NCBI RefSeq assembly: GCF_018986915.1 | Contig: NZ_CP076723.1 | Span: 310,001 to 374,000 of the forward strand | Reading direction: 5' to 3' | DNA length: 64,000 nt | Origin: Geomonas oryzisoli | GTDB taxonomy: Bacteria > Desulfobacterota > Desulfuromonadia > Geobacterales > Geobacteraceae | Shown here: positions 1-64,000 of the stretch, in pieces | How the letters are laid out: every line of letters begins with the position of its first letter | Numbering within the stretch: the first letter of the stretch is position 1 | Position numbers and translations under genes: made by a program | Notes under the pieces: model-generated | The model's input: the letters and a program-made list of their open reading frames with translations, nothing else | The model's database searches: none | What the model was told of the DNA's origin: nothing

Positions 1-1588
1 CAGAGGCGCGCACGAAGAGATCGCAGGTGAGGATGTCGTCCATCCAGCGTACGATGGTGAGCCGGGTGGAACCCATGTACCCCCCCAGCCCCAGCACGAA
101 GGTGAGGGAAAGGGCCATGGCCATGATGGTGCCGGCACTGCGGCGCGGATTGCCCAGGAGCGAATCCGACGAGAGCGGCCCGGCGGAGGGGAAAAGGCGG
201 GTGAGCAGCGGGCCGAGTGCGACCAGGACGGCGCGGGAGAGCGGGCCGATCAGGAGCACGAGGCCGATGCCGCCCAAAAGGAGCACCGACAGTACCAGGC
301 CGTTCCCCTTGACCACGTTGCTGAGCGCGAGCCCCACTGCGCCGGCCACCAGGGCGGCCCCGGCGGCGATGCGCGACGCCACCCGACGCTGCACCTTGGC
401 CTGGAAGGATCCTTTGGCGAAGGCCTCGGTAGGGGAGATGCGCGAGGCGGAGAGGGCCGGTCCCCAGGCCCCCACCAGCGAGGCGACCAAGCCGAGCAGC
501 ATGGACTGCAGCACGATGGCCGGGGTGAGGTGCACGACGCCCGAGCCGGAGATGCCGTACACCATCTCGGTGCTCTGCCCCATGCTCACCAGGAGCGCCT
601 GCGAGAAGGCGGTGCCGGCCAGGCAGCCGAGCGCGCCGCCGAGGAGGCCGATGATGAGGGCTTCGGCCAGGAACAGGACCTGCACCTGGCGCGGCGTGGC
701 GCCGAGGGCGCGCAGCGTGCCGATGTCGCGGCGACGACGGTTCACCGACACGTTGAAGGCGTTGAAGATGAGGAAGATGCCGATGGAGAGGGCGAAGGCG
801 CTGGAGACGTTGAACCCGGCGGTGAAGTTGGCCACCAGCCGCTCCATCTGTTCGCCGCGCCTGGCTGGGGTCTCCACGCGGTAGGCCGGGCCGAGCGCCT
901 TTTGCAGCATCTCGGTCCCCTGGGCGACCGTGACGCCGTCCTGAAGCCGCACGTCGATGCGGTCGAAGCGCCGCCCGCGGCCGAAGAGTTCCTGCGCGGC
1001 ATAGACGTCCACCACCATCAGGTTGCCGCCGAAGGCCTGGGCGAAGCCCTTGGGGCTCATCAGGCCGCGCGCGGTCACCTTTCTGACGCCGCTGGGGACC
1101 TTGACGGCAAGCGAGGTGCCGGTAGTAAGCCCGGCGCGCTTGGCGAACTCGCGGGTGAAGAGGGCGGAGTCGGGCTGGGCCAGGAAGAGCAGCGGGTCGT
1201 CGAGGTCGGCGTCGTCACCTTCGAAGCCGTAGTCGCGCATCTCCCGGTCCCCCAGCAGATCGACGCCGATCACCATCAGGCTCCCCAGTTCCCCCTTTTC
1301 CGGGACCACGATCTGCTCGATGACCGGGGAGGTAGCCCTGATGCCGGGCATGTTCCTGAGCCGCTCCTGCAGCGCTTCCGGGACGCCCCCCTCCATGGTC
1401 ACCTGGAGCTGCGCCTTGCCGGCGACGCGGTCCACCGTCGAGCCGATGCCGACTACCAGTGCGTCCTGCGCCGTTTTGATGGAGCTGAAGGTGGTGACGC
1501 CGACCACCACCCCCAAGAGGGTGAGGATGGTCTTGGCCAGGTGGCGCCGGGCGTAGGAGAGGGAGAGGTGCCGCAGCAGGAACCTCAT
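1..1588 (-). CDS. ABC transporter permease, FtsX/MacB type (3' end beyond window)
   Basis: Inner-membrane permease of a LolCDE/MacB-type ABC system; such proteins usually move lipids, lipoproteins or small molecules across the envelope. My translation from the ATG at 1588 is open to the window edge (at least 529 codons). It starts MRFLLRHLSLSYARRHLAKT, followed by a hydrophobic first membrane segment (TILTLLGVVVGVTTF), a MacB-like periplasmic region and an FtsX-like segment containing RRRRDIGTLRALGATPRQV, the cytoplasmic coupling motif typical of this family. The start ATG overlaps the stop of the ATPase gene by 4 bp (ATGA), so the two are translationally coupled. The C-terminus is not in the window and the substrate cannot be read from sequence. 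Confidence 0.88.
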   Translation of the reverse strand, partial: MRFLLRHLSLSYARRHLAKTILTLLGVVVGVTTFSSIKTAQDALVVGIGSTVDRVAGKAQLQVTMEGGVPEALQERLRNMPGIRATSPVIEQIVVPEKGELGSLMVIGVDLLGDREMRDYGFEGDDADLDDPLLFLAQPDSALFTREFAKRAGLTTGTSLAVKVPSGVRKVTARGLMSPKGFAQAFGGNLMVVDVYAAQELFGRGRRFDRIDVRLQDGVTVAQGTEMLQKALGPAYRVETPARRGEQMERLVANFTAGFNVSSAFALSIGIFLIFNAFNVSVNRRRRDIGTLRALGATPRQVQVLFLAEALIIGLLGGALGCLAGTAFSQALLVSMGQSTEMVYGISGSGVVHLTPAIVLQSMLLGLVASLVGAWGPALSASRISPTEAFAKGSFQAKVQRRVASRIAAGAALVAGAVGLALSNVVKGNGLVLSVLLLGGIGLVLLIGPLSRAVLVALGPLLTRLFPSAGPLSSDSLLGNPRRSAGTIMAMALSLTFVLGLGGYMGSTRLTIVRWMDDILTCDLFVRAS

Positions 1589-2274
1589 CTGTCACCTCCC
1601 GGTGCGGCACCGTCGTCCTCGACCAGGCCGTCCCTGAGACGAATGAGGCGGTCGCAGGCGGAGGCTGCCTCGCGGTCATGGGTCACCATGACGATGGTGG
1701 TGCCGCGCCGGCCGTGGATGGAGCGGAGCAGGGCAAGGATCTCCTTGCCGCGGGCGCTGTCGAGGTTGCCGGTCGGTTCGTCGGCCAGAAGCAGCGGCGC
1801 GTCGGTGACCAGGGCGCGTGCGATGGCGACGCGCTGGCGCTCGCCCCCGGAGAGCTCGTCGGGGAGGTGGTCGGCGCGGTGTTCCAGTCCCACCTCGGCC
1901 AGCACCCGCTCCACGCGGGCCTCAGCCTCCTTGGCGGGGATCCCGGCAAGCCGCAGCGGCAGCGCCACGTTCTGCCTGACCCGCAGCGTGGGCATCAGGT
2001 GGTAGGCCTGGAAGATGTAGGAAACGTGGGCGCGCCGGAACAGGGACCGCTCCTTCTCGCCTTGCCGGGCCAGGTCGGTCCCCGCCACCAGCACCTGGCC
2101 GGAACTGGGCACGTCCAGCCCCCCCATCAGGTTCAGCAGCGTCGACTTGCCCGAGCCCGACGGCCCCATGATGGCCACCATCTCTCCGGCGGCGATGGAA
2201 AGGGTAATGCCGGCGAGGGCCGTGACCGTCGATTTGCCGTCGTATGATTTCACCACGTCTCTAAGTTGCAGCAC
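1585..2274 (-). CDS. ABC transporter ATP-binding protein (LolD/MacB family)
   Basis: ATPase partner of the downstream permease. From a GTG start the protein has 229 residues, with Walker A GPSGSGKST at about 37-45, signature LSGGERQ at about 141-147, Walker B LLLADEP at about 161-167 and the switch histidine in MVTHD. This is the compact architecture of LolD/MacB/FtsE-type ATPases. I chose the GTG at 2274 because AAGGAGGA lies 8 nt upstream; an ATG 33 bp further upstream has no comparable site. The stop overlaps the permease start. Probably cotranscribed with the upstream TetR and ABC1-kinase genes, though about 97 bp of repeat sequence lies between. Confidence 0.92.
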   Translation of the reverse strand: MLQLRDVVKSYDGKSTVTALAGITLSIAAGEMVAIMGPSGSGKSTLLNLMGGLDVPSSGQVLVAGTDLARQGEKERSLFRRAHVSYIFQAYHLMPTLRVRQNVALPLRLAGIPAKEAEARVERVLAEVGLEHRADHLPDELSGGERQRVAIARALVTDAPLLLADEPTGNLDSARGKEILALLRSIHGRRGTTIVMVTHDREAASACDRLIRLRDGLVEDDGAAPGGDR

Positions 2275-2317
2275 GGTTGGTTCCTCCTTGAGGAAAATTA
2301 TGTTCACAGGCAGCTCC

Positions 2318-2414
2318 TCCCCCTGAGGTTGGGAGGGGGGGACTCGTTGGAAGCCTGCTTGAAAAGGCCGCTACCTTCCCCCTCCCTGGCCCTCCCCCTC
2401 CGGGGGAGGGGACG
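2318..2414. repeat. GC-rich hairpin repeat, overlapping the end of the ABC1 kinase gene
   Basis: C-tract/G-tract element with arms such as CTCCCCCTGAGG and GGGGGAGGGG, related to the elements at 4607, 13767, 33097 and 63846. It fills the gap between the ATPase gene and the ABC1-kinase gene and extends into the latter, supplying its last dozen or so codons and its TAG stop (2371-2373). Confidence 0.7.
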
Positions 2415-3873
2415 CTTCATTTCGGGATGTCATCGTGCTCTCTTCGCCGCCCCTCCCGCTCTCCCGCCGATAAATCTCCTGGAAATCGCAGCGCCCCTTG
2501 AGCCGATAGACGACGCCCCGCGCCCCCAGGATGAAGCGGGTGGTCCAGATGTGCACCGGCATGCCGCGCATGAACCCCTTGCGGGTCACCTCGATCATGG
2601 CATCCATGCCACGCCGGAAGAAATCCTCATCGCCGAAATCGAAGATCCCGTCGCTGAGCCACGGCTCCAGTTGCCAGCGGATCACCCTGCCGATCAACTC
2701 CAGCCGTTCCCGTCCCATCTGCTCAGCCGAATCGTAGAGGGATGCCTTGACGACCAGGCGCTCCATCTCCTCCTCGTCCCGGCGCAGCAGCGCATCTTCC
2801 ACCTCGACCTGCATCTGCCACTCTTCCTCGCTCAACTGCCGGGTGCAGCCGAAGTCGACCAGTCCCAGCCGCCCGTCGGGCATGAAGATGTAGTTGCCGG
2901 GATTGGGGTCGGCGAGGAGCCAGTGGGTGCGGTACAGCATGCGCATGGTGGCGACGGTCATCAGGTAGGTATAGCGGTCGCGCATTTCCTGGGACGGCGC
3001 GCTGTCGAGGAACTCCTCCAGATGCACCCCTTCGAGGTGTTCTGTGGTCAGGACCCGGCGCGTGGAATAGTCGTGGTAGACGCGGGGGATGACGATCCCC
3101 TCGCCGGGGGTGAAGGAGTCGCGCACGGTCTGGGCGAAGCTTGCCTCGGCCAGGTAGTCGGTCTCGGCAAGGAGCACCCGTTCCACCTCGGCCAGCTTGG
3201 CCACGACGTTGCCCCAGTCCTCCCCCAGCCGCATCGGCTGCATGAGCAGGCGCAGGTTCTTCAGATCGGACTCGATGGTGCGGGCGATGCCGGGATACTG
3301 GATCTTCACCGCAACCAGTTCACCGGTGTGCAGCCGGGCACGGTGCACCTGACCCAGCGAAGCGGCGGCGAAGGCCTCCTTCCCAAAGCTCGCGAACAGT
3401 TCATGGGGCTCCTTGCCGAACTCGTCCAGGAAGACCTCGCGCACCATGGCGTAGTGCATGGGGGGAGCCTCGAAATGAAGCGCCGGTAAGAGGCGGGCGA
3501 ACTCGTCGGGGAGGGCGTCCGGGAAGGTGGCCAGCATCTGCCCGAGCTTCATGACCGCACCGCGCAGGTAGCCCATGGTGCCCAGAAGCTCGAGCGCGGC
3601 TTTCAGGTGGGTCTCGCTTTTGAGCCGCTCCCGCTCCTCGGCATCGGCCCAGCGGCTGCGCAGCCAGTAGGCGAGGTAGGCGCAGGTGACCTTGGCCTGC
3701 AGCGACCCGAGGATCCAGAACCGGGAGAAGGAGGTGGTGGGGGGACGTTTGGCGGCGACGTTCTCCACCAGCTCGGCCAGACGCCTGCGTGCCGCCTCTT
3801 CCTGGCGAGGCATCAGGTCGAGCAGCGCTGCCCGTGCCTCGATTCCTCTCTTGCGCGTGGTCTCAGCGGACAT
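2371..3873 (-). CDS. ABC1/UbiB-family atypical kinase-like protein
   Basis: Member of the ABC1/ADCK/UbiB protein-kinase-like family, which supports quinone and isoprenoid-lipid metabolism. The 500-residue translation shows the diagnostic elements: KxGQ motif (K109-Q112), Ala-rich nucleotide loop AAASLGQ (about 169-175), catalytic-lobe lysine in VAVKIQYP (K190), DPNPGN (D322) and the DFG equivalent LVDFG (340-342). All key residues are present, so an active ATPase/kinase is plausible. It overlaps the upstream TetR gene by 11 bp. The extreme C-terminus (ASPPPEGEGQGGGR) is encoded by an intergenic-type repeat and is unlikely to be ancestral. It is not a canonical ubiB; no ubi genes are nearby. 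Confidence 0.88.
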   Translation of the reverse strand: MSAETTRKRGIEARAALLDLMPRQEEAARRRLAELVENVAAKRPPTTSFSRFWILGSLQAKVTCAYLAYWLRSRWADAEERERLKSETHLKAALELLGTMGYLRGAVMKLGQMLATFPDALPDEFARLLPALHFEAPPMHYAMVREVFLDEFGKEPHELFASFGKEAFAAASLGQVHRARLHTGELVAVKIQYPGIARTIESDLKNLRLLMQPMRLGEDWGNVVAKLAEVERVLLAETDYLAEASFAQTVRDSFTPGEGIVIPRVYHDYSTRRVLTTEHLEGVHLEEFLDSAPSQEMRDRYTYLMTVATMRMLYRTHWLLADPNPGNYIFMPDGRLGLVDFGCTRQLSEEEWQMQVEVEDALLRRDEEEMERLVVKASLYDSAEQMGRERLELIGRVIRWQLEPWLSDGIFDFGDEDFFRRGMDAMIEVTRKGFMRGMPVHIWTTRFILGARGVVYRLKGRCDFQEIYRRESGRGGEESTMTSRNEASPPPEGEGQGGGR

Positions 3874-4480
3874 GGTCGCCTCCCCTGTGCGCGCCGGAGA
3901 TCATCTGCACGAAGGTGCGGATGGCGTAATCGATGAGGGCCCGGGAGGACTCCTGGTTGTCGGATTGGTCGCCGGTCCAGGAGGCGAGGATGCCGAGGTA
4001 GAGGGACCAGTAGATGGTGCCGGCGACGTCTTCGGGGGTAGTGACGAAGCCGTGGCGCAGCATGATCTGCCGCACGCACTCCAGGTGTTCCTGGCGCGCC
4101 GTCTCCCCTTCGGGGCAGACGCTCTTGCGCGGGAAAGGGCTCAAGGAGCGCTCCAGCACCGGCCCCAGGAAGGGGCGCAGGGGGCGCAGGCGGCGCAGTT
4201 CGGTGCCGATCAGCAGGAACAGTTCCTCCTCCAGCGATTCGCCGCCGTCCAGCCGGGTCAGGAATTCTTCCCGTCCCTGCGCCAGTGCCTCGTTCACCAT
4301 GGTCATCGCCATGGTCTCCTTGCTGGGAAAGTAGTTGAACATGGTACCGGCGGCGACGCCGACGGCGAGCGCGATGTCCCGGGTGGTGGTCTGGTCGAAG
4401 CCGCGCGCGGCGAAGAGCTCGGCGGCCTTTTCAAGGATCCGGGCCCGGCACAGCTGTTTTGCCTGCTCGCTGATACGCAT
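3863..4480 (-). CDS. TetR/AcrR-family transcriptional regulator
   Basis: A 205-residue one-component repressor. The N-terminal helix-turn-helix (about residues 10-55) contains ILEKAAELFAARGFDQTTTR and VAAGTMFNYFPSKE, classic for TetR proteins; the C-terminal ligand-binding part is divergent. The start at 4480 has GGGAGAG a short distance upstream and begins MRISEQAK; longer readings would run into repeat sequence. It is the first gene of a minus-strand cluster (TetR, ABC1 kinase, ABC ATPase, permease), which it probably autoregulates. The effector is unknown. Confidence 0.9.
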   Translation of the reverse strand: MRISEQAKQLCRARILEKAAELFAARGFDQTTTRDIALAVGVAAGTMFNYFPSKETMAMTMVNEALAQGREEFLTRLDGGESLEEELFLLIGTELRRLRPLRPFLGPVLERSLSPFPRKSVCPEGETARQEHLECVRQIMLRHGFVTTPEDVAGTIYWSLYLGILASWTGDQSDNQESSRALIDYAIRTFVQMISGAHRGGDHVR

Positions 4481-4606
4481 CGATTGCTCTCCCTGGAAAA
4501 TGAACGCGCTCACTATAGCAGAAGCGCGGCGGCAGTCAATGCAAAAATGAGCATGTTCACAAAGGCGCAGTTGCAAACTCCCGGGGCGGCTGCTCCTCGC
4601 GTCCTC

Positions 4607-4716
4607 CCCCTCCCTTGACGGGAGGGGGGCGGGGGGTGGGTGAAGCCGTAAGAGTACGGCAATGATGGCACCTTCCCCCACCCCCTAACCCCCTCCCGCA
4701 AGGGGAAGGGGGACCG
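4607..4716. repeat. GC-rich paired-hairpin repeat, copy A
   Basis: About 110 bp: a left hairpin (CCCCCTCCCTTGACGGGAGG), a G-run, a variable centre of about 30 bp, TGGCACC, then C-runs and a right hairpin (CCCCTCCCGCAAGGGGAAGG). The G-rich left half can also pair with the C-rich right half. The same layout recurs at 13767-13881 and 63846-63993. Confidence 0.8.
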
Positions 4717-4796
4717 TTGGCGAAAAGGGGGACAGGGCAAAAGGGGGACAGGGGTAAAAGGGGGACAGGCACCTGCGGAGCCTGTCCCCTTTGCAC
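4717..4796. repeat. Triplicated GGGGGACAGG units ending in a REP-like hairpin
   Basis: Three direct copies of AAAAGGGGGACAGG (about 14 bp each) are followed by a hairpin with arms GGGGACAGGC and GCCTGTCCCC. The hairpin core (GACAGGCACC, GGAGCC) is shared with the ends of the 110-bp elements at 43748 and 46265. With copy A just before it, this fills most of the 493-bp gap between the TetR gene and the cytochrome gene; the rest (about 4797-4973) shows no gene. Confidence 0.7.
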
Positions 4797-4973
4797 GGAA
4801 GGAGACAGCGGGATGGGGTGAGCCAATGAGCCGAATATAATTGCGCCTTCGTTGTCTGTCATAGCCGCTGTGCTATGCTTTGTGAGTGAACCTGAAACGT
4901 GCCGCTGGATGTTGCAAGATACTTAAAAACAAGAAGATACGGAGCTTGATGTCCCCTCATACATAGGTGACTT

Positions 4974-5396
4974 ATGGCCGAGTCAGGGAAGGTGCATTTA
5001 AGGCTGCAAGCTATGATCGCTATTGCCTTGGGTGGCATGCTCCTCTTCGAGATGGGAGAGGCCAACATCTACCATCAGACCAGCGCCAATCACATCCTTA
5101 CCATGGCCGAATGCTTGGCCTGCCACTCCGAAGACTCCATCCGGCCCGTTTCAGTCTGTCTCCACGATCACTGCCTCTATACCAACGAGCACCCGGTACA
5201 GCGCAGGTACCCGCCTTCCGCCACAACAAGGGAGTTTGCCCCCGTCGCGGACATCCTGGCGGCGGGCTGCGTTCTGGAGGACGGGAAAATCACCTGCCTG
5301 TCCTGTCACAACCTGACCCGGCCGGCGCCGCACCTGATCAGGGATGGCGACGAGCTGTGCTATATCTGCCACAGGTACCTGAGATCCGGCTCCTGA
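4974..5396 (+). CDS. Small triheme c-type cytochrome
   Basis: Exported electron-transfer protein of 140 residues with three CxxCH heme-attachment motifs: CLACH (47-51), CLSCH (108-112) and CYICH (129-133), plus several His residues available as distal ligands. A hydrophobic stretch (AMIAIALGGMLLF, about 13-25) serves as signal peptide or anchor. A CLHDH sequence at 62-66 lacks the correct spacing pattern and is not counted as a heme site. The start ATG follows AGGTGA closely; an internal ATG at residue 14 is an alternative. It lies 86 bp upstream of the AsmA/YdbH-like gene on the same strand, so cotranscription is possible. It does not look like the PpcA family. Confidence 0.85.
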   Translation: MAESGKVHLRLQAMIAIALGGMLLFEMGEANIYHQTSANHILTMAECLACHSEDSIRPVSVCLHDHCLYTNEHPVQRRYPPSATTREFAPVADILAAGCVLEDGKITCLSCHNLTRPAPHLIRDGDELCYICHRYLRSGS

Positions 5397-5482
5397 GGGG
5401 TGATCCGGTTTGACTTTAGACGGCGGAGATGGTAACAAAAACTCTTCGCGAATTTCCTCCGCAGCCCCTGGGACATTGACTG

Positions 5483-8400
5483 ATGCTCCGTCGCCTCCTT
5501 GCCTACATCAGTACCCTTCGTGTCAGACGCGTCATCTTCGTCGGCTGCACTCTGGCGTTCTCCGCCCTCCTTCTGCTGGTGCTGTTGGTGGCGTTCCTGC
5601 CCGCGCTCCTCTCCACCGACCCGGCGCAGTCCCTGCTGCGGCTGGGGATCTCCAAGGCCCTGAAAAAACCGGTTTCCTGGTCCGACCTTGACGTCTCCTG
5701 GTCCGACGGCATCGCACTCACCGGGTTGGTCCTGGGGGACGGGCCGCCGCCGCTTCTGCACGCTTCCCTGCAACACCTGAAACTCGAGCCGGGCCTGTCC
5801 CGCGACAAGGCGACCGGGCGCTGGTGCGTGAGCGTCGACCTCAAGGTCAGGAAGCTGGAAGCCGAGATCGTCCCCGGCCCTCCCAAGCCCCCCGAGGCAA
5901 AGCCGGTGCAGGATCCCCTCACCCGCATCGCTGAAGGGGTGCAGAAGTTCCAGTCCATGGAATGGCCGCTGCCGCTCGACCTGCGCCTTTCGATGGACGC
6001 AGCGCCCATGAAGATCCATTACGCCGACCCCGTCTCCAAGCGCGACGTGCTCCTGAGCGATTTCACCTTCGGGCTCGCCGTTCCTTCCCTGAGTCGGCTC
6101 CCGATCCGTACCTCCGTTTCCGGGAAGATCGCGCTGGACGAGGGGACACCGCACCCCGTGAGCGTGAGCGCCGAGGTTGCCGACCTGGTCACCGCGGCCT
6201 ATCGCATCAAACCGGCGGCAGCGTCCCTGGCAGCCCGGGCGGCTCTTCCGGGACTTGTGTTCAGTGCCGGCGGCGGGGTGACCCGCCCCGAGGGACTCAA
6301 GGCAAATCTGGCCCTTTCCCTCCCCGAGTTGGTCCGCCTCGCGGCACCCTTTGCGAAGAAGCCCCTCCCTGACCTTGGCGGGAAGCTGGCGCTCGATCTG
6401 AAAGCGCAGACCGACCGGGCCGGGGACCTGCGGCTGGCGCTTGCCCTGGACGGCGACCGGCTGGCGGTGAGCCGCATCCCCGGCAAAAAGGGAGGGCTCG
6501 CGCCCCTGGACCTGCACCTGCGCCAGAAGCTGGTCAGCAACCACCAGCGCCGGCAGGTCTCTTTCGACGAGGGGAGCCTGGTGAGTCCCGGGCTGGTCGC
6601 TGCTTCATGGCATGCCCTGGTTGATCGCCCCACCGATAAGTCGCGCAGCGTCAAGGCGGAGCTGGGGCCGCTGCGCCTGGAACTGGGGCGCGCCCGGCAG
6701 GTGGCGGCGCCATTTCTGCCGAAAAACCTTCCGGTCCGGGAGCTTGAGGGGACTGTGTCGCTGGCGCGGTTGCAGGCGCAGCTCCAGGGGCCGGGGAACG
6801 ACGGAACGGTGCAGATCCAGAACCTCGGGGTGGAGCTGCCGCGACTGCAACTTGCGCTGGCAGGCGGGCCATTGCAGGGAGAGGGAATGGTCCTCTCGCT
6901 GGACCGTGGGGTGATCCCCCTGAAAAAGATGAAGCCGGTGCGGGTCGCCGCCGACCTCTCCTGGGCCGGGCGCCGTGTGGACCTGGCCGGCAAGAAACCG
7001 GTGCGGATCGACGGCATGAAGGGGGGGGTGAGCCTCATCCTCACCGAAATCGATCTGAAGGGGAAACGGGCCCTGGTCGACGCTCGACAGAAGCTGGAGT
7101 TGGAGCGGGTCGGCGTGGGGAGCGAGCTGGCCCTGGAGCAGTTGCGGGAGGAACTGGAGCTGAAGGCACGCGCCTTTTCCGGCGGAGCCCTCGACCTGGC
7201 TCTCCCGGCGCTGCAGCTTTCCGCCCGTTCCGTGCAGGCGCACCAGCAGGGTAAAGACGTGACGCTGCAACCGTTCAACGCGCGCCTCACCGCGGAGGGG
7301 GTGCATCTCCCCCCCAAGGGACAGGGGAGCCCCACCGTGCAGCGCGCCACCTGCTCGCTCGCGGCGTCGGATGCGCTGGCGCTCGATGCCGAAGCGGCGC
7401 TTACCGGGCAGGGACGGCAGCTCGCCGCCAGCAAGGGGAGTCTGCGCGTCGACCTGCGCCGACTCATGCCGGTGGCGCGTTCGTTCCTTCCTGCCGGGTT
7501 CGATGCCGCGGGCCTCGCCGCCACCTCCTGGGACGTCGCGGCACCGCTGCCGGTAGCCCAGCTCCCCAAGGAGGAGAACCCGCTGCGCAAGGCGAAGGGA
7601 AGTCTCGCGTTGCTGGAGCGCGCCGACCTGTCGCTCACCCTGAACGATCTGGACCTGCGTGTCCCGGCGGCCCAGGGCACCTACCGGGTGCAGGGGCTCA
7701 CCACGGCGCCGCAACTGCGTCTGGCACTGCCGCATCCCGGCAAACCGCTTGCCGTGGACGGCGGTTTCCGCTTCGCGTCGCTCTCCGGTCTCTCCGGCAC
7801 GGCGGGGACGCTGCCCCTGCAGTCCGGGACGATCACCCTGCTGGGTGAACTGGCGGGGTGGAAGGAGCTCCGCCTCACCGAAGAATTGAAGGTCGCATCG
7901 CTGGGGCTGTCCCAGGTCGCGGACCTCACCGTTGGCCGCATCGATGCCCTCCTCGAGGACCGGGGGGGGAAGCTCGACGCGGCTACGCTCTTGCGGCGCC
8001 TGGACGCCACCATGTTCGCCCACCTGGAAGGGAACTTCCCGGCCGAGGCGAAGAAGGTGCTGGCGGGGTGGCAGCTGGCGGGGAACGTCTCAGCGGGCGC
8101 GCGCGTCGACCTCACCGCCGCACGGGAGCTCAGGGTGCGGGGCTACAGCAAGTGCCGCGACTTCGGAGTGGCCGACGGCAAGGGGGTCGCGGCGAGCGGC
8201 ATCCGGGCGGATCTCGTGCTGGATCGCAGCTACGCGCTGGCGCAATCGCAGGGGAAAGGGGAGGATTGGGTGCCGCTCTCGGCGGGGCTGGTGCGGCCGG
8301 CGCCGGTGGCACCGCTGGGTGCGCCCAATTCGGACCTGTCGGCGCGCATCTACGAGGACCTGCGGGGGCTCATGGGCGGGCCGCGCAAGATCGGCGTCCG

Positions 8401-9100
8401 CAAGGCCTCCTTCACGTCCGGTGCCGTCCCCATAGACGCCAGCGCCCTGGAGGCGGATCTCCTGCTCGAGCCCGAGGTCCTGGGGGTGAGCTTCTTACAG
8501 GCCGAGGTGGGTGGGGGGACGGTGCGGGCGCGTGGCATGATCGATCTCTCCCGGGAGGTTCCGGTGCTGTCCACCTACTGCTATTTTTCGAAGCTGGACC
8601 CGGTGCTTCTCTTTCCTGCGGCGGGGGGGCAGCGTCCCGGAGGGGAAGGGGAATTGACCGGCGAACTGAGCCTTTCCGCGCCGCTGGCGACCGAACAGCG
8701 GGCGCTGCTGGAGGGAATGCGTCTGAATCTCAACCTGCGCCGTTTCAGCTCGCGCATCCTGGACCGTGCCCTCTTCGCGCTGGACCCGTACCAGCGCAAC
8801 GAGAAAATCGTGGCGCAGCGTAAATCGCTGCAAAGTGCCGACCTGAAGGGGCTGCGGGTAAATGCCGTCGACGGCGCCCTCGACTGCGAGGGAGAGCTGA
8901 CGGTGAAGGGGATCGATGTCGCCATCCCGAGGATCGAGCGTCTGCGTCTCTCCGAGCTTCCCATCCAGAACGAGCTGAAGCGGCTGCTGGTCTCCATCGC
9001 CTCGTCCAGGACGCTCCTGGACCTGGTCCGTTCCGACACGCTGGTGATCGACGAAAAAGGTAAGCCGTCCCTGAAAAGGAGGAGCAATGCCCACAACTAG
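5483..9100 (+). CDS. AsmA/YdbH-like giant envelope protein
   Basis: Protein of 1205 residues with one N-terminal membrane segment (about residues 20-43, IFVGCTLAFSALLLLVLLVAFL) and a very long, repetitive, beta-rich periplasmic region, the architecture of AsmA-superfamily bridging proteins (YdbH, TamB, YhdP). The end carries an AsmA-like motif (LRLSELPIQNELKRLL). I favour the YdbH branch mainly because the next gene looks like its partners YnbE and YdbL. In E. coli, YdbH with YnbE works in phospholipid transport between the membranes. The 3' end overlaps the next gene by 14 bp. It is longer than E. coli YdbH (about 880 residues). Function is inferred from family and neighbours. Confidence 0.75.
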   Translation: MLRRLLAYISTLRVRRVIFVGCTLAFSALLLLVLLVAFLPALLSTDPAQSLLRLGISKALKKPVSWSDLDVSWSDGIALTGLVLGDGPPPLLHASLQHLKLEPGLSRDKATGRWCVSVDLKVRKLEAEIVPGPPKPPEAKPVQDPLTRIAEGVQKFQSMEWPLPLDLRLSMDAAPMKIHYADPVSKRDVLLSDFTFGLAVPSLSRLPIRTSVSGKIALDEGTPHPVSVSAEVADLVTAAYRIKPAAASLAARAALPGLVFSAGGGVTRPEGLKANLALSLPELVRLAAPFAKKPLPDLGGKLALDLKAQTDRAGDLRLALALDGDRLAVSRIPGKKGGLAPLDLHLRQKLVSNHQRRQVSFDEGSLVSPGLVAASWHALVDRPTDKSRSVKAELGPLRLELGRARQVAAPFLPKNLPVRELEGTVSLARLQAQLQGPGNDGTVQIQNLGVELPRLQLALAGGPLQGEGMVLSLDRGVIPLKKMKPVRVAADLSWAGRRVDLAGKKPVRIDGMKGGVSLILTEIDLKGKRALVDARQKLELERVGVGSELALEQLREELELKARAFSGGALDLALPALQLSARSVQAHQQGKDVTLQPFNARLTAEGVHLPPKGQGSPTVQRATCSLAASDALALDAEAALTGQGRQLAASKGSLRVDLRRLMPVARSFLPAGFDAAGLAATSWDVAAPLPVAQLPKEENPLRKAKGSLALLERADLSLTLNDLDLRVPAAQGTYRVQGLTTAPQLRLALPHPGKPLAVDGGFRFASLSGLSGTAGTLPLQSGTITLLGELAGWKELRLTEELKVASLGLSQVADLTVGRIDALLEDRGGKLDAATLLRRLDATMFAHLEGNFPAEAKKVLAGWQLAGNVSAGARVDLTAARELRVRGYSKCRDFGVADGKGVAASGIRADLVLDRSYALAQSQGKGEDWVPLSAGLVRPAPVAPLGAPNSDLSARIYEDLRGLMGGPRKIGVRKASFTSGAVPIDASALEADLLLEPEVLGVSFLQAEVGGGTVRARGMIDLSREVPVLSTYCYFSKLDPVLLFPAAGGQRPGGEGELTGELSLSAPLATEQRALLEGMRLNLNLRRFSSRILDRALFALDPYQRNEKIVAQRKSLQSADLKGLRVNAVDGALDCEGELTVKGIDVAIPRIERLRLSELPIQNELKRLLVSIASSRTLLDLVRSDTLVIDEKGKPSLKRRSNAHN

Positions 9101-9869
9101 AACCTGTTCTACGTTCTATGTTCTACGTTCTACGTTAAACCTTACGACCTTAAAACTTAGGACCCGTTCAATGTTCAACGTTCAACGTTCGACGTCTTTA
9201 TCGATTGAAGCCAAGGGGCGTGCTGCGTTCACTGTTGTACGTTGCGCACTGAACCCGTTGTCAATTGTCCATTGTCAATTGTCAATTCCCGCTGCCGCCC
9301 TCGCCCTGCTGCTGGCATTGACTTCCGGCTGCACGCTCGCCAAGGTCGACGTCAATGTGGTGAGCGAACGGACTTCGCTGGAAAACCAGGTGCTGGGAAC
9401 CTACAACGCGCTGTCCGAGGACGTGCTCCTGGTGGCGTCGGTGCGCGGGGTATCGCCGACGGGTAAGGTGGAAACGCCGCCCAAACACTCGCCGGAACAG
9501 CAGGAGGCCGCACAGGCACTGGAAAACATCGCCTTCCACGCCGATGACGTCGAGACCCTGAAACGGCTCGGGTGGGTGGGGGAAAACCTGGAGGGAACCC
9601 TGACCAGCTTCAACCGCGAGGTCCCGGAAAAGGCCCCGGCCGACCTGAAGGCTTTTGCGGGCCGCTTCGGAGAAGGGGAATTCCGCCAGGTGGTGAGCGA
9701 GGTGAACCGCTCCCGCGAAATCCTGATGCTCAGGGTGGTGCAGACCAACGAGAACTTCACCGCCAAGGACCTCCCCGCCATCCGCAAGGTCTTCGCCAGG
9801 GTGAACCGCCAGAACAGCGCCCCCGGCACCAAGGTGCAGGAGGATGACGGGAAATGGGTAACCCGATGA
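9087..9869 (+). CDS. DUF1318 (YdbL-like) lipoprotein with YnbE-like N-terminus
   Basis: Predicted lipoprotein of 260 codons. The C-terminal half matches the YdbL/DUF1318 pattern: GWVGENLEG, a VNRSREI core and a terminal PGTK...DDGKWVTR. The segment directly after the lipidation cysteine (CTLAKVDVNVVSERTS) resembles YnbE, so one gene may combine what E. coli encodes as ynbE and ydbL. The start at 9087 is chosen because AAAAGGAGGAGCA lies immediately upstream. Codons 6 to about 68 run through 7-bp tandem repeats (TTCTACG, TTCAACG, TTGTCAA types), so the leader before IPAAALALLLALTSGC is abnormally long. Cysteine is near residue 82. The stop overlaps the CHAT gene. Confidence 0.75.
   Translation: MPTTRTCSTFYVLRSTLNLTTLKLRTRSMFNVQRSTSLSIEAKGRAAFTVVRCALNPLSIVHCQLSIPAAALALLLALTSGCTLAKVDVNVVSERTSLENQVLGTYNALSEDVLLVASVRGVSPTGKVETPPKHSPEQQEAAQALENIAFHADDVETLKRLGWVGENLEGTLTSFNREVPEKAPADLKAFAGRFGEGEFRQVVSEVNRSREILMLRVVQTNENFTAKDLPAIRKVFARVNRQNSAPGTKVQEDDGKWVTR
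9105..9292. repeat. 7-bp tandem repeat tract inside coding sequence
   Basis: Runs of heptamers: TTCTACG/TTCTATG units from about 9107, TTCAATG/TTCAACG/TTCGACG units at 9166-9194, and TTGTCAA/TTGTCCA units at about 9259-9286. The same TTCAACG family occurs at 56688, 56784 and 57236. The tract lies within the N-terminal codons of the DUF1318 lipoprotein gene without stop codons. Confidence 0.8.
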
Positions 9870-12800
9870 ACGCCGCCGCGAAGATAACCCTGCTGCTGGC
9901 CCTCGCCGCACTCCTCCCCACGGGCGCCGGTGCGGTGCCGCTCGGGGAGGAACTGCTGGCTCCGGCCGCGCCGCGCCCGGCCCCGCGCTCGCGCCCCGAG
10001 GTCGCCCCGACGCCGGCGGTCTACACCCCGCAGTCCGTGCTCTACGCGACGCGCTCCCGGGACGGCAGGTGGATCGCGACCGTGGAAAAGGGGGATGCGG
10101 GCTACGAGCTCTGGCTGCATCCCGCCGGAAACGTCGCTGAACTGCCGCGCCTTTTGTCCAAAAGCCCGGTGCGCATCTCCGCTCCCGCCTTCAACGCGGC
10201 GGGTACCAAGCTCGCCTATGCCGACGAGCGCGACGACCTGAAGGGGGATATCTGGCTCATCGACCTGGCCGGCCCGGGCGCCGAGCCGCGCCGGCTGACC
10301 GGCAACGATGCCGGCGAAGACGCCCCGAACTTCGCCCCCGACGGCAGCGCCCTCTATTACCAGCGCCAGCTCCCCGGTGCCGACCGGCGCGACCTGGTAC
10401 GCCTGGAGCTTGCCACCGGCAAGGGGGACGCCCTCCCCATCGGGATCGACGCGGCCTTCGCGTCCGTCTCCCCCGACGGCAACCGGATCGCCTTCGTCTC
10501 CCGCGACAAGGATCCCGGCGGCGACCTCTGGCTCTGGGAAAACGGGGGACGCCTGACCCAGCTCACCACCGGCGCGGAGCGCGACCTCTACCCGGTCTGG
10601 CAGGATGGCGAGACCCTCCTCTTCACCCGCTTCGCTCCCCCGGCCGGGGATGCGGCCAACGGTCCCGAGGGGGGAGCCGTGTTCCGGCTGCAGCTCAAGC
10701 GCCAGGGAAGCCACGGCTTCCCCGCCGCCTTCCCGCTTACCTCCGGCCTTCTTTCCACCGCGGCCCCTGTCCCGGCCGGCGACCGGGTGCTCTTCGTCGC
10801 GGGTGCCGCGGCGGGTGGGCAGGTCCTGTCGCTCCCGGCTTCGGGGGAAGTCCCGGACCAGGCAGATCCCGCCGCCCAATGGCAGGTGGCCCGGGTGATC
10901 CTGGAGCGCCAGCCTGCTGACCCGGCCACGGCACGGCTCGCCTGCCTGCGCGTGCTGGCGCGGGAGGAGGCCCCGACACGGGAAGGTGCACTCGCCTCGC
11001 TGGCCCTCGCCGGGCTCATGGAACAGGCCGGCGAGCGCAGCCAGGCCCAGGAACGCTACGCCGAGGCCGCCGTTCGTTATGCCGCCTTCCCGGAATCCTC
11101 GCTGGCCGCCATCGCCCGGGTGCGACTGGAGGCGGAGAGCCGTTGCGAAGAGGTGGTCGTCGCCGGACGCCGCACAACGGTGATCGCCGAGGCGCAGGAA
11201 GAGATGCTGCGGGCGGCAAAGGGGAAGGGGAGCGACGCGACCGCGCGCGCTCTCGTCGACGGCGCCAGACTCCAGGCCGAGTACGGCTCGGGCGCGGAGG
11301 ATCAACTGGCCGCCATCGCCCGGTTCGAGAAGGCGCTCGCCGAAACCGCCGCCGCTCAGGACATCCTGGCCGAGGCGGCGTACCGCCGCGCGCGGCTTCT
11401 CTCCCGCATCGAGGGGGGGGAGGGATCGGTCGCGGCCCTGGTCGAGGTGGCCAGGAAATACGACCGGCAGGAACAGTGGGCCGAGGCGGCCATAGCCGAG
11501 ATCCTGGACCAGTTGACCGCGAAGAACGCCGACGCGCGGGAGCGCCTGGCCGCCCTGGCCGAGCAGTACCGCTCCACCCTGCCGCGTCTGGCCATGGGGG
11601 CCTGGAACCGGGTCGGCGACCTCGCCTACCGCGGGGGGGACTGGGTACGCGCCAAGGACGCCTACCGCACCGTGCTGGAGCAGTTCCCTCCCGTCGCCAC
11701 CCCGACCGCCGCGGCCCGCTTCGCGCTGGCCGAGATCCTCTACCGCGAGGAGCGCTACGGCGAGGCGACGGCGCTCTATGAAAAGGAGATGGGTGAGCAC
11801 CCCGAGGACGCGCCCCTGTACCAGTTGGCCCGGGCCGCCTACCTGAGAAAGAGCCTCGCCGCCGGCGAGAGCCTGTACCGTCTGGGCGAGGTCTCCGCCG
11901 CCCGCGCCGCGTTCCTGGACCTGATCCGCTACGAGGGGAAGAGCCTCGAGGCGCACCGCGGCTATATCAAGTCGGTAGCCGCCCAGGGGCAGGCCCCGGA
12001 GCTCCTGGCGCTGTACAAAAAGATGCTGCAATCCTACCCGGACGATCCGGTACTCCTCTACGGGGCCGGGCTCTGCTACACCTACCTCCCGGGGAAGGGA
12101 TCCCTCCAGGAGGGGGATCGCCTGATCGCGCGCGCCGCCGAGCGTCTGCCCGGCTCCGAGTACCCCTTCCAGACCCGCGGCTACATCGCGGAAGTATTGG
12201 AAACGGTGCACGGCGAGCAGGGTGGGCTGGAGCGGGCACTGAACCTGTACCGTCGCGCCAAACTCCTGAACCGTCCCCAGGAAAACCCGGAGAACAGCGC
12301 CAACCTCTCGCTCAACATCGGCAACATCGCCTATCTGCTGGGGCGCAACGCCACGGCATGGAACTTCTACAGCCAGCGCCTCGCCGCCAAGGCCCCCTTC
12401 GACAACGTCGACACCGAACTCCTCTTCGAGCAGCGCTACGGCGCGGTCGCCTTCCAGGTGGGGGAGAAACAGGCCGCCATCGACGGCTACGGCCGGGCCC
12501 TCAAGCTGGCTGAGTCGCGCCTGGAACCGGCGCGTGCCCTGGAGCAGTTCGGCCGCCTGACCCGCCGGGTCAACGAGCGGCTCTTCGCGGGGCAGAAGCT
12601 TTCGCCGCAGCAGGAGAAGTGGCTTGCCGGGCAGCAGTCGATCAACGCGGAGCTGGAACTGCTCGGCGCGGACCGGGTGGAGGCGCCTCCGGCCGCGGGT
12701 TGGCAGAAGTTCGAGACCGCCCTCAGGGGGCTTTTGGCGCGGCAGCGCAAGCTTGCCGCCGAGGCCTGCACCGGAGTGCCTCAGGGCGAGAAGTACCTCC

Positions 12801-15800
12801 TGGAGCTGAACGCGATGGCCGCGGCAGTGGAGCGCGAGCTGGACAACGTGCCGCGCCTGGTGGAGACCGGCGCGCAACTGCACGACCGGCTCGGCCTCGC
12901 CAATTTCGACGCAGAACGCTTCCAGCCGGCCCTGGCCCATTTCGACCAGGCCTACCGGCTGAACCGGGCGCTCGGGCGTCACGCCAATCTGGCCGCCAAC
13001 CGCCGCTCCGCGAGCATCGCCGCCTACCGGCAGGCCGAGACCGCCTCCGGGGCGGAACGGCAGAGGCTCCTGTTGCTGTCCCGGGACGGGTTCACCGAGG
13101 TGCTGGCGCTTCTGGACCAGTATCCCCCCGAGAAGAAGAGCACACCCAAGCGCGGAGGCGGGCTGATCAACGTGGCCGCCAACGTCGCCCTCAACAAGGG
13201 GGGCGCCACCGAGGCCGCCTATGGTTTCTCGGCGGAGCAGGAAAGGCGTCTGGCCCAGAGCTACCTCGCGCGCATCGCCGCCGACCTCGGCGACAACGCC
13301 ACGGCGGAGAAGCTGTTCCGGGAGCTGCTCGGGCGTTACCCGGAGCGGGTGGACAAGCTGGCCGAGGGGGACCTCTTCGGGGTGGGGCTCTTGAGCCACC
13401 GCGCCGCCCAGCTCGCCTACGCCCGCGGTGACCGTGCCGCCGCGGCCGCAGGGTTCAGGAACGCAACCGCCATCGCGCTCAAAAACGGCAACGCCGTGGG
13501 CTCCATGCTGAACCTGGTCAACTGGGGCATGCTGCTCCCCGGGGATGCCGCGCCGGGAGAGGTGGCGGAGTTTCTGGCGTCGCAGGGGGGCTGCTCGGCC
13601 CTGGCCGACTCCTATCGCGACGCCCTTCCCCCGGATGCCGTGGCCCGCTACGGCAACGACGTCGGCGCCATCCTGGCGCGGCTCGCCTCCGGGCGTCCCG
13701 ACGACGGCAGCCGGCAGGCGCTGGTGTTCAAGGCGATTGCCGCCTGGGACCGGGTGCTCGCCTCGACTCCCCCTCCCTTGACGGGAGGGGGCAGGGGGGT
13801 GGGTGACCTCGCCATGGGCAAGGACTCGCCACGTGGCACCTTACCCCACCCCCAACCCCCTCCCGCAAGGGGAGGGGGAGAAGTGCACGCGCGCCTGGCG
13901 GCGCGCCTGAACCGCGCGGCGGCGCTCGCTTCGTTGGGACTGTCCGACGCGGCCCGGGCGGGTTACACCACGGCACTTGCCGAGGCGCGTGCCGCCGACA
14001 GCGGCGCCATGGCCTGGCGCGCACAGGCGGCGCTGGGAGACTACGATGCCGCCTTGAAAGTTCTGGACCGGCTCCCCCCCACGGAATACGACCTGCGCCT
14101 CGGGGAACTCGCCGAGCGCTTTGCGCCGCGCATCGAGGCGCTCGCCGCCAAGGATCCGGAGCAGGGCTTCGCACTGGTGGAGCGCCTCTCCGAGTTGGAG
14201 CGGGTGCAGATCCTGGGCAGGAGCCTCCTCGGCGTCGACGACCACGCCACCCTTGAGCTCCTGGCTAAGGCCGCCCCGCATTTGTCCGAACTGGACCGCG
14301 TCACCGCCGCGCTCGGGAAGGCCGCACCGGAGGACGCCGCCTATCTGAAGCTGCGCGCGCAGCAGGAACAGACGGTCCTGGACGGCATGCTCGGCAAGAA
14401 GCTGGAACTCCTTCCCCCCTTGTACGCCGTTGCCGGTCCCGGCGCGCTCCGCTTGGCCGCCTCGGCGGCGGCACTCCCGGGTACGCCTGCCGAGCGAGAC
14501 CGCTTCGCCGCGCTTCTTCCCCCCTTCCGCAAGGGGTGCTCTTCCGGCAAAGGTGCGAAGCTCTGCCAGGCGCTGACGCCGCAGCCGGCCGAGGCGATCG
14601 ATGTCATGGAGCGGCTTGCCGGACGCCCCGTGCTGCGCCTGGTGGCCCTTCCCGGTGACCGCTTCCTCGTGTTCGCTTTCGACGGCAAGGACGGCATCAA
14701 GGCGGAAACGCTGCCGCGCGAGGCGGTCGCGGCTAAGCTGAACGACCCCGCCCGCGTCGTCATCTACGAAAGGCCCGAACAGTTCGCCTCCGCCAACGTC
14801 CTCAGTTGGGGGGTGAGCGCGAGCCAGCTCCTTAAAAGCGTGGCGCAGCGCCGCCCGCTGCGGACCCAGGTGCTGGACCCGGCGGGGTTGTGGCCCTCTT
14901 TGGCGCCGTTTGTGAAGCTCCCCGCCGACGCGCTGCCGGGCCGTCTCCCCGATGCCCACACCCTGGCGCTTCCTGCCGCAGCGGGGCTTCTCCCTGCGGT
15001 GCCGAATCGCCCTGGTGACGGGGGAACGCTGAGCGCCGCGTGGGAGGATGCCGGTGGCGTCCGTCGCGACCTCGTGCAGCTTGCCGATGGCGACTCGGTG
15101 TCGCTCATCCTGGCTGCCAAGGGGGGGACGGGACAGGCCTGGTACCTCGGGCAGCTGGCCACCCTGGTCGGGGTGCCGAGCCTTCTCCTGTCCGATCGCC
15201 CCGCCGACCTTGCCCCCTTCGTGAAGAGCTACGCCGACCGGTCCCTCGCCCAGGCGCGGCGGGAGCTTCCGGGGGGGTGGCTGTTGATCGGCGACTGGGG
15301 GGGCGACGCGCGGGAGAGCGCCACGCTGGCCAAGAAGCTCTTCAACGACTACGTGAAAAATGCGGTGCAGGCACACAACGACGGGCGCTACGCCCAGGCG
15401 CTGGCCCTCTTCGACAACGCGCTGGTGGTCGCCGAGGCGACGCCGGAACTCGCCAAGAACCGCGCCGCACTGCATCGCCACGCCCGCGAGAGCGCCTTCG
15501 GCGCCGGCTTCACCGAGCGCGCCGTGAGCCATGCCGACAGCCTGGTGCAGCGGCTGGCCAAGGAGAAACCGTACTCCGCCGAACACGCCGACGCGCTGCT
15601 GCGGCTGGGGCTGTTGCAGGGGCGCCTGGAGCACTTCAAGGAGGCGACCGCCGCGCTCAAGGAAGGGGTTTCCATCTTCGCCGACCTGGGGCTCGCCAAG
15701 GACCAGGCCGCCGCCCTCTCCGACTTCGGCGTGGTCATGGAGAACGCGGTCGATTACTCCGCGGCGCGCTCGCTCTTCGAGGAGTCGGCGGGGCTGCGCG

Positions 15801-18172
15801 CCCAGTTGAAGGACGAGCTGAACTTGGCCGACCAGTACCGCAACCTCGGGCGCATCTTCGACCTGCGCCTGAACCAGTTCGCCGTCGCGGAAAACTACTA
15901 TCGCAAGGCCCAGGAAATCTACGCCAAGAACGGCAATCCTGCCCTGGAGGCCGAGACGATCCTGGAGCGCGGCCGCTGCCAGCGCCTTATGGGGAACTTC
16001 CCCGCCGCCGATGCCCTTTATCGCGAGGCGCTGGCCAAGGTGGGCGTCACCGAACTGAAGACCCGCATGAGGATCGTGCTGGAGCAGGGGAACAACGCCT
16101 GGTTCCAGGGGCGCTACCAGGAGGCCTTCGACCTGCGCGAGCAGGTGGAAAAGGCGGCGCTCAAGGAGAACTGGGCGCTGGAGCAGGTGATGGCCAAGAA
16201 CACCGGCGGCCTGATCTGGTGGACGCTGGGCGACAACAGGCGGGCGCTCGTCGAGCTGAAGCAGGCGCTGGAGCTGGCCGGCAAGCTCGAGGTGCGCCGC
16301 GACGAGAGCGCCACCACGCTGAACAACATCGGCCTGGTGCGCCGCGAGTCGGGCGACTACCAGGGGGCGCTGGAGAGTCTCGGGCAGGCGCTCGCCATCG
16401 ACCGGGCCCTCGGCTCGCGCTGGGCCATCGCCTACGATCTCAGGAACCTCGGCCAGACCCGACTCAAGATGGGGGACCCCGCCGGCGCGCTGAAACTGCT
16501 CGACGAGGCGGCGGGACTTGCCGACGCCATCGGCGACAAGGTGAACCAGGCCAAGATCCACCTGGCGCTGGGGGATGCCCGGGCTCGCAGCAACATGGGC
16601 GGACCGGCGGCGCAAAGCTACCGGAAAGCGCTGGAACTGGCCGACGCGATGCTGCTCAGGGAGGTGCGCTGGCGCGCCCTGCTCGGTCTCGCGCGGCTCA
16701 AGGAACAAGGTGGTGACCGCGACGGCGCCGTTGCCTCCTACCGGCAGGCGCTGGACACGGTCGAGGGGCTGCGCGCCGAGATCAAGCTGGACCAGCTGAA
16801 GGACGGCTTCCTGGCGGACAAGATGGACGTCTACCAGGGGCTGGTGGGGCTCCTCGTCGACCTCGGGCGTCACGACGAGGCCTTCGCCGTGGCCGAGCGC
16901 TCCCGCGCCAGGAACCTGATCGACATCCTGGGGCGGCAGCGCCTCTCCCTCGCCGGGGGCGGCGATCAGGACCTCTACGACCGTCAGAACCGGCTGCGCG
17001 AACAGATCCAGGAACAGGAGCAGCTGGCGCAGCAGGCGGGGACCCCCGCCGAACGCGCCATGTACGCGGCTGCCCTGGACAAGCTGCGCGCCGACTACCA
17101 GGACCTCCTGCTCGACATCGAAAGGCGTCGGCCCGAGCTCCTGGCGCTGGTCAAGGTGGCGCCGGTCACCGTGGCCGAGGTGGAGTCCCTGCTGGAGCCG
17201 GGGGTAAGTCTGTTGTCCTACTACCAGCTCCCGGACCGGCTCCTGTGCTGGCGCCTGGAGCGGCAGGGCTCGCGGCTCTTCGTCCTCAAGGCCTCCGCGC
17301 GCGAGGTCGCCGAAAAGATCGCCACCTACCGGCGCATGCTGCAGAACCTGGAGCCCCTGGAGCAGAACTCCCGGGAACTGTACCGGCTCCTCCTTGCGGA
17401 ACCCCTGGCCGGGGTCCCCGAGGGGCAGACCGTCGGCATCGTGCCCCACGGCAGCCTGCACTACCTCTCCTTCGCCACGCTCTACGACGGCCGCGACTAC
17501 CTGGTGGACCGGCACACCCTGTTCCACCTCCCGGCCGCCTCGGTGTACCGCCACACCCTGGCGCGGCGCCAGGCCGAGAAGAACCTGCGCATCCTCGCCA
17601 TCGGCAACCCGGACCTGGGCAACGCCGCACTCGATCTCCCCTTCGCCGAGAAGGAGGCCGGGACGCTGCGCTGGAACTACAGCGACGTGACCACCCTGAC
17701 CCGGGAGCGCGCCACCGAGAGCTGGGTGCGTGAGAACATCGCCAAGTTCGGTATCATTCATCTCGCCTCGCACGGGGAGTTCGACACGGTGAACCCGCTC
17801 TTCTCCTCGATCCGGCTGGCAAAGGACAGCAAGAACGACGGCCGTCTTCAGGCGGAAGAGGTGTTCGGGCTGGACATCAAGGCGGACCTCGTGGTGCTTT
17901 CTGCCTGCCAGACCGGCCTGGGCGACGTGAAGAGCGGCGACGACGTGATCGGCATGAACCGCGCCTTCCTCTTCGCCGGGACCCACGCCCTGGTTTCCAG
18001 CCTGTGGCGCGTTTCCGACGTCTCCAGCGCGATACTGATGAAGCAGTTCTACCGGGACTACAGCCGCAGCGACAAGGCGCAGGCGCTCAGACTGGCCATG
18101 CTGCACGTGAGAAACCGTTACCCGCACCCGGGCTATTGGGGGGCGTTCGTACTGACCGGAGATTACAAGTAA
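9854..18172 (+). CDS. Giant exported TolB-propeller/TPR/CHAT-domain protein
   Basis: A 2772-residue protein, 8.3 kb of uninterrupted frame. Order: signal peptide (ITLLLALAALLPTGAGA, cleaved near residue 30); TolB/WD40-like beta-propeller (about 50-330; repeats such as SPDGNRIAFVS); many TPR motifs (about 370-1350 and 1830-2330); C-terminal CHAT domain (about 2480-2772). CHAT is a caspase/separase-like cysteine protease fold; the expected dyad is present as H2640 in HLASHGEF and C2685 in LSACQTG. Residues about 1306-1343 are encoded by an intergenic-type repeat. Start 9854 has AGGAGG about 10 nt upstream; ATG 9866 is an alternative. Cotranscribed with its neighbours. The target is unknown; I infer a periplasmic or surface scaffold with proteolytic activity. 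Confidence 0.88.
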   Translation: MGNPMNAAAKITLLLALAALLPTGAGAVPLGEELLAPAAPRPAPRSRPEVAPTPAVYTPQSVLYATRSRDGRWIATVEKGDAGYELWLHPAGNVAELPRLLSKSPVRISAPAFNAAGTKLAYADERDDLKGDIWLIDLAGPGAEPRRLTGNDAGEDAPNFAPDGSALYYQRQLPGADRRDLVRLELATGKGDALPIGIDAAFASVSPDGNRIAFVSRDKDPGGDLWLWENGGRLTQLTTGAERDLYPVWQDGETLLFTRFAPPAGDAANGPEGGAVFRLQLKRQGSHGFPAAFPLTSGLLSTAAPVPAGDRVLFVAGAAAGGQVLSLPASGEVPDQADPAAQWQVARVILERQPADPATARLACLRVLAREEAPTREGALASLALAGLMEQAGERSQAQERYAEAAVRYAAFPESSLAAIARVRLEAESRCEEVVVAGRRTTVIAEAQEEMLRAAKGKGSDATARALVDGARLQAEYGSGAEDQLAAIARFEKALAETAAAQDILAEAAYRRARLLSRIEGGEGSVAALVEVARKYDRQEQWAEAAIAEILDQLTAKNADARERLAALAEQYRSTLPRLAMGAWNRVGDLAYRGGDWVRAKDAYRTVLEQFPPVATPTAAARFALAEILYREERYGEATALYEKEMGEHPEDAPLYQLARAAYLRKSLAAGESLYRLGEVSAARAAFLDLIRYEGKSLEAHRGYIKSVAAQGQAPELLALYKKMLQSYPDDPVLLYGAGLCYTYLPGKGSLQEGDRLIARAAERLPGSEYPFQTRGYIAEVLETVHGEQGGLERALNLYRRAKLLNRPQENPENSANLSLNIGNIAYLLGRNATAWNFYSQRLAAKAPFDNVDTELLFEQRYGAVAFQVGEKQAAIDGYGRALKLAESRLEPARALEQFGRLTRRVNERLFAGQKLSPQQEKWLAGQQSINAELELLGADRVEAPPAAGWQKFETALRGLLARQRKLAAEACTGVPQGEKYLLELNAMAAAVERELDNVPRLVETGAQLHDRLGLANFDAERFQPALAHFDQAYRLNRALGRHANLAANRRSASIAAYRQAETASGAERQRLLLLSRDGFTEVLALLDQYPPEKKSTPKRGGGLINVAANVALNKGGATEAAYGFSAEQERRLAQSYLARIAADLGDNATAEKLFRELLGRYPERVDKLAEGDLFGVGLLSHRAAQLAYARGDRAAAAAGFRNATAIALKNGNAVGSMLNLVNWGMLLPGDAAPGEVAEFLASQGGCSALADSYRDALPPDAVARYGNDVGAILARLASGRPDDGSRQALVFKAIAAWDRVLASTPPPLTGGGRGVGDLAMGKDSPRGTLPHPQPPPARGGGEVHARLAARLNRAAALASLGLSDAARAGYTTALAEARAADSGAMAWRAQAALGDYDAALKVLDRLPPTEYDLRLGELAERFAPRIEALAAKDPEQGFALVERLSELERVQILGRSLLGVDDHATLELLAKAAPHLSELDRVTAALGKAAPEDAAYLKLRAQQEQTVLDGMLGKKLELLPPLYAVAGPGALRLAASAAALPGTPAERDRFAALLPPFRKGCSSGKGAKLCQALTPQPAEAIDVMERLAGRPVLRLVALPGDRFLVFAFDGKDGIKAETLPREAVAAKLNDPARVVIYERPEQFASANVLSWGVSASQLLKSVAQRRPLRTQVLDPAGLWPSLAPFVKLPADALPGRLPDAHTLALPAAAGLLPAVPNRPGDGGTLSAAWEDAGGVRRDLVQLADGDSVSLILAAKGGTGQAWYLGQLATLVGVPSLLLSDRPADLAPFVKSYADRSLAQARRELPGGWLLIGDWGGDARESATLAKKLFNDYVKNAVQAHNDGRYAQALALFDNALVVAEATPELAKNRAALHRHARESAFGAGFTERAVSHADSLVQRLAKEKPYSAEHADALLRLGLLQGRLEHFKEATAALKEGVSIFADLGLAKDQAAALSDFGVVMENAVDYSAARSLFEESAGLRAQLKDELNLADQYRNLGRIFDLRLNQFAVAENYYRKAQEIYAKNGNPALEAETILERGRCQRLMGNFPAADALYREALAKVGVTELKTRMRIVLEQGNNAWFQGRYQEAFDLREQVEKAALKENWALEQVMAKNTGGLIWWTLGDNRRALVELKQALELAGKLEVRRDESATTLNNIGLVRRESGDYQGALESLGQALAIDRALGSRWAIAYDLRNLGQTRLKMGDPAGALKLLDEAAGLADAIGDKVNQAKIHLALGDARARSNMGGPAAQSYRKALELADAMLLREVRWRALLGLARLKEQGGDRDGAVASYRQALDTVEGLRAEIKLDQLKDGFLADKMDVYQGLVGLLVDLGRHDEAFAVAERSRARNLIDILGRQRLSLAGGGDQDLYDRQNRLREQIQEQEQLAQQAGTPAERAMYAAALDKLRADYQDLLLDIERRRPELLALVKVAPVTVAEVESLLEPGVSLLSYYQLPDRLLCWRLERQGSRLFVLKASAREVAEKIATYRRMLQNLEPLEQNSRELYRLLLAEPLAGVPEGQTVGIVPHGSLHYLSFATLYDGRDYLVDRHTLFHLPAASVYRHTLARRQAEKNLRILAIGNPDLGNAALDLPFAEKEAGTLRWNYSDVTTLTRERATESWVRENIAKFGIIHLASHGEFDTVNPLFSSIRLAKDSKNDGRLQAEEVFGLDIKADLVVLSACQTGLGDVKSGDDVIGMNRAFLFAGTHALVSSLWRVSDVSSAILMKQFYRDYSRSDKAQALRLAMLHVRNRYPHPGYWGAFVLTGDYK
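13767..13881. repeat. GC-rich paired-hairpin repeat, copy B, in frame inside the CHAT gene
   Basis: Nearly the same organisation as the intergenic copies at 4607 and 63846: CTCCCCCTCCCTTGACGGGA, G-run GGGGGGTGGGTGA, variable centre, TGGCACC, CCCCACCCCC and right hairpin. It adds about 38 codons (STPPPLTGGGRGVG ... PPPARGGGE) between two helices of the TPR region while keeping the frame open. Confidence 0.85.
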
Positions 18173-18222
18173 AGAACACAACCCGGCCGGATCCGCTCCG
18201 GCCGATTCACGGAGGTGAAACC

Positions 18223-18732
18223 ATGAAGAAGCGAGTTTTAGGCGGCGCGCTGTTGCTGCTGACCCTGTGCGCAGGGCAGACGCTCGGCGCCGAGAAACGC
18301 TGGGTGGTGAGCGAGGGGACCACCCTCAAGAAAGAGCAGTCGGTAAGTGCGCCGAACCTGGCCGACCTGCCGGTGGGCGCTGAGCTGACCCTCGTAGAGG
18401 GTGAGGGGCGCTGGCTCAAGGTGCAGACCGCCGACGGCAAGGAGGGGTGGGTCTACGCGGGACGGGTTTCCGACACCCAGCCGGTCGCGGAGGTCGCGGG
18501 CGGCGACGGCCTGCTGGGCGACAGCATGCAGAAGAGCCAGATCAACACCGCCAAGGCGGACAGCGCCCGCAGCGTGCGCGGCCTCTCCCCGGAGACCGCC
18601 GCGTACGCCAAGCAGCATGGCACGCCGGAGGCCCTGAAGAAGGAGCTGGACAAGGTCCTGGCGCGCAAGGTGTCCAACAACGAGGTCAATGCCTTCCTCA
18701 AGGAAGGTAAAATCGGCGAGTATGCCCAGTAA
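18223..18732 (+). CDS. Exported SH3-like (SH3b) domain protein
   Basis: Protein of 169 residues with a clear signal peptide (MKKRVLGGALLLLTLCAGQTLGA). Residues about 25-85 form an SH3b-like domain: a start resembling TLKKEQSVSAPNLADLPVGAEL and an end WLKVQTADGKEGWVYAGRV, the usual bacterial SH3_3 pattern. The remainder is a helical tail (about 115-169) without a recognised domain. Start 18223 has GGAGGTGAAACC just before it. It lies 50 bp after the CHAT gene and 10 bp before the M48 gene, so it probably belongs to the same operon. SH3b domains usually bind cell-wall peptides or protein partners; a linker role in this envelope system is inference. Confidence 0.8.
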   Translation: MKKRVLGGALLLLTLCAGQTLGAEKRWVVSEGTTLKKEQSVSAPNLADLPVGAELTLVEGEGRWLKVQTADGKEGWVYAGRVSDTQPVAEVAGGDGLLGDSMQKSQINTAKADSARSVRGLSPETAAYAKQHGTPEALKKELDKVLARKVSNNEVNAFLKEGKIGEYAQ

Positions 18733-18742
18733 GGAGGGAGCC

Positions 18743-19633
18743 ATGAACAAACTACGTCTTTTACCGCTGGTGGCGCTCTCCTGCCTGGTTGCGGCCCAGG
18801 CCCACGCCGGGTGGCAGGATACGCTCAACAACCTGATGAAGTCAGATTCCAAGGAAGGGAAGATCCTCTCCGGGGCCACCCAGGTACTCTCCTCGTCGCA
18901 GGAGATGACCTACCAGACCGAGTGCACCGTAGGCGAGAGCCTCGCCCTGGACAGCATGCAGCGCTTCGGCAAGCCGGTGCAGAACGAGGCGCTGCAGAAG
19001 TACGTGAACCTGGTCGGGAACGCGGTGGCCAGAAACAGCCGGCGCTCCACCATCCCGTACCGCTTCGTGGTGCTCGACAGCCCGGTACAGAACGCCTTCG
19101 CCGCCCCCGGCGGCATCGTCTTCATCAGTCGCGGGCTCCTCGATGTCCTGGACAACGAGGCGGAGCTCGCCGGGGTGCTGGCGCACGAGGTGGGGCACGT
19201 GGCCGAGAAGCACGCGCTGAAAAGCATCCGCCGCGCCCAGTTCCTGCAGGGTGCCAGCGCCATCACCGCCGCCACCATGAAGGGGAGCAAGGGGCAGCAG
19301 TTCGAATCGATGGTCGGCGACCTGCAGAACACCCTGTTCGACAAGGGGCTGGACCAGGGGATGGAGTACGAGGCGGACCAGGCGGCGCTGGAGACCACCT
19401 ACCGCACCGGCTACGACCCCGGCGCCCTGGTGAGCGTGCTGCAAAAGCTCAAGAAGCAGGAGGCAACCGCGGCGAAGAACGGTTCCTGGTTCTCGACCCA
19501 TCCGCCGCTGGACGAGCGTATCGCCAGGCTCTCGGCCCAGCTCGCCAAGTACCCCTCGGCAGGCTCGGTGAAGCTGCCGGCGCGGTTCGCGAAGTACGTG
19601 AAACCGGCCAAGGGTGGCAAAGCATCCAAGTGA
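18743..19633 (+). CDS. M48-family periplasmic zinc metalloprotease
   Basis: Protein of 296 residues with a signal peptide (LLPLVALSCLVAAQAHA) and a peptidase M48 domain. The zinc site HEVGH is at H148-H152 and the third ligand lies in MEYEAD (about 207-212); family motifs NAFAAPGGIVFISRGLL and STHPPLDERIARL are present. This is the architecture of LoiP/YcaL/BepA-type envelope quality-control proteases, without the TPR tail of BepA. Start has AAGGAGGGAGCC upstream. It is the last gene of the envelope operon, followed by a terminator. It supplies a second, unrelated protease activity beside the CHAT protein. Confidence 0.9.
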   Translation: MNKLRLLPLVALSCLVAAQAHAGWQDTLNNLMKSDSKEGKILSGATQVLSSSQEMTYQTECTVGESLALDSMQRFGKPVQNEALQKYVNLVGNAVARNSRRSTIPYRFVVLDSPVQNAFAAPGGIVFISRGLLDVLDNEAELAGVLAHEVGHVAEKHALKSIRRAQFLQGASAITAATMKGSKGQQFESMVGDLQNTLFDKGLDQGMEYEADQAALETTYRTGYDPGALVSVLQKLKKQEATAAKNGSWFSTHPPLDERIARLSAQLAKYPSAGSVKLPARFAKYVKPAKGGKASK

Positions 19634-19639
19634 TGTGAA

Positions 19640-19677
19640 GACAGTCATAGCCCCGACAACGGGGAACGATTACTGTC
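19640..19677 (+). other. Nested inverted repeats in the 3' untranslated region
   Basis: GACAGT (19640-19645) pairs with ACTGTC (19672-19677) and encloses a perfect small hairpin CCCCG-acaa-CGGGG (19651-19664). The structure sits 6 bp after the M48 stop and 13 bp before the operon terminator. It could protect the 3' end or belong to a small RNA. Confidence 0.45.
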
Positions 19678-19689
19678 ATCGCTGTGGCA

Positions 19690-19722
19690 AGGGCAGGCTC
19701 AAAAAGCCTGCCCTTTCTTTTT
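19690..19722 (+). terminator. Rho-independent terminator of the envelope operon
   Basis: Perfect stem GGGCAGGCT / AGCCTGCCC with a CAAAA loop, followed by TTTCTTTTT. Confidence 0.9.
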
Positions 19723-19780
19723 GTTGTTCTTTCTTCTTTCTGAGACATGGGTACAATTGCCCAGACTATGGTAAAATTAA

Positions 19781-19810
19781 TTGCACTTTGTTAGCCACCT
19801 GTCATATATT
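19781..19810 (+). promoter_or_regulatory. Candidate sigma70 promoter for the binding-protein/kinase/regulator operon
   Basis: TTGCAC, 18-bp spacer, TATATT in an AT-rich stretch, about 110 bp upstream of the start at 19923. Confidence 0.5.
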
Positions 19811-19922
19811 TGCTTACTATATCATGTGACAAAGACTGGAAGTCGCCCCGGCAATGACAGTTGGCAGCATATGGCAGCCGTCTATAGACCCCGCACAAGC
19901 TGCGCCGGACCTAAAGGAGTGG

Positions 19923-20930
19923 ATGCTGAGAGCCGCGCTGATAGTGATACTGTGCCTGTGCCTGGCCGGATGTCAGCGCCCCGTGCAGCACCAGACGGGG
20001 GCGCCCCTCCCTCTGCGTCTGGCCTATGCCACCCAGCATGACTGCGCGCTGGTTCACATCGCCGTCGCCCGTGGCTTCCTGCGGGAAGAGGGGCTGAACG
20101 TCGAAGCGCACACTTTCGGCTACGGCAAAGAGGCCCTCCAGGCGGTGCTGGATGGGAAGGCGGATCTGGCCACCGTCGCCCAGACACCGGTCACCTTCGC
20201 GGCCCTGCAGGGTGAGAGACTTTCTCTGTTGGCGAGTATCTTCACTTCGAACAACAATCACGTCATCATTGCCGACCGTAAAAGTGGCGTCGTTCGCCCC
20301 GGCGATCTGAAGGGACGGCGCGTCGGGGTCATCCCCGGAACCACCACCCACATGTTCCTTTCGTCCTTTCTTATCGCCAACGGCTTGAGCATCGAGGATG
20401 TCGTCCCGGTTTCCGTGCCCCCGGAGCTGATGCAGGGTACCCTCCTCTCCGGCGAGGTTGACGCGGTCTCCACCTGGAGCCCCATCGGGAAGATCATCAC
20501 CGGGAGCCTTGGCGGCAGAGGTGTCGTCTTCAAAGACCCCTATATCTATACCGAGACCTTCGTTATCGCAGGGAAGAGCGCCTATGTGGCAGCCAACCAG
20601 GAGACGGCGCGGCGGCTTTTGCGCGCCCTGGTCCGCGCAGAGGAATTCGCTTCCGCCCATCCCGGGGAGGCCCAGGCCATTGTGGCCTCCACCTCGTACA
20701 TTCCCGAGCCCGTGGTCTCGGAGTGTTGGAGCGAGAGCTCGCACAAGGTAACCCTCGATCACGCGCTGCTGATAGCGCTGGAGGATGAGACGCGCTGGGT
20801 CGCTAAGCTCGGCCTCGTGCGTGAGGCCCGTATGCCCAATTACTTGGAGTACATCGACCCGCGTCCGCTCTTGTCGGTGAAGCCCGAGGCGGTCGAACTG
20901 CAGGTGCTGAAACGTGACCTTCGCCCGTAG
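19923..20930 (+). CDS. NMT1/THI5-like (SsuA/TauA-type) substrate-binding lipoprotein
   Basis: A 335-residue lipoprotein starting MLRAALIVILCLCLAGC (lipobox LAGC). The rest follows the ABC substrate-binding fold of the nitrate/sulfonate/NMT1 family: LRLAYATQHDCALVHIAVARGFL, a KADLATVAQTP strand-loop and the hinge motif LKGRRVGVIPGTTTHMFL. The start at 19923 has AAAGGAG before it; the reading from 19854 is rejected because it would precede the signal peptide. No permease or ATPase gene is present. Instead it overlaps a sensor-kinase gene by 17 bp, so it is more likely a periplasmic ligand sensor for that kinase than a transporter part. The ligand is unknown. Confidence 0.85.
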   Translation: MLRAALIVILCLCLAGCQRPVQHQTGAPLPLRLAYATQHDCALVHIAVARGFLREEGLNVEAHTFGYGKEALQAVLDGKADLATVAQTPVTFAALQGERLSLLASIFTSNNNHVIIADRKSGVVRPGDLKGRRVGVIPGTTTHMFLSSFLIANGLSIEDVVPVSVPPELMQGTLLSGEVDAVSTWSPIGKIITGSLGGRGVVFKDPYIYTETFVIAGKSAYVAANQETARRLLRALVRAEEFASAHPGEAQAIVASTSYIPEPVVSECWSESSHKVTLDHALLIALEDETRWVAKLGLVREARMPNYLEYIDPRPLLSVKPEAVELQVLKRDLRP

Positions 20931-22854
20931 ACTCAGGATAATCTCGCTGCTCTCCTTCACCCTGCTGGTGATCGTGACGGGGCTACTGGCCTGGTCCTCG
21001 CGGGAGCTGGCCGTCACCGAGCGCAACCACGTCGTGGCTGATCAGATCCAGGCCACCGTGTTCCACCGGGTCACCATGCGCGACGAGTACTTCCTCTTCG
21101 GCCTGGAGCGCGCCAGGGAGCAGTGGTTCGCACTCAACGAGGCAGCCACCCGCCTGCTGGCACAGGGGCTGCCGCAGGTTGATGACCCCTCCGCCAAGCA
21201 GATCCTGGAGAGGAGCCGGCTCGATCTGGCCGATTCGGTGCAGATATCGAAGCGCCTGGTCGAACAGATGCGGCGGGTCCCTGTCGCCGATCCGGCCGTG
21301 GCGCATCACGACGAGTTCGCCAGCCGACTCTACAGCCAGATCATGCTCAGGGATTCGGCCCTGCAGCAGGAGGCGGTGAACCTGCAGCAGTATGCCCGGG
21401 ACCGCGTCCAGAGCGCCAGCGACCGGATGATCTACCTCACCCTGCTGCTCGTGGTCCTGATGGCGCTGGTGACCATCCTGAACTCGGCCTTCCTGAACCG
21501 GGTGCTGCACCGGCGCATGGCCGCCATCAAACGGGGCGCCGACGTCATCGCGGCCGGGGACTTGAGCCACGGCATCGAGGTCGAGGGGAACGACGAGCTG
21601 GCGGAACTGGCCAGGCTCTTCAACAGCGTGACCTCCCGGATCCGGGAGTACACCCAGGCCCTGCACGACAGCGAGAAACGCTACCGGATGCAGCTGCAGG
21701 AATTGGCCAACATCTACACCCACACCCCGGTGGGGCTCTTCGTCGTCGACCGCGACCTGCGCTACGTGCGTCTCAACGAACACCTGGCCAGGCTCAACGG
21801 TAAGAGCATCTGCGAGCACGTGGGGCGCCGCGTCGACGAGGTGCTGCCGCCTGAGGTCGCGGCCCGGATCATGGAGACGTGGCGCCCGGTCCTGGAGCGG
21901 GGTGAATGCGTCCTAAATGTGGAGGTGCAGGGGAGGGTTGATCCGACGGACCCGGTACTGCACCACTGGCTGGCAAGCTACCAGCCCCTCATCACCGAGG
22001 CAGGGGAGGTGACCGGGGTCATGGGCGTGGTACTGGATATCACCGAACGGAAGCTGACCGAGCAGATGCTGGCCGGGGCCCGCCAGCACCTGGAGGAGGA
22101 AGTGCAGCAGAGAACAGCGAAGCTGCAGCTCACCAACGAGCACCTGGTCCAGGAGATCGAGATACGCAAGAAGGTGGAGATTGAGCTGTTGGCCCAGCAG
22201 CAGAAGCTTCAGGCCATGTCCCTCGATCTGGCCATGGCCGAGGAACGGGAGCGCGACCGTATCGCAAGCGAGCTGCACGACCAGGTCGGGCAGCGGCTCA
22301 TCCTGGCCAAGCTCAAGCTGGACGCCCTGGCAAGCACCGTTCACGACGGCGAGTGCGAGATCGAGGCCGAAGCGGTAGGAGCACTGGTCCAGCAGACCAT
22401 ACAGGACATCAGGTCGCTCACCTTCCAGATCCGCCCACCGCTTCTGGCCAGCGCCGGCCTGGAGGCGGCCCTGCGCTGGCTCGGCGAGGAACTTCATGCG
22501 GATTTCGGGCTGGAAGCGGAGTTCAGCGACGACGGCACGGATAAGACCCTGCCCTACGAGATCCGTTCCACCGTGTTCCAGGCGGTCCGCGAGCTGATGT
22601 TGAACGTGATCAAGCATGCCGGCACCCTGCGCTGCCGGGTCGCGTTGTCCCGGCGGGACGGGTTCCTGGTGATTGCGGTCGACGACGACGGCGTCGGCTA
22701 CCGTGAGGAGCAGGATACGGCGGAGAGCAGAAGTGGCGGCTTCGGGCTCGCCAACGTGAGGCAGAAGATACAGCATCTGGGCGGGAGTTTTTCCATCACC
22801 AACAAGGATACAGGCGGGACCGTAGCCACCATCAAGGTGCCGCTGGGGATTTAG
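20914..22854 (+). CDS. Membrane sensor histidine kinase, NarL-group (HisKA_3), with HAMP and PAS
   Basis: Protein of 646 residues: membrane segment about 9-26, periplasmic four-helix-like region about 30-170, second segment about 172-194, HAMP about 195-250, PAS about 262-378, coiled coil about 385-440, HisKA_3 dimerisation region with phospho-acceptor H455 in ERDRIASELHDQVGQ, and HATPase_c with N-box ELMLNVIKHA and G-box DDDGVGY. This matches NarX/DegS-type kinases that pair with LuxR-type regulators, and such a regulator follows 18 bp downstream. The upstream overlapping binding lipoprotein probably presents the ligand to the periplasmic domain (inference). Confidence 0.92.
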   Translation: MTFARRLRIISLLSFTLLVIVTGLLAWSSRELAVTERNHVVADQIQATVFHRVTMRDEYFLFGLERAREQWFALNEAATRLLAQGLPQVDDPSAKQILERSRLDLADSVQISKRLVEQMRRVPVADPAVAHHDEFASRLYSQIMLRDSALQQEAVNLQQYARDRVQSASDRMIYLTLLLVVLMALVTILNSAFLNRVLHRRMAAIKRGADVIAAGDLSHGIEVEGNDELAELARLFNSVTSRIREYTQALHDSEKRYRMQLQELANIYTHTPVGLFVVDRDLRYVRLNEHLARLNGKSICEHVGRRVDEVLPPEVAARIMETWRPVLERGECVLNVEVQGRVDPTDPVLHHWLASYQPLITEAGEVTGVMGVVLDITERKLTEQMLAGARQHLEEEVQQRTAKLQLTNEHLVQEIEIRKKVEIELLAQQQKLQAMSLDLAMAEERERDRIASELHDQVGQRLILAKLKLDALASTVHDGECEIEAEAVGALVQQTIQDIRSLTFQIRPPLLASAGLEAALRWLGEELHADFGLEAEFSDDGTDKTLPYEIRSTVFQAVRELMLNVIKHAGTLRCRVALSRRDGFLVIAVDDDGVGYREEQDTAESRSGGFGLANVRQKIQHLGGSFSITNKDTGGTVATIKVPLGI

Positions 22855-22872
22855 CTGATAAAGGGGGCAGAG

Positions 22873-23523
22873 ATGAAGATGAAGATTTTGATAGCAGACG
22901 ATCACGCCATTGTGCGCCAGGGCCTGCGTGCCCTGATCGACAAAGAGGATGACATGATGGTGAATGCCGAGGCCGGGACCGGCGCCGAGGCGATCCGCCT
23001 GACCCGGGAGGAGCGCCCCGACATCATCGTGATGGACATCTCCATGCCGGACACCAACGGGATCGACGCCACCCGCAGCATCACCACCGCCTTCCCCGAG
23101 GTCAAGGTGCTGGCGCTCTCCATGGAGTCGGACCGCCGCTTCGTGGTCGAAGTGCTGAAGGCCGGTGCCAACGGCTACGTGCTGAAGGACGCCGCCTTCT
23201 CCGAGCTCGCCACCGCGATCCGCGCCGTCGCCGCCGGCGAGACCTACCTGCCCGCGCGGGTGACCACGCTGCTGATCAAGGAATACCTGCAGCGGATTCC
23301 CGAGGATGTACCCGCCACCTATGAGAACCTCTCGACGCGGGAGAGGGAAATCCTGCAGCTGATCGCCAACGGCTCCAACGCCAAGGAAATCGCCTTCGCC
23401 TTCGGCGTCAGCGTCAAAACCGTGGAAAACCAGCGCCACAGCATCATGAAGAAGCTCGATCTCTTCAGCGTCGCGGAGCTGACCAAGTATGCGGTGCGCC
23501 AGGGGTTGACCTCTTTGAAGTGA
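22873..23523 (+). CDS. NarL/FixJ-type response regulator
   Basis: A 216-residue DNA-binding regulator: receiver domain about 3-120 with acidic pair D9-D10, phospho-acceptor D55 in IIVMDISMPD and K105 in GYVLKDA; LuxR-type HTH about 150-212 (LSTREREILQLIANGSNAKEI, VSVKTVENQRHSIMKKL). It forms a two-component system with the preceding kinase, 18 bp upstream, with GGGGGCAGAG as ribosome site. Target genes cannot be told from the sequence. Confidence 0.93.
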   Translation: MKMKILIADDHAIVRQGLRALIDKEDDMMVNAEAGTGAEAIRLTREERPDIIVMDISMPDTNGIDATRSITTAFPEVKVLALSMESDRRFVVEVLKAGANGYVLKDAAFSELATAIRAVAAGETYLPARVTTLLIKEYLQRIPEDVPATYENLSTREREILQLIANGSNAKEIAFAFGVSVKTVENQRHSIMKKLDLFSVAELTKYAVRQGLTSLK

Positions 23524-23651
23524 TGACAGCCCGCCTCGGGCGGGCATGTGATATGCCGCAGTGGGAGCTGCCGATTGACCTATTTATTTGCGGGGGCAGT
23601 TAAACGCATACTGGCGTCGTCTGAGTAACAGAAGCGCGTCAGGAGCAGGAA

Positions 23652-23942
23652 ATGCCCACGAACACCGAACCGGAACAGGTCCGGGAAAACAGCACGTCCG
23701 AACCAGAGAATCTCGTCGATCTCAGTGCAGCTCAACCGGAGGAGGTGCGTGACTCCGTCGATGCCGCGGGCGGGCAGCCCGGCGACGCTTCCTGCGGCAC
23801 CCAGCCGTTGGTCCCCGCTTTTTCCATCTGCCTGGCGAGGAAACGTTCCTGCCCCTACGCCATGTCGTTCGGCCACCAGTACCTGTGCCGCCACCCCGAC
23901 CACGCCAAGTTCCTGGTTCCTTCCCCCAAACATAAAAAATAA
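23652..23942 (+). CDS. Small Cys-containing protein of unknown function
   Basis: A 96-residue product that I do not recognise. The N-terminal half is acidic and low-complexity (many E, P, S). The C-terminal half carries four cysteines and a conserved-looking block, CLARKRSCPYAMSFGHQYLC followed by RHPDHAKF, that could bind a metal. CAGGAGCAGGAA precedes the ATG. The block looks like a genuine protein motif and the gene stands alone between the two-component operon and the stress-gene cluster. No signal peptide. Confidence 0.6.
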   Translation: MPTNTEPEQVRENSTSEPENLVDLSAAQPEEVRDSVDAAGGQPGDASCGTQPLVPAFSICLARKRSCPYAMSFGHQYLCRHPDHAKFLVPSPKHKK

Positions 23943-24149
23943 CCTCCCCGCGCCTTCCTCCGCTGTTCCCGTCCCTCCCTGCTTGACACCACAGCAGCTC
24001 CCTATAAACTTGTCGAGTTTGTAAATTAACAAAATCTAATAATATTCACATCTCTCCTGTCAGCGCCCCATCGATCGCCAGCAGAGCGACCGCAGTCACC
24101 ATGCAACCTGCACCTTCGAGGCACAAGAGCATCGCTCAGGAGGTACGTC

Positions 24150-24329
24150 ATGAAACCGAGTACGAAAGAGCAAGGCAAAGGGAAAATGCATGAGTTGAAA
24201 GGACAGGTAAAAGAAACGGCTGGAAAGGCCACCCGCAACGTTTCAATGGAGCAACAGGGCAGGGGGGAAAAGATCACCGGCAAGGTCGAGAAGAACGTCG
24301 GTAAGGCGGAGAAAAAACTGGAGAAATAG
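24150..24329 (+). CDS. CsbD-family stress-response protein
   Basis: A 59-residue, very Lys/Glu/Gly-rich protein (MKPSTKEQGKGKMHELKGQV, then KETAGKATRN and KITGKVEKNVGKAEKKLEK), the two-repeat pattern of CsbD proteins, which are abundant small cytoplasmic proteins induced by general stress. CAGGAGGTACGTC precedes the ATG. It is first of four small genes on the same strand. An upstream TTGACA near 23982 with a TAAACT about 16 bp downstream may be the promoter. Confidence 0.85.
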   Translation: MKPSTKEQGKGKMHELKGQVKETAGKATRNVSMEQQGRGEKITGKVEKNVGKAEKKLEK

Positions 24330-24486
24330 TGCCGCACCTGGCCTGCCACCGGGTGGAAACCACGCTGAAGAAGGTGTCTTCGCGGCAGTTTCCGCGATGC
24401 CCCGGTGGTGGCTGCGGTCGCTCTGCTGGTGATCGCGGCGCTATGGGAGTGAAACCGGACGGTCGGTCAAAGAGGAGGTGTCTTAC

Positions 24487-24678
24487 ATGCCCTTGGTACA
24501 CGTAGTACTGGTGCTGATCGTGGTCGGGGTCCTGCTGTGGCTGGTGAACACCTACATCCCCATGGCCGGATCGATCAAGTCGATACTGAACGCGGTCGTC
24601 GTCATCGTGGTAGTGCTCTGGCTTTTGAACGTTTTCGGACTCATGGGCAACCTGACGAAACTCAGGGTGGGGAAGTGA
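24487..24678 (+). CDS. Small membrane protein, Thivi_2564 family
   Basis: A 63-residue protein made of two transmembrane helices (MPLVHVVLVLIVVGVLLWLV and an AVVVIVVVLWLLNVFG helix) joined by NTYIPMAGSIKSILN, the pattern of the Thivi_2564 family of small membrane proteins of unknown role. The start is placed at the ATG with AGGAGG 8 nt upstream; a GTG 9 bp earlier overlaps that site. It lies in a cluster with CsbD and another small membrane protein, suggesting a shared envelope-stress response. Confidence 0.78.
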   Translation: MPLVHVVLVLIVVGVLLWLVNTYIPMAGSIKSILNAVVVIVVVLWLLNVFGLMGNLTKLRVGK

Positions 24679-24733
24679 CAACAGGCACGAGGGGGCTCCC
24701 GCAGGCATGGGAAGGCTTCCAAAGGAGGCAGAG

Positions 24734-24883
24734 ATGCTTTGGACCATCGTAGTGATACTTCTGGTACTGTGGCTGCTTGGGCTGGTGACGAGCTACACCC
24801 TGGGTGGATTCATTCACCTGCTGCTGGTTATTGCCATCATCATCGTTATACTGAACCTGATACAGGGACGCAGGCCACTGTGA
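24734..24883 (+). CDS. Small membrane protein, lmo0937 family
   Basis: A 49-residue, two-helix membrane protein starting MLWTIVVILLVLWLLGLVTS and ending IIIVILNLIQGRRPL, the lmo0937-family pattern (small, often next to CsbD or YqaE-type genes). AAAGGAGGCAGAG precedes the ATG. Function unknown; the position within the stress cluster is the only clue. Confidence 0.8.
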   Translation: MLWTIVVILLVLWLLGLVTSYTLGGFIHLLLVIAIIIVILNLIQGRRPL

Positions 24884-24953
24884 TCAGTGGCGTTGCCGCA
24901 AGACAGGGCCGGGGCACGCCCCCGACTCGAACCGGTGCAAAGGGGGATCGCCA

Positions 24954-25796
24954 GTGAAAATCATGTTGACCGCAGTCGCAGTTCTTGTCGCATTGCCGGC
25001 CTTTGCCGCCGGTCCGGCCGATCCGGCCCAGGGCGGGATGCCGCAGATGGCGGACGCCGTGCCGGGTTCCCCGGGGTACATCATGAAGAGGCCCGTGGGA
25101 CGCCAGATGATGCGCTCCCCGCAGCACCTGCTGATGATGGCGTATCACAGAAACGTCGCCAACTTCGCCCGTCTCCTCGCCACGGCAGCGGACGAAGGGA
25201 CTACGGTTTCGCCGCAACTGGCACGGGCGGCGGTGGCGGAGATGCGGCGCAGCGTCGAGGAGATGGAGAAGTATCGTTCCGCCGTAGTGGGTGAGGTGCC
25301 ACCCGATCGGCAGCGCATGATGGACGAGCACCTGGTACAGGTGAAGACCCACCTGAGGGCGCTGGAAGAGCTGGTGCGGCAGGACCGCATCGACTCGGAC
25401 CAGGTGAAGCTGCATGTCGAGCCGATGCTGGCCGGCTGCGGTGCGCCGGGCTGCGCCCCCGGGAGAGGCGCCGGAGCCGGGTGGCGCGGCGGCTTTCCCG
25501 GACACGGTATGATGATGGAGAGCATGCTGCAGAAGGTAAAGGGACAGGATGCCGAGCTCGCGGCGCCGGTGCGCGAGATGGAGCAGGCCCCGCGTGAGAA
25601 AAAGGTGGACCTGCTCGCCGAGATCGTTGCCAGGATGGTACGGCAACGGGCCGAGATGACGCAGGAGATGGAGCGCAACCATCGGGAAATGATGCGCAGG
25701 ATGGGGCCGATGCCGCCGGAACAGATGGATCGCCCCGACGATGACGATGACGACGACCACGGCTGGAACAACGACGAGGACGAAGACGAGGATTGA
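24954..25796 (+). CDS. Exported Met-rich protein with poly-Asp tail
   Basis: A 280-residue protein starting at GTG (AAAGGGGGATCG upstream) with a signal peptide (MLTAVAVLVALPAFAAG). The mature part is helical and rich in Met, Arg and Glu (HLLMMAYHRN, GMMMESMLQK), has a central Gly/Cys patch (AGCGAPGCAPGRGAGAG) and ends in an acidic tail with seven consecutive Asp plus an EDEDED run. I do not recognise the family. Met clusters, the paired Cys and the poly-acid tail suggest metal or cation binding in the periplasm, perhaps a metal-stress chaperone. A strong terminator follows. Confidence 0.7.
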   Translation: MKIMLTAVAVLVALPAFAAGPADPAQGGMPQMADAVPGSPGYIMKRPVGRQMMRSPQHLLMMAYHRNVANFARLLATAADEGTTVSPQLARAAVAEMRRSVEEMEKYRSAVVGEVPPDRQRMMDEHLVQVKTHLRALEELVRQDRIDSDQVKLHVEPMLAGCGAPGCAPGRGAGAGWRGGFPGHGMMMESMLQKVKGQDAELAAPVREMEQAPREKKVDLLAEIVARMVRQRAEMTQEMERNHREMMRRMGPMPPEQMDRPDDDDDDDHGWNNDEDEDED

Positions 25797-25841
25797 CCGG
25801 TAACGGTGCGGCGCGTGCCGTACCGGACACGAGACACTAAG

Positions 25842-25886
25842 AGGCCGGCGCCTGGGAAGTTTTTCCAGCGCCGGCCTCTTTTTTTA
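25842..25886 (+). terminator. Rho-independent terminator
   Basis: Long stem GAGGCCGGCGC / GCGCCGGCCTC followed by TTTTTTT; ends the small stress cluster and lies between convergent genes. Confidence 0.92.
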
Positions 25887-25907
25887 CCCTCCACCGGGGC
25901 GCATATT

Positions 25908-28478
25908 TTAGAGCTGTTTGGCCTGCATCCGGCCCCGCGGGTTGTGCAGGAAGTTCGCGTTTTCCTTGAGCAGAGCCGTCATCTTCTGCACCGGCACGGG
26001 GCGGCTGAAATAGTACCCCTGCGCCTCCTCGCTCCCCTCGGCCTGCAGCCAGGCGAGCTGCGAGGCGTTTTCCACCCCCTCGGCGATCACCTTGAGCTGC
26101 ATGCTGCGCCCGATGCTGATCACCGCCCGGACCACGGCCGCATTGTCGTTGTCCCGGGCGATGTTGCGGATGAAGGACTGGTCGATCTTGAGCTTGTCCA
26201 CCGGCAGTTTTTTCAGATAGCTGAGGCTGGAATAACCGGTGCCGAAATCGTCGATGGAGAGCTGGAGCCCGAGCGCCTTCATGGCCGCCATGCTCCCCAG
26301 CACCCGCTGCGGGTCGCTCATGATGGTCGCCTCGGTGAGTTCCAGTTCCAGGGACTCCGGGGGGATCCCGGTTTCCAGCAGCGAAGCCTCGATGGTCTCC
26401 TCGAAGTCGCGGTGCTGGAAGAAGCTCGCCGAGAGGTTGACCGCGGCGGACACCTGCCCCAGTCCCTGCTGCTGCCATTGCCGGAGCTGGCGGCACACCG
26501 TCGGGATGATCCACTTGCTGATCTGGTGCAGAAGGCCGCTCTCCTCGGCGATCTGGATGAAATGCTCCGGCATGATCAGGCCGCGTACCGGGTGCTGCCA
26601 GCGGATCAGGGCCTCCATGCTGCGGAAATGGCCGGTGGCGAGGTCCACCTTGGGCTGGTAGTGCAGCACGAATTCCTCATGTTCCAGTGCGTGGCGCAAC
26701 TCGGCTTCCAGGGCGAAGCGTTCGTGCGCCATCTCGTTCAGCTTGTGGGTGAAGAACTGGAAGTTGTTTCCGCCACATTTCTTGGCGTGGTACATGGCGA
26801 TGTCGGCGTGCTTCAAAAGGGCCAGGTAATCTTTGCCGTCCTCGGGGTAGAGGCTGATGCCGATGCTGGGGGTCACGACTACGTTGGTTCCCTGCAACGG
26901 GAACCCGGCGTTGACGATCTTCTCAGCCACGACGCTGGTTTGGTTTGCCCCGCAGTCCCAGAGCACCACCACGAACTCGTCGCCGCCCAACCGGGCCACC
27001 ACGTCACAGGAGCGGGTGCAGTCACCAAGCTTGCGTGCTACCGATTGCAGCAGCCGGTCCCCCACGTCGTGCCCCATGGAATCGTTGATCTGCTTGAACC
27101 CGTCGATGTCCAGGAACAAAAGGGCCACGCTGGTCCGCGTTTTCTGGGCCACCCTGAGGACGTCCTCGATCCTCGCGTAGAGGGTGCTGCGGTTGGGCAG
27201 CTTGGTGAGCGGGTCGTGGTGGGCGAGGAAGAAGATGTTCTCCTCGGCGCGCTTGATCTCGGTGATGTCGAGGATGAAGCCGTCCAGGCGCGAGATGGTG
27301 ACCCGGTTCCCCTTGCGGGTGCGCTGCACCGCGCAGTTGTTGAGGATCCAGCGTATCGAGCCGTCCTTGTGCACGATCCGGTGCCGGATCGGGTCCTGGT
27401 CTTCGCCGGCGAAGATGCTGTTCAGGAACTGGACCACCTGGTTGCGGTCCTCCTCGTGGATCATGGTGAACCACAAGAGGGGATCCCGGTAGTACTCCTC
27501 CGGACTGTAGCCGGTGATGTCCAGGCACTTGGGGCTGTGGTAGACGGACTTGATGTCTCCGTCCTCGAAACGGACGCTGTAGACGTACTCGTTGATGTTG
27601 CTCACGATGGTGCGGCACTGCTCTTCGCTCTTCAGCAGTGCGTCTTCGGCGTTCTTGCGGACGGTGATGTCCCGGATGTTGAACTGCAGCACCTTGCTCC
27701 GGTCGATGCGGTAGCCGGTGACGACAACCTCTACGATCAAGCTGCGGCCGTCGCGGGTGACCAGGCGCAGGTCGTCGTTGTGCAGGTAATCGCGGTGCTG
27801 GAGCACGGCGAACTCGGTTTCGCCGGCCGCCATTGTCGACAGCGGCGGGACTTCCCAGAGTAGCCTCCCCACCAACTCTTCCCGCGGGTATCCCAGCATC
27901 TCGATGAGGAACGGATTGACATCGTAGATCTCGCCGGTCATGGCATCGACGAGCATGATGCCGTCCTTGGCTGCCTCGAACAGACCCCGATAGCGCGCCT
28001 CGGAGATCTGCAGCGCCTTGGCGGCCCTTTCGCTTTCGGTGATACCGATCAGGGCGAGCCTGATCTCGGAGCCGTCGCGACAGGGAAGCGCTTCGATCCT
28101 CAGCTGTTGCAGGGCGTTGCCGGCATCGGACAGGAGTGCGTTGCAGGAGCTTCTCTGGTTGGAGGCGAGCAGGCGTTCGAAAAACTCGGCCAGGGGAGGG
28201 CGCGAGCTCTCGCTGAACAGGTCGGCGAAGTTACGCCCGAGGAGGAAGGCCCGCTCCACCCCGAGCATCTCCGCCCCGGTAAGGTTGACGGCGTGGATCA
28301 CCCCGAAACGGTCCAGGGTGAGGTGGGCAACCGGCGCGTTCTCATAAAGGTCGGTGTACAGCTTGAGTTCTGCGGCAAGATCTTTGCCGGGAAGGCGCGC
28401 CGCCTTGGCGACCTTTTTCGAGCTGCTCTTTTCGGAACGAATCCTGGGGCTGCTCTTCGTCCCTACTGCTCCGCTCAT
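25908..28478 (-). CDS. PAS-PAS-PAS-GGDEF-EAL cyclic-di-GMP signalling protein
   Basis: Cytoplasmic protein of 856 residues without obvious membrane segments. Order: PAS about 40-150, PAS about 155-270, PAS/PAC about 285-410, GGDEF about 420-580 with an intact RLGGDEF active loop, EAL about 595-845 with EALIRW, ELTEA, DDFGTGYSS and VIAEGVE all present. Both diguanylate cyclase and phosphodiesterase activities are therefore possible, controlled by PAS signals. I chose the start at 28478 (CGGAGGAGCCC immediately upstream); the frame is open 150 bp further but lacks a better site. Monocistronic, convergent with the stress cluster. Confidence 0.9.
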   Translation of the reverse strand: MSGAVGTKSSPRIRSEKSSSKKVAKAARLPGKDLAAELKLYTDLYENAPVAHLTLDRFGVIHAVNLTGAEMLGVERAFLLGRNFADLFSESSRPPLAEFFERLLASNQRSSCNALLSDAGNALQQLRIEALPCRDGSEIRLALIGITESERAAKALQISEARYRGLFEAAKDGIMLVDAMTGEIYDVNPFLIEMLGYPREELVGRLLWEVPPLSTMAAGETEFAVLQHRDYLHNDDLRLVTRDGRSLIVEVVVTGYRIDRSKVLQFNIRDITVRKNAEDALLKSEEQCRTIVSNINEYVYSVRFEDGDIKSVYHSPKCLDITGYSPEEYYRDPLLWFTMIHEEDRNQVVQFLNSIFAGEDQDPIRHRIVHKDGSIRWILNNCAVQRTRKGNRVTISRLDGFILDITEIKRAEENIFFLAHHDPLTKLPNRSTLYARIEDVLRVAQKTRTSVALLFLDIDGFKQINDSMGHDVGDRLLQSVARKLGDCTRSCDVVARLGGDEFVVVLWDCGANQTSVVAEKIVNAGFPLQGTNVVVTPSIGISLYPEDGKDYLALLKHADIAMYHAKKCGGNNFQFFTHKLNEMAHERFALEAELRHALEHEEFVLHYQPKVDLATGHFRSMEALIRWQHPVRGLIMPEHFIQIAEESGLLHQISKWIIPTVCRQLRQWQQQGLGQVSAAVNLSASFFQHRDFEETIEASLLETGIPPESLELELTEATIMSDPQRVLGSMAAMKALGLQLSIDDFGTGYSSLSYLKKLPVDKLKIDQSFIRNIARDNDNAAVVRAVISIGRSMQLKVIAEGVENASQLAWLQAEGSEEAQGYYFSRPVPVQKMTALLKENANFLHNPRGRMQAKQL

Positions 28479-28729
28479 GGGCTCCTCCGTGTTTTCGGCC
28501 AAATGAGTTGTGGGGCTACTGTCGGTGCTGTGATTTCGAACCATTGCCAGGGCGCCGCCGGCGGCACTTCTAATTGGACCGCCCGGCCGGCGTTTATTAT
28601 GATAAAAATGATAAGGGAAAAGGAGCAAAAGTGCACCGGGAATTATCGAAACGAAGCTTCATTCATCCCCCTCAATGGGCGGTATTTCAGCATGTTGCCG
28701 GGGACGGCAGCTAAAACGGGACGCGCCGC

Positions 28730-30256
28730 ATGATCGATGACCTGGAAGTGTTGCCTGATACCGAGGAAAACCGGCTGCTTGCGGCGAGGGTGCATCCTAA
28801 GGGGTGGCAGAACCCGGAGCCGTCGGGTCGTTACAACCTGGTGGTCGTTGGTGCCGGGACCGCGGGGCTGGTCTGCGCTGCGGGCGCCGCCGGGCTGGGG
28901 GCACGGGTCGCCCTCATCGAGCGAGGCTATCTGGGCGGCGACTGCCTGAACGTCGGCTGCGTTCCTTCCAAGGGGCTCCTGCATGCCGCCCGCGCCGTCT
29001 TCGATGCCCGCTCCGGCGCCGCCTTCGGAGCCGGTGCGGGCGAGGGGGGTGACCCTGATTTCGGCGCGGCCATGGAGCGGATGCGGCGCCTGCGGGCGGA
29101 TATCGGACGGCACGACGCGGCGCTGCGCTTCCGGGACGAGCTTGGCGTCGACGTCTTCTTCGGAGCTGCGCGCTTCATCGCGGCGGATCGCGTCGAGGTG
29201 GCCGGCGCTGAGCTAAGTTTCGCCCGTGCCGCCCTCTGCAGCGGCGCCCGCGCCGCCGTTCCCCCGATCCCCGGGCTGGAGGAGGCGGGATATCTCACCA
29301 ATGAGACGGTCTTTTCGCTCACGAAGCTCCCGGCGACCTTGGCCGTGATCGGGGGCGGCCCGATCGGCTGCGAGTTGGCCCAAGCCTTCGCCCGCTTCGG
29401 GTCCACGGTGACCCTCGTCGAGCCGGGGGGGCAGCTTCTTGGCCGCGACGACCCGGATGCCGCCGCCATACTGCGGGATGCCTTTAGCCGCGAGGGGATC
29501 GCGCTGCACCTGGGGACGCAGGCGATCGCCGTGGAGCGACGCGGCGGCGTCACAGTCCTGCAGCTCGAGCGGGAAGGCGCGCGGTTCGAGGTCCCGGTCG
29601 AGGCTATCCTGGTCGCTGCCGGCCGCGCCCCCAACATCGAGGGGCTGGGGCTCGAGGCGGCGGGGATAGCCTGGGACCGAAACGGGGTCACGGTGAGCGA
29701 AACCCTGCAGACCTCCAACCCGCGGGTCTACGCGGCGGGTGACGTCTGCTCGCGCTTTCGCTTCACCCACACGGCGGACGCCCAGGCGCGCATCGTGATC
29801 GCCAACGCGCTCTTCAAGGGGCGCCGCAAGCACACCTCGCTCACCATCCCCTGGTGCACCTACACCGATCCCGAGGTCGCCCACGTGGGTATGTACCCGG
29901 CGGATGCCGCCGCCCGCGGCATCGAGGTCGACACGCTCACGGTCCCCTTCACGGAGGTGGACCGCGCCGTCCTGGACGGCGAGGAACGGGGCTTCGCCCG
30001 GGTGCACCTGAAGAAGGGGAGCGACAGCATCCTGGGCGCGACCATCGTGGCCCGGCACGCTGGGGAGATGATCAGCGAGATCACCCTCGCCATCGGCTCC
30101 GGGCTCGGTCTTGCCGCCATCGGCAACACCATCCACCCCTATCCCACCCAGTCCGAATCGTGGCGCAAACTTGCCGACGCCTACCAGCGCCGCCGGCTCA
30201 CCCCCCTGGTACAGCGGATCCTGCGCGCCTGGCTCTGCTGGCAAAGAAAATGGTAA
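28730..30256 (+). CDS. Flavin pyridine nucleotide-disulfide oxidoreductase (MerA-like, not a true mercuric reductase)
   Basis: A 508-residue FAD enzyme with FAD motif VVVGAGTAGL (about 38-47), redox-active disulfide C72/C77 in GGDCLNVGCVPSK, NAD(P) motif VIGGGPIGCELA and the second FAD motif VYAAGDVC. The C-terminal dimerisation domain has the catalytic His in TIHPYPTQSE. The vicinal Cys pair at the C-terminus of mercuric reductases is absent, so mercury reduction is unlikely. Lipoamide dehydrogenases usually carry HAHPTxSE at this site, so an E3 role for the PDH complex 0.8 kb downstream is uncertain. A VTT membrane protein gene follows after 62 bp. Confidence 0.85.
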   Translation: MIDDLEVLPDTEENRLLAARVHPKGWQNPEPSGRYNLVVVGAGTAGLVCAAGAAGLGARVALIERGYLGGDCLNVGCVPSKGLLHAARAVFDARSGAAFGAGAGEGGDPDFGAAMERMRRLRADIGRHDAALRFRDELGVDVFFGAARFIAADRVEVAGAELSFARAALCSGARAAVPPIPGLEEAGYLTNETVFSLTKLPATLAVIGGGPIGCELAQAFARFGSTVTLVEPGGQLLGRDDPDAAAILRDAFSREGIALHLGTQAIAVERRGGVTVLQLEREGARFEVPVEAILVAAGRAPNIEGLGLEAAGIAWDRNGVTVSETLQTSNPRVYAAGDVCSRFRFTHTADAQARIVIANALFKGRRKHTSLTIPWCTYTDPEVAHVGMYPADAAARGIEVDTLTVPFTEVDRAVLDGEERGFARVHLKKGSDSILGATIVARHAGEMISEITLAIGSGLGLAAIGNTIHPYPTQSESWRKLADAYQRRRLTPLVQRILRAWLCWQRKW

Positions 30257-30318
30257 CGCCCGGGGCGCGGATATGTTAAAACCTGCATACTCTACCGCCG
30301 CAGGAGCCATCAAACCCC

Positions 30319-31002
30319 ATGAACCTGAAAAAGATGCTGATCGTCGTGGCCGCCGCCGGCGCCGCGGCACTGTTCTTCTATCTCGACCTGCAGCGCTTCC
30401 TCACCCTGGCGGCGCTCAAGGCGAACCGGCAGGCCCTCGCAGGGTACTACGCGGCACATCAGGGGACGAGCGTCGCCCTGTTCATGGCGATCTACATCCT
30501 GCAGACCGCCCTGTCCCTCCCCGGCGCCGCCGTCCTGTCGCTGGCCGCGGGCGCGCTCTTCGGGGTGCTGGCCGGGACCGTCTACGCGGTCTGCGCCGCC
30601 ACCATCGGGGCGACGCTGGCGTTCCTGGTCACCCGCTACCTGCTCAGGGATGCGGTAGCCGGCCGGTTCGGCGCCCGGCTCGAGGGGCTCAACCGCGAGC
30701 TCGAGCAGCGCGGCTGGAACTACCTGCTGTTTTTGCGGCTCGTGCCGCTCTTTCCCTTTTTCCTGATCAATCTCGCCGCAGGCCTCACCCGGCTGCCGCT
30801 GCGGGTCTTCGTGCTGGGGACCCTGGTCGGTATCATCCCGGGGGGCTTCGTCTTCGTCAATGCCGGCGCGAGCCTCGCCGCCATCGATTCCCTTGCCGAC
30901 GTCGCCTCGCCCAGGGTGCTCGGCTCCTTTGCCCTCCTGGGGCTGTTCGCCCTGGTACCGGTCTTTTACGGTAAGCTGAAACAACGGCAGAATCGCTTTT
31001 GA
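30319..31002 (+). CDS. TVP38/TMEM64 (VTT/SNARE-associated) membrane protein
   Basis: A 227-residue polytopic inner-membrane protein with a VTT domain: SLPGAAVLSLAAGALFGVLAG (family motif), RYLLRD, then LRLVPLFPFFLINLAAGLT and the GTLVGIIPGGFVFVNAG re-entrant motif. Related to DedA and TMEM64 proteins, implicated in lipid scrambling or transport. It follows the disulfide reductase with a short gap; the two often sit together in related bacteria. Its stop overlaps the promoter of the PDH operon. Confidence 0.88.
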   Translation: MNLKKMLIVVAAAGAAALFFYLDLQRFLTLAALKANRQALAGYYAAHQGTSVALFMAIYILQTALSLPGAAVLSLAAGALFGVLAGTVYAVCAATIGATLAFLVTRYLLRDAVAGRFGARLEGLNRELEQRGWNYLLFLRLVPLFPFFLINLAAGLTRLPLRVFVLGTLVGIIPGGFVFVNAGASLAAIDSLADVASPRVLGSFALLGLFALVPVFYGKLKQRQNRF

Positions 31003-31027
31003 CATACTGCAAGTGTCCGTTTACACT
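30999..31027 (+). promoter_or_regulatory. Sigma70-type promoter of the PDH operon
   Basis: TTGACA (30999-31004), 17-bp spacer, TACACT (31022-31027). The -35 box overlaps the stop of the upstream gene; the E1alpha start is 42 bp beyond the -10. Confidence 0.7.
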
Positions 31028-31068
31028 CTCCTAATTGCCGACCTCCCATTTTAATAAGTGAGCGTGCC

Positions 31069-32124
31069 ATGCCGGAAGTGTTGCTTGCCGATTTTCAGAT
31101 CAAACGCCTGGAAGTCCTGAACGAGAAGGGGGAGACGGACCCGGAGTTGCTGCCGGAACTCTCCGACGCCGAGATGTGGCGCCTGTACGAGCTGATGCTG
31201 CTCTCGCGCATCTTCGACGAGCGCGCCGTGGCCCTGCAGCGCGAGGGGCGTATCGGCACCTATCCCCCCATCCGCGGGCAGGAGGCCGCCCAGGTCGGCA
31301 GCGCTTTCGCCCTGACCTCCAAGGACTGGCTCTTCCCTTCTTTTCGGGAGATGGGCGCGCACCTGACACTGGGCTACCCGATCCCGCAACTGCTGCAGTA
31401 CTGGGGCGGCGACGAGCGGTCCCAGAAGGTGCCGCCGGGATTGAACATCTTCCCCTTCTGCGTCGCCGTGGGGAGCCAGATCCCGCAGGCCGCGGGGGCG
31501 GCCCTCGCCGCGCGCTACCGGCGCGACCCCGTGGCGGTGGTTACCTACTTCGGCGACGGCGCCACCTCCAAGGGAGACTTCCACGAGGCGATGAACCTCG
31601 CCGGCGTTTTCAGCCTCCCCCTGGTCTTTATCTGCCAGAACAACCAGTGGGCCATCTCCATCCCGCTCAAGGGGCAGACGGCCTCCGCTTCCCTGGCGCA
31701 GAAAGCCATCGCCTACGGTTTCCCCGGCGTGCAGGTGGACGGCAACGACGTCTTCGCCGTGTACCGGGCCACCCGCGAGGCGGTGGAAAAGGCCAGAAGC
31801 GGCGCCGGCCCCACCTTCATCGAATGTCTCACCTACCGCATGGCGGACCATACCACCGCCGACGATGCCGGACGCTACCGCTCCGGGGAAGAGGTCACCT
31901 TCTGGGCAGCGCGCGACCCGATCCTGCGCCTGGAGCGTTTCCTGGAGGGGCGCGGGCTCTGGACCCCGCAAAAGCGTGAGGAGGCCGCGGCGCAGGCCGC
32001 CGCCACCGTCGATGCCGGGGTGGCGCAGATGGAGGCAGCGCCCCCGCCCGCCGCGGCGGAACTCTTCGACGAGGTCCTCGCCACGCTGACCCCGCGCCAG
32101 GCAGGGCAAAGGAAGGTGCGCTGA
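31069..32124 (+). CDS. pdhA: Pyruvate dehydrogenase E1 component alpha subunit (or related 2-oxoacid dehydrogenase)
   Basis: A 351-residue thiamine diphosphate enzyme subunit that, with E1beta, decarboxylates a 2-oxoacid and acylates E2 lipoamide. The ThDP/Mg motif is clear: YFGDGATSKGDFHEAMNLA ... ICQNNQW. The LLSRIFDERAVALQREGRIG and RYRSGEE segments are typical of Bacillus-type E1alpha. Its stop shares one base with the E1beta start (TGATG). Pyruvate is the likely substrate by resemblance; branched-chain or acetoin substrates cannot be excluded. Confidence 0.9.
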   Translation: MPEVLLADFQIKRLEVLNEKGETDPELLPELSDAEMWRLYELMLLSRIFDERAVALQREGRIGTYPPIRGQEAAQVGSAFALTSKDWLFPSFREMGAHLTLGYPIPQLLQYWGGDERSQKVPPGLNIFPFCVAVGSQIPQAAGAALAARYRRDPVAVVTYFGDGATSKGDFHEAMNLAGVFSLPLVFICQNNQWAISIPLKGQTASASLAQKAIAYGFPGVQVDGNDVFAVYRATREAVEKARSGAGPTFIECLTYRMADHTTADDAGRYRSGEEVTFWAARDPILRLERFLEGRGLWTPQKREEAAAQAAATVDAGVAQMEAAPPPAAAELFDEVLATLTPRQAGQRKVR

Positions 32125-33086
32125 TGGCCCAGCTCAACATGGTACAGGCGATCAACCAGGCGCTGGCCCAGGAGATGGCGCGCGACGACCGGGTGCTGCT
32201 GCTGGGCGAGGACGTGGGACGCGACGGCGGCGTGTTCCGGGTCACGGAGGGGCTCCTGGAGCGCTTCGGCCGGGAGCGCGTGCTGGATACCCCGCTGTGC
32301 GAATCCGGCATCATGGGGGCGGCCATCGGCATGGCGGCCTACGGCCTGCGGCCGGTGCCGGAAATCCAGTTTCTCGGCTTCACCTATTCCGCCTTCGAAC
32401 AGCTCTTCGCCCATGCCGCCCGGCTGCGTTCCCGCTCCCGCGGCCGCTACAGCTGCCCATTGGTGGTGCGCACCCCGTACGGCGGTGGTATCAAGGCGCC
32501 GGAATTGCACGAGGAGAGCACCGAGGCGCTCTTTTGCCAGGTCCCGGGGCTGAAGGTGGTGGTGCCTTCCGGGCCCTACCTCGCCAAGGGGCTCTTGCTG
32601 GCGGCGCTGCGCGATCCCGATCCGGTGCTGTTCCTGGAGCCGACCCGGCTCTATCGCCTTTTGCGCGAGGAGGTGCCGGAAGGGGAGTACCTGGTGGAAC
32701 TCGGCAAGGCCCGGGTGGCGCGACCGGGGAACTCGCTCACCGTGGTGGCCTGGGGCAGCATGCTGGAGCGGGTGCTGAAGGCGGTCGAGGGGTACGACGC
32801 GGAGGTGCTGGACCTCATGACCCTGAACCCCTTTGACAGCGAGGCGATCGTCACCTCGGTGCGGAAGACCGGGAGGCTCGTGATCGTGCACGAGGCGGCC
32901 AAGACCTGCGGCTTCGGCGCCGAGATAGCGGCGACCGTCGCCGAGGAGGCGATCCTGCACCTGCGCGCCCCCATCCTGCGGGTGACCGCGCCGGACGTCC
33001 CGGTCCCCCTGGCGAAATTGATCGACCACTACCTCCCCGGTTTGCAGCAGATCCGGAGCGCCCTGGACGAAGTGCTGCAGTACTAG
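32124..33086 (+). CDS. pdhB: Pyruvate dehydrogenase E1 component beta subunit
   Basis: A 320-residue E1beta with LLLGEDVGRDGGVFRVTEGL, DTPLCESGIMGAAIGMA (ThDP-activating Glu region), PYGGGIKAPELHEES and a transketolase C-terminal domain (LVIVHEAAKTCGFGAEIAA). Forms the alpha2beta2 E1 with the overlapping upstream gene. E2 follows after a 145-bp gap filled by a GC-rich repeat. Confidence 0.92.
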   Translation: MAQLNMVQAINQALAQEMARDDRVLLLGEDVGRDGGVFRVTEGLLERFGRERVLDTPLCESGIMGAAIGMAAYGLRPVPEIQFLGFTYSAFEQLFAHAARLRSRSRGRYSCPLVVRTPYGGGIKAPELHEESTEALFCQVPGLKVVVPSGPYLAKGLLLAALRDPDPVLFLEPTRLYRLLREEVPEGEYLVELGKARVARPGNSLTVVAWGSMLERVLKAVEGYDAEVLDLMTLNPFDSEAIVTSVRKTGRLVIVHEAAKTCGFGAEIAATVAEEAILHLRAPILRVTAPDVPVPLAKLIDHYLPGLQQIRSALDEVLQY

Positions 33087-33096
33087 CCCTTACTGT

Positions 33097-33192
33097 CCCC
33101 TCCCCCGGAGGGGGAGGGTTAGGGAGGGGGCCCGCAGCGGCTCTCGCAACCCTTCCCCCCCTCCCAACCTCCCCCCTCCGGGGGGAGGAGCC
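33097..33192. repeat. GC-rich hairpin repeat inside the PDH operon
   Basis: CCCTCCCCCGGAGGGGGAGG, a G-run, about 20 bp variable centre, then CCCTTCCCCCCCTCCCAACC and CCCCTCCGGGGGGAGG. Same general design as the other GC-rich elements. It separates E1beta from E2 and could attenuate or stabilise part of the transcript. Confidence 0.75.
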
Positions 33193-33231
33193 ATGGACGT
33201 CGGACGGACGGGATTTCAAGGAGAATTACGC

Positions 33232-34563
33232 ATGGCTTTCGACTTCAAACTTCCGGACCTGGGCGAAGGGATCGCCGAGGTGGAGCTGCGCCGCTGGCTG
33301 GTCGCCGAGGGGGACGAGGTCCGCGAGCACCAGCCGCTGCTGGAGGTGGAGACCGACAAGGCGGTGGTGGAAGTCCCGTCGCCCCGCTCGGGCGTCGTGT
33401 CGGGACTGCGCCATGAGGAGGGGGAGACGGTCAAGGTGGGCGAGACCCTGCTGAGCCTGGCGGAGCGCCAGGCGGAACCGGCGTCGCAGGCGCTGTCCCA
33501 AGCGCAGGGAGAGCCGGAGCAGCAAGCGCGGCCGCAACCTGCACCCCAAGCGCAGGCGCAGGCGCAGGCACCGCGGCCGGCCTCGGTGGGGATCGTGGGA
33601 TCCCTCCCGGAGGCGGAGGAAGAGCCACATCCCGTAACGGCCGGCATGGCGGGGGAGCCCGCCGTGCCGGTCCCGGCGGCCAAAGCCGCGGCAGGCTCCG
33701 GCGAATTCGACGGGCTGGCGACGCCGATGGTGCGCAAGCTGGCGCGCGAGCGCGGCATCGATCTCAGGAGCATCAAGGGGAGCGGGCCGCGCGGCTGCAT
33801 CAGGCCCGAGGACCTGGAGCGCCAGCTCCCTGCGGCAGCCAAGGTCATGGGGGGCGCCGGGGCGGAGGAGCGGGTGCCGCTGCGCGGCCTGCGTCGCACC
33901 ATCGCCCGCAACGTGGCCGCCTCCCAGCGGACCACCGCCTTCGTGACCAGCATGGAAGAGGTTGATATTACGGATATCTTCGAGATGCGCATCCGCGAGC
34001 AGGGGGAGGTGGAGTCGCGCGGCACCCATCTCACCTTCCTCCCCTTCTTCATGAAGGCCGTGCAGCATGCGCTGAAGGAGCACCCGCTGCTGAACGCCTC
34101 CATCGACGACGAGGCGCAGGAGCTGGTGCTGAAGCGCCACTACCACTTCGGGATCGCCGTGGACACGCCGGAAGGTCTCATGGTTCCGGTAATCCGGGAC
34201 GTGGACAAGAAGAGCATCATCGAGCTGGCCCAGGCGATCCAGGAACTGGGGCGCAAGGCCCGCGAACGGAAGATCGCCCTCGATGAGCTGAAGGGAAGCA
34301 GTTTCACCATCACCAATTACGGGCACTTCGGCGGCACCTTCGCCACCCCCATCATCAACTGGCCCGACGTCGCCATCATGGGCTTCGGGCGCATCGTGGA
34401 GCGTCCCTGGGTGCACCGGGGGCAGATCGCCATCAGGAAGATCCTCCCTCTCTCCCTCACCTTCGACCACCGGGCCACCGACGGCGCCGACGCCGCGAGG
34501 TTCCTGGGGAAGGTGCTGCGCTACCTGGAAGACCCCGCCCTGCTGTTCCTGGACTGCGGCTAG
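33232..34563 (+). CDS. pdhC: Dihydrolipoamide acyltransferase (E2 of the PDH complex)
   Basis: A 443-residue E2: one N-terminal lipoyl domain (1-80; lipoylated K43 in VETDKAVVEV), an Ala/Gln/Pro-rich flexible linker (about 82-150), a peripheral-subunit-binding domain (about 160-195, ATPMVRKLARERGIDLRSI) and the catalytic domain with DHRATDGADAARFL. Transfers acetyl from lipoamide to CoA and forms the complex core. Start 33232 has AAGGAGAATTACGC upstream; the upstream in-frame ATG lies at the repeat. No canonical E3 gene is adjacent. Confidence 0.93.
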   Translation: MAFDFKLPDLGEGIAEVELRRWLVAEGDEVREHQPLLEVETDKAVVEVPSPRSGVVSGLRHEEGETVKVGETLLSLAERQAEPASQALSQAQGEPEQQARPQPAPQAQAQAQAPRPASVGIVGSLPEAEEEPHPVTAGMAGEPAVPVPAAKAAAGSGEFDGLATPMVRKLARERGIDLRSIKGSGPRGCIRPEDLERQLPAAAKVMGGAGAEERVPLRGLRRTIARNVAASQRTTAFVTSMEEVDITDIFEMRIREQGEVESRGTHLTFLPFFMKAVQHALKEHPLLNASIDDEAQELVLKRHYHFGIAVDTPEGLMVPVIRDVDKKSIIELAQAIQELGRKARERKIALDELKGSSFTITNYGHFGGTFATPIINWPDVAIMGFGRIVERPWVHRGQIAIRKILPLSLTFDHRATDGADAARFLGKVLRYLEDPALLFLDCG

Positions 34564-34646
34564 GCTGGCCACCCCTGCAACCTCTTTGTTGTTTTATTCA
34601 ATGAAAATGGTAGAGTGGGGCGCGCAATCTTGCCCCGAGGTATCCC

Positions 34647-35483
34647 ATGGCTCATCCTTCCATAACCTGTCCCGAATGTGGCCGCGCCACCGACGCCAGG
34701 TACTCCTCGTGCCTTTGGTGCGGCGCCGCCCTGCCGCGCTCCGGCGGTAGGGTGATCGAGGTGATCCGCGGCGACAGGGGGGGCTATCTTGTCATCAACG
34801 CCATCATTGTCGCCAACGTCGCCTATTATCTCCTGTCGCTGCTGATCTCCAGCAGGACCTCGCTTGGCGGCGGCTTGTTCGGCTTCCTATCCCCGGACGA
34901 CAACAGCCTCGCGCTACTGGGCGCCACCGGGACCTACCCCGTGTACCGGTTCGGTCTCTGGACCCTCGTCTCGGCCAACTACCTGCACGGCGGTGCGTTG
35001 CACATCCTCTTCAACATGATGGCGCTGCGGCAGATCGGCCCCTGGGTCTGCGCCGAGTTCGGCGCGAGCCGCATGTTCGTCATCTACACGGTAAGCGGCA
35101 TCGCGGGGTACCTCCTCTCCGTGCTGGCCGGCGTCCCCTTCACCATCGGCGCCTCGGCCGCGGTCTGCGGCCTGATCGGCGCCCTGTTCTACTTCGGTAA
35201 AAGCCGCGGCGGCAACTACGGCCAGGCCGTGTCGCGCGAGGTGAGCGGCTGGCTGATCAGCCTGGTCGTCTTCGGCCTCATCATGCCCGGCATCAACAAC
35301 TGGGGGCATGGCGGCGGCATCGTCGGCGGCATCATCGCGGCAAAGCTGCTGGGTTACCGGGAGCGGAGCCGCGAGACGGCGCTGCACCACGCGGCCGCGC
35401 TGTTCTGCCTGCTCCTCACCGTTGCCGTCCTCGCCTACGGCACCTGGAAAGGCGTGCTGGTTCTCTCCTACCGCAATTTCTGA
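34647..35483 (+). CDS. Rhomboid-family intramembrane serine protease with N-terminal zinc ribbon
   Basis: A 278-residue protein: a short cytoplasmic zinc ribbon (CPEC at 8-11, CLWC at 22-25), then about seven membrane segments. Rhomboid motifs are present: HGGALHILFNM (H114, H119, N123), nucleophile S170 in TIGASAAVCG and H221 in NNWGHGGGIVGG. The catalytic dyad is complete, so it should be active. The usual GxSG is GASA here, a tolerated variation. GAGGTATCCC precedes the start. Substrates are unknown. Confidence 0.9.
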   Translation: MAHPSITCPECGRATDARYSSCLWCGAALPRSGGRVIEVIRGDRGGYLVINAIIVANVAYYLLSLLISSRTSLGGGLFGFLSPDDNSLALLGATGTYPVYRFGLWTLVSANYLHGGALHILFNMMALRQIGPWVCAEFGASRMFVIYTVSGIAGYLLSVLAGVPFTIGASAAVCGLIGALFYFGKSRGGNYGQAVSREVSGWLISLVVFGLIMPGINNWGHGGGIVGGIIAAKLLGYRERSRETALHHAAALFCLLLTVAVLAYGTWKGVLVLSYRNF

Positions 35484-35655
35484 CCCCGTTTCCCCCCGCT
35501 GCGCAGGCTCGTCGGGCAGCCGGTCCGTCGTCACAGCCGGGGCGAATTCCGCCCTGTCGGCGGTGGTGCCACCCGCGAGGATTTCCCGCCCCGCCCTTTG
35601 TCTGCCGCTATCAAACCGCCGCCGCCCCGATTGGCTTCGTCTAATGCGTAACTGC

Positions 35656-35684
35656 TTGTTTCCAGTCATAAAATCCGGTATGGT
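35656..35684 (+). promoter_or_regulatory. Candidate promoter of upp-uraA
   Basis: TTGTTT, 17-bp spacer, TATGGT, 29 bp before the upp start. The 172 bp upstream of it show no gene. Confidence 0.5.
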
Positions 35685-35713
35685 ATGACCAAAATTTTCG
35701 ACGGGAGAGGCAG

Positions 35714-36343
35714 ATGAGCGTCCACGAAGTAAACCACCCCCTGGTGAAGCACAAGATTGGCCTGATGCGGGAGTCCGGCATCAGCACGAAGAAGTTCCGC
35801 GAGCTCACCGCCGAGATCGCCTGCCTGCTCGCCTACGAGGCGACCCGCGATTTCCCGCTGGAGTCCCGCGCCATCACCGGCTGGGACGGCAGCACCATCG
35901 AGATCCAGCAGATCAAGGGGAAGAAGGTGACCGTGGTGCCCATCCTGCGCGCCGGCATCGGCATGCTGGAAGGGGTTTTGGACATGATCCCCAACGCCAA
36001 GGTGAGCGTGGTGGGACTGGCCAGAAACGAGGAAACCCTGGAGGCGCACACCTACTTCGAGCGCTTCGTGGGCAAGCTGGACGAGCGCCTGGCGCTGATC
36101 ATCGACCCCATGCTCGCCACCGGCGGTTCCATGGCCGCCACCATCGAGATGCTCAGGAAGAACGGCTGCCGCCAGATCCGCGTGCTCTGCCTGGTCGCCG
36201 CACCGGAGGGACTTAGCAAGATCAGTTCCGCCTATCCCGATATCGACATCTACGTGGCCGCCATCGACGAGCGGCTGAACGAGCACGGCTACATCCTGCC
36301 CGGGCTCGGCGACGCCGGCGACAAGATCTTCGGCACCAAGTAG
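35714..36343 (+). CDS. upp: Uracil phosphoribosyltransferase
   Basis: A 209-residue pyrimidine-salvage enzyme converting uracil and PRPP to UMP. Diagnostic motifs are [13 protein letters not shown] (about 75-87), the PRPP loop [10 protein letters not shown] (131-140) and the uracil-binding C-terminus [16 protein letters not shown]. Length is normal. GGGAGAGGCAG precedes the start. The uracil permease gene follows after 63 bp, a common salvage pairing. Confidence 0.97.
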
Positions 36344-36406
36344 CGCCCCTGCCGTACCTTAGCGGGGGTGCTCCCTCCGTATCATTTTCCAAGCGAGGTC
36401 TATTGC

Positions 36407-37687
36407 ATGTCTGAAGTAAAAGATCCGGTCTGGCGCCAGGCGCTGTCCGGCGCGCAGATCCTTTTTGTCGCCTTCGGCGCGCTGGTGCTGGTACCGATCC
36501 TCACCGGTCTCAACCCGAGCATGGCCCTTCTGGGCGCGGGCATGGGCACCCTCATCTTCCAGCTCTGCACCAAGCGCCAGGTCCCCATCTTCCTGGGTTC
36601 CTCCTTCGCCTTCATCGCGCCCATCATCTACAGCGTGCAGACCTGGGGGCTCCCCTCGACCATGGGCGGGCTCTTCGCCGCCGGCTGGCTCTACCTCGCC
36701 TTCTCACTCGCCATCTACCTGCGCGGCGCCGACTTCGTGCACCGCATCATGCCGCCGGTTGTGGTCGGTCCGATCATCATGATCATCGGCCTTGGACTTG
36801 CCAACGTGGCGGTCAACATGGCCATGGGCAAGACCGGCGACGGCAAGGGCGTCCTGGTCGACTACAACACCGCGCTCCTCGTGGCCGGCATCTCGCTTGC
36901 CACCACCGCAGCCGTTGCGGTGCGCGCCCGCGGCATCTTCCGCCTGCTGCCGGTCCTCTCCGGCGTCGCCGTGGGCTACGTGGTCTCCATCTTCCTGGGC
37001 CTCGTCGATTTCTCCAAGATCGCCGCGGCTCCCTGGCTCGAGGTCCCCAAGTTCGTGACCCCCGAGTGGAACTGGTCCGCGGTCCTGTTCATGATCCCGG
37101 TCGCCCTGGCCCCCGCCATCGAGCACGTAGGTGACGTGGTCGCCATCGGCGCCGTGACCGGCAAGGACTACACCGAGAAGCCGGGCCTGCACCGTACCAT
37201 GCTGGGCGACGGTCTCGCGGTCTGCGCCGCGGCGCTCGTGGGCGGCCCGCCGGTCACCACCTACGCCGAGGTCACCGGCGCCGTCATGATCACCCGTTGC
37301 TACAACCCGGTCATCATGACCTGGGCGGCCGGCTTCGCCATCGTCATGGCCTTCTTCGGGAAGTTCAACGCCATCTTACAGTCCATCCCGGTGCCGGTCA
37401 TGGGGGGCATCATGATGCTGCTGTTCGGCTCCATCGCCTCGGTCGGCCTCAACACCCTGATCCACGCCCGGGTCGACATGCACCGTCCGCGCAACCTGGT
37501 CATCGTCTCGCTGGTGCTGGTCTTTGGCATCGGCGGGCTCAGCATCAACGTGGCCGGCCAGCATCTGCACGGCGTCAGCCTGTGCGGCATCGCCGCCATC
37601 CTGCTGAACCTGCTCCTCCCGAAAGGGGAGGCCGCGCCGATGGGTGGCGACGCCGTCGAGGAAGAGCCCGAGGAGACCGTGGCGTAG
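36407..37687 (+). CDS. uraA: Uracil permease (NCS2/UraA family)
   Basis: A 426-residue polytopic inner-membrane symporter with NCS2 motifs: FLGSSFAFIAPI, the PALAPAIEH-like ALAPAIEHVGD segment bearing the substrate-binding Glu, and GGPPVTTYAEVTGAV. It imports uracil for the preceding upp. Start 36407 has GCGAGG upstream and begins MSEVKDPVW; the longer reading starts in the intergenic region. A strong terminator follows. Confidence 0.94.
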   Translation: MSEVKDPVWRQALSGAQILFVAFGALVLVPILTGLNPSMALLGAGMGTLIFQLCTKRQVPIFLGSSFAFIAPIIYSVQTWGLPSTMGGLFAAGWLYLAFSLAIYLRGADFVHRIMPPVVVGPIIMIIGLGLANVAVNMAMGKTGDGKGVLVDYNTALLVAGISLATTAAVAVRARGIFRLLPVLSGVAVGYVVSIFLGLVDFSKIAAAPWLEVPKFVTPEWNWSAVLFMIPVALAPAIEHVGDVVAIGAVTGKDYTEKPGLHRTMLGDGLAVCAAALVGGPPVTTYAEVTGAVMITRCYNPVIMTWAAGFAIVMAFFGKFNAILQSIPVPVMGGIMMLLFGSIASVGLNTLIHARVDMHRPRNLVIVSLVLVFGIGGLSINVAGQHLHGVSLCGIAAILLNLLLPKGEAAPMGGDAVEEEPEETVA

Positions 37688-37714
37688 CTCTCTGTCGCAG
37701 CTGCCGTAATACCG

Positions 37715-37751
37715 AACGCCGTCCCGCGCCTTTTGGGATGGCGTTTTTTTT
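37715..37751 (+). terminator. Rho-independent terminator after uraA
   Basis: Stem AACGCCGTCCC / GGGATGGCGTT with a T8 run. Confidence 0.9.
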
Positions 37752-37778
37752 GTCCCGGTCCAGCGAGCCGGTGCCGAC

Positions 37779-37900
37779 CCTGTAGGGGCGAATAATCATT
37801 CGCCCGTCCGGCCCCGTGCCGGGCTACGTCTCATTGTCGTTCCCGCCAGAAGTTCTCTTAGCGTCTCCGCGCCTTGGCGCCTTGGCGTTAGAGATTAGCC
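37779..37900. repeat. Intergenic repeats: GGGCGAAT hairpin and GCGCCTTG-type tract
   Basis: A palindrome GGGCGAAT-aatc-ATTCGCCC at about 37785-37805 is followed at about 37855-37895 by a repetitive stretch, CTCCGCGCCTTGGCGCCTTG then GCGTTAGAG. Neither looks coding. Together with the terminator and the bfr promoter they account for the 390-bp gap between uraA and bfr. Confidence 0.5.
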
Positions 37901-37939
37901 TTTGTCCTATCCTTACTCCCAATGAGCTTCTTTCCTGAA

Positions 37940-37986
37940 TTGCCAACCCGGCCGACACAGGTATAATCTAATCCGTTTGAAATTAG
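37940..37986 (+). promoter_or_regulatory. bfr promoter with downstream inverted repeat
   Basis: TTGCCA, 16-bp spacer, consensus TATAAT (37962-37967), immediately followed by CTAAT-N9-ATTAG (37968-37986), placed to act as an operator at the transcription start. I cannot assign it firmly to Fur or any other regulator. Confidence 0.6.
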
Positions 37987-38077
37987 AATAAGTTAACCAG
38001 GTTTGCCGGCGCACCCTTTCGGTTGCCGGAAGCGAACGCGCCCGCAGCTGTCGGGCCGCCAAAAAAGGAGGTCGTCC

Positions 38078-38545
38078 ATGAAGGGAAACGAGAGGGTGAT
38101 CGAGCAGTTGAACGTACGCCTGGCGGAGGAGTTGACCGCGACCAACCAGTACATGGTGCACGCCGAGATGTGCGAGAACTGGGGCTACAAGAGGCTCTAC
38201 TCCGCCATCCGCGAGCGTGCCATCACCGAGATGAAGCACGCGGAAAAGCTGATCGAGCGGATCCTGTTCCTGGAGGGGAGGCCGATCGTGAGCAGGCTGG
38301 ACCCGATCCACATCGGCGGGGAGATCCCGAAGATGCACCAGTTCGACCATGCCCTGGAGGAGAGCGCCATCAAGGGGTACAACGAGAGCATCAAGCTGGC
38401 GCTGGAGCTGGGCGACAACGGGACCAAGGAACTGCTGGAATCGATCCTGAAGCAGGAGGAGGACCACATCGACGACATCGAGGCGCAACTCGACCAGATC
38501 TCGCAGATGGGGGTGCAGAACTACCTGGTGGACCAGGTCGGCTGA
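38078..38545 (+). CDS. bfr: Bacterioferritin
   Basis: A 155-residue iron-storage protein that assembles into a 24-mer. Ferroxidase ligands are all present: E18, E51, H54, E94, E127 and H130. The heme ligand M52 (EMKHAE) is conserved, so it is a true heme-containing bacterioferritin. It ends ISQMGVQNYLVDQVG like E. coli Bfr. AAGGAGGTCGTCC precedes the start. Monocistronic, with its own promoter and terminator. Confidence 0.96.
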   Translation: MKGNERVIEQLNVRLAEELTATNQYMVHAEMCENWGYKRLYSAIRERAITEMKHAEKLIERILFLEGRPIVSRLDPIHIGGEIPKMHQFDHALEESAIKGYNESIKLALELGDNGTKELLESILKQEEDHIDDIEAQLDQISQMGVQNYLVDQVG

Positions 38546-38574
38546 CGCCGACAGCGCAGGTACGAGGGGGGACA

Positions 38575-38608
38575 GAGGGCGCCGGGGATCATTCCGGCGC
38601 CCTCTTTT
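38575..38608 (+). terminator. Rho-independent terminator after bfr
   Basis: Perfect 11-bp stem GAGGGCGCCGG / CCGGCGCCCTC followed by TTTT; lies between convergent genes. Confidence 0.88.
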
Positions 38609-38618
38609 CGTGCGGCCG

Positions 38619-39059
38619 CTAGGCCCCCTGTGCCTTTTCCAGTTCGGCCAGGCGCGCCCGCAGCGCTTTCTCCTTTTGCCACCGCGCGGTCACGTCCCTC
38701 ATTACCGCGACGGTCCCGGCGACCTTTCCTTCGGCATCCCTGATGATGGTCATGGAGAATTCGGTCGAGATGCGCGAGCCGTCCTTTTTCAAGGCCGGTG
38801 CTGCCAGCAACTCCGTGGCGTAGCGCGTCGTGCCGGTTTCCATGACGCGATAATACCCTTCCCAATGCCGGGGGCGCTGGTTTTCGGGGATGAAGATGTC
38901 CAGCGACTGCCCCAGTGCCTCCTCGGCAGTGAACCCCAGCATCTCTTCCGCTCCCTTGTTCCAGAGCCGGATCAGACCGTCCCTGTCAGAGAAGATGATG
39001 GCGTCGTTGCAGTTTTGGACCAGTTGCCGGTACAGCTCCTGTTGGTCTATCTCGTTCAT
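38619..39059 (-). CDS. Stand-alone PAS-domain protein
   Basis: A 146-residue cytoplasmic protein that is essentially one PAS/PAC domain (about 10-130: LVQNCNDAIIFSDRDGLIRL, WNKGAEEMLGFTAEEALGQ, then RDAEGKVAGTVAVMRDVTAR) with a short C-terminal coiled coil. No output domain is present, so it must act through protein contact. CAAGGGAGGCGACC precedes the start. It is divergent from the heme chemoreceptor gene, with which it shares a 211-bp control region, suggesting a functional link. Confidence 0.82.
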   Translation of the reverse strand: MNEIDQQELYRQLVQNCNDAIIFSDRDGLIRLWNKGAEEMLGFTAEEALGQSLDIFIPENQRPRHWEGYYRVMETGTTRYATELLAAPALKKDGSRISTEFSMTIIRDAEGKVAGTVAVMRDVTARWQKEKALRARLAELEKAQGA

Positions 39060-39080
39060 GGTCGCCTCCCTTGCTGTTTT

Positions 39081-39128
39081 GTATCAATGATACCATCCCT
39101 TGCACTGCCGGCTTTTGACGCAAATCAA
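39081..39128. promoter_or_regulatory. Palindrome and FNR/CRP-type site between divergent sensory genes
   Basis: GTATCA-a-TGATAC (39081-39093) is a perfect 6+1+6 palindrome close to the PAS gene start. TTGAC-gcaa-ATCAA (39115-39128) fits the FNR-family consensus TTGAY-N4-ATCAA. Both lie between the PAS gene and the heme chemoreceptor, a sensible place for redox control. Confidence 0.5.
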
Positions 39129-39270
39129 AGAGTCCGGGAGTCTCTCCGCCCTGTGACAGTATTACGCATTAAATATCAATAATTTTAAACGCTGTTTCTA
39201 AAGATGGTGCGAAATCTTGCCGATAGTCACAGTACTGACTGAGGGCTTTCGCGTCCATCTGGGAGGAGTG

Positions 39271-41352
39271 ATGTTCAAGAACAAGCTGATGCACAAGATA
39301 CTGGCGATCATCGGTATCAACCTGTTGGTGGGGATCGCCATTGTGGGGTGCCTGGCCATCTGGCTCCAGTACAGTTCCACCATGAAGCTGCAGGAGCAGA
39401 ACAGCCGTACCATGTCCTCCGTCATCATCGACGAGATCTCGGCTTTCATGATGAAAGACGACTCCAAGTCGGTGCTGAACCTGGCCAAGACGGCAAAAGA
39501 GCAGCACTTCGGCTTTGACCTCCAGGTCTACGGCAAGGACGCGAAGGATCCGGTGACCGGGGCGGTCAACAAGGATGTCGCCGAGAGTTTCACCACCGGC
39601 AAGCGGGTCGAGAAGCGCGAGACGGTTGCCGGCGTCCACACGCTGCGCGCCGCGGTCCCTATGAAAAACGAACAGCGCTGCCAGCAGTGCCACGATGCCG
39701 GGGACAAGTACCTGGGGGCGGTCCTTTTGACCTCGTCGCTGGAGGATGGCTACCGGAGCGCGGTCAGGATGATCGCCCTCCTGGTCGGGGCGGGTTGCAT
39801 CTTCTTCGTCTGCATGATGGGGGGGATGTACTTCTTCTTCAGGAAGTCGGTGATGCGGGAGATCCTGTTCTTCTCCGAAAAGCTCAAGGATATCGCCGAG
39901 GGGGAAGGGGACCTCACCAAGGAGATCCCGGTCCGCTCCGACGACGAGATCGGCGACCTGGCGCGCCACATCAACCACCTGGTCCGGAAGCTGCGCGAGA
40001 CCATCACGGTGCTCTACGATCTGGCCGAGAACATCTCCATCTCGCTGTGCCAGGTTTCCAGCCGCGCCACCAAGACGGTCACCTCCGCGGCGGACCAGAA
40101 GCAGCGCTCCGAGGCCGTAGCGGTCGCCACCGAGGAGATGGCCGCGACCCTCAACGTCGTGGCCGGCAACACGCACCAGGCGGCGGAGTTTTCCTCGGAG
40201 GTCGACGAGGCGGCCAACCGCGGCATGAGCGTCGTCGACAGCGCCTGCAACTCCATCACCCTGATCCGCGAAAACGTGGTGCAGACCCTGGGGACCGTGG
40301 AGCGCCTGGAAACCTCGTCGGCGCAGATCGGCGACATCATCGTACTCATCGAGGACATCGCCGACCAGACCAAGCTGTTGGCCCTTAACGCCGCCATCGA
40401 GGCGGCCCGCGCCGGCGAGCACGGACGCGGTTTCGCGGTGGTCGCCGACGAGGTGAAGATGCTTTCCGAGAAGACCGCCACCTCCACCAAGGAGATCGCG
40501 AAGATCATCACCAACATCCAGAGCGAAAGCCGCGAGGCGGCCCGCTCCATAACCGAGGAACAGGGGCGCGTCGAGGACGGCGTCGAGAAGTCGGCGGCGG
40601 CCCGGGAGTGTCTGGAGCGGATCCTCGGGCTGGCGGGCGAGACTGCGCAGCTCATCAACCAGATCGCCTCCGCGACCGAGGAGCAGAGCGCCACCACCAA
40701 CGAGATCGCCGAAAAGATCCACAACGTCTCCAGTTCCGCCTCCGGCGTGCACGAGGACATGCTGGAAAGCGACCGGGCCTTCACCGACCTGACCCGAGTG
40801 GCGGAGCAGATCTTCTCCACGGTCGGGAAGTTCAGCGTCGGCAACCGGCACGACGAGATGAAGAGCCTCGCCACCGAGCTGCGGGACAAGCTGACCGCGA
40901 CCCTCGAGCAGGGGGTGGCCTCGGGGAAGATCTCCGTGTCCGACCTCTTCGACCGCAATTACCGCCCCATTGCCAACACCTCGCCGCAGAAGTACCACAC
41001 CGCGTTCGACAGCTTCTTCGACCAGTACGTCGGGCCGGTCCAGGAGGAGGTCCTGGCGCGCAAGGGGACCATATTCTTCGCCATCTGCGTCGACGACCAC
41101 GGCTATGTGCCGTGCCACAACCTGCGCTACTCAAAGCCGCTGACCGGCGACCCGGAGACGGACAAGGTCAACAACCGGACCAAGCGCATCTTCGACGACA
41201 AGACCGGATTGAAGGCTGCCCAGAACACGGAGCCGTACCTGCTGCAGACCTACATGAGGGACACCGGCGAGATCATGAACGACATCTCGACCCCCATCAT
41301 CCTGAACAACCGGCACTGGGGCGCGGTCCGACTGGGGTACCTCGCCAAGTAG
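39271..41352 (+). CDS. Methyl-accepting chemotaxis protein with periplasmic c-type heme site
   Basis: A 693-residue chemoreceptor: membrane segment about 9-32, periplasmic sensor domain about 35-160 containing CQQCH (C137-H141), second segment about 167-192, HAMP about 193-250, and a methyl-accepting signalling domain with hairpin tip [23 protein letters not shown]-type sequence near 360-385. A further C-terminal domain (about 555-693, [20 protein letters not shown] onward) follows the signalling domain; it resembles a Cache/PAS-like sensor. Heme-bearing chemoreceptors of this layout are known from Geobacter. Start chosen at 39271 (GGGAGGAGTG). Likely senses redox state or a heme ligand. Confidence 0.9.
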
Positions 41353-41451
41353 CGCGGTGGCCCTTGATGCCAAGCGGCAGGGCCGCTCCGTCCCACAGCT
41401 CGCGCAGGCTGGGGATGTCCCCGTCGCCTGAACCGGTCACCGTCTTCTGTC

Positions 41452-41500
41452 CGTCGGGTGCTCGGGCGCAGCCGCCGGGCACCCTCCTTTTGTTTTATTT
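41452..41500 (+). terminator. Probable terminator after the chemoreceptor
   Basis: Imperfect stem GGGTGCTCGGGCG / CGCCGGGCACCC followed by TCCTTTTGTTTTATTTTT. About 100 bp after the stop. Confidence 0.6.
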
Positions 41501-41759
41501 TTGTGTAAGACGCGCTGCCGGCGGTAGCCGCTGCGGCAGCGCCTGGCGCTACCGCAGCTTCGGGTCGGCCGACGGTTCACACGGTCGTGAGCCCTCCTCG
41601 CGCCGGCCCCGTCCCCTCCCATAGAGCGGCAGAATAGAAAGAAAAATTTCTATCCGTGTCCTGGCTCTTCCCTTCATGAAAATACCCAATTTAACAGAAT
41701 AAACCTCCGCACGCGGGACTGAGCCGGTGTCTCGGGACACACGAAACAACTTTTTATTC

Positions 41760-41803
41760 TTGACGTGAACGGCAAGTTCAGATTAGATTGCATACTGTAT
41801 ACA
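41760..41803 (+). promoter_or_regulatory. Distal promoter with TGTATACA operator
   Basis: TTGACG (41760-41765), 18-bp spacer, TAGATT (41784-41789). A perfect palindrome TGTATACA (41796-41803), within GCATACTGTATACATTGC, sits at the expected transcription start, as for a GntR/FadR-type repressor site. Confidence 0.6.
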
Positions 41804-41896
41804 TTGCCCCTGGATCCATGGTAACCGGCCGCGCAGCGCTGGAATAGGGGTTTTGGGGGTGCTGAGAGACCGGCACCGGGCACGACGGGTTTTTAG

Positions 41897-41925
41897 TTGA
41901 CTCAATGGGCGCCCTTAAGTAGAAT
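41897..41925 (+). promoter_or_regulatory. Proximal sigma70 promoter of the CoA-transferase gene
   Basis: TTGACT, exactly 17-bp spacer, TAGAAT. Transcript would carry a leader of about 135 nt. Confidence 0.7.
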
Positions 41926-42067
41926 CCGGTTCTAATTTTTCCCAAAAAGAGGCAAAAACGCGCTGGGAAAGGTGTTTATCCCGTGCCGGTGCGATGCTGA
42001 AAGTCATGTGATTTGTCAGCTTTACGCTGATTTCGTTGTAAACATCAAAACAAAACAGGAGGCAGAT

Positions 42068-43666
42068 ATGTCCGAGTACGGCACACTTCAAGACCGGGTA
42101 CAATGCAAACAACTTTTGAACAAGGTCAAGACTCCCGAGCAGACCATCGAGTTCTTCAAGAACGGGATGAACCTTGGTTGGTCTGGCTTCACCCCGGCCG
42201 GTTATCCGAAAGTGGTGCCCATCGCCCTGGCTGACCACGTGGAGAAGAACAACCTGCAGGGCAAGCTGAAGTTCAACCTCTTCATCGGCGCTTCCGTCGG
42301 CGCCGAGACCGAAGACCGCTGGGCTACTCTGGACATGATCGACCGCCGCTGGCCGTACCAGACCGGCAAGAACATCGCAGCCGGCATCAACTCCGGTCGC
42401 ATCCGCATGGGCGACAAGCACCTCTCCCTGTTCGCACAGGACCTGGGCTACGGCTTCTACACCAAGGACTCCGAGAGCGGCAAGCTCGACCTCGCCATCA
42501 TCGAGGTTTCCGCGGTCAAGGAAGACGGCTCCCTGGTGCCGACCTCTTCCTGCGGCGTCATCCCCGAGATCCTCATGATCTGCGACAAGATCATCCTCGA
42601 GGTGAACACCGGACAGCCCTCCTTCGAAGGTATCCACGACCTCTTGACCCCGCTCACCCCGCCGAACCGTCAGATCTTCGGCATCACCCACGCCGGTGAG
42701 AGGATCGGTTCCACCTCCATCCCGTGCGATCCGAGCAAGGTCGTCGCCGTGGTCGAGTCCAAGCTGCGTGACCAGGGCCGCGCCTTCGCCGAGCAGGACG
42801 ACACCTCCGAGGCGATCGCGAACCACATCATCGACTTCTTCACCGCAGAGGTGAAGGCGGGTCGTCTGCCGAAGAACCTCCTCCCGATCCAGTCGGGCGT
42901 AGGCTCCATCGCCAACGCCGTCATCGGCGGCCTGGCCAAAGGCCCCTTCAAGAACCTGACCGTCTACACCGAGGTACTCCAGGACACCATGCTCGACCTG
43001 TTCGACTCCGGCAAGCTCGACGCGGCTTCCTCCTGCTCGCTGTCCCTCTCCGCAAGCCCGGGCTTCCCGCGCTTCTTCGAGAACATGGACAAGTACTTCG
43101 ACAAGATCACCCTGCGTCCGCTCTCCATCTCCAACGCACCGGAGCCGATCCGTCGTCTGGGTTGCATCGCCATGAATACCCCGGTTGAGATCGACATCTT
43201 CGCTCACGCGAACTCCACCCTGGTCGGTGGTACCCGCATGATCAACGGCCTGGGCGGCTCCGGCGACTTCCTCAGGAACGGCTTCCTGAAGATGATGCAC
43301 ACCCCGTCCTCCCGTCCGAGCAAGACCGACCCGACCGGTATCTCCTGCGTCGTGCCGCACTGCTCGCACATCGACCACACCGAGCACGACCTCGACTGCG
43401 TCATCACCGAGCAGGGTCTCGCCGACCTGCGCGGCCTGGCACCGAAGGAGCGCGCCCGTCGCATCATCGAGAAGTGCGCCCACCCGGATTACAAGGCGCA
43501 GCTCACCGAGTACCTTAACATCGCCGAGAAGGACTGCCTCGCGAGGAAGGTCGGCCACGAGCCGCAGCTGTGGGATCGCGCCTTCAAGATGCACCTCAAC
43601 CTTGAGAAGAACGGCACCATGAAGCTCAAGAACTGGGATGTGAAGATCGACCTCTGCGAAGACTAA
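42068..43666 (+). CDS. Succinyl-CoA:acetate CoA-transferase (acetyl-CoA hydrolase/transferase family)
   Basis: A 532-residue class I CoA-transferase. In Geobacter this enzyme activates acetate with succinyl-CoA and so completes the TCA cycle during acetate oxidation. Seen: the SGVGSIANAV motif (276-285), catalytic Glu in VYTEVLQD (E302, by analogy with AarC), and the C-terminal ITEQGLADLRGLAP and SCVVPHCSHIDHTEHD segments. Start 42068 has ACAGGAGGCAGAT upstream. Codon choice is strongly biased to C-ending codons, and the gene has two promoters and a strong terminator, all suggesting high expression. Acetate activation is the favoured role; acetyl-CoA hydrolase is less likely. Confidence 0.88.
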   Translation: MSEYGTLQDRVQCKQLLNKVKTPEQTIEFFKNGMNLGWSGFTPAGYPKVVPIALADHVEKNNLQGKLKFNLFIGASVGAETEDRWATLDMIDRRWPYQTGKNIAAGINSGRIRMGDKHLSLFAQDLGYGFYTKDSESGKLDLAIIEVSAVKEDGSLVPTSSCGVIPEILMICDKIILEVNTGQPSFEGIHDLLTPLTPPNRQIFGITHAGERIGSTSIPCDPSKVVAVVESKLRDQGRAFAEQDDTSEAIANHIIDFFTAEVKAGRLPKNLLPIQSGVGSIANAVIGGLAKGPFKNLTVYTEVLQDTMLDLFDSGKLDAASSCSLSLSASPGFPRFFENMDKYFDKITLRPLSISNAPEPIRRLGCIAMNTPVEIDIFAHANSTLVGGTRMINGLGGSGDFLRNGFLKMMHTPSSRPSKTDPTGISCVVPHCSHIDHTEHDLDCVITEQGLADLRGLAPKERARRIIEKCAHPDYKAQLTEYLNIAEKDCLARKVGHEPQLWDRAFKMHLNLEKNGTMKLKNWDVKIDLCED

Positions 43667-43689
43667 TAGCTCGCAGCCGCAAGCAGCAC

Positions 43690-43723
43690 AAAAGCCCCGC
43701 CGGATTCGGCGGGGCTTTTTTTG
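43690..43723 (+). terminator. Rho-independent terminator after the CoA-transferase gene
   Basis: Stem AAAGCCCCGCCG / CGGCGGGGCTTT with GATT loop and a T-run. Confidence 0.93.
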
Positions 43724-43747
43724 TGGCTCATCAGCGGATGGTTAGCA

Positions 43748-43857
43748 GAAGGGACTGGCTCCGTCAGGTGCCTGTCCCTCTCGCGGTACGCTCTATTCCG
43801 CTCAGCCACCTTACCAAAAGCTCTAAGGGGACAGGCACCTGGCGGAGCCAGTCCCCC
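43748..43857. repeat. 110-bp inverted-repeat (MITE/BIME-like) element, copy 1
   Basis: Starts AGAAGGGACTGGCTCCGT and ends CACCTGGCGGAGCCAGTCCC. The two ends are near-perfect reverse complements over about 30 bp, so the element can form one long hairpin. A second copy lies at 46265-46372. Confidence 0.8.
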
Positions 43858-43889
43858 TCCTTCGGGCAAGGGCTTTAAGGTGAAGCAGG

Positions 43890-44765
43890 CTAGCTGCGGG
43901 CCTTGGGGTGTGCCTTGTCGTACACCTCCATCAGCTTGTCGATGCTGACGTGGGTGTACTTCTGGGTGGTGGAGAGCGAGGCGTGTCCCAACAGCTCCTG
44001 GATCGCCCTGAGGTCGGCGCCCCCCTCCAAAAGGTGGGTGGCGAAGGTGTGGCGCAAGGTGTGCGGGGAAACCTTGCGCATGGCGGCGATGAGCAGCATG
44101 TGGTCATCCACGATGCGCGTCACGCTGCGCCGGTTGATCCTTTTGCCGCGGCTGTTCAAAATGAGCGGTTCCCCCGGTTCCGGGGCGCCGCGCTCGGCGA
44201 GGTAGGCGGAAAGGGCCTGCCGGGCGAAAGATCCTACCGGCACGATGCGCTCCTTGCCCCCCTTGCCCATGACCCGCGCCACGCCATCGGCAAGGTCGAG
44301 GTCCCCGACGTTCATGCCGGTCAGCTCGCTCACCCTGATGCCGCAGGAGTACAGCGTTTCCAGCACCGCCCGGTCCCGAAGCGGCAGCTTGGTCCCGGCC
44401 GGCGCTTCCACCAGCGCGCTTACTTGGTCGATGTTCAAATGAAAGGGGAGGCGCTTCTCTTTCTTAGGCGTGCTGACCAGTTCGGCGGGGTTCTTCTCCA
44501 GCCGCCCCTCCCGGAGCAGGAAGCGAAACAGCGCACGGATCGCGGAGAGCTTGCGCCCGATGGAACTCTTGGCGTGCCCCTTGTGCAACTGCGCCAGGTA
44601 CTGTCTGATGGCCAGATGGTCGACCGCAGCCGGGGCCGGCTCCCCCCGCTGGGCCAGAAACGACGCGAACTGCTCCAGGTCGCTCCGGTAGGCCGCCAGG
44701 GTGTGGGGCGAGACGTTGCGTTCGGTCTCCAGGTAGTCGCAGAATTGCTCGATGGCCCGTTTCAT
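43890..44765 (-). CDS. xerC: Tyrosine recombinase XerC
   Basis: A 291-residue site-specific recombinase that resolves chromosome dimers with a XerD partner. N-terminal SAM-like domain about 1-90; catalytic domain with all six key residues: R144 (CGIRVSEL), K168 (GKGGKER), H235 and R238 (SPHTLRHTF), H261 (LGHASLST) and nucleophile Y270. Length is typical of Xer proteins, and it is not next to any phage or integron genes, so it is the housekeeping enzyme. XerC versus XerD is judged by overall resemblance. Monocistronic and divergent from the DUF362 gene. Confidence 0.92.
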
Positions 44766-44825
44766 GGTATGGAATCTACCTCAGTGCCATGGCACTTTAC
44801 AACAGCTTTTGAGCGGGAGGATGAG

Positions 44826-45959
44826 ATGTACCAGGTGGCGCTGGAGCGGGTTTCGGGTTACGGGCGTGAAGAGATGCGGGATGCGGTGGCCCGGCTCCTG
44901 GAGCCGTTGGGCGGGATGGAGCGTTATGTGAAGCCGGGGGAGCGGGTGCTGATCAAACCCAATCTCCTTTCGGCCAAGCCGCCCGAGGCGGCGGTAACCA
45001 CCCACCCGGAGCTGCTGCGCGCCGTGATCCTCGAGGTGCGCCGGGCGGGGGGCGTGCCGCTGGTGGGGGACTCTCCCGGTGTGGGAAGCGGCCGACGGGT
45101 GGCGGAGCGCTCGGGGATGATGGCGGTCATCGAGGAGACCGGTGCGGAGTTCGTCCCCTTCACCGAGGCCCTTCCCGTCGCCGGGTCGGGCACCTTCAAA
45201 GAGTTCGAGCTGGCGCGCCCCTATCTCGAGGCGGACCGCCTGATCAACCTCCCCAAGCTGAAGACCCACGAAATGATGACCATGACCTGCTGCGTGAAGA
45301 ACCTGTTCGGCGCGGTAGTCGGGACAGCCAAGGCGGCATGGCACCTGAAGGCGGGGGCGGATAAGGAGCTTTTCGCGGACATGCTTCTCGAGCTGTACCG
45401 GCTGCGCGAGCCGGATCTGAACATCGTCGACGCGGTGGTCGCCATGGAGGGGAACGGTCCGGGAAGCGGTGACCCCTGCCGGGTCGGCGTACTGCTGGCC
45501 GGGGACAATGCGGTCGCCGTGGACCAGGTTGCCGCCCGGGTGGCCGGCATACCGCGGCCGCTGCTCTACCTGGAAAGCGCGGCCCGGCGCATGGGGCTAC
45601 CGGGGACCCGGCCCGAGGAGGTGACGGTGCTGGGGGGCGACCCGGACGCGGTGCTGGAGCGGCCGCTTAGGCTCCCCCATCTTTCCGACGTCCAGTTCGG
45701 GCTCCCCGGTTTCCTGAAGAACCGGCTCAGAAACCAGTTCACCTCGCGCCCCGAGGTCGCCGCCGACAAGTGCGAGCTCTGCAGCGTCTGCGTGAAGGCG
45801 TGCCCTCCGGCGGCGATACGGGTTCAGGGGGGGAGGCTTCGCTTCGATTACCAGCGCTGCATCCGCTGCTTCTGCTGCCGCGAGCTCTGTCCCCACGCCG
45901 CGCTGACGCTCAGGGATGGCTGGCTGCTCCGGATGATGAAGAAAAGCCGCCGCTGGTAG
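44826..45959 (+). CDS. DUF362 protein with C-terminal 2[4Fe-4S] ferredoxin domain
   Basis: A 377-residue protein. Residues about 1-290 form the DUF362 domain (VLIKPNLLSAKPPEAAVTTH, VGDSPGVGSG, INLPKLKTHEMMTMTCCVKN, AVAMEGNGPGSG-type motifs). The end carries two 4Fe-4S motifs: CELCSVCVKACP and CIRCFCCRELCP. The combination is common in anaerobes and is an uncharacterised iron-sulfur redox protein. Start 44826 has GCGGGAGG nearby; the frame is open for another 900 bp upstream over xerC on the other strand, which is a shadow. Confidence 0.9.
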   Translation: MYQVALERVSGYGREEMRDAVARLLEPLGGMERYVKPGERVLIKPNLLSAKPPEAAVTTHPELLRAVILEVRRAGGVPLVGDSPGVGSGRRVAERSGMMAVIEETGAEFVPFTEALPVAGSGTFKEFELARPYLEADRLINLPKLKTHEMMTMTCCVKNLFGAVVGTAKAAWHLKAGADKELFADMLLELYRLREPDLNIVDAVVAMEGNGPGSGDPCRVGVLLAGDNAVAVDQVAARVAGIPRPLLYLESAARRMGLPGTRPEEVTVLGGDPDAVLERPLRLPHLSDVQFGLPGFLKNRLRNQFTSRPEVAADKCELCSVCVKACPPAAIRVQGGRLRFDYQRCIRCFCCRELCPHAALTLRDGWLLRMMKKSRRW

Positions 45960-45972
45960 CGTCGGGGGGCGG

Positions 45973-46001
45973 TTGACAAGGGGAGGGGGGACCATTATAT
46001 T
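45973..46001 (+). promoter_or_regulatory. Consensus-like sigma70 promoter of the 24-codon microgene
   Basis: TTGACA (45973-45978), 17-bp G-rich spacer, TATATT (45996-46001). Predicted transcript starts near 46008 and ends at the terminator near 46200, about 190 nt. Confidence 0.75.
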
Positions 46002-46068
46002 TTCTCCCATCCTCCGGGAACCACACAGCGAGGGATGCAAATCCAACCAGGGAAAAGGAGATCAGGCT

Positions 46069-46143
46069 ATGTGGACTAACTTCTTCATGATCCGTCCGGT
46101 AACCCACTGCAAGGAAGGTTGCCCTAGTTGGCCCGTCGCCTGA
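46069..46143 (+). CDS. 24-residue peptide of unknown function
   Basis: ATG at 46069 with AAAGGAG 11-8 nt upstream, 24 codons, TGA at 46141. The peptide begins MWTNFFMIRPVTH and contains C14 and C18 in a CKEGCPSWP context, with W2 and W21. It is too short for normal gene calling. A consensus-like promoter upstream and a strong terminator 24 bp downstream delimit a transcript of about 190 nt that contains only this reading frame. I do not recognise a family. It might be a secreted or modified peptide, a membrane-active peptide, a leader peptide, or part of a dual-function RNA. No maturase or exporter gene is adjacent. Confidence 0.6.
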   Translation: MWTNFFMIRPVTHCKEGCPSWPVA

Positions 46144-46166
46144 CCGCGGCGGGCTCCCATCAGAAA

Positions 46167-46202
46167 AGGCCCCCTGTTCACGACAACAGGGGGCCTTTTT
46201 GT
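46167..46202 (+). terminator. Strong rho-independent terminator after the microgene
   Basis: Perfect 12-bp stem AGGCCCCCTGTT / AACAGGGGGCCT, loop CACGAC region, then TTTTTG. Confidence 0.93.
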
Positions 46203-46264
46203 TTGGCTCTATTGGCTGCGGTGTTGGTATCGTACGGACCTCTCTGAGGAGAGAGGCGCGCGGC

Positions 46265-46372
46265 AGAAGGGACTGGCTCCGTTCGGTGCCAGTCCCTTTA
46301 GTGGAACGCTCCTTTCAGCACAGCCACCTTCCCAAGCAGAAAGAGGACAGGCACCTGGCGGAGCCAGTCCCC
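46265..46372. repeat. 110-bp inverted-repeat (MITE/BIME-like) element, copy 2
   Basis: Same ends as copy 1 (AGAAGGGACTGGCTCCGT and CACCTGGCGGAGCCAGTCCC) and the shared internal CAGCCACCTT. The left arm alone also folds (GGGACTGGC / GCCAGTCCC). It occupies the middle of the 379-bp gap before mltD. Confidence 0.8.
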
Positions 46373-46448
46373 AGGGCTCCGTTCGCGGGTCCCGGCGGCC
46401 GGCGCCGCCGTCGCCCTGCCACCTGCGTTTGCTCAAAACCCCTTTGAA

Positions 46449-46477
46449 TTGACAACTGTGCCAAATTCCGCTATTCT
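46449..46477 (+). promoter_or_regulatory. Sigma70 promoter of mltD
   Basis: TTGACA, 17-bp spacer, TATTCT, 45 bp before the mltD start. Confidence 0.7.
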
Positions 46478-46522
46478 GCGCACCTGTGCGTACGCGTGCC
46501 GTCACCCAAAAATAGGTATTGA

Positions 46523-48031
46523 ATGCTTAAAGTTACCCTTGTCATACTCGCACTTCTGACCCCCTGCCTCGCCTTCGCGGCACCCGGAGACCTCCCCCAG
46601 GACCTGGGGCGCAAGGAGCGTCAGACCCAGCAGCTCGCCTCGGCCGACCTCGCCCTTTCCAAGGGGCTCGGCCTTACCTCCGCCGATTTTCCCGGCAATG
46701 ACGACGTAACCGACGACCCCGACGACTTCGATCTCAAGCTCCCGGAGATGGAGCTTCCCGACTCCGACATCCCCCTTACCTTCAACTCCAAGGTCGAGTA
46801 CTTCACCCGCTACTTCCAGGGATCCGCCCGCGGCTCCTTCGCCAAGTGGCTCTCCAGGAGCGAGCGCTATATCCCGATGATGCGGGAGGTGCTCAAGAAG
46901 GAAGGGCTCCCCGAGGATCTGGTCTACCTGGCCATGATCGAGAGCGGCTTCATGCCCCACGCCGTATCGGTGGCTGCCGCCGTCGGCCCCTGGCAGTTCA
47001 TGCCGGCCACCGGCAAGCGCTACGCGCTCAGGATAGACCCCTGGATCGACGAGAGGCGCGATCCGCTGAAGGCGACCATCGCCGCCGCGCTCTATCTCAA
47101 AGAGCTCTACGCGATGTTCAACAACGACTGGTACCTCGCCGCGGCCGGGTACAACGCGGGTGAGAACAAGATCCTGCGCGCCATCAACATGTACAACACC
47201 CGCGATTTCTGGGAGATCTCCAAGGGAAGCTACCTGGCGCGCGAGACCAAGGACTACGTACCCAAACTCCTGGCCGCGGCCATCATCGCCAAGGAGCCGG
47301 CCAAATTCGGCTTTGCCGACGTCGCCTACCTGCCGCCCATCGAGTTCGACCAGGTGCCGATCCCGTCGCGCACCGACCTGGACGTGATGGCCAAGGCGTG
47401 CGGCGTTTCCCTGCAGAACATCAAGGAGCTGAATCCGGAACTGCGCCGCGCCACCACGCCGCCGGACTACCCGGGGTACCTGCTGAAGGTGCCCAGAGGG
47501 ACCGGCAGCGCCTGTGCTTCCGAGTACGCCAAGATTCCCGAGTCCGAGCGCTACGTCGAGCGGGTGAGAAACGTGCAGTACCGCGCCAAGAAGCGCGACA
47601 CCCTGACCACCATCGCCAGGCGCTTCAACACCTCGCCGCAGAGCATCGCCGAGTTGAACAACCTGGGTAAAAAGAAGGTTAAACTCGCCGGCCGGGTGCT
47701 GACCATTCCGGTGCAGATCGCCTCGGTCCGCAGCGAATCCCACCCAGCACACCCGGCGCACCCCGCGCAACCGGCGCAGCCGGAGACCCCGGTGCTTGAG
47801 GCGAAGGCCGAAACCAAGGCCGCGACCCACGTGGCCAAGGCCGAGGCGGAGCCCAAGGAAGTACACAAGTACTACACGGTGAAAAAGGGTGACACCCTTG
47901 CCTCCCTCGCCAAGAGGTTCAACGTAACGGCCCGGCTCCTCTCCGCCTGGAACAACCTGAAGACCCGGGTGGCCCTGAAGCCCGGCAAGCGCATCATCGT
48001 CGCCAAGTACCAGGCCAAGGAAGAAGGCTAA
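46523..48031 (+). CDS. mltD: MltD-type lytic transglycosylase with LysM domains
   Basis: A 502-residue murein hydrolase with signal peptide (VTLVILALLTPCLAFA). The transglycosylase domain (about 110-270) has catalytic E140 in AMIESGF, GPWQFMPATGKRYAL and AAGYNAGENKI, as in MltD/SLT family 1. It is followed by LysM domains at about 353-397 and 450-496 that bind glycan strands, separated by an Ala/His/Pro-rich linker (HPAHPAHPAQPAQP); a weaker LysM-like segment lies at about 285-335. Cleaves peptidoglycan to 1,6-anhydro products. The next gene follows after 56 bp. Confidence 0.92.
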   Translation: MLKVTLVILALLTPCLAFAAPGDLPQDLGRKERQTQQLASADLALSKGLGLTSADFPGNDDVTDDPDDFDLKLPEMELPDSDIPLTFNSKVEYFTRYFQGSARGSFAKWLSRSERYIPMMREVLKKEGLPEDLVYLAMIESGFMPHAVSVAAAVGPWQFMPATGKRYALRIDPWIDERRDPLKATIAAALYLKELYAMFNNDWYLAAAGYNAGENKILRAINMYNTRDFWEISKGSYLARETKDYVPKLLAAAIIAKEPAKFGFADVAYLPPIEFDQVPIPSRTDLDVMAKACGVSLQNIKELNPELRRATTPPDYPGYLLKVPRGTGSACASEYAKIPESERYVERVRNVQYRAKKRDTLTTIARRFNTSPQSIAELNNLGKKKVKLAGRVLTIPVQIASVRSESHPAHPAHPAQPAQPETPVLEAKAETKAATHVAKAEAEPKEVHKYYTVKKGDTLASLAKRFNVTARLLSAWNNLKTRVALKPGKRIIVAKYQAKEEG

Positions 48032-48087
48032 CCCGTCAACCGCTTCGCAAATCACGTGACTCGCACCACGAAAGGATAAATCAACCG

Positions 48088-48816
48088 ATGTACAACCTTC
48101 TCATTTCCGCAGGCGCAGCAATCGCAGTCCTCCTTATCGTCATCCTCGCCGCCGGCACCAGCTACTGGTGGGCAGCTCTTCTGGGCGCCATGATCGTCTT
48201 CATGGTGTGCTTTTTGATCATCTCCCGCATCATCACCAAGAAGCTCGAAGAGATCATGGAACCGGCCATGAAGGATATCCAGGCCCAGCGCTTCGAGAAG
48301 GGGATCCGCGACCTCAAGGCCGCGCTGCGCTACGGCAAGTGGCAGATCTACGTGGAGAGCCAGATCAACTCCGCGATCGGCATGGTCTATTTCGTCAGGC
48401 GCGAGTTCTCCACCGCCTTCCCCTACCTGGAGAAGGGCTTCTTCAAGAACTGGGTCACCATGGGGATGCTGGGCGTCACCTACATGAAGAAGAACAAGCA
48501 CGACAAGATGAAGGAGACCTTCGACAAGGCGCTCATGGCGAGCCCCAAGGAGTCGCTGCTCTACGCCCTCTACGGCTACTGCCTGAACGAGATCGGCGAG
48601 AACGTGAAGGCCTGCGAGATCGTGGCCAAGGGTCTCGGCAAGCTCCCCGGCGACGAGAACCTGAAGCAGAATCTGGAGCTGTTGCGCGAAGGGAAGAAGA
48701 TGAAGATGAAGGGGTACGGCGAGATGTGGCTGCAGTTCCACCTGGAAAGCATGGCGACCATCCAGAAGCAGCAGATGGCGGCCATGGGCGGAAAGCGCCG
48801 AATTATCAGAAAATAG
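48088..48816 (+). CDS. Membrane-anchored TPR-like protein
   Basis: A 242-residue protein with two N-terminal membrane helices (about 7-22 and 28-48) and a cytoplasmic helical region with TPR-like repeats (AMKDIQAQRFEKGIRDLKAAL, MVYFVRREFSTAFPYLEKGF, LLYALYGYCLNEIGENVKAC). The C-terminus is Met/Lys-rich. No enzymatic motif. Probably an inner-membrane scaffold; 56 bp after mltD, so they may be cotranscribed. Confidence 0.75.
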   Translation: MYNLLISAGAAIAVLLIVILAAGTSYWWAALLGAMIVFMVCFLIISRIITKKLEEIMEPAMKDIQAQRFEKGIRDLKAALRYGKWQIYVESQINSAIGMVYFVRREFSTAFPYLEKGFFKNWVTMGMLGVTYMKKNKHDKMKETFDKALMASPKESLLYALYGYCLNEIGENVKACEIVAKGLGKLPGDENLKQNLELLREGKKMKMKGYGEMWLQFHLESMATIQKQQMAAMGGKRRIIRK

Positions 48817-48858
48817 CTTGTAAAGATATCTCAAAAATGCCATATTGAGCTGTTTTTT

Positions 48859-48889
48859 AAGACGGGCTTCGCTGCTCGTCTTTTTATTT
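48859..48889 (+). terminator. Terminator between the TPR gene and typA
   Basis: Stem AAGACGGGC / GCTCGTCTT (loop TTCGCT) followed by TTTATTT. Confidence 0.75.
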
Positions 48890-48920
48890 GTAGCCGAGCC
48901 AAGAAAAGGAGCAGTAAAGC

Positions 48921-50726
<1,806 letters not shown>

Positions 50727-50886
50727 GACAATCGGGGAGGGGGATTCAGCCGAGGTAGCCGCAGCATCCTGGCCTGCAACGGAGCTCAAATCCCCCTCGA
50801 TTCCCCTTTGCGAAAGGGGAGGTTGGACCGAGCTGAGAAGAGTTTGCTGTACCTTTGAATTCATGTACCTCATCAAGGAGGCTTCC

Positions 50887-51675
50887 ATGCACTCTCGACA
50901 CCTGCGTTTACCGGGTCTTTTCTCCCTGCTCCTGCTGGTCGGCGCCTGCGCTACGACTCCGGCCCCGGTCAAAAGCCCCGAGACCTACTTCAAGGAAGGC
51001 GAGGCCGCTTACGCCTCCCGCCACTTCGAGGACGCCATTGCGCAGTTCAAGAAGGTGAAGGAGAGCTACAGTAACCCGGAGCTGACTGCGCAGGCCGAGC
51101 TGAAGATCGCGGACGCGCACTTCGAAAACGGCGCCTTCATCGAGGCTGCCGCTGCCTACGAGGATTTCCGCAAACTCCACCCCAGCAACGAGAAGGCCCC
51201 CTACGCGCTGTATCGCCTGGGGCTGTCCAACTACAACCAGATCACCGGCATCGACACCGACCAGACAGCGGTGAAGAACACCGTGCATTTCCTGGAGATG
51301 TTCCTGGCGCAGTACCCCGCCTCCGAGTACGCCGCGGATGCCAAGGTGAAGCTCGCCGACTGCCGCAGCAAGCAGCTTGCCTACGAGAACTACGTGGGGA
51401 ACTTCTACCTGCGGACCAAGAAGTATCCCTCCGCTATCAAGCGGCTGAACGAGGCGCTGCAGCGCTTCCCGGGAGAGCCCGGGCTTGCGGATACGCTCCT
51501 CTACCTGCAGCAGGCCTACCTGAAATCCGGGGATACCGCGCACGCGGATGAGGTGCAGAAGAGGCTCGAGAAGGAATATCCGGTGCAGGCCCGCCAGGCG
51601 CGCGGGGAGGAAGCGAAGCCGGCCCCGGGCAAGGACGAGCTCCCCATGATCATCTTCAAGGACGACGGGAAATAA
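50887..51675 (+). CDS. bamD: Outer-membrane assembly lipoprotein BamD-like
   Basis: A 262-residue lipoprotein (lipobox VGAC, Cys near residue 20) with BamD/YfiO-type TPRs: PETYFKEGEAAYASRHFEDA, an IADAHFENGAFIEAAAAYED helix pair and the signature YALYRLGLSNYNQITGIDTD. BamD acts with BamA in folding outer-membrane beta-barrels at the periplasmic face. AAGGAGGCTTCC precedes the chosen ATG at 50887. Slightly longer than E. coli BamD because of a charged tail. Other tetratricopeptide lipoproteins of the CpoB type are less likely. Confidence 0.85.
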   Translation: MHSRHLRLPGLFSLLLLVGACATTPAPVKSPETYFKEGEAAYASRHFEDAIAQFKKVKESYSNPELTAQAELKIADAHFENGAFIEAAAAYEDFRKLHPSNEKAPYALYRLGLSNYNQITGIDTDQTAVKNTVHFLEMFLAQYPASEYAADAKVKLADCRSKQLAYENYVGNFYLRTKKYPSAIKRLNEALQRFPGEPGLADTLLYLQQAYLKSGDTAHADEVQKRLEKEYPVQARQARGEEAKPAPGKDELPMIIFKDDGK

Positions 51676-51676
51676 A

Positions 51677-51713
51677 AAAAGGCGCGCGCCCCGATGCCGG
51701 GACGCGCGCCCTT
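51677..51713 (-). terminator. Terminator shared by convergent genes
   Basis: Stem GGCGCGCG / CGCGCGCC. Read on the minus strand it is followed by TTTTTTTATT, so it mainly ends the REC-PAS-GGDEF gene; the plus-strand T-content is weaker (CTTGCTTTC). Confidence 0.8.
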
Positions 51714-51729
51714 GCTTTCTTCGCCGGCT

Positions 51730-53019
51730 CTAGGCCACCAACTGGTGCTGCCTGCTGCCGGCGTTGCTGTTTTTGCGCCCTTTCTTCTGGCGGTACATCC
51801 TCTGGTCGGCCAGGCGCCAGGATGCCATCAGCTCCTCGCCGTCGTGGGCGGTGGCGGCGCCGATGGAGAGGCTCAGGGGAAGCACGGCGTGTTCATGGTT
51901 ACTCGTGGCCAGGTGCGCCTGGAGCCGCTCCAAGGCCTCGCGCAGGGTGGTCTCGTCGGTGTTCGGGAGCAGCGCCACGAATTCGTCCCCTCCGACGCGC
52001 GCCACCACGTCCTCGCGCCGGAAGGCGTTCTTGAGCACCTCGGCCGCGTGCCGGAGCAGGTCGTCACCGGCTGCATGCCCCTGGTGGTCGTTGACCTCCT
52101 TCAGGCGATCGACGTCGACCATGACGATGCTGACCGGGAACTTCCTTCCTTTGCTCAGCCGCTCGAGCTCCTCGTCGAAATAGGCGCGGTTGTAGATGCC
52201 GGTCAGAATGTCGTGGCTGCTCAGGTAGCGCAGCTTCAGCTCGGCCTGCTTGCGCTCCGAGATGTCCAGCAGCGCCCCCACCACGCCGCCGGAACTGCTG
52301 CCCGAGTTCTTGAAGGTGGCGCTGTAAAAGATCATGTCGCGGCGTTCGCCGTCGGCGCAGGTGATGGTCCCCTCGAAGCTGCGCGGGCCGACGCCGTTCT
52401 CGGCCGTCTCCTCGCCGCGGCTGTAGAGGGCCGCCAGGTCCGGGGGGAGGATGTCGTAGATGCTCTTGTTGATGTGCTCGCCCCGCTTCATGCCGATCTG
52501 CTCTTCGAAGGCCCTGTTGCAGCCGAGGTACAGGCCGTTGGGGTCGTTGTAGAAGATCGGGGTGGGCAGGGTGTCGATGAGGACCTGGATGAACTCCAGT
52601 TTCTCCTTTAGTTCCTGCTCGTGGCGGCGGCTCTGCTGCCTGAGGGCGGCCTCGGCGATGGAACGCTGCACCGCCGGTACCAGCCGGGCCAGGTTTCCCT
52701 TGAGCACGAAATCGTCGGCCCCGGCGCGGATGGCTGCCGCGGCGGCCTCTTCGCCGACCTTGCCGGAGATCATCAGGAAGGGAACATCGCTGCCGCGCTC
52801 CTTGAGTATCTGCAGCGCCTTGAGCCCGCTGAAGCCGGGCATGACGTAGTCGCAGATGATGACGTCCCACGACGCCGTATCGAGCGCCTCGGTCAGGGCC
52901 TGTGCGCTGTCCACTCGCTGGAAATGGACGTCGAATCCGCCCTGCTCGAGCTGGATCACGATCAGCTGGGCATCGTCCGGGGCGTCCTCTACGGTCAGGA
53001 CTCTTAACAGTCTCTTCAT
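51730..53019 (-). CDS. Response regulator REC-PAS-GGDEF (diguanylate cyclase)
   Basis: A 429-residue protein: receiver domain about 5-120 with E11/D12, phospho-acceptor D57 (VIICDYVMPG) and a GGKVGEE-like loop; PAS about 140-262; GGDEF about 265-420 with an intact VGGDEF loop. The upstream allosteric RxxD appears as RLKE-type sequence and was not confirmed. Makes c-di-GMP under phosphorylation control, PleD/WspR-like. No cognate kinase adjacent. Start 53019 is preceded by GGAGAAAACCGCAC; longer reading lacks homology. Confidence 0.9.
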   Translation of the reverse strand: MKRLLRVLTVEDAPDDAQLIVIQLEQGGFDVHFQRVDSAQALTEALDTASWDVIICDYVMPGFSGLKALQILKERGSDVPFLMISGKVGEEAAAAAIRAGADDFVLKGNLARLVPAVQRSIAEAALRQQSRRHEQELKEKLEFIQVLIDTLPTPIFYNDPNGLYLGCNRAFEEQIGMKRGEHINKSIYDILPPDLAALYSRGEETAENGVGPRSFEGTITCADGERRDMIFYSATFKNSGSSSGGVVGALLDISERKQAELKLRYLSSHDILTGIYNRAYFDEELERLSKGRKFPVSIVMVDVDRLKEVNDHQGHAAGDDLLRHAAEVLKNAFRREDVVARVGGDEFVALLPNTDETTLREALERLQAHLATSNHEHAVLPLSLSIGAATAHDGEELMASWRLADQRMYRQKKGRKNSNAGSRQHQLVA

Positions 53020-53402
53020 GTGCGGTTTTCTCCGATAAAACAGGGGATTGTGGCACCGGACACCGGGATATTGTAAACGATGGCGACGCAAAGACAAGCC
53101 ATGTGTCGGGGGGGGAAACACCCCCGTCGGCAACGGCCAGGCCGGTACGGCAGCGTGGACGACCGGCTCATGAATAGATGTATCGGCACGACCTCCCGGC
53201 AACTAAAGAAATTAATTTTTTATCATTATTTTTAATCAGTGCAACAGCCGGACAACATTAATTTGCGCTTTGCCGTTGCGGCGACAAAGCCGCTGCGTGT
53301 ATAGTCCTCATGAAGAAGGGCGCGCCCGGAAGCGGCGGCAGGTACACTGCGTGGCGGACGTTCTCATGACCGAGCGGCCGGCACGATATTTAAGGAGAGG
53401 GG
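53020..53402. other. Intergenic region between the GGDEF and RlmL-like genes
   Basis: 383 bp without a supportable gene. An AT-rich island lies at about 53205-53235. A candidate plus-strand promoter for the methyltransferase gene is TTGCGG (53276-53281), 18-bp spacer, TATAGT (53300-53305). Confidence 0.45.
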
Positions 53403-54527
53403 ATGAAACAGTTTTTTTTCGCCACCACCGCCAAAGGGGTGGAAGAGGCGCTCGCGGGTGAGCTGGCAAGGCTCGGCGTGCCGGAGGTGACCACGGAGAG
53501 CGGCGGCGTCCGCTTCGCCGGGGGGATGGAGGCGGCCTACCGCGCCAACCTGTGGCTGCGCACGGCAAGCCGGGTGCTGATGACGCTCGCCGAGTTCCCC
53601 TGTGAGACCCCGGAGGAGCTCTACCGCGGCGTGCGGGGCGTCTCCTGGGAGCGCTTTCTCACCCCCGCCCTCACCCTTGCCGTCGACTGCAACCTAAGGG
53701 ACTCCGCGCTGACCCATTCCGGGTTCGTGGCGCTCAAAACCAAGGACGCCATCGTCGATGCCTTGCGCGACCACTTCGGCAGCCGTCCCAGCGTGGATAC
53801 CAAAGACCCCGACCTGCGCGTCAACGTGCGCCTGTTCAAGAACCGCTGCACCCTGAGCCTCGACCTGTCCGGAGAACCGCTGGACCGGCGTGGTTATCGC
53901 CTGGACCGTCACGAGGCCCCGCTCAAGGAGAACCTGGCGGCGGCGCTGGTGGAGCTCTCCGGCTGGGACGGCAGCACCCCGCTGGTCGATCCCATGTGCG
54001 GCACCGGCACCATCGCCATCGAGGCGGCGCTCAAGGCGCTGCGCATCCCCCCCGGGCTCAACCGTCGTTTCGGCTTCCAGCGCTGGCAGGGGTTCGATCG
54101 GGCGCTCTGGGACCGCATCGTAGCCGAGGCGCGCGCCGGGATGCTGGAGCAGCTGCCCGCGCCGGTGCAGGGAACCGACCTGTCCCACTCCGCAGTCGGC
54201 ATGGCCGCACAGAACGCCAAGCGCGCCGGGGTGCTGCAGCACCTCGTGCTCGGGCAGCTCCCCATGGCCGAAATCACCCCGCCCCCGGGACCGGGTGTGC
54301 TGATCCTCAACCCGCCCTACGGCAAGAGGCTCGGCGAGCAGGAGGCGCTGCGCCCGCTCTACAAGGAGATCGGCGACACCCTCAAACAACGCTGCAAGGG
54401 ATACACCGCCTACCTCTTCACCGGGAACCTCGAGCTGGCCAAGTCGGTCGGACTGAAGGCGACCAGGAGAATGGTGCTCTACAACGGCCCCATCGAGTGC
54501 CGTCTGCTCAAGTACGAGATGTATTAG
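53403..54527 (+). CDS. RlmL-like class I RNA methyltransferase (THUMP + UPF0020)
   Basis: A 374-residue SAM-dependent methyltransferase resembling the N-terminal half of RlmL, which makes m2G2445 in 23S rRNA. THUMP RNA-binding domain about 45-155; Rossmann methyltransferase with SAM motif DPMCGTGTIAIEAAL (196-210) and catalytic NPPYGKR (303-309), the N2-guanine type motif. The RlmK-like second half of the E. coli protein is absent. TAAGGAGAGGGG precedes the start. Confidence 0.88.
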   Translation: MKQFFFATTAKGVEEALAGELARLGVPEVTTESGGVRFAGGMEAAYRANLWLRTASRVLMTLAEFPCETPEELYRGVRGVSWERFLTPALTLAVDCNLRDSALTHSGFVALKTKDAIVDALRDHFGSRPSVDTKDPDLRVNVRLFKNRCTLSLDLSGEPLDRRGYRLDRHEAPLKENLAAALVELSGWDGSTPLVDPMCGTGTIAIEAALKALRIPPGLNRRFGFQRWQGFDRALWDRIVAEARAGMLEQLPAPVQGTDLSHSAVGMAAQNAKRAGVLQHLVLGQLPMAEITPPPGPGVLILNPPYGKRLGEQEALRPLYKEIGDTLKQRCKGYTAYLFTGNLELAKSVGLKATRRMVLYNGPIECRLLKYEMY

Positions 54528-54558
54528 GGAAGCAGGCTTCTGTCATTAAAATAGAAGC

Positions 54559-54587
54559 TTGACACGCTAATCCTTTTACTATATGTT
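54559..54587 (+). promoter_or_regulatory. Sigma70 promoter of the tRNA gene
   Basis: TTGACA, 17-bp spacer, TATGTT, with the tRNA 5' end 16 bp beyond the -10 box. Confidence 0.75.
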
Positions 54588-54602
54588 TTAATTTCGCTTT
54601 TC

Positions 54603-54679
54603 GGGCCTATAGCTCAGTTGGTTAGAGCTACCGGCTCATAACCGGTCGGTCCCAGGTTCGAGTCCTGGTGGGCCCACCA
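54603..54679 (+). tRNA. tRNA with CAU anticodon (probably Ile2, possibly elongator Met)
   Basis: 77 nt including encoded CCA. Acceptor GGGCCTA / TGGGCCC; D arm GCTC..GAGC; anticodon stem ACCGG / CCGGT with loop CTCATAA (anticodon CAT); T arm CCAGG-TTCGAGT-CCTGG. The GGCTCATAACC anticodon arm and the GGGCCTATAGCTC start resemble isoleucine tRNAs whose C34 becomes lysidine by TilS; elongator tRNA-Met is the alternative. Confidence 0.93.
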
Positions 54680-54754
54680 CCTTACAAATTAGGATGATGT
54701 GGGGATGCCCTTAAAGCACCTGGTCAGACGAAAAAATACACTTCTAGTGGGGAG

Positions 54755-54791
54755 AAAGAGTGCACACCAAGCGGTTGCACTCTTTTTCTTT
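54755..54791 (+). terminator. Terminator of the tRNA transcript
   Basis: Stem AAGAGTGCA / TGCACTCTT followed by TTTCTTTT, 76 bp after the tRNA and only 9 bp before the next start codon. Confidence 0.88.
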
Positions 54792-54799
54792 TGAGCGTG

Positions 54800-55918
54800 A
54801 TGATAACTCCAAGAATTTCAGATCTAGTTGGAATAACTGGGAAAATTGCCCCAATTCACTTTGCGGAATCCTGGGACAACGTGGGGCTGCAGTTGGGCGA
54901 CCCCGTCGCCCCGGTTTCCCGCATCATGGTATCGCTCGATCCCGGCCGTCCCGCCGTGGAGGCGGCCATCGAGGCCCGCTGCCAGCTGCTCGTCACGCAT
55001 CACCCCTTCATCTTCTCCCCGCTGAAAAAGATCACCGCCGCCGACGAGACCGGCCGCCTTACCATCCTCGCCCTCAAGAACGACCTCGCCATCATCTCAC
55101 TGCACACCAACCTCGACATCGCCCACGGGGGCGTGAACGACCTTCTGGCCGGCTGCCTCGGCCTCCAGGGCGCGCAGCCGTTGAAGATCACCGGCGGTGA
55201 GGAGTACGTAAAGATGGTGCTGTTCGCGCCGCGCGGCTTCGAGGAGAAGCTGCTGGCCGCGCTTTCCCCCTTCATGCCCCTGATCGGCAACTACCGCGAC
55301 TGTTCCTACCAGGTCGAGGGGACCGGGCGCTTCACCCCGCTCGCCGGGGCGAAGCCGTTCGTGGGAGAAGTCGGGGCGGGGCACGCCGAGCCGGAAAGCC
55401 GGCTCGAATTCCTGATCCTCAAAGAGCGCATCGGCGCCGCCGTGACCGCCATGAAGGGGGCGCACCCCTACGAGGAGCCCGCCTACGACCTGTACCCGGT
55501 GCTGAACCAGGGGCCAGCGCGCGGGCTGGGGCGCATCGGGACGCTGGCCGCCCCGGTGACGGCCGCAAGCTTCGCGAAGGAAGTGCGGGAGCGTCTCGGC
55601 GCCGCCGGCGTGCGTCTGGTGGGCGATCCCGAACGCCAGGTGAAGAAAGTGGCAGTCTGTGGCGGCTCCGGCGTTTCGCTGTTGCACGACGCGGCACGCA
55701 AGGGGGCGGATATCCTCGTGACCGGGGACGTGAAATATCACGAGGCGCGCGAGGCCGAGGCCCTTGGCGTGGCGCTTCTCGACGCAGGGCATTTCGCCAC
55801 CGAGCGCCTGATGGTGCAAGGGCTTGGGGCGCAGTTGAAGGACGCCATCGCGGCGCGCCGTTTCGAGGCTGAGATAGTTGAATACCAAGGAGAGCAGGAG
55901 CCTTTCAGCTTCTGGTGA
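54800..55918 (+). CDS. Nif3-like dinuclear metal-centre protein (DUF34/YqfO type)
   Basis: A 372-residue NIF3/DUF34 protein. Metal ligands lie in VTHHPFIF (H67, H68), HTNLDIAHGG and, near the C-terminus, DAGHFATE. The middle (about 135-245) is the PII-like YqfO insertion, as in Bacillus YqfO. The family is a widespread dimetal hydrolase-like protein linked to GTP cyclohydrolase I type 2 annotations; its true role is unsettled. The start is uncertain: TTG 54791, GTG 54797 and ATG 54800 are in frame and no Shine-Dalgarno is visible because a terminator abuts. The first 25 codons are unusually AT-rich. Confidence 0.87.
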   Translation: MITPRISDLVGITGKIAPIHFAESWDNVGLQLGDPVAPVSRIMVSLDPGRPAVEAAIEARCQLLVTHHPFIFSPLKKITAADETGRLTILALKNDLAIISLHTNLDIAHGGVNDLLAGCLGLQGAQPLKITGGEEYVKMVLFAPRGFEEKLLAALSPFMPLIGNYRDCSYQVEGTGRFTPLAGAKPFVGEVGAGHAEPESRLEFLILKERIGAAVTAMKGAHPYEEPAYDLYPVLNQGPARGLGRIGTLAAPVTAASFAKEVRERLGAAGVRLVGDPERQVKKVAVCGGSGVSLLHDAARKGADILVTGDVKYHEAREAEALGVALLDAGHFATERLMVQGLGAQLKDAIAARRFEAEIVEYQGEQEPFSFW

Positions 55919-55965
55919 GGCGTCTGCTCTTTGCGAACATAACAAGGTAGTTGGGGAGGCGGATT

Positions 55966-56682
55966 TTGCGTAACAAACTGAAGGCGTTATACGAATTGCA
56001 GGAGATCGATCTCAGGATCGACGGTCTGGACGGCGAGAAGGCGCAGCTTTTGAGCGAGGCCCAGGCGCTCGACGCGAAGCTTGCGGATGCCCGTGACAAG
56101 ATCGCGGCGCGGCGTGAGGAAGTGAGCGCGCTCGAGGAGGAGAAGGGGGCGCTCGAGGCGAACCTCGCTTCCGAGAACGACAACATCACCCGTTCCGAGT
56201 CGCATCTCAAGGAGATCAAGACCCAGAAGGAATACCAGGCGGTCTCCAAGGAGATCTCCGGCGCCAAGAAGCTGATCGCTGAGCTGGAGGAGCAGATCCT
56301 GCAGAAGATCAACGCCATCGAAGAGATCACCGGCGACATCGCCAAGCGCGAAGCCGATCTCGTCGAACTGGAAGGCAACGTCGCGACTCAGCAGGCCGAG
56401 GTGCAGCAGAAGGTTGACGCGCTGGAGGGGGGCATTGCCAAGGATGCCGCCAACCGCGAAGAGACCGTGAAGATCATCCCGGCATCCGTGATGAAGCGCT
56501 ACAGCAGGCTGCGCGACCAGAGAAGGGGTGTCGCCGTTGTCGAGGCAAAGGAAGGGAACTGCATGGGGTGCAACATGCACCTGCCGCCGCAGCTCTACAA
56601 CACCCTGTTCCGCGCGGACGACGTGATCACCTGCCCGCACTGCCAGCGCATCCTGGTCATGAAGCAGGAAGTGCAGGACTAA
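55966..56682 (+). CDS. Coiled-coil protein with C4 zinc ribbon (DUF164 family)
   Basis: A 238-residue protein: long antiparallel coiled coil (about 5-170, LYELQEIDLRIDGLDGEKAQ onward) and a C-terminal zinc ribbon with CMGC (about 202-205) and CPHC (about 225-228). Relatives include CT398 and Helicobacter HP0958 (FlgZ), which contact sigma54 or flagellar export parts. Start is the TTG at 55966, with GGGGAGG 6 nt upstream; no ATG or GTG fits. It follows the Nif3-like gene by 47 bp, a conserved pairing in many bacteria. Confidence 0.88.
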   Translation: MRNKLKALYELQEIDLRIDGLDGEKAQLLSEAQALDAKLADARDKIAARREEVSALEEEKGALEANLASENDNITRSESHLKEIKTQKEYQAVSKEISGAKKLIAELEEQILQKINAIEEITGDIAKREADLVELEGNVATQQAEVQQKVDALEGGIAKDAANREETVKIIPASVMKRYSRLRDQRRGVAVVEAKEGNCMGCNMHLPPQLYNTLFRADDVITCPHCQRILVMKQEVQD

Positions 56683-56687
56683 AACCG

Positions 56688-56815
56688 GTTCAACGTTCAA
56701 TGTTCAAGGTTCGCCGTGTGCCTCCCCTGATGCATCCGTGCCGGTACGGCGCCGCACGGTGCCGGTGGCCGAAGCGGTAACCCCATTGAACCTTGAACGT
56801 TGAACGTTGAACATT
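56688..56815. repeat. Inverted pair of TTCAACG heptamer tracts upstream of rnpB
   Basis: Heptamers TTCAACG-TTCAATG-TTCAAGG (56689-56712) face the reverse-complement tract CATTGAACCTTGAACGTTGA onward (56784-56813). The two can form a stem of about 24 bp with a single G-T-type mismatch around a 70-nt loop. Confidence 0.8.
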
Positions 56816-56826
56816 TTTTTGCTTTT

Positions 56827-57221
56827 GGCCGAAGCAGACCAGATGGCCGCTGTCCACCTCGTTTAGGCGAAGGTGGAGGGAGGAAAGTCCGGGCTCCACA
56901 GGGCATGGTGCTGGATAACGTCCAGCGGGGGCAACCCCAGGGATAGTGCCACAGAGAGAAGTCCGCCCACCGAAGCCTCGGCGAAGGTGGGTAAGGGTGA
57001 AAGGGTGAGGTAAGAGCTCACCGGGTCCGGCGGTGACGTCGGATGCCAGGTAAACCCCACCAGGAGCAAGACCAAATAGGGAAGCGCCAAGGACGGCCCG
57101 TCCGTGCTTCCGGGTTGGTTGCTTGAGGGTGTCGGCAACGGCACTCCTAGATGAATGACCATCGCCCGCCTCCGGGTAACCGGTTGCGGGAACAGAACCC
57201 GGCTTACGGGCTGCTTCGGCC
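56827..57221 (+). ncRNA. rnpB: RNase P RNA, bacterial class A
   Basis: The catalytic RNA that matures tRNA 5' ends. Seen: universally conserved GAGGAAAGTCCGGGCTCC block (about 56877-56896) with the following ACAGGGC, GGTAAACCCCACC-type P8-P10 region, and the 3' conserved ACAGAACCCGGCTTA (about 57192-57206). The ends pair as GGCCGAAGCAG / CTGCTTCGGCC (helix P1). Length about 395 nt is normal for class A. Flanked on both sides by TTCAACG heptamer tracts in complementary orientation. Confidence 0.97.
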
Positions 57222-57235
57222 AATATACAACAACC

Positions 57236-57257
57236 GTTCAACGTTCAACGTTCGCCG
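57236..57257. repeat. TTCAACG heptamer tract downstream of rnpB
   Basis: GTTCAACGTTCAACGTTC (57236-57253) is the exact reverse complement of 56795-56812, upstream of rnpB. Confidence 0.8.
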
Positions 57258-57340
57258 GGTGATCGCCTCCGGCCATCTCCCCGGTGACGGCGGGTTCTGA
57301 CCCGGCCTTTGCCGTCAAAGACAGGTTTGCAGTAGTAGCC

Positions 57341-57372
57341 CCGCCTTCCGGTCGCTCCGGACGGCTTTTTTA
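57341..57372 (+). terminator. Terminator downstream of rnpB
   Basis: GCCTTCCGG / CCGGACGGC with TCGCT loop followed by TTTTTT; about 120 bp after the mature rnpB 3' end. Confidence 0.75.
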
Positions 57373-57390
57373 TGTGGCACGAGGTTTCGC

Positions 57391-57885
57391 GTGGCAGGAT
57401 GGGATCATGAGTGGCAGGAGGCGGTGACCAGGGTTACCGCGGCGTTTGAACGGCTACCACAAGCCGTACGCCTGGACCTGGAAGAGCTCGCCCGCGGCAT
57501 GGTGGCACACAAGGAGTCCATGCAGCAACTGGTCGCCGGCGTCGATGCCGCAACCCATTGCGCCGGTTGCGGCGGCGCCTGCTGCGTCAAAGGGAAGTAC
57601 CACTTCAGCGCGGTCGACCTCCTGGTCTACCTGGCGGCGGCAAAGCCGCTCTTCGCGCCCCGTTTCGACAACGGCCTCTGCCCGTTCCTCGGGGAACCGG
57701 AGTGCCTGATCCCCGCCGGCTACCGTCCCTTCAACTGCATCACTTTCAATTGCGACCTCATCGAGGACCAGCTGACGCGGGACGAGGTGTCCCGCTTCTA
57801 CAGGATGGAACAGGAGCTTTCCGCCCGCTACGCCGAGATCCGGGGCATGTTCCCGGGGCGGAGCATGCACGGCTCCCTGCTTTGA
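57391..57885 (+). CDS. YkgJ-family cysteine cluster protein
   Basis: A 164-residue protein with the CxxCxxxCC cluster (CAGCGGACC, about 57-65) and further conserved cysteines (GLCPFLGEPECLIP and CITFNC), the YkgJ/Fe-Zn-binding pattern. The start is a GTG with CGAGG upstream, right after the rnpB terminator. Cytoplasmic; likely metal binding, biochemical role unknown. The next small gene follows after 28 bp. Confidence 0.82.
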   Translation: MAGWDHEWQEAVTRVTAAFERLPQAVRLDLEELARGMVAHKESMQQLVAGVDAATHCAGCGGACCVKGKYHFSAVDLLVYLAAAKPLFAPRFDNGLCPFLGEPECLIPAGYRPFNCITFNCDLIEDQLTRDEVSRFYRMEQELSARYAEIRGMFPGRSMHGSLL

Positions 57886-57913
57886 CCCCGCATCGATCAC
57901 AGGAGAAGTGACC

Positions 57914-58243
57914 ATGGCTACAATCATCAACGACATCGTGTTGGTGCACATCGACAACAAGCCCGCGTTCCACGCCAGGATCGAGGATATCTCTCCGGAT
58001 GTGAAGCCGGGATGGTGGCAGGTGAAACTCCTGGTGCTCACCGTGCCGCTCCAGGTCTACAACTGGATCCTGGACGAGAGCCAGGTGAACGGCGCCCCCT
58101 TCACCATGTCCGGGACTCCCGTAATGCTCGAGAAGATCGTGTCGCCGGAGCCTCCCGTGAAGCCGGTCCCCCCACCCGACAACGGGGGCTCCCAAAAGAA
58201 GGGGAACGTGGTGTCCCTCTTCGACAGGAAAAAGAACCAGTAA
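57914..58243 (+). CDS. Hypothetical 109-residue protein
   Basis: Begins MATIINDIVLVHIDNKPAFH, with AGGAGAAG just upstream. The first 75 residues look like a compact beta-rich fold (WWQVKLLVLTVPLQVYNWIL); the C-terminus is a Pro-rich linker (PEPPVKPVPPPDNGG) and a basic end (SLFDRKKNQ). I recognise no family. Possibly cotranscribed with the YkgJ-like gene. Confidence 0.65.
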   Translation: MATIINDIVLVHIDNKPAFHARIEDISPDVKPGWWQVKLLVLTVPLQVYNWILDESQVNGAPFTMSGTPVMLEKIVSPEPPVKPVPPPDNGGSQKKGNVVSLFDRKKNQ

Positions 58244-58256
58244 TGTCGCACCGTTC

Positions 58257-58293
58257 CGGGCGGGGTCGTAAAGACCCCGCCCGCCGCGTTTTC
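58257..58293 (+). terminator. Terminator before the dcw cluster
   Basis: Perfect 11-bp stem CGGGCGGGGTC / GACCCCGCCCG, GTAAA loop; T-run (GTTTTC) is a few bases after the stem. Confidence 0.75.
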
Positions 58294-58431
58294 AGCTTCG
58301 TTGTTCGCTAGGTATTTTAATTTACCCCGGTTCACCCCCAGCTTTTACCACTTCTTGCCACCGGTTCCCGTCCCCTCGCTTAACCCATCGGAAAACCTCC
58401 CAAAAATTCCCTATTTGCCGCTAATTTTGCC

Positions 58432-58460
58432 TTGACATCAATCCTTGCCTCCCGTATAGT
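58432..58460 (+). promoter_or_regulatory. Sigma70 promoter of the dcw cluster (Pmra)
   Basis: TTGACA, exactly 17-bp spacer, TATAGT; predicted start near 58467. Confidence 0.85.
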
Positions 58461-58469
58461 TCGTGCACG

Positions 58470-58508
58470 AAAGTGGTATGTAGTGGTATAAAGTGGCAAC
58501 GAGTGCCG
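58470..58508 (+). promoter_or_regulatory. MraZ operator: 10-bp spaced GTGG repeats
   Basis: GTGG at 58473, 58483 and 58493, plus a degenerate GTGC at 58503, spaced exactly 10 bp (AAAGTGGTAT, GTAGTGGTAT, AAAGTGGCAA). MraZ is known to bind such direct repeats near its own promoter; here they overlap the expected transcription start, fitting autorepression. Confidence 0.85.
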
Positions 58509-58516
58509 GGGAAACC

Positions 58517-58999
58517 ATGTTTAGAGGGAAGTTCGACACGACCATCGACGCCAAGGGGCGCACCAGCATTCCCGCGAAATTCCGCGAGGTTCTGGTCGAC
58601 AGCTTCGGCGACGAGCGCTTCTTCCTCACCAAGAGCATTCCGATGCGACTGGGGGGGGAGCAGATGGACTACGGTCTCGTCATCTATCCCCACAGCGAAT
58701 TCCTGGCCCTCGAGGAAAGACTCAAGGACGGTGGCGACCTCGGCTTCTCCGTCGATCAGCTGGCCGCGTTGCGCCGCATCGTGCTGGTCCCCGCGGTGGA
58801 ATGCACCGCCGACAAGCTGGGCCGCATCCTGGTCCCGCCCGACCTGAGAAAGACCGCGCAGCTGGAGCGCGAGCTCCACTTCGTGGGCATGCAGAAAAAA
58901 ATCGACATCTACAGCCAGTCCGTCTGGGCCAAGGTCTGCGCCCAGGACGAGCAGAACTTCCCGCTCGACGCGCCGGGTCTCACGGCGTTGGGGCTGTAG
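58517..58999 (+). CDS. mraZ: Transcriptional regulator MraZ
   Basis: A 160-residue AbrB-fold DNA-binding protein that represses the dcw operon. Tandem SpoVT/AbrB-like halves: MFRGKFDTTIDAKGRTSIPA at the N-terminus and VECTADKLGRILVPPDLR in the second half. GGGGAAACC precedes the chosen ATG; an upstream ATG would fall within the operator repeats. The stop is adjacent to rsmH (TAG ATG). The first gene of the cluster. Confidence 0.95.
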   Translation: MFRGKFDTTIDAKGRTSIPAKFREVLVDSFGDERFFLTKSIPMRLGGEQMDYGLVIYPHSEFLALEERLKDGGDLGFSVDQLAALRRIVLVPAVECTADKLGRILVPPDLRKTAQLERELHFVGMQKKIDIYSQSVWAKVCAQDEQNFPLDAPGLTALGL

Positions 59000-59938
59000 A
59001 TGGCGGATTTCCATCACATATCGGTACTCCCGGACGAGGTCCTCGAGCTCATCGCCCCGAAGTCGGGCGGCATCTACGTGGACGGCACCCTGGGAGGCGC
59101 CGGGCACGCCGGCCTCATCCTCCAGGCGAGCGCGCCGGACGGCCAGCTGATCGGTTTCGACCGCGATGCCGAGGCGATAGCGGTGGCCCGGGAAAGACTC
59201 GCCCCCTTCGGCGACCGGGTCCGGATCTTCCAGAGGAACTTCTCCTCCATCGCGGCGACGCTCGCCGAGGCGGGGGTGGCCGCGATCGACGGCTTCGTCC
59301 TCGACCTCGGGGTCTCCAGCCACCAGCTGGACAAGGAAGAGCGGGGCTTCAGCTTCCAGGCCGACGCGCCCCTGGACATGCGCATGGACCGAAGCTCCGG
59401 CCCGAGTGCCGCCGACCTGGTGAACACGCTGTCCGAAGCCGAGCTGCACCGCATCATCACCGAGTACGGCGAGGAGCGCTGGGCCAAGAGGGTCGCCTCC
59501 TTCATCGTGAAGGCCAGGGAAGAGAGCCCCATCGAGACCACCATGCAACTGGTGGACATCATCAAGGGGGCGATACCCAAGGCAAAGTGGGAGGAGCGGC
59601 TGCACCCGGCGACGAGGACCTTCCAGGCCCTGCGCATCGCGGTCAACGAGGAGCTGAAGAGCCTGGAGGACGGGCTTGCCGACCTGCTGAAACTCCTGAA
59701 ACCCGGTGGACGCGGCGCGGTGATCTCCTTCCACTCGCTGGAGGACCGCATCGTCAAGGAGGCCTTTCGCGACGCCGCTGCCGGCTGCACCTGTCCGAAA
59801 GAGCTCCCGATCTGCGTCTGCAAGCGGGTACCGCAGTACAAGGTGCTCACCAAGAAGGCGGTCAAGGCCGGGGATGAGGAACTGAACGCGAACCCGCGCT
59901 CCCGCAGCGCACGCCTTAGAGGCATCGAGAAGATTTAA
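59000..59938 (+). CDS. rsmH: 16S rRNA (cytosine1402-N4)-methyltransferase
   Basis: A 312-residue SAM methyltransferase (formerly MraW) acting in the 30S decoding centre. Motifs: [26 protein letters not shown] (SAM loop), [20 protein letters not shown] and [20 protein letters not shown]. Directly abuts mraZ, so translation is probably coupled. Normal length. Confidence 0.96.
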
Positions 59939-59952
59939 CAAGAGGTAGCACT

Positions 59953-60288
59953 ATGGCACAGAGCAAAGTTGCCTACGGAAAGGTCGCCGCACCGGCACGC
60001 CCGGGAGCGGTAGTAAGAGAAAACTGGATCAGCTTCCGGTACCTGACGGGGGTCATGGTCCTGCTTACGCTGGTTTCCATCTTTCACGTCTGGTCCCGGG
60101 TCGAGGTGATCGACCTGAACCTGAGGATCGGCGAGGCGAACCGGCAGTTCCGGGACCAGCAGCAGGAGAACAAGCGCCTCAAGGTGGAGGTGGCGTCCTT
60201 GAAGGCGCCGGCCCGCATCGAGGCGCTGGCCAAGGGTGAGCTCGGCATGGCGCTCCCCACCGACCAGCAGGTGGTCCTGGTCAAGTGA
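59953..60288 (+). CDS. ftsL: Cell-division protein FtsL
   Basis: A 111-residue bitopic divisome protein: short cytoplasmic tail, membrane helix about 30-48 (YLTGVMVLLTLVSIFHVW), periplasmic leucine-zipper-like coiled coil (about 50-85) and a conserved LGMALPTDQQVVLV end. Identified mostly by position between rsmH and ftsI and by architecture. Its stop overlaps the ftsI start (GTGA). Confidence 0.88.
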   Translation: MAQSKVAYGKVAAPARPGAVVRENWISFRYLTGVMVLLTLVSIFHVWSRVEVIDLNLRIGEANRQFRDQQQENKRLKVEVASLKAPARIEALAKGELGMALPTDQQVVLVK

Positions 60289-62249
60289 TAGACAAGTGGG
60301 AGAAATGGGCCAGGGTCCGCATGCGCTTCGTGGCTCTGCTCTTCGTGGGATTCTTCATAGCGGCAACCGGACGCGCCTTCTACCTGCAGGTGCTTGACAA
60401 CGACAAGCTGGTGAAGATCGCCGAGAAGCAGCACCAGAAGAGCATTCCGCTGACACCGAGCCGCGGCGGGATCTACGACCGCAACAACGCGCCCTTTGCC
60501 GTCTCCATCGAGATGGACTCCTGCTACGCCGAGACCAGGAACATGGAGAACATCTCCGAGGCGGCGACGCAACTGGCCCCGGCGCTGGGGTACTCCAGGG
60601 AGGAACTCGAGGCGAAGCTCAAGGGGGCGAAGAACTTCGTCTGGCTGGCCCGCAGGATGCCCCCCGAGCAGGCCAAGAAGGTGAAGGCGCTCGACCTCGA
60701 GGGGGTCGGCTTCGTCAAGGAAAGCCGCCGCTTCTACCCGAACTCGCAGGTGGCGGCCCACGTAATAGGCTTCACCGGGGTCGACCCGAGCGGCCTGGAA
60801 GGGGTCGAGAAGAAGTACGACAACATCATCCTCGGCAACACCGGCTACCTGGTGACCGAGCGCGACGCCCTCGGGCGCGACATCGCCCTCAAGAAGGGGA
60901 GCGAGGGCAAGGCGGGCTCCAAGGGGAGCAACGTCGTCCTCACCCTGGACAAGAACATCCAGTACATAGCGGAGAAGGAGCTCACCAAGACCATCGAGAA
61001 AAACGGCGCCAAGGCCGGCATCGCGATCGTCATGGAGCCCGACACGGGGCGGGTGCTGGCCATGGCCAACTACCCCTCTTTCAATCCGAACAACGTGAAG
61101 GAACTGACCCCGGGGGCGGTCAGGAACCGCGCCATCGCCGACAGCTTCGAGCCCGGCTCCACCTTTAAGATCTTCCTGGTGGCGGCGGCACTGGAGGCGG
61201 GGGTGATCCGCCCCGGCGACAGCTTCAACTGCGAGAACGGCTCCTGCAACATGTACGGCAGGACCATCCACGACACGCACAAGTACGGTGCGCTGACCGT
61301 GCCGCAGGTTCTCAAGTACTCGAGCAACATCGGAGCCGCCAAGATCGGCCAGAGGCTCGGCTCCCAGCGCCTGTTCACGGCGCTGACCGGGTTCGGTTTC
61401 GGGGAGAAAAGCAGCATCGACCTCCCCGGCGAGGTTTCCGGGATGCTTCGCCCGCAGGAGAAATGGTACGGCATCGACCTCGCCACCATCTCCTTCGGCC
61501 AGGGGGTGACCGCCACCGCCCTGCAGCTCACCGCCGCTGTTTCCGCGGTCGCCAACGGCGGCAACCTGATGAAGCCCTACCTGGTGGACCGGATCGTGGA
61601 CGACGAGGGGGTCGTCCTGCAGCAGTACGGGCCGCAGGTAAAGAGAAGGGTGATTTCGCCGGAGACGGCCAAGACGGTGGCCCACATGCTGGAAGGGGTC
61701 GTGGCCGAAGGGGGGACCGGCACCGGGGCCGCGGTCGACGGCTACCGGGTCGCGGGCAAAACCGGCACCGCCCAGAAGGTCGAGGGGCGCAGCTACTCGG
61801 CCAGCAAGCGCATCGGATCCTTCATCGGGTTCGTGCCGGTCGACAAGCCGAGGCTGGCCATCATGGTGATGGTCGACGAGCCGACCGCCAACGTGTACGG
61901 CGGCGTGGTCGCGGCACCGGCCTTCAGTGCCATCGCACAGCAGACCCTTTGCTACCTGAACGTCCCGCCGGACAAGAACATCAAGAAGAAGGCGGCACCG
62001 GTTCCCGAGAAGGTCACCCCGCAGGCCGAGCAGGCGGTGGTCGAGGGGGTAACGGTGGAAGGGGCGGACGCCGGCGCCATGCCCAACTTCCGCGGCATGA
62101 GCATGAGGCAGGTGCTGCGGGTCATGGAGCAGCGTGGGCTCAACGTCAAGTTGCAGGGAAGCGGGAGGGCGGTGGAGCAGAACCCGCCACCGGGAGCACG
62201 CATCACCACGCAGGACCAGGTCTGGGTACGCTTCGTGCCGTCGGCCTGA
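60285..62249 (+). CDS. ftsI: Peptidoglycan transpeptidase FtsI/PBP3 with C-terminal PASTA domain
   Basis: A 654-residue class B penicillin-binding protein that crosslinks septal peptidoglycan. N-terminal membrane helix about 14-30; dimerisation domain about 50-210; transpeptidase domain with SxxK as STFK (S292-K295), SxN as SSN (346-348) and KTG (492-494). The last 65 residues form a PASTA domain (GAMPNFRGMSMRQVLRVMEQ, NPPPGA), as in SpoVD; E. coli FtsI lacks it. The start is GTG, overlapping ftsL. Confidence 0.95.
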   Translation: MIDKWEKWARVRMRFVALLFVGFFIAATGRAFYLQVLDNDKLVKIAEKQHQKSIPLTPSRGGIYDRNNAPFAVSIEMDSCYAETRNMENISEAATQLAPALGYSREELEAKLKGAKNFVWLARRMPPEQAKKVKALDLEGVGFVKESRRFYPNSQVAAHVIGFTGVDPSGLEGVEKKYDNIILGNTGYLVTERDALGRDIALKKGSEGKAGSKGSNVVLTLDKNIQYIAEKELTKTIEKNGAKAGIAIVMEPDTGRVLAMANYPSFNPNNVKELTPGAVRNRAIADSFEPGSTFKIFLVAAALEAGVIRPGDSFNCENGSCNMYGRTIHDTHKYGALTVPQVLKYSSNIGAAKIGQRLGSQRLFTALTGFGFGEKSSIDLPGEVSGMLRPQEKWYGIDLATISFGQGVTATALQLTAAVSAVANGGNLMKPYLVDRIVDDEGVVLQQYGPQVKRRVISPETAKTVAHMLEGVVAEGGTGTGAAVDGYRVAGKTGTAQKVEGRSYSASKRIGSFIGFVPVDKPRLAIMVMVDEPTANVYGGVVAAPAFSAIAQQTLCYLNVPPDKNIKKKAAPVPEKVTPQAEQAVVEGVTVEGADAGAMPNFRGMSMRQVLRVMEQRGLNVKLQGSGRAVEQNPPPGARITTQDQVWVRFVPSA

Positions 62250-62263
62250 TCCATGGGGGAAGT

Positions 62264-63778
62264 ATGAAACTGAGACAACTGCTGGCTTGTGTCCCGGGCG
62301 CCAAGGTCACCGGGGACGACGCCATCGAGATAGGGTCGCTCTGCTACGACTCGCGGCAGGCGACGCCAGGCTCGCTCTTCTTCGCCCTGCGCGGGGTTAA
62401 GAGCGACGGAACGGAATTCGTGGCATCCGCTGTAAAGGGGGGGGCGGTCGCAATTATTGCGGACCGCCCCTGCGCCGTTGCCGGGGTCACCTGCGTCGAG
62501 GTCCCGGACGCGCGCCGCGCCATGAGCCTCATGGCCGCCGTCTTCTACGGCACCCCCACCGGGGACATCCCGCTGGTCGGCATCACCGGCACCAACGGCA
62601 AGACCACCACGACCTACCTCATTGAGGGGATCATGGCCGAGGCCGGCATCCCGGCCGCGGTGCTGGGGACCATCAGCTACCGCTTCGGCGACACCAACAT
62701 CCCGGCCCCCAACACGACGCCGGAATCGGTGGATCTGCAGCGCATCTTGAGGGATCTCGTGGACCAGGGGGCTAAGGGCGCGGTAATGGAAGTCTCCTCG
62801 CACTCCCTGGAACAGCGCCGTGCCGACGGCTGCATCTTCGACGTGGCCATCTTCACCAACCTGACCCGCGACCACCTCGATTACCACCTCGACATGGAGT
62901 CCTACTACCAGAGCAAGCTCCGGCTCTTCACCGACCTGTTGACCCCGAACGTGCACAAGCCGCTTCGGCGTGCGGTGATAAACCTGGACGACCCGTACGG
63001 GGCGAGGATCGCGGCCGACTCGGCAGCGCCGGTGTTGACCTACGCGGTGAACGGCCCGGCCGATCTGAGCGTCGCCGAGGTGAAGTTCTCGGTGCACGGC
63101 ATCAGCTGCCGTCTCAACTCGCCGGTGGGGGAGATCAACATCAACTCCGACCTCCTGGGCCGCTTCAACCTGTACAACATCATGGGTGCCGTGGGGGCGG
63201 GGCTTGCGCTTGGCATCTCCAAGGAGGCCATCGAGGCCGGCATCGAGGGGCACAAGAAGGTGCCGGGGCGCCTGGAGCGGGTCCCCAACGACCAGGGGAT
63301 CATCGTGCTGGTCGACTACGCCCATACCGGCGATGCCCTGGAGAACGTCCTTTCCACCATAGCCGAGCTGAAGACCGACCGGATCATCACCATATTCGGC
63401 TGCGGCGGCGACCGCGACAAGGGTAAGCGCCCGGTGATGGGCGAGATCGCCGCCCGTTACAGCGACCTCGCCATCGTCACCTCGGACAACCCGCGCACCG
63501 AGGATCCGCAGGCCATCCTGGCGGATGTCCGGGCGGGCATCCCGGCGGGTCTGAAGGAGTACGCACTGGAGGAGCTGGAGGGGGGGCTGCGCGAGAAGGG
63601 CTTCGCCACCATCGAGTCCCGGCGCACCGCGGTGCGCGCCGCCGTACTGGCCGCCCGCCCGGGTGACATCGTCCTTCTGGCCGGCAAGGGGCACGAGGAT
63701 TACCAGATCGTCGGCACGGAGAAGTTCCACTTCGACGACCGTGAAGAAGCTGCCGCCGCGCTGAAACTGAGGGCGTAA
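62264..63778 (+). CDS. murE: UDP-MurNAc-tripeptide synthetase (meso-diaminopimelate adding)
   Basis: A 504-residue ATP-dependent Mur ligase adding the third stem-peptide residue. P-loop GITGTNGKTTT (about 106-116), HSLEQRRADG, the ligase motif TNLTRDHLDYH, and DNPR (408-411), the meso-DAP specificity signature. GGGGGAAGT precedes the ATG. A 14-bp gap separates it from ftsI. murF would normally follow, but a repeat-filled gap begins here. Confidence 0.96.
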   Translation: MKLRQLLACVPGAKVTGDDAIEIGSLCYDSRQATPGSLFFALRGVKSDGTEFVASAVKGGAVAIIADRPCAVAGVTCVEVPDARRAMSLMAAVFYGTPTGDIPLVGITGTNGKTTTTYLIEGIMAEAGIPAAVLGTISYRFGDTNIPAPNTTPESVDLQRILRDLVDQGAKGAVMEVSSHSLEQRRADGCIFDVAIFTNLTRDHLDYHLDMESYYQSKLRLFTDLLTPNVHKPLRRAVINLDDPYGARIAADSAAPVLTYAVNGPADLSVAEVKFSVHGISCRLNSPVGEININSDLLGRFNLYNIMGAVGAGLALGISKEAIEAGIEGHKKVPGRLERVPNDQGIIVLVDYAHTGDALENVLSTIAELKTDRIITIFGCGGDRDKGKRPVMGEIAARYSDLAIVTSDNPRTEDPQAILADVRAGIPAGLKEYALEELEGGLREKGFATIESRRTAVRAAVLAARPGDIVLLAGKGHEDYQIVGTEKFHFDDREEAAAALKLRA

Positions 63779-63845
63779 AAAAAGGTTCCCTTTTCCCTTA
63801 TTTTGCGGCACATTACTGCGTTTGCGCTGCGATGAACGAAAGCCT

Positions 63846-63993
63846 TCTCCCCCTCCCTTGACGGGCCTGCGCGCCGAAGCGCTTCGTCCCGCGAAGGCGG
63901 GAGGGGCAGGGGGGTGGGTGAAGCCGCAAGCATAACAAGAAGTTGGCACCCTCCCCCACCCCCTATCCCCCTCCCGCGAGGGAAGGGGGGACA
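63846..63993. repeat. GC-rich paired-hairpin repeat, copy C
   Basis: Same plan as copies at 4607 and 13767: CTCCCCCTCCCTTGACGGG, G-run GGGGGGTGGGTGAAGCCGCA, TGGCACC, CCCCCACCCCCTA and right hairpin CCCTCCCGCGAGGGAAGG. This copy has an extra insert of about 35 bp (GCGCGCCGAAGCGCTTCG) within its left hairpin. It lies after murE, at the window edge. Confidence 0.8.
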
Positions 63994-64000
63994 CTTTGAA

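Follow-up and report, generated by a model that had tools for sequence, protein, structure and literature searches.

A conserved five-gene envelope operon of Geomonas oryzisoli encoding an AsmA-superfamily protein, a DUF1318 lipoprotein, a giant exported CHAT protein, an SH3b protein and an M48 metalloprotease family member

The window, which is the whole 64,000-nucleotide stretch of the Geomonas oryzisoli genome analysed here, carries five open reading frames on one strand, at 5483-9100, 9087-9869, 9854-18172, 18223-18732 and 18743-19633. They are referred to as genes A to E, and the products of all five look exported. The features discussed below are the following.

5483..9100, + strand: gene A, a bridge-like protein of 1205 residues, with a predicted N-terminal membrane helix followed by predicted long beta strands
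9105..9282, + strand: 14-bp tandem repeats, lying between A and the B signal peptide, at 9105-9132 and 9255-9282
9258..9869, + strand: gene B, a DUF1318 lipoprotein; the reading frame opens at 9087, the likely start is TTG at 9258 and the lipobox Cys codon is at 9330
9363..9389, + strand: N-terminal motif SERTSLENQ of B, absent from canonical DUF1318 lipoproteins
9854..18172, + strand: gene C, an exported protein of 2772 residues with a PD40 propeller, TPR repeats and a CHAT domain, in that order (Pfam; signal peptide identified by eye)
17771..17908, + strand: putative catalytic dyad region of C, with His2640 at 17771-17773 and Cys2685 at 17906-17908
18223..18732, + strand: gene D, an exported SH3b protein with a family-specific C-terminus (SH3_3, 35.5 bits in Pfam; alignment)
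18559..18585, + strand: linker motif DSARSVRGL of D, a candidate CHAT cleavage or docking site, from RSxR[G/S] conservation
18694..18723, + strand: C-terminal motif FLKEGKIGEY of D, of a type present in 49 of 50 distinct D sequences
18743..19633, + strand: gene E, an exported member of the M48 metalloprotease family, with HEVGH at 19184-19198
19689..19715, + strand: terminator-like (Rho-independent) hairpin of 11 pairs with a T-rich tail

The five co-directional genes, the 16-bp overlap of B and C (9854-9869), the gaps of 50 bp between C and D and of 10 bp between D and E, and the terminator are all present as the preliminary description had given them. The hairpin has the longest stem among the terminator-like sites, of which the window holds 14 against 10.9 expected. 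The E reading frame is listed from 18689; a start at 18743 agrees with the signal peptide and with the 10-bp gap. A 14-bp overlap of A and B at 9087 had also been proposed. We consider it doubtful because the frame at 9087 opens through the 14-bp repeats, because the B proteins of three other genera have 197-199 residues and open at the signal peptide, and because the TTG at 9258 fits, yielding a normal lipoprotein signal peptide.

Scanning 84,980 species, each represented by one genome, with the SERTSLENQ motif of B as the seed gave 65 loci, 64 of them analysable. The loci belong mostly to Desulfobacterota, with one in a spirochaete, and most are from Geobacterales and relatives as judged by title. 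C lies 3′ of B in 61 of the 64 analysable loci, and A lies 5′ of B in 61 of the 62 with room for it; D and E are separate genes in 34 of the 61 loci with C and are fused in 8. Among 61 B-C junctions from this species-level scan, the overlap is 16 bp in 39, 19 bp in 3 and 4 bp in 11. Because gene order and spacing recur across loci, the arrangement of A to E is not due to chance. The operon is real, and its gene order is kept well outside this genome, in several distant groups, as one would expect from the earlier proposal of an envelope operon, which these results support.

Co-occurrence was examined at two further scales. Of the 58 related genomes, the same 18 carry A, B, C and an E of 63% identity or higher, whereas DUF1318 is found in 45, three of which have the cassette copy only. 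In a sample of 395 genomes from the phylum, B is present in 12 and C in 14; a strong D (at least 143 bits) is present in 12, all with C (hypergeometric 3.6e-21, a value that ignores shared ancestry). The genes also persist when they are not neighbours. The D-E pair lies away from C in G056 (locus L193), G444, G445, G448, G449 and G450, and D-E is likewise unlinked from C in G447, where D is partial, and in G114, where it is weak; C is unlinked from B in G444, G445 and G114, and A from B in G445. That separated genes mostly persist elsewhere in the genome argues for functional dependence rather than mere synteny. One could suppose that unrelated envelope genes came to share an operon through vertical inheritance, given that operons of this kind occur and that most loci come from one group. 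We give this idea hardly any credence, because distant groups share the set, each of the 12 genomes with B also has C, partners are retained when unlinked, and D and E are found fused; the co-occurrence already contradicts it. The grouping of the giant CHAT protein, the SH3b protein and the M48 protease in one unit, proposed beforehand, is supported. There are exceptions. In the spirochaete genome B is accompanied by a weak C, and A, D and E were searched for there and not found; in the close relative G006, C is interrupted and B is broken, so that the set may be dispensable in that genome unless these are assembly errors.

The patchy spread of B and C over the phylum sample would also suit an accessory trait found in metal and sulfate reducers, namely a dedicated export or surface-assembly device in which A and B deliver lipid-linked or lipoprotein cargo that C, D and E process, and the exported appearance of every product is compatible with it. 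We regard such a device as improbable, since no conserved cargo gene was seen in the flanks compared (about 2-4 kb on each side) and the flanking genes of the window recur only in the genus group.

Gene A had been described as YdbH-like. The Pfam search gave no match of its own for the window protein, and its family was examined through relatives. Among 16 members chosen for diversity, the DUF748, AsmA and YhdP models each matched 7 at E≤0.01, with best E-values of 1.3e-13, 8e-10 and 2e-10, respectively. The A profile aligned with the DUF748/AsmA family of the same genome with a probability of 98.7 (E 2.9e-16, 1010 columns; hhalign). By these relatives A is placed, at the level of sequence, in the AsmA superfamily. 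The YdbH profile PF11739, against which E. coli YdbH scores 970 bits, gave no match in A at E≤1 and none in the 16 members at 0.01; in hhalign, the A profile against the single E. coli YdbH reached a probability of 0.7, and the canonical DUF748/AsmA family reached 0.2. The bridge-like character and the wider AsmA/DUF748 affiliation thus stand, and the YdbH assignment proper is not supported. The AlphaFold model of A (pLDDT 73.5, pTM 0.50) has a helix at 2-37 and otherwise mostly long strands. Among the matches listed by Foldseek were ApoB100 (6e-5) and LptDE (7e-4), weak and generic at TM 0.13-0.19, and those listed by VIA included outer-membrane barrels; no AsmA-type chain was among the 50 matches listed by each program. 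The matches are long beta-sheet proteins in general, and we do not take these listings to mean that A lacks an AsmA-type relative. Sequence searches of solved structures with A and with B returned nothing useful. The A alignment from related genomes comprised 14 of 18 proteins, leaving aside three near copies and the A of L108, which is split.

Gene B matched DUF1318 (PF07027) at 29.3 bits, above the Pfam cut-off of 27, and E. coli YdbL with a probability of 91.7 (E 7.7e-7; with a single template, hhalign E-values are not calibrated as in a database search). Profiles for hhalign were thinned of near copies (A, 58 of 74; B, 51 of 81; C, 47 of 67). No YnbE match was found among the A to E products; in B, PF13617 had no Pfam match at E≤1, and hhalign against the single YnbE gave a probability of 0.1, a comparison of low power with so short a query. 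Of the YnbE/YdbL-type lipoprotein proposed for this gene, the YdbL domain and the lipoprotein character were confirmed, and the YnbE part was not; a bridge-like protein does adjoin a DUF1318 lipoprotein, as suggested. SERTSLENQ is present in cassette B sequences and not in canonical DUF1318 proteins (alignments of 16 and 51 B and 17 canonical sequences; the frameshifted B of L098 was left out once a first B alignment had been made), although the 65 B loci were seeded on the same motif that is called conserved.

The E. coli YdbH-YnbE-YdbL system reportedly forms an intermembrane phospholipid bridge. Its genes resemble A-B in that an AsmA-superfamily gene stands directly 5′ of lipoprotein and DUF1318 genes, and B matches YdbL. 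The two differ in that A lacks a PF11739 match, YnbE has no match here, and the lipoprotein anchor and the DUF1318 domain are combined in one protein, B; nothing in the E. coli stretch examined corresponds to C, D or E. A closer comparison is the second AsmA/DUF1318 pair of the same genome, at about 4,182,560-4,186,850 of G000:C1 (L109). Canonical pairs of this kind have the same two-gene layout, with an AsmA-like neighbour in 13 of the 17 loci compared, and their profiles align with those of the cassette at probabilities of 98.7 (A) and 95.8 (B), but they lack SERTSLENQ, and the pair of this genome has no C-D-E alongside.

Gene C matched CHAT (PF12770) at 193.9 bits (5e-57), and TPR and PD40 were also matched in Pfam; conservation along C was taken over 47 sequences. 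There are 66 distinct C reading frames, of which 54 reach the dyad region, 9 are cut at contig or locus edges and 3 are interrupted; the His and Cys motifs are present in all 54. His2640 and Cys2685 are putatively catalytic, in line with the CHAT family. C is thus, by its sequence, a CHAT-family protein (clan CD) with intact dyad motifs, and it may cleave a partner protein. The CHAT part gave no match at E≤0.001 in a sequence search of solved structures. The TPR-CHAT protein of the type III-E CRISPR Craspase, Csx29, has TPR repeats before its CHAT protease, as C does, and cuts a partner protein. Unlike Csx29, C is exported, is about four times the length of the Csx29 model (NCBIfam NF041237) and has a propeller, and it scores 39.1 bits against that model, far under the cut-off of 300. 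The Csx29 precedent would fit a stress or defence module for cell death, in which C, a caspase-like executioner, cuts D upon envelope attack and E permeabilizes the cell, and PADLOC matched C to TPR (3e-9) and BovA (2e-5). These matches are weak and generic, A, B, D and E had none at E≤0.01, and C, D and E bear export signals; we think such a module very unlikely.

The linker of D carries RSxR[G/S] in 48 of 50 distinct sequences. RSxR is not kept in the divergent D of L196 or in the fused L155. The homologous stretch has a pLDDT below 50 in the model of a D-E fusion, where it is predicted to be disordered. The RSxR linker is, therefore, a candidate site of cleavage by C; alternatively, the conserved motif may serve for docking. 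Gene E matched PF01435 (Peptidase_M48) at 122.9 bits (2e-35). HExxH is present in 38 of 40 distinct separate E sequences, and the remaining 2 end before the motif. In the eight loci with fused D-E it is intact in 5 and the zinc motif is broken in 3, so that catalysis by E is not always needed there. D and E form a module of their own. With VIA, the M48 and SH3b parts of the fusion were clear; a Ste24 overlay on the region from 107 on was weak (Z 7.7) and was set aside.

The solved structures nearest to E are 3c37 and then E. coli BepA. E resembles BepA and LoiP as a periplasmic M48 domain with HExxH, and differs in scoring far under equivalog cut-offs (94.3 of the 570 bits needed for the BepA model NF052400), in having no TPR match of its own and in being paired or fused with D. 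BepA combines an M48 domain with a TPR domain. One could envision assembly or quality control of outer-membrane proteins, with A acting in protein traffic like TamB, E acting like BepA with C as its TPR partner (the two BepA domains being split here over E and C), D as a wall anchor and the CHAT domain of C degrading stalled clients. Members of the A family score with the DUF748, AsmA and YhdP models alike, and TamB is also an AsmA-superfamily member (PMC12977461). We think this scheme unlikely, since B carries DUF1318, encoded in E. coli with YdbH and YnbE, the cassette showed no Omp85 gene, and E falls well short of the BepA model.

The reading that we prefer, at a probability of roughly 45%, is that A to E make up a periplasm-spanning AsmA bridge together with a proteolytic circuit that controls it and has the CHAT protein at its centre. 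A would be anchored in the inner membrane and form a long AsmA-superfamily beta-groove, presumably for lipid, and B would be an outer-membrane lipoprotein that takes its far end, the two constituting a second, specialized bridge beside the canonical pair of the genome. C would be a periplasmic propeller-TPR scaffold with a caspase-like CHAT protease, and it would monitor the condition of the bridge, most probably by way of the conserved segment near the N-terminus of B. Once triggered, C might cut D at the RSxR linker, between the SH3b domain, which would bind the cell wall, and a C-terminal segment that would hold E; cut D would free or switch on E, which would then clear or process outer-membrane clients. 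The bridge reading is weakened by the absence of a YdbH match in A and its weak, generic structure matches, by the broken zinc motif in three fusions and the missing RSxR in L196 and L155, and by the spirochaete without A, D and E and the broken B and C of G006. A bolder version, which we hold to be speculative and on balance unlikely, is a protease-gated intermembrane bridge, in which a caspase-like relay would regulate traffic between the membranes: cleavage of the SH3b adaptor by CHAT at RSxR would unleash or re-tether the M48 protein, much as separase or Craspase signals elsewhere but in the periplasm, and the fused, partly dead M48 of Desulfovibrio-type lineages would act as a decoy or brake.

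The open-licence papers searched contained no description of the A to E set, in keeping with the initial impression that no such system had been described. The roles known for caspase-like CHAT proteases are mostly cytoplasmic. The cassette AsmA/DUF1318 pair was never found without the giant exported CHAT protein in the 395 genomes sampled, and the gene set thus offers a genetic handle both on the regulation of AsmA-type bridges and on CHAT proteases outside the cytoplasm. The named residues, His2640 and Cys2685 of C, the RSxR linker of D and SERTSLENQ of B, make the model testable. Kept in scattered sulfur- and metal-reducing bacteria, the set may link the maintenance of the membranes to regulated proteolysis.

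The five genes, all on one strand, are A (AsmA-like), B (DUF1318 lipoprotein), C (PD40-TPR-CHAT), D (SH3b) and E (M48), together called the cassette; this co-directional set with a terminator had been described beforehand and is confirmed here. The relevant positions in the window (G000:C1:310001-374000) are as follows.

4974-5396: paired-CXXCH cytochrome-like gene, upstream of A by 86 bp; only same-genus loci match it
5483-19633: genes A to E, same strand, with a hairpin terminator behind them
9105-9282: 14-bp tandem repeats between A and B
13745-13924: dispersed repeat, in frame within C (residues about 1298-1357)

Pfam placed DUF1318 above cut-off in B, PD40, TPR and CHAT in C, SH3_3 in D and Peptidase_M48 in E, and gave no direct match for A. 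The preliminary description assigned every product a signal peptide, lipobox or membrane anchor, and inspection by eye agrees: A has an N-terminal membrane helix, B a lipobox, and C, D and E signal peptides. The ORF start of B runs through the 14-bp repeats, which seem to be the source of its start codon and first residues, and B opens directly with the signal peptide in three other genera. The true start of B is therefore probably TTG 9258, which makes the 14-bp overlap once assigned to A and B doubtful.

Among 58 related genomes, including the organism's own, a near-complete A was found in 18, in one of which (Geobacter sp. OR-1; L108/L134) it is split over two frames; a nineteenth holds only a 29% fragment. 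The same 18 genomes contain the long CHAT protein, a DUF1318 copy adjoining A and, at 63-100% identity, an M48 protein, the next best being 38%. The cassette is absent from four same-genus genomes of high completeness. Gene order is likewise conserved outside this genome, as each of the 17 loci set against the window keeps A-B-C, and in 15 D and E come next; of the other two, one stops at a contig edge (G042) and one has the D-E pair on another contig (G056). Because the flanking genes (the cytochrome upstream, an NMT1-like lipoprotein and a histidine kinase downstream) match only in same-genus loci, the sequence comparison places the cassette boundaries at A and E. Cassette B is the sole DUF1318 match in G042, G051 and G056. 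An in-frame stop interrupts C in a close relative (L098, G006), whose B is also broken close to the start, reflecting either decay or sequencing errors.

A scan of one genome per species (84,980 species) with the B alignment yielded 103 stretches, of which 65 were confirmed as B loci; it was seeded by two short peptides, CTLAKVDV and ERTSLENQ, so that divergent members were missed. Judged by record titles, the named loci, of which those of Geomonas are closest, fall in Geobacteraceae/Desulfuromonadales, Desulfovibrio and relatives, Desulfobacteraceae, a Desulfobulbaceae bin and one spirochaete; many are metagenome bins, and shared descent inflates the counts. HMM annotation of neighbours in 64 loci (one further B is cut off) placed A upstream of B in 61 of the 62 that have room for it, and found C downstream of B in 61 of 64. 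In the 61 loci with C, D and E are separate in 34 (some E being cut by the locus end) and fused in eight, three show D while E falls past the edge, in 11 an edge or an interrupted C keeps D-E from being resolved, and D-E is missing from five despite 1.3-1.7 kb of room.

In all five of these last loci (L127, which is G056, and G447-G450), the D-E pair or its remains lie elsewhere in the genome, the D of G447 being partial. Partners also persist where C does not adjoin B: Desulfonema magnum (G444) and a Desulfobacteraceae bin (G445) both have C and a D-E pair at other sites in the genome, as G445 also has A. The third such genome, the spirochaete bin, gave a weak C (145 bits), and a search of it found no A, D or E. 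Its B homologue (L175) reads SERTSLENQ, with a different lipobox region and other exported-protein genes adjoining. Of 395 genomes drawn evenly from the phylum, 12 carry B and 14 carry C, including all 12 with B; the hypergeometric probability (12 in 14 of 395), which takes no account of shared descent, is 3.6e-21. Of the two C without B, one begins near a contig start (base 125; G287) and the other is on a 3-kb contig (G147); G114 has its B and C on separate contigs. D is strongly matched (at least 143 bits) in 12 of the 395, all with C, and the best among the remaining genomes is 61 bits; 42 further genomes, including G114, pass E<=1e-10 for D, with matches that look like SH3b in general. 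By these counts B and C behave as an inseparable pair, to which D-E is tied as a second module. The divergent B of G114 (L194) lies downstream of a gene that resembles FadL/OmpP1 by eye, and C and a weak D-E pair are on other contigs than B.

A had been called a YdbH-like bridge. The wider relationship holds, since DUF748, AsmA and YhdP were each matched by seven of 16 diverse A members at E<=0.01, whereas the YdbH family itself, PF11739, was matched by none of the 16. The same genome has a second AsmA/DUF748 and DUF1318 lipoprotein pair (L109, G000:C1:4172600-4192500), in which a DUF748/AsmA protein likewise adjoins the other DUF1318 gene; against that canonical family (13 sequences) the A profile scored a probability of 98.7 (E 2.9e-16, 1010 columns). 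The AlphaFold model of A shows, at moderate confidence, a membrane helix and long strands, and structure comparisons were weak, with slight similarity to ApoB100 and LptD. For B, the YdbL half of the proposed YnbE/YdbL type stands (91.7, E 7.7e-7, and 95.8 against the canonical lipoprotein). Immediately after the lipid cysteine B reads CTLAKVDVNVVSERTSLENQ, unlike the same stretch of 17 canonical DUF1318 lipoproteins (C-A-[VIF]-I/-T-V-N-V-Y-F-P-E-K-like). By eye this strand-like stretch could be taken as a counterpart of YnbE, a reading that failed its sole test. In 51 sequences the mean frequency of the commonest residue is 0.88 over residues 1-12, 0.94 over 12-24 and 0.54-0.83 elsewhere, the N-terminal values being inflated because these peptides had served as seeds for the loci and every sequence needed RT[S/A]LENQ to be included. 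Even so, two divergent B from a whole-profile search still read DTRTALENQVLG and GERTALERQVLG.

C is best conserved across its CHAT domain and in portions of the TPR region. Of 66 distinct ORFs, nine are cut and three interrupted, and the dyad motifs (His2640, Cys2685) are present in all 54 that reach them. The dispersed repeat within C recurs at about 21 further sites in the genome, several of which have stops in the same frame, and the C alignment is about half gaps there. D consists of SH3b and a family C-terminus, in which RSxR[G/S] is found in 48 of 50 distinct sequences (the exceptions being a cut-off D and the fused L155) and an FLxxGxIGE-type motif in 49. Of the former motif, the divergent D of L196, which is not among the 50, retains just the RG. 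Both a D adjoining C and a separate D, fused in G094, occur in G094 and G337. E has a Sec-type signal in Geomonas; twin-arginine-like signals were found by pattern in three of 40 separate E, and by eye in E of L199 and standalone copies in G444, G447, G448 and G450. The eight fused ORFs span 379-444 aa, three being cut by the locus end; five have HExxH as zinc motif and the others REAAH, RESAQ and HESAQ, and HExxH is intact in the standalone D-E of G444, G448, G449 and G450 and in E of G447.

In a single-chain model of the fusion (pLDDT 83.9, pTM 0.74), as all our models are, SH3b is followed by residues 110-124 with pLDDT below 50, helices and the M48 domain. The M48 domain resembles 3c37 (Z 21.5, rmsd 2.5 over 210) and BepA (Z 20.9, 2.9 over 207). 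The main rival to our reading is BepA/TAM-like care of outer-membrane proteins. The RSxR motif (111-119) lies inside the low-confidence stretch, and a conserved motif in a predicted disordered linker can have the look of a cleavage or docking site. Separase and gingipain R, kin of CHAT, cut after Arg. Given the motif, its predicted setting and these kin, we propose D as a candidate substrate of C.

Papers on Craspase describe a TPR-CHAT protein that cuts a partner (PMC9729208, PMC10028731, PMC11106740), and those on E. coli YdbH a proposed phospholipid transporter with YnbE as partner lipoprotein (PMC12977461, PMC11784454). The best reading is that A-E form a bridge of the AsmA type with a control circuit of its own, for which cargo, trigger and cut sites are inferred: B would report the state of the bridge to C, C would cut or bind D, and E would act.
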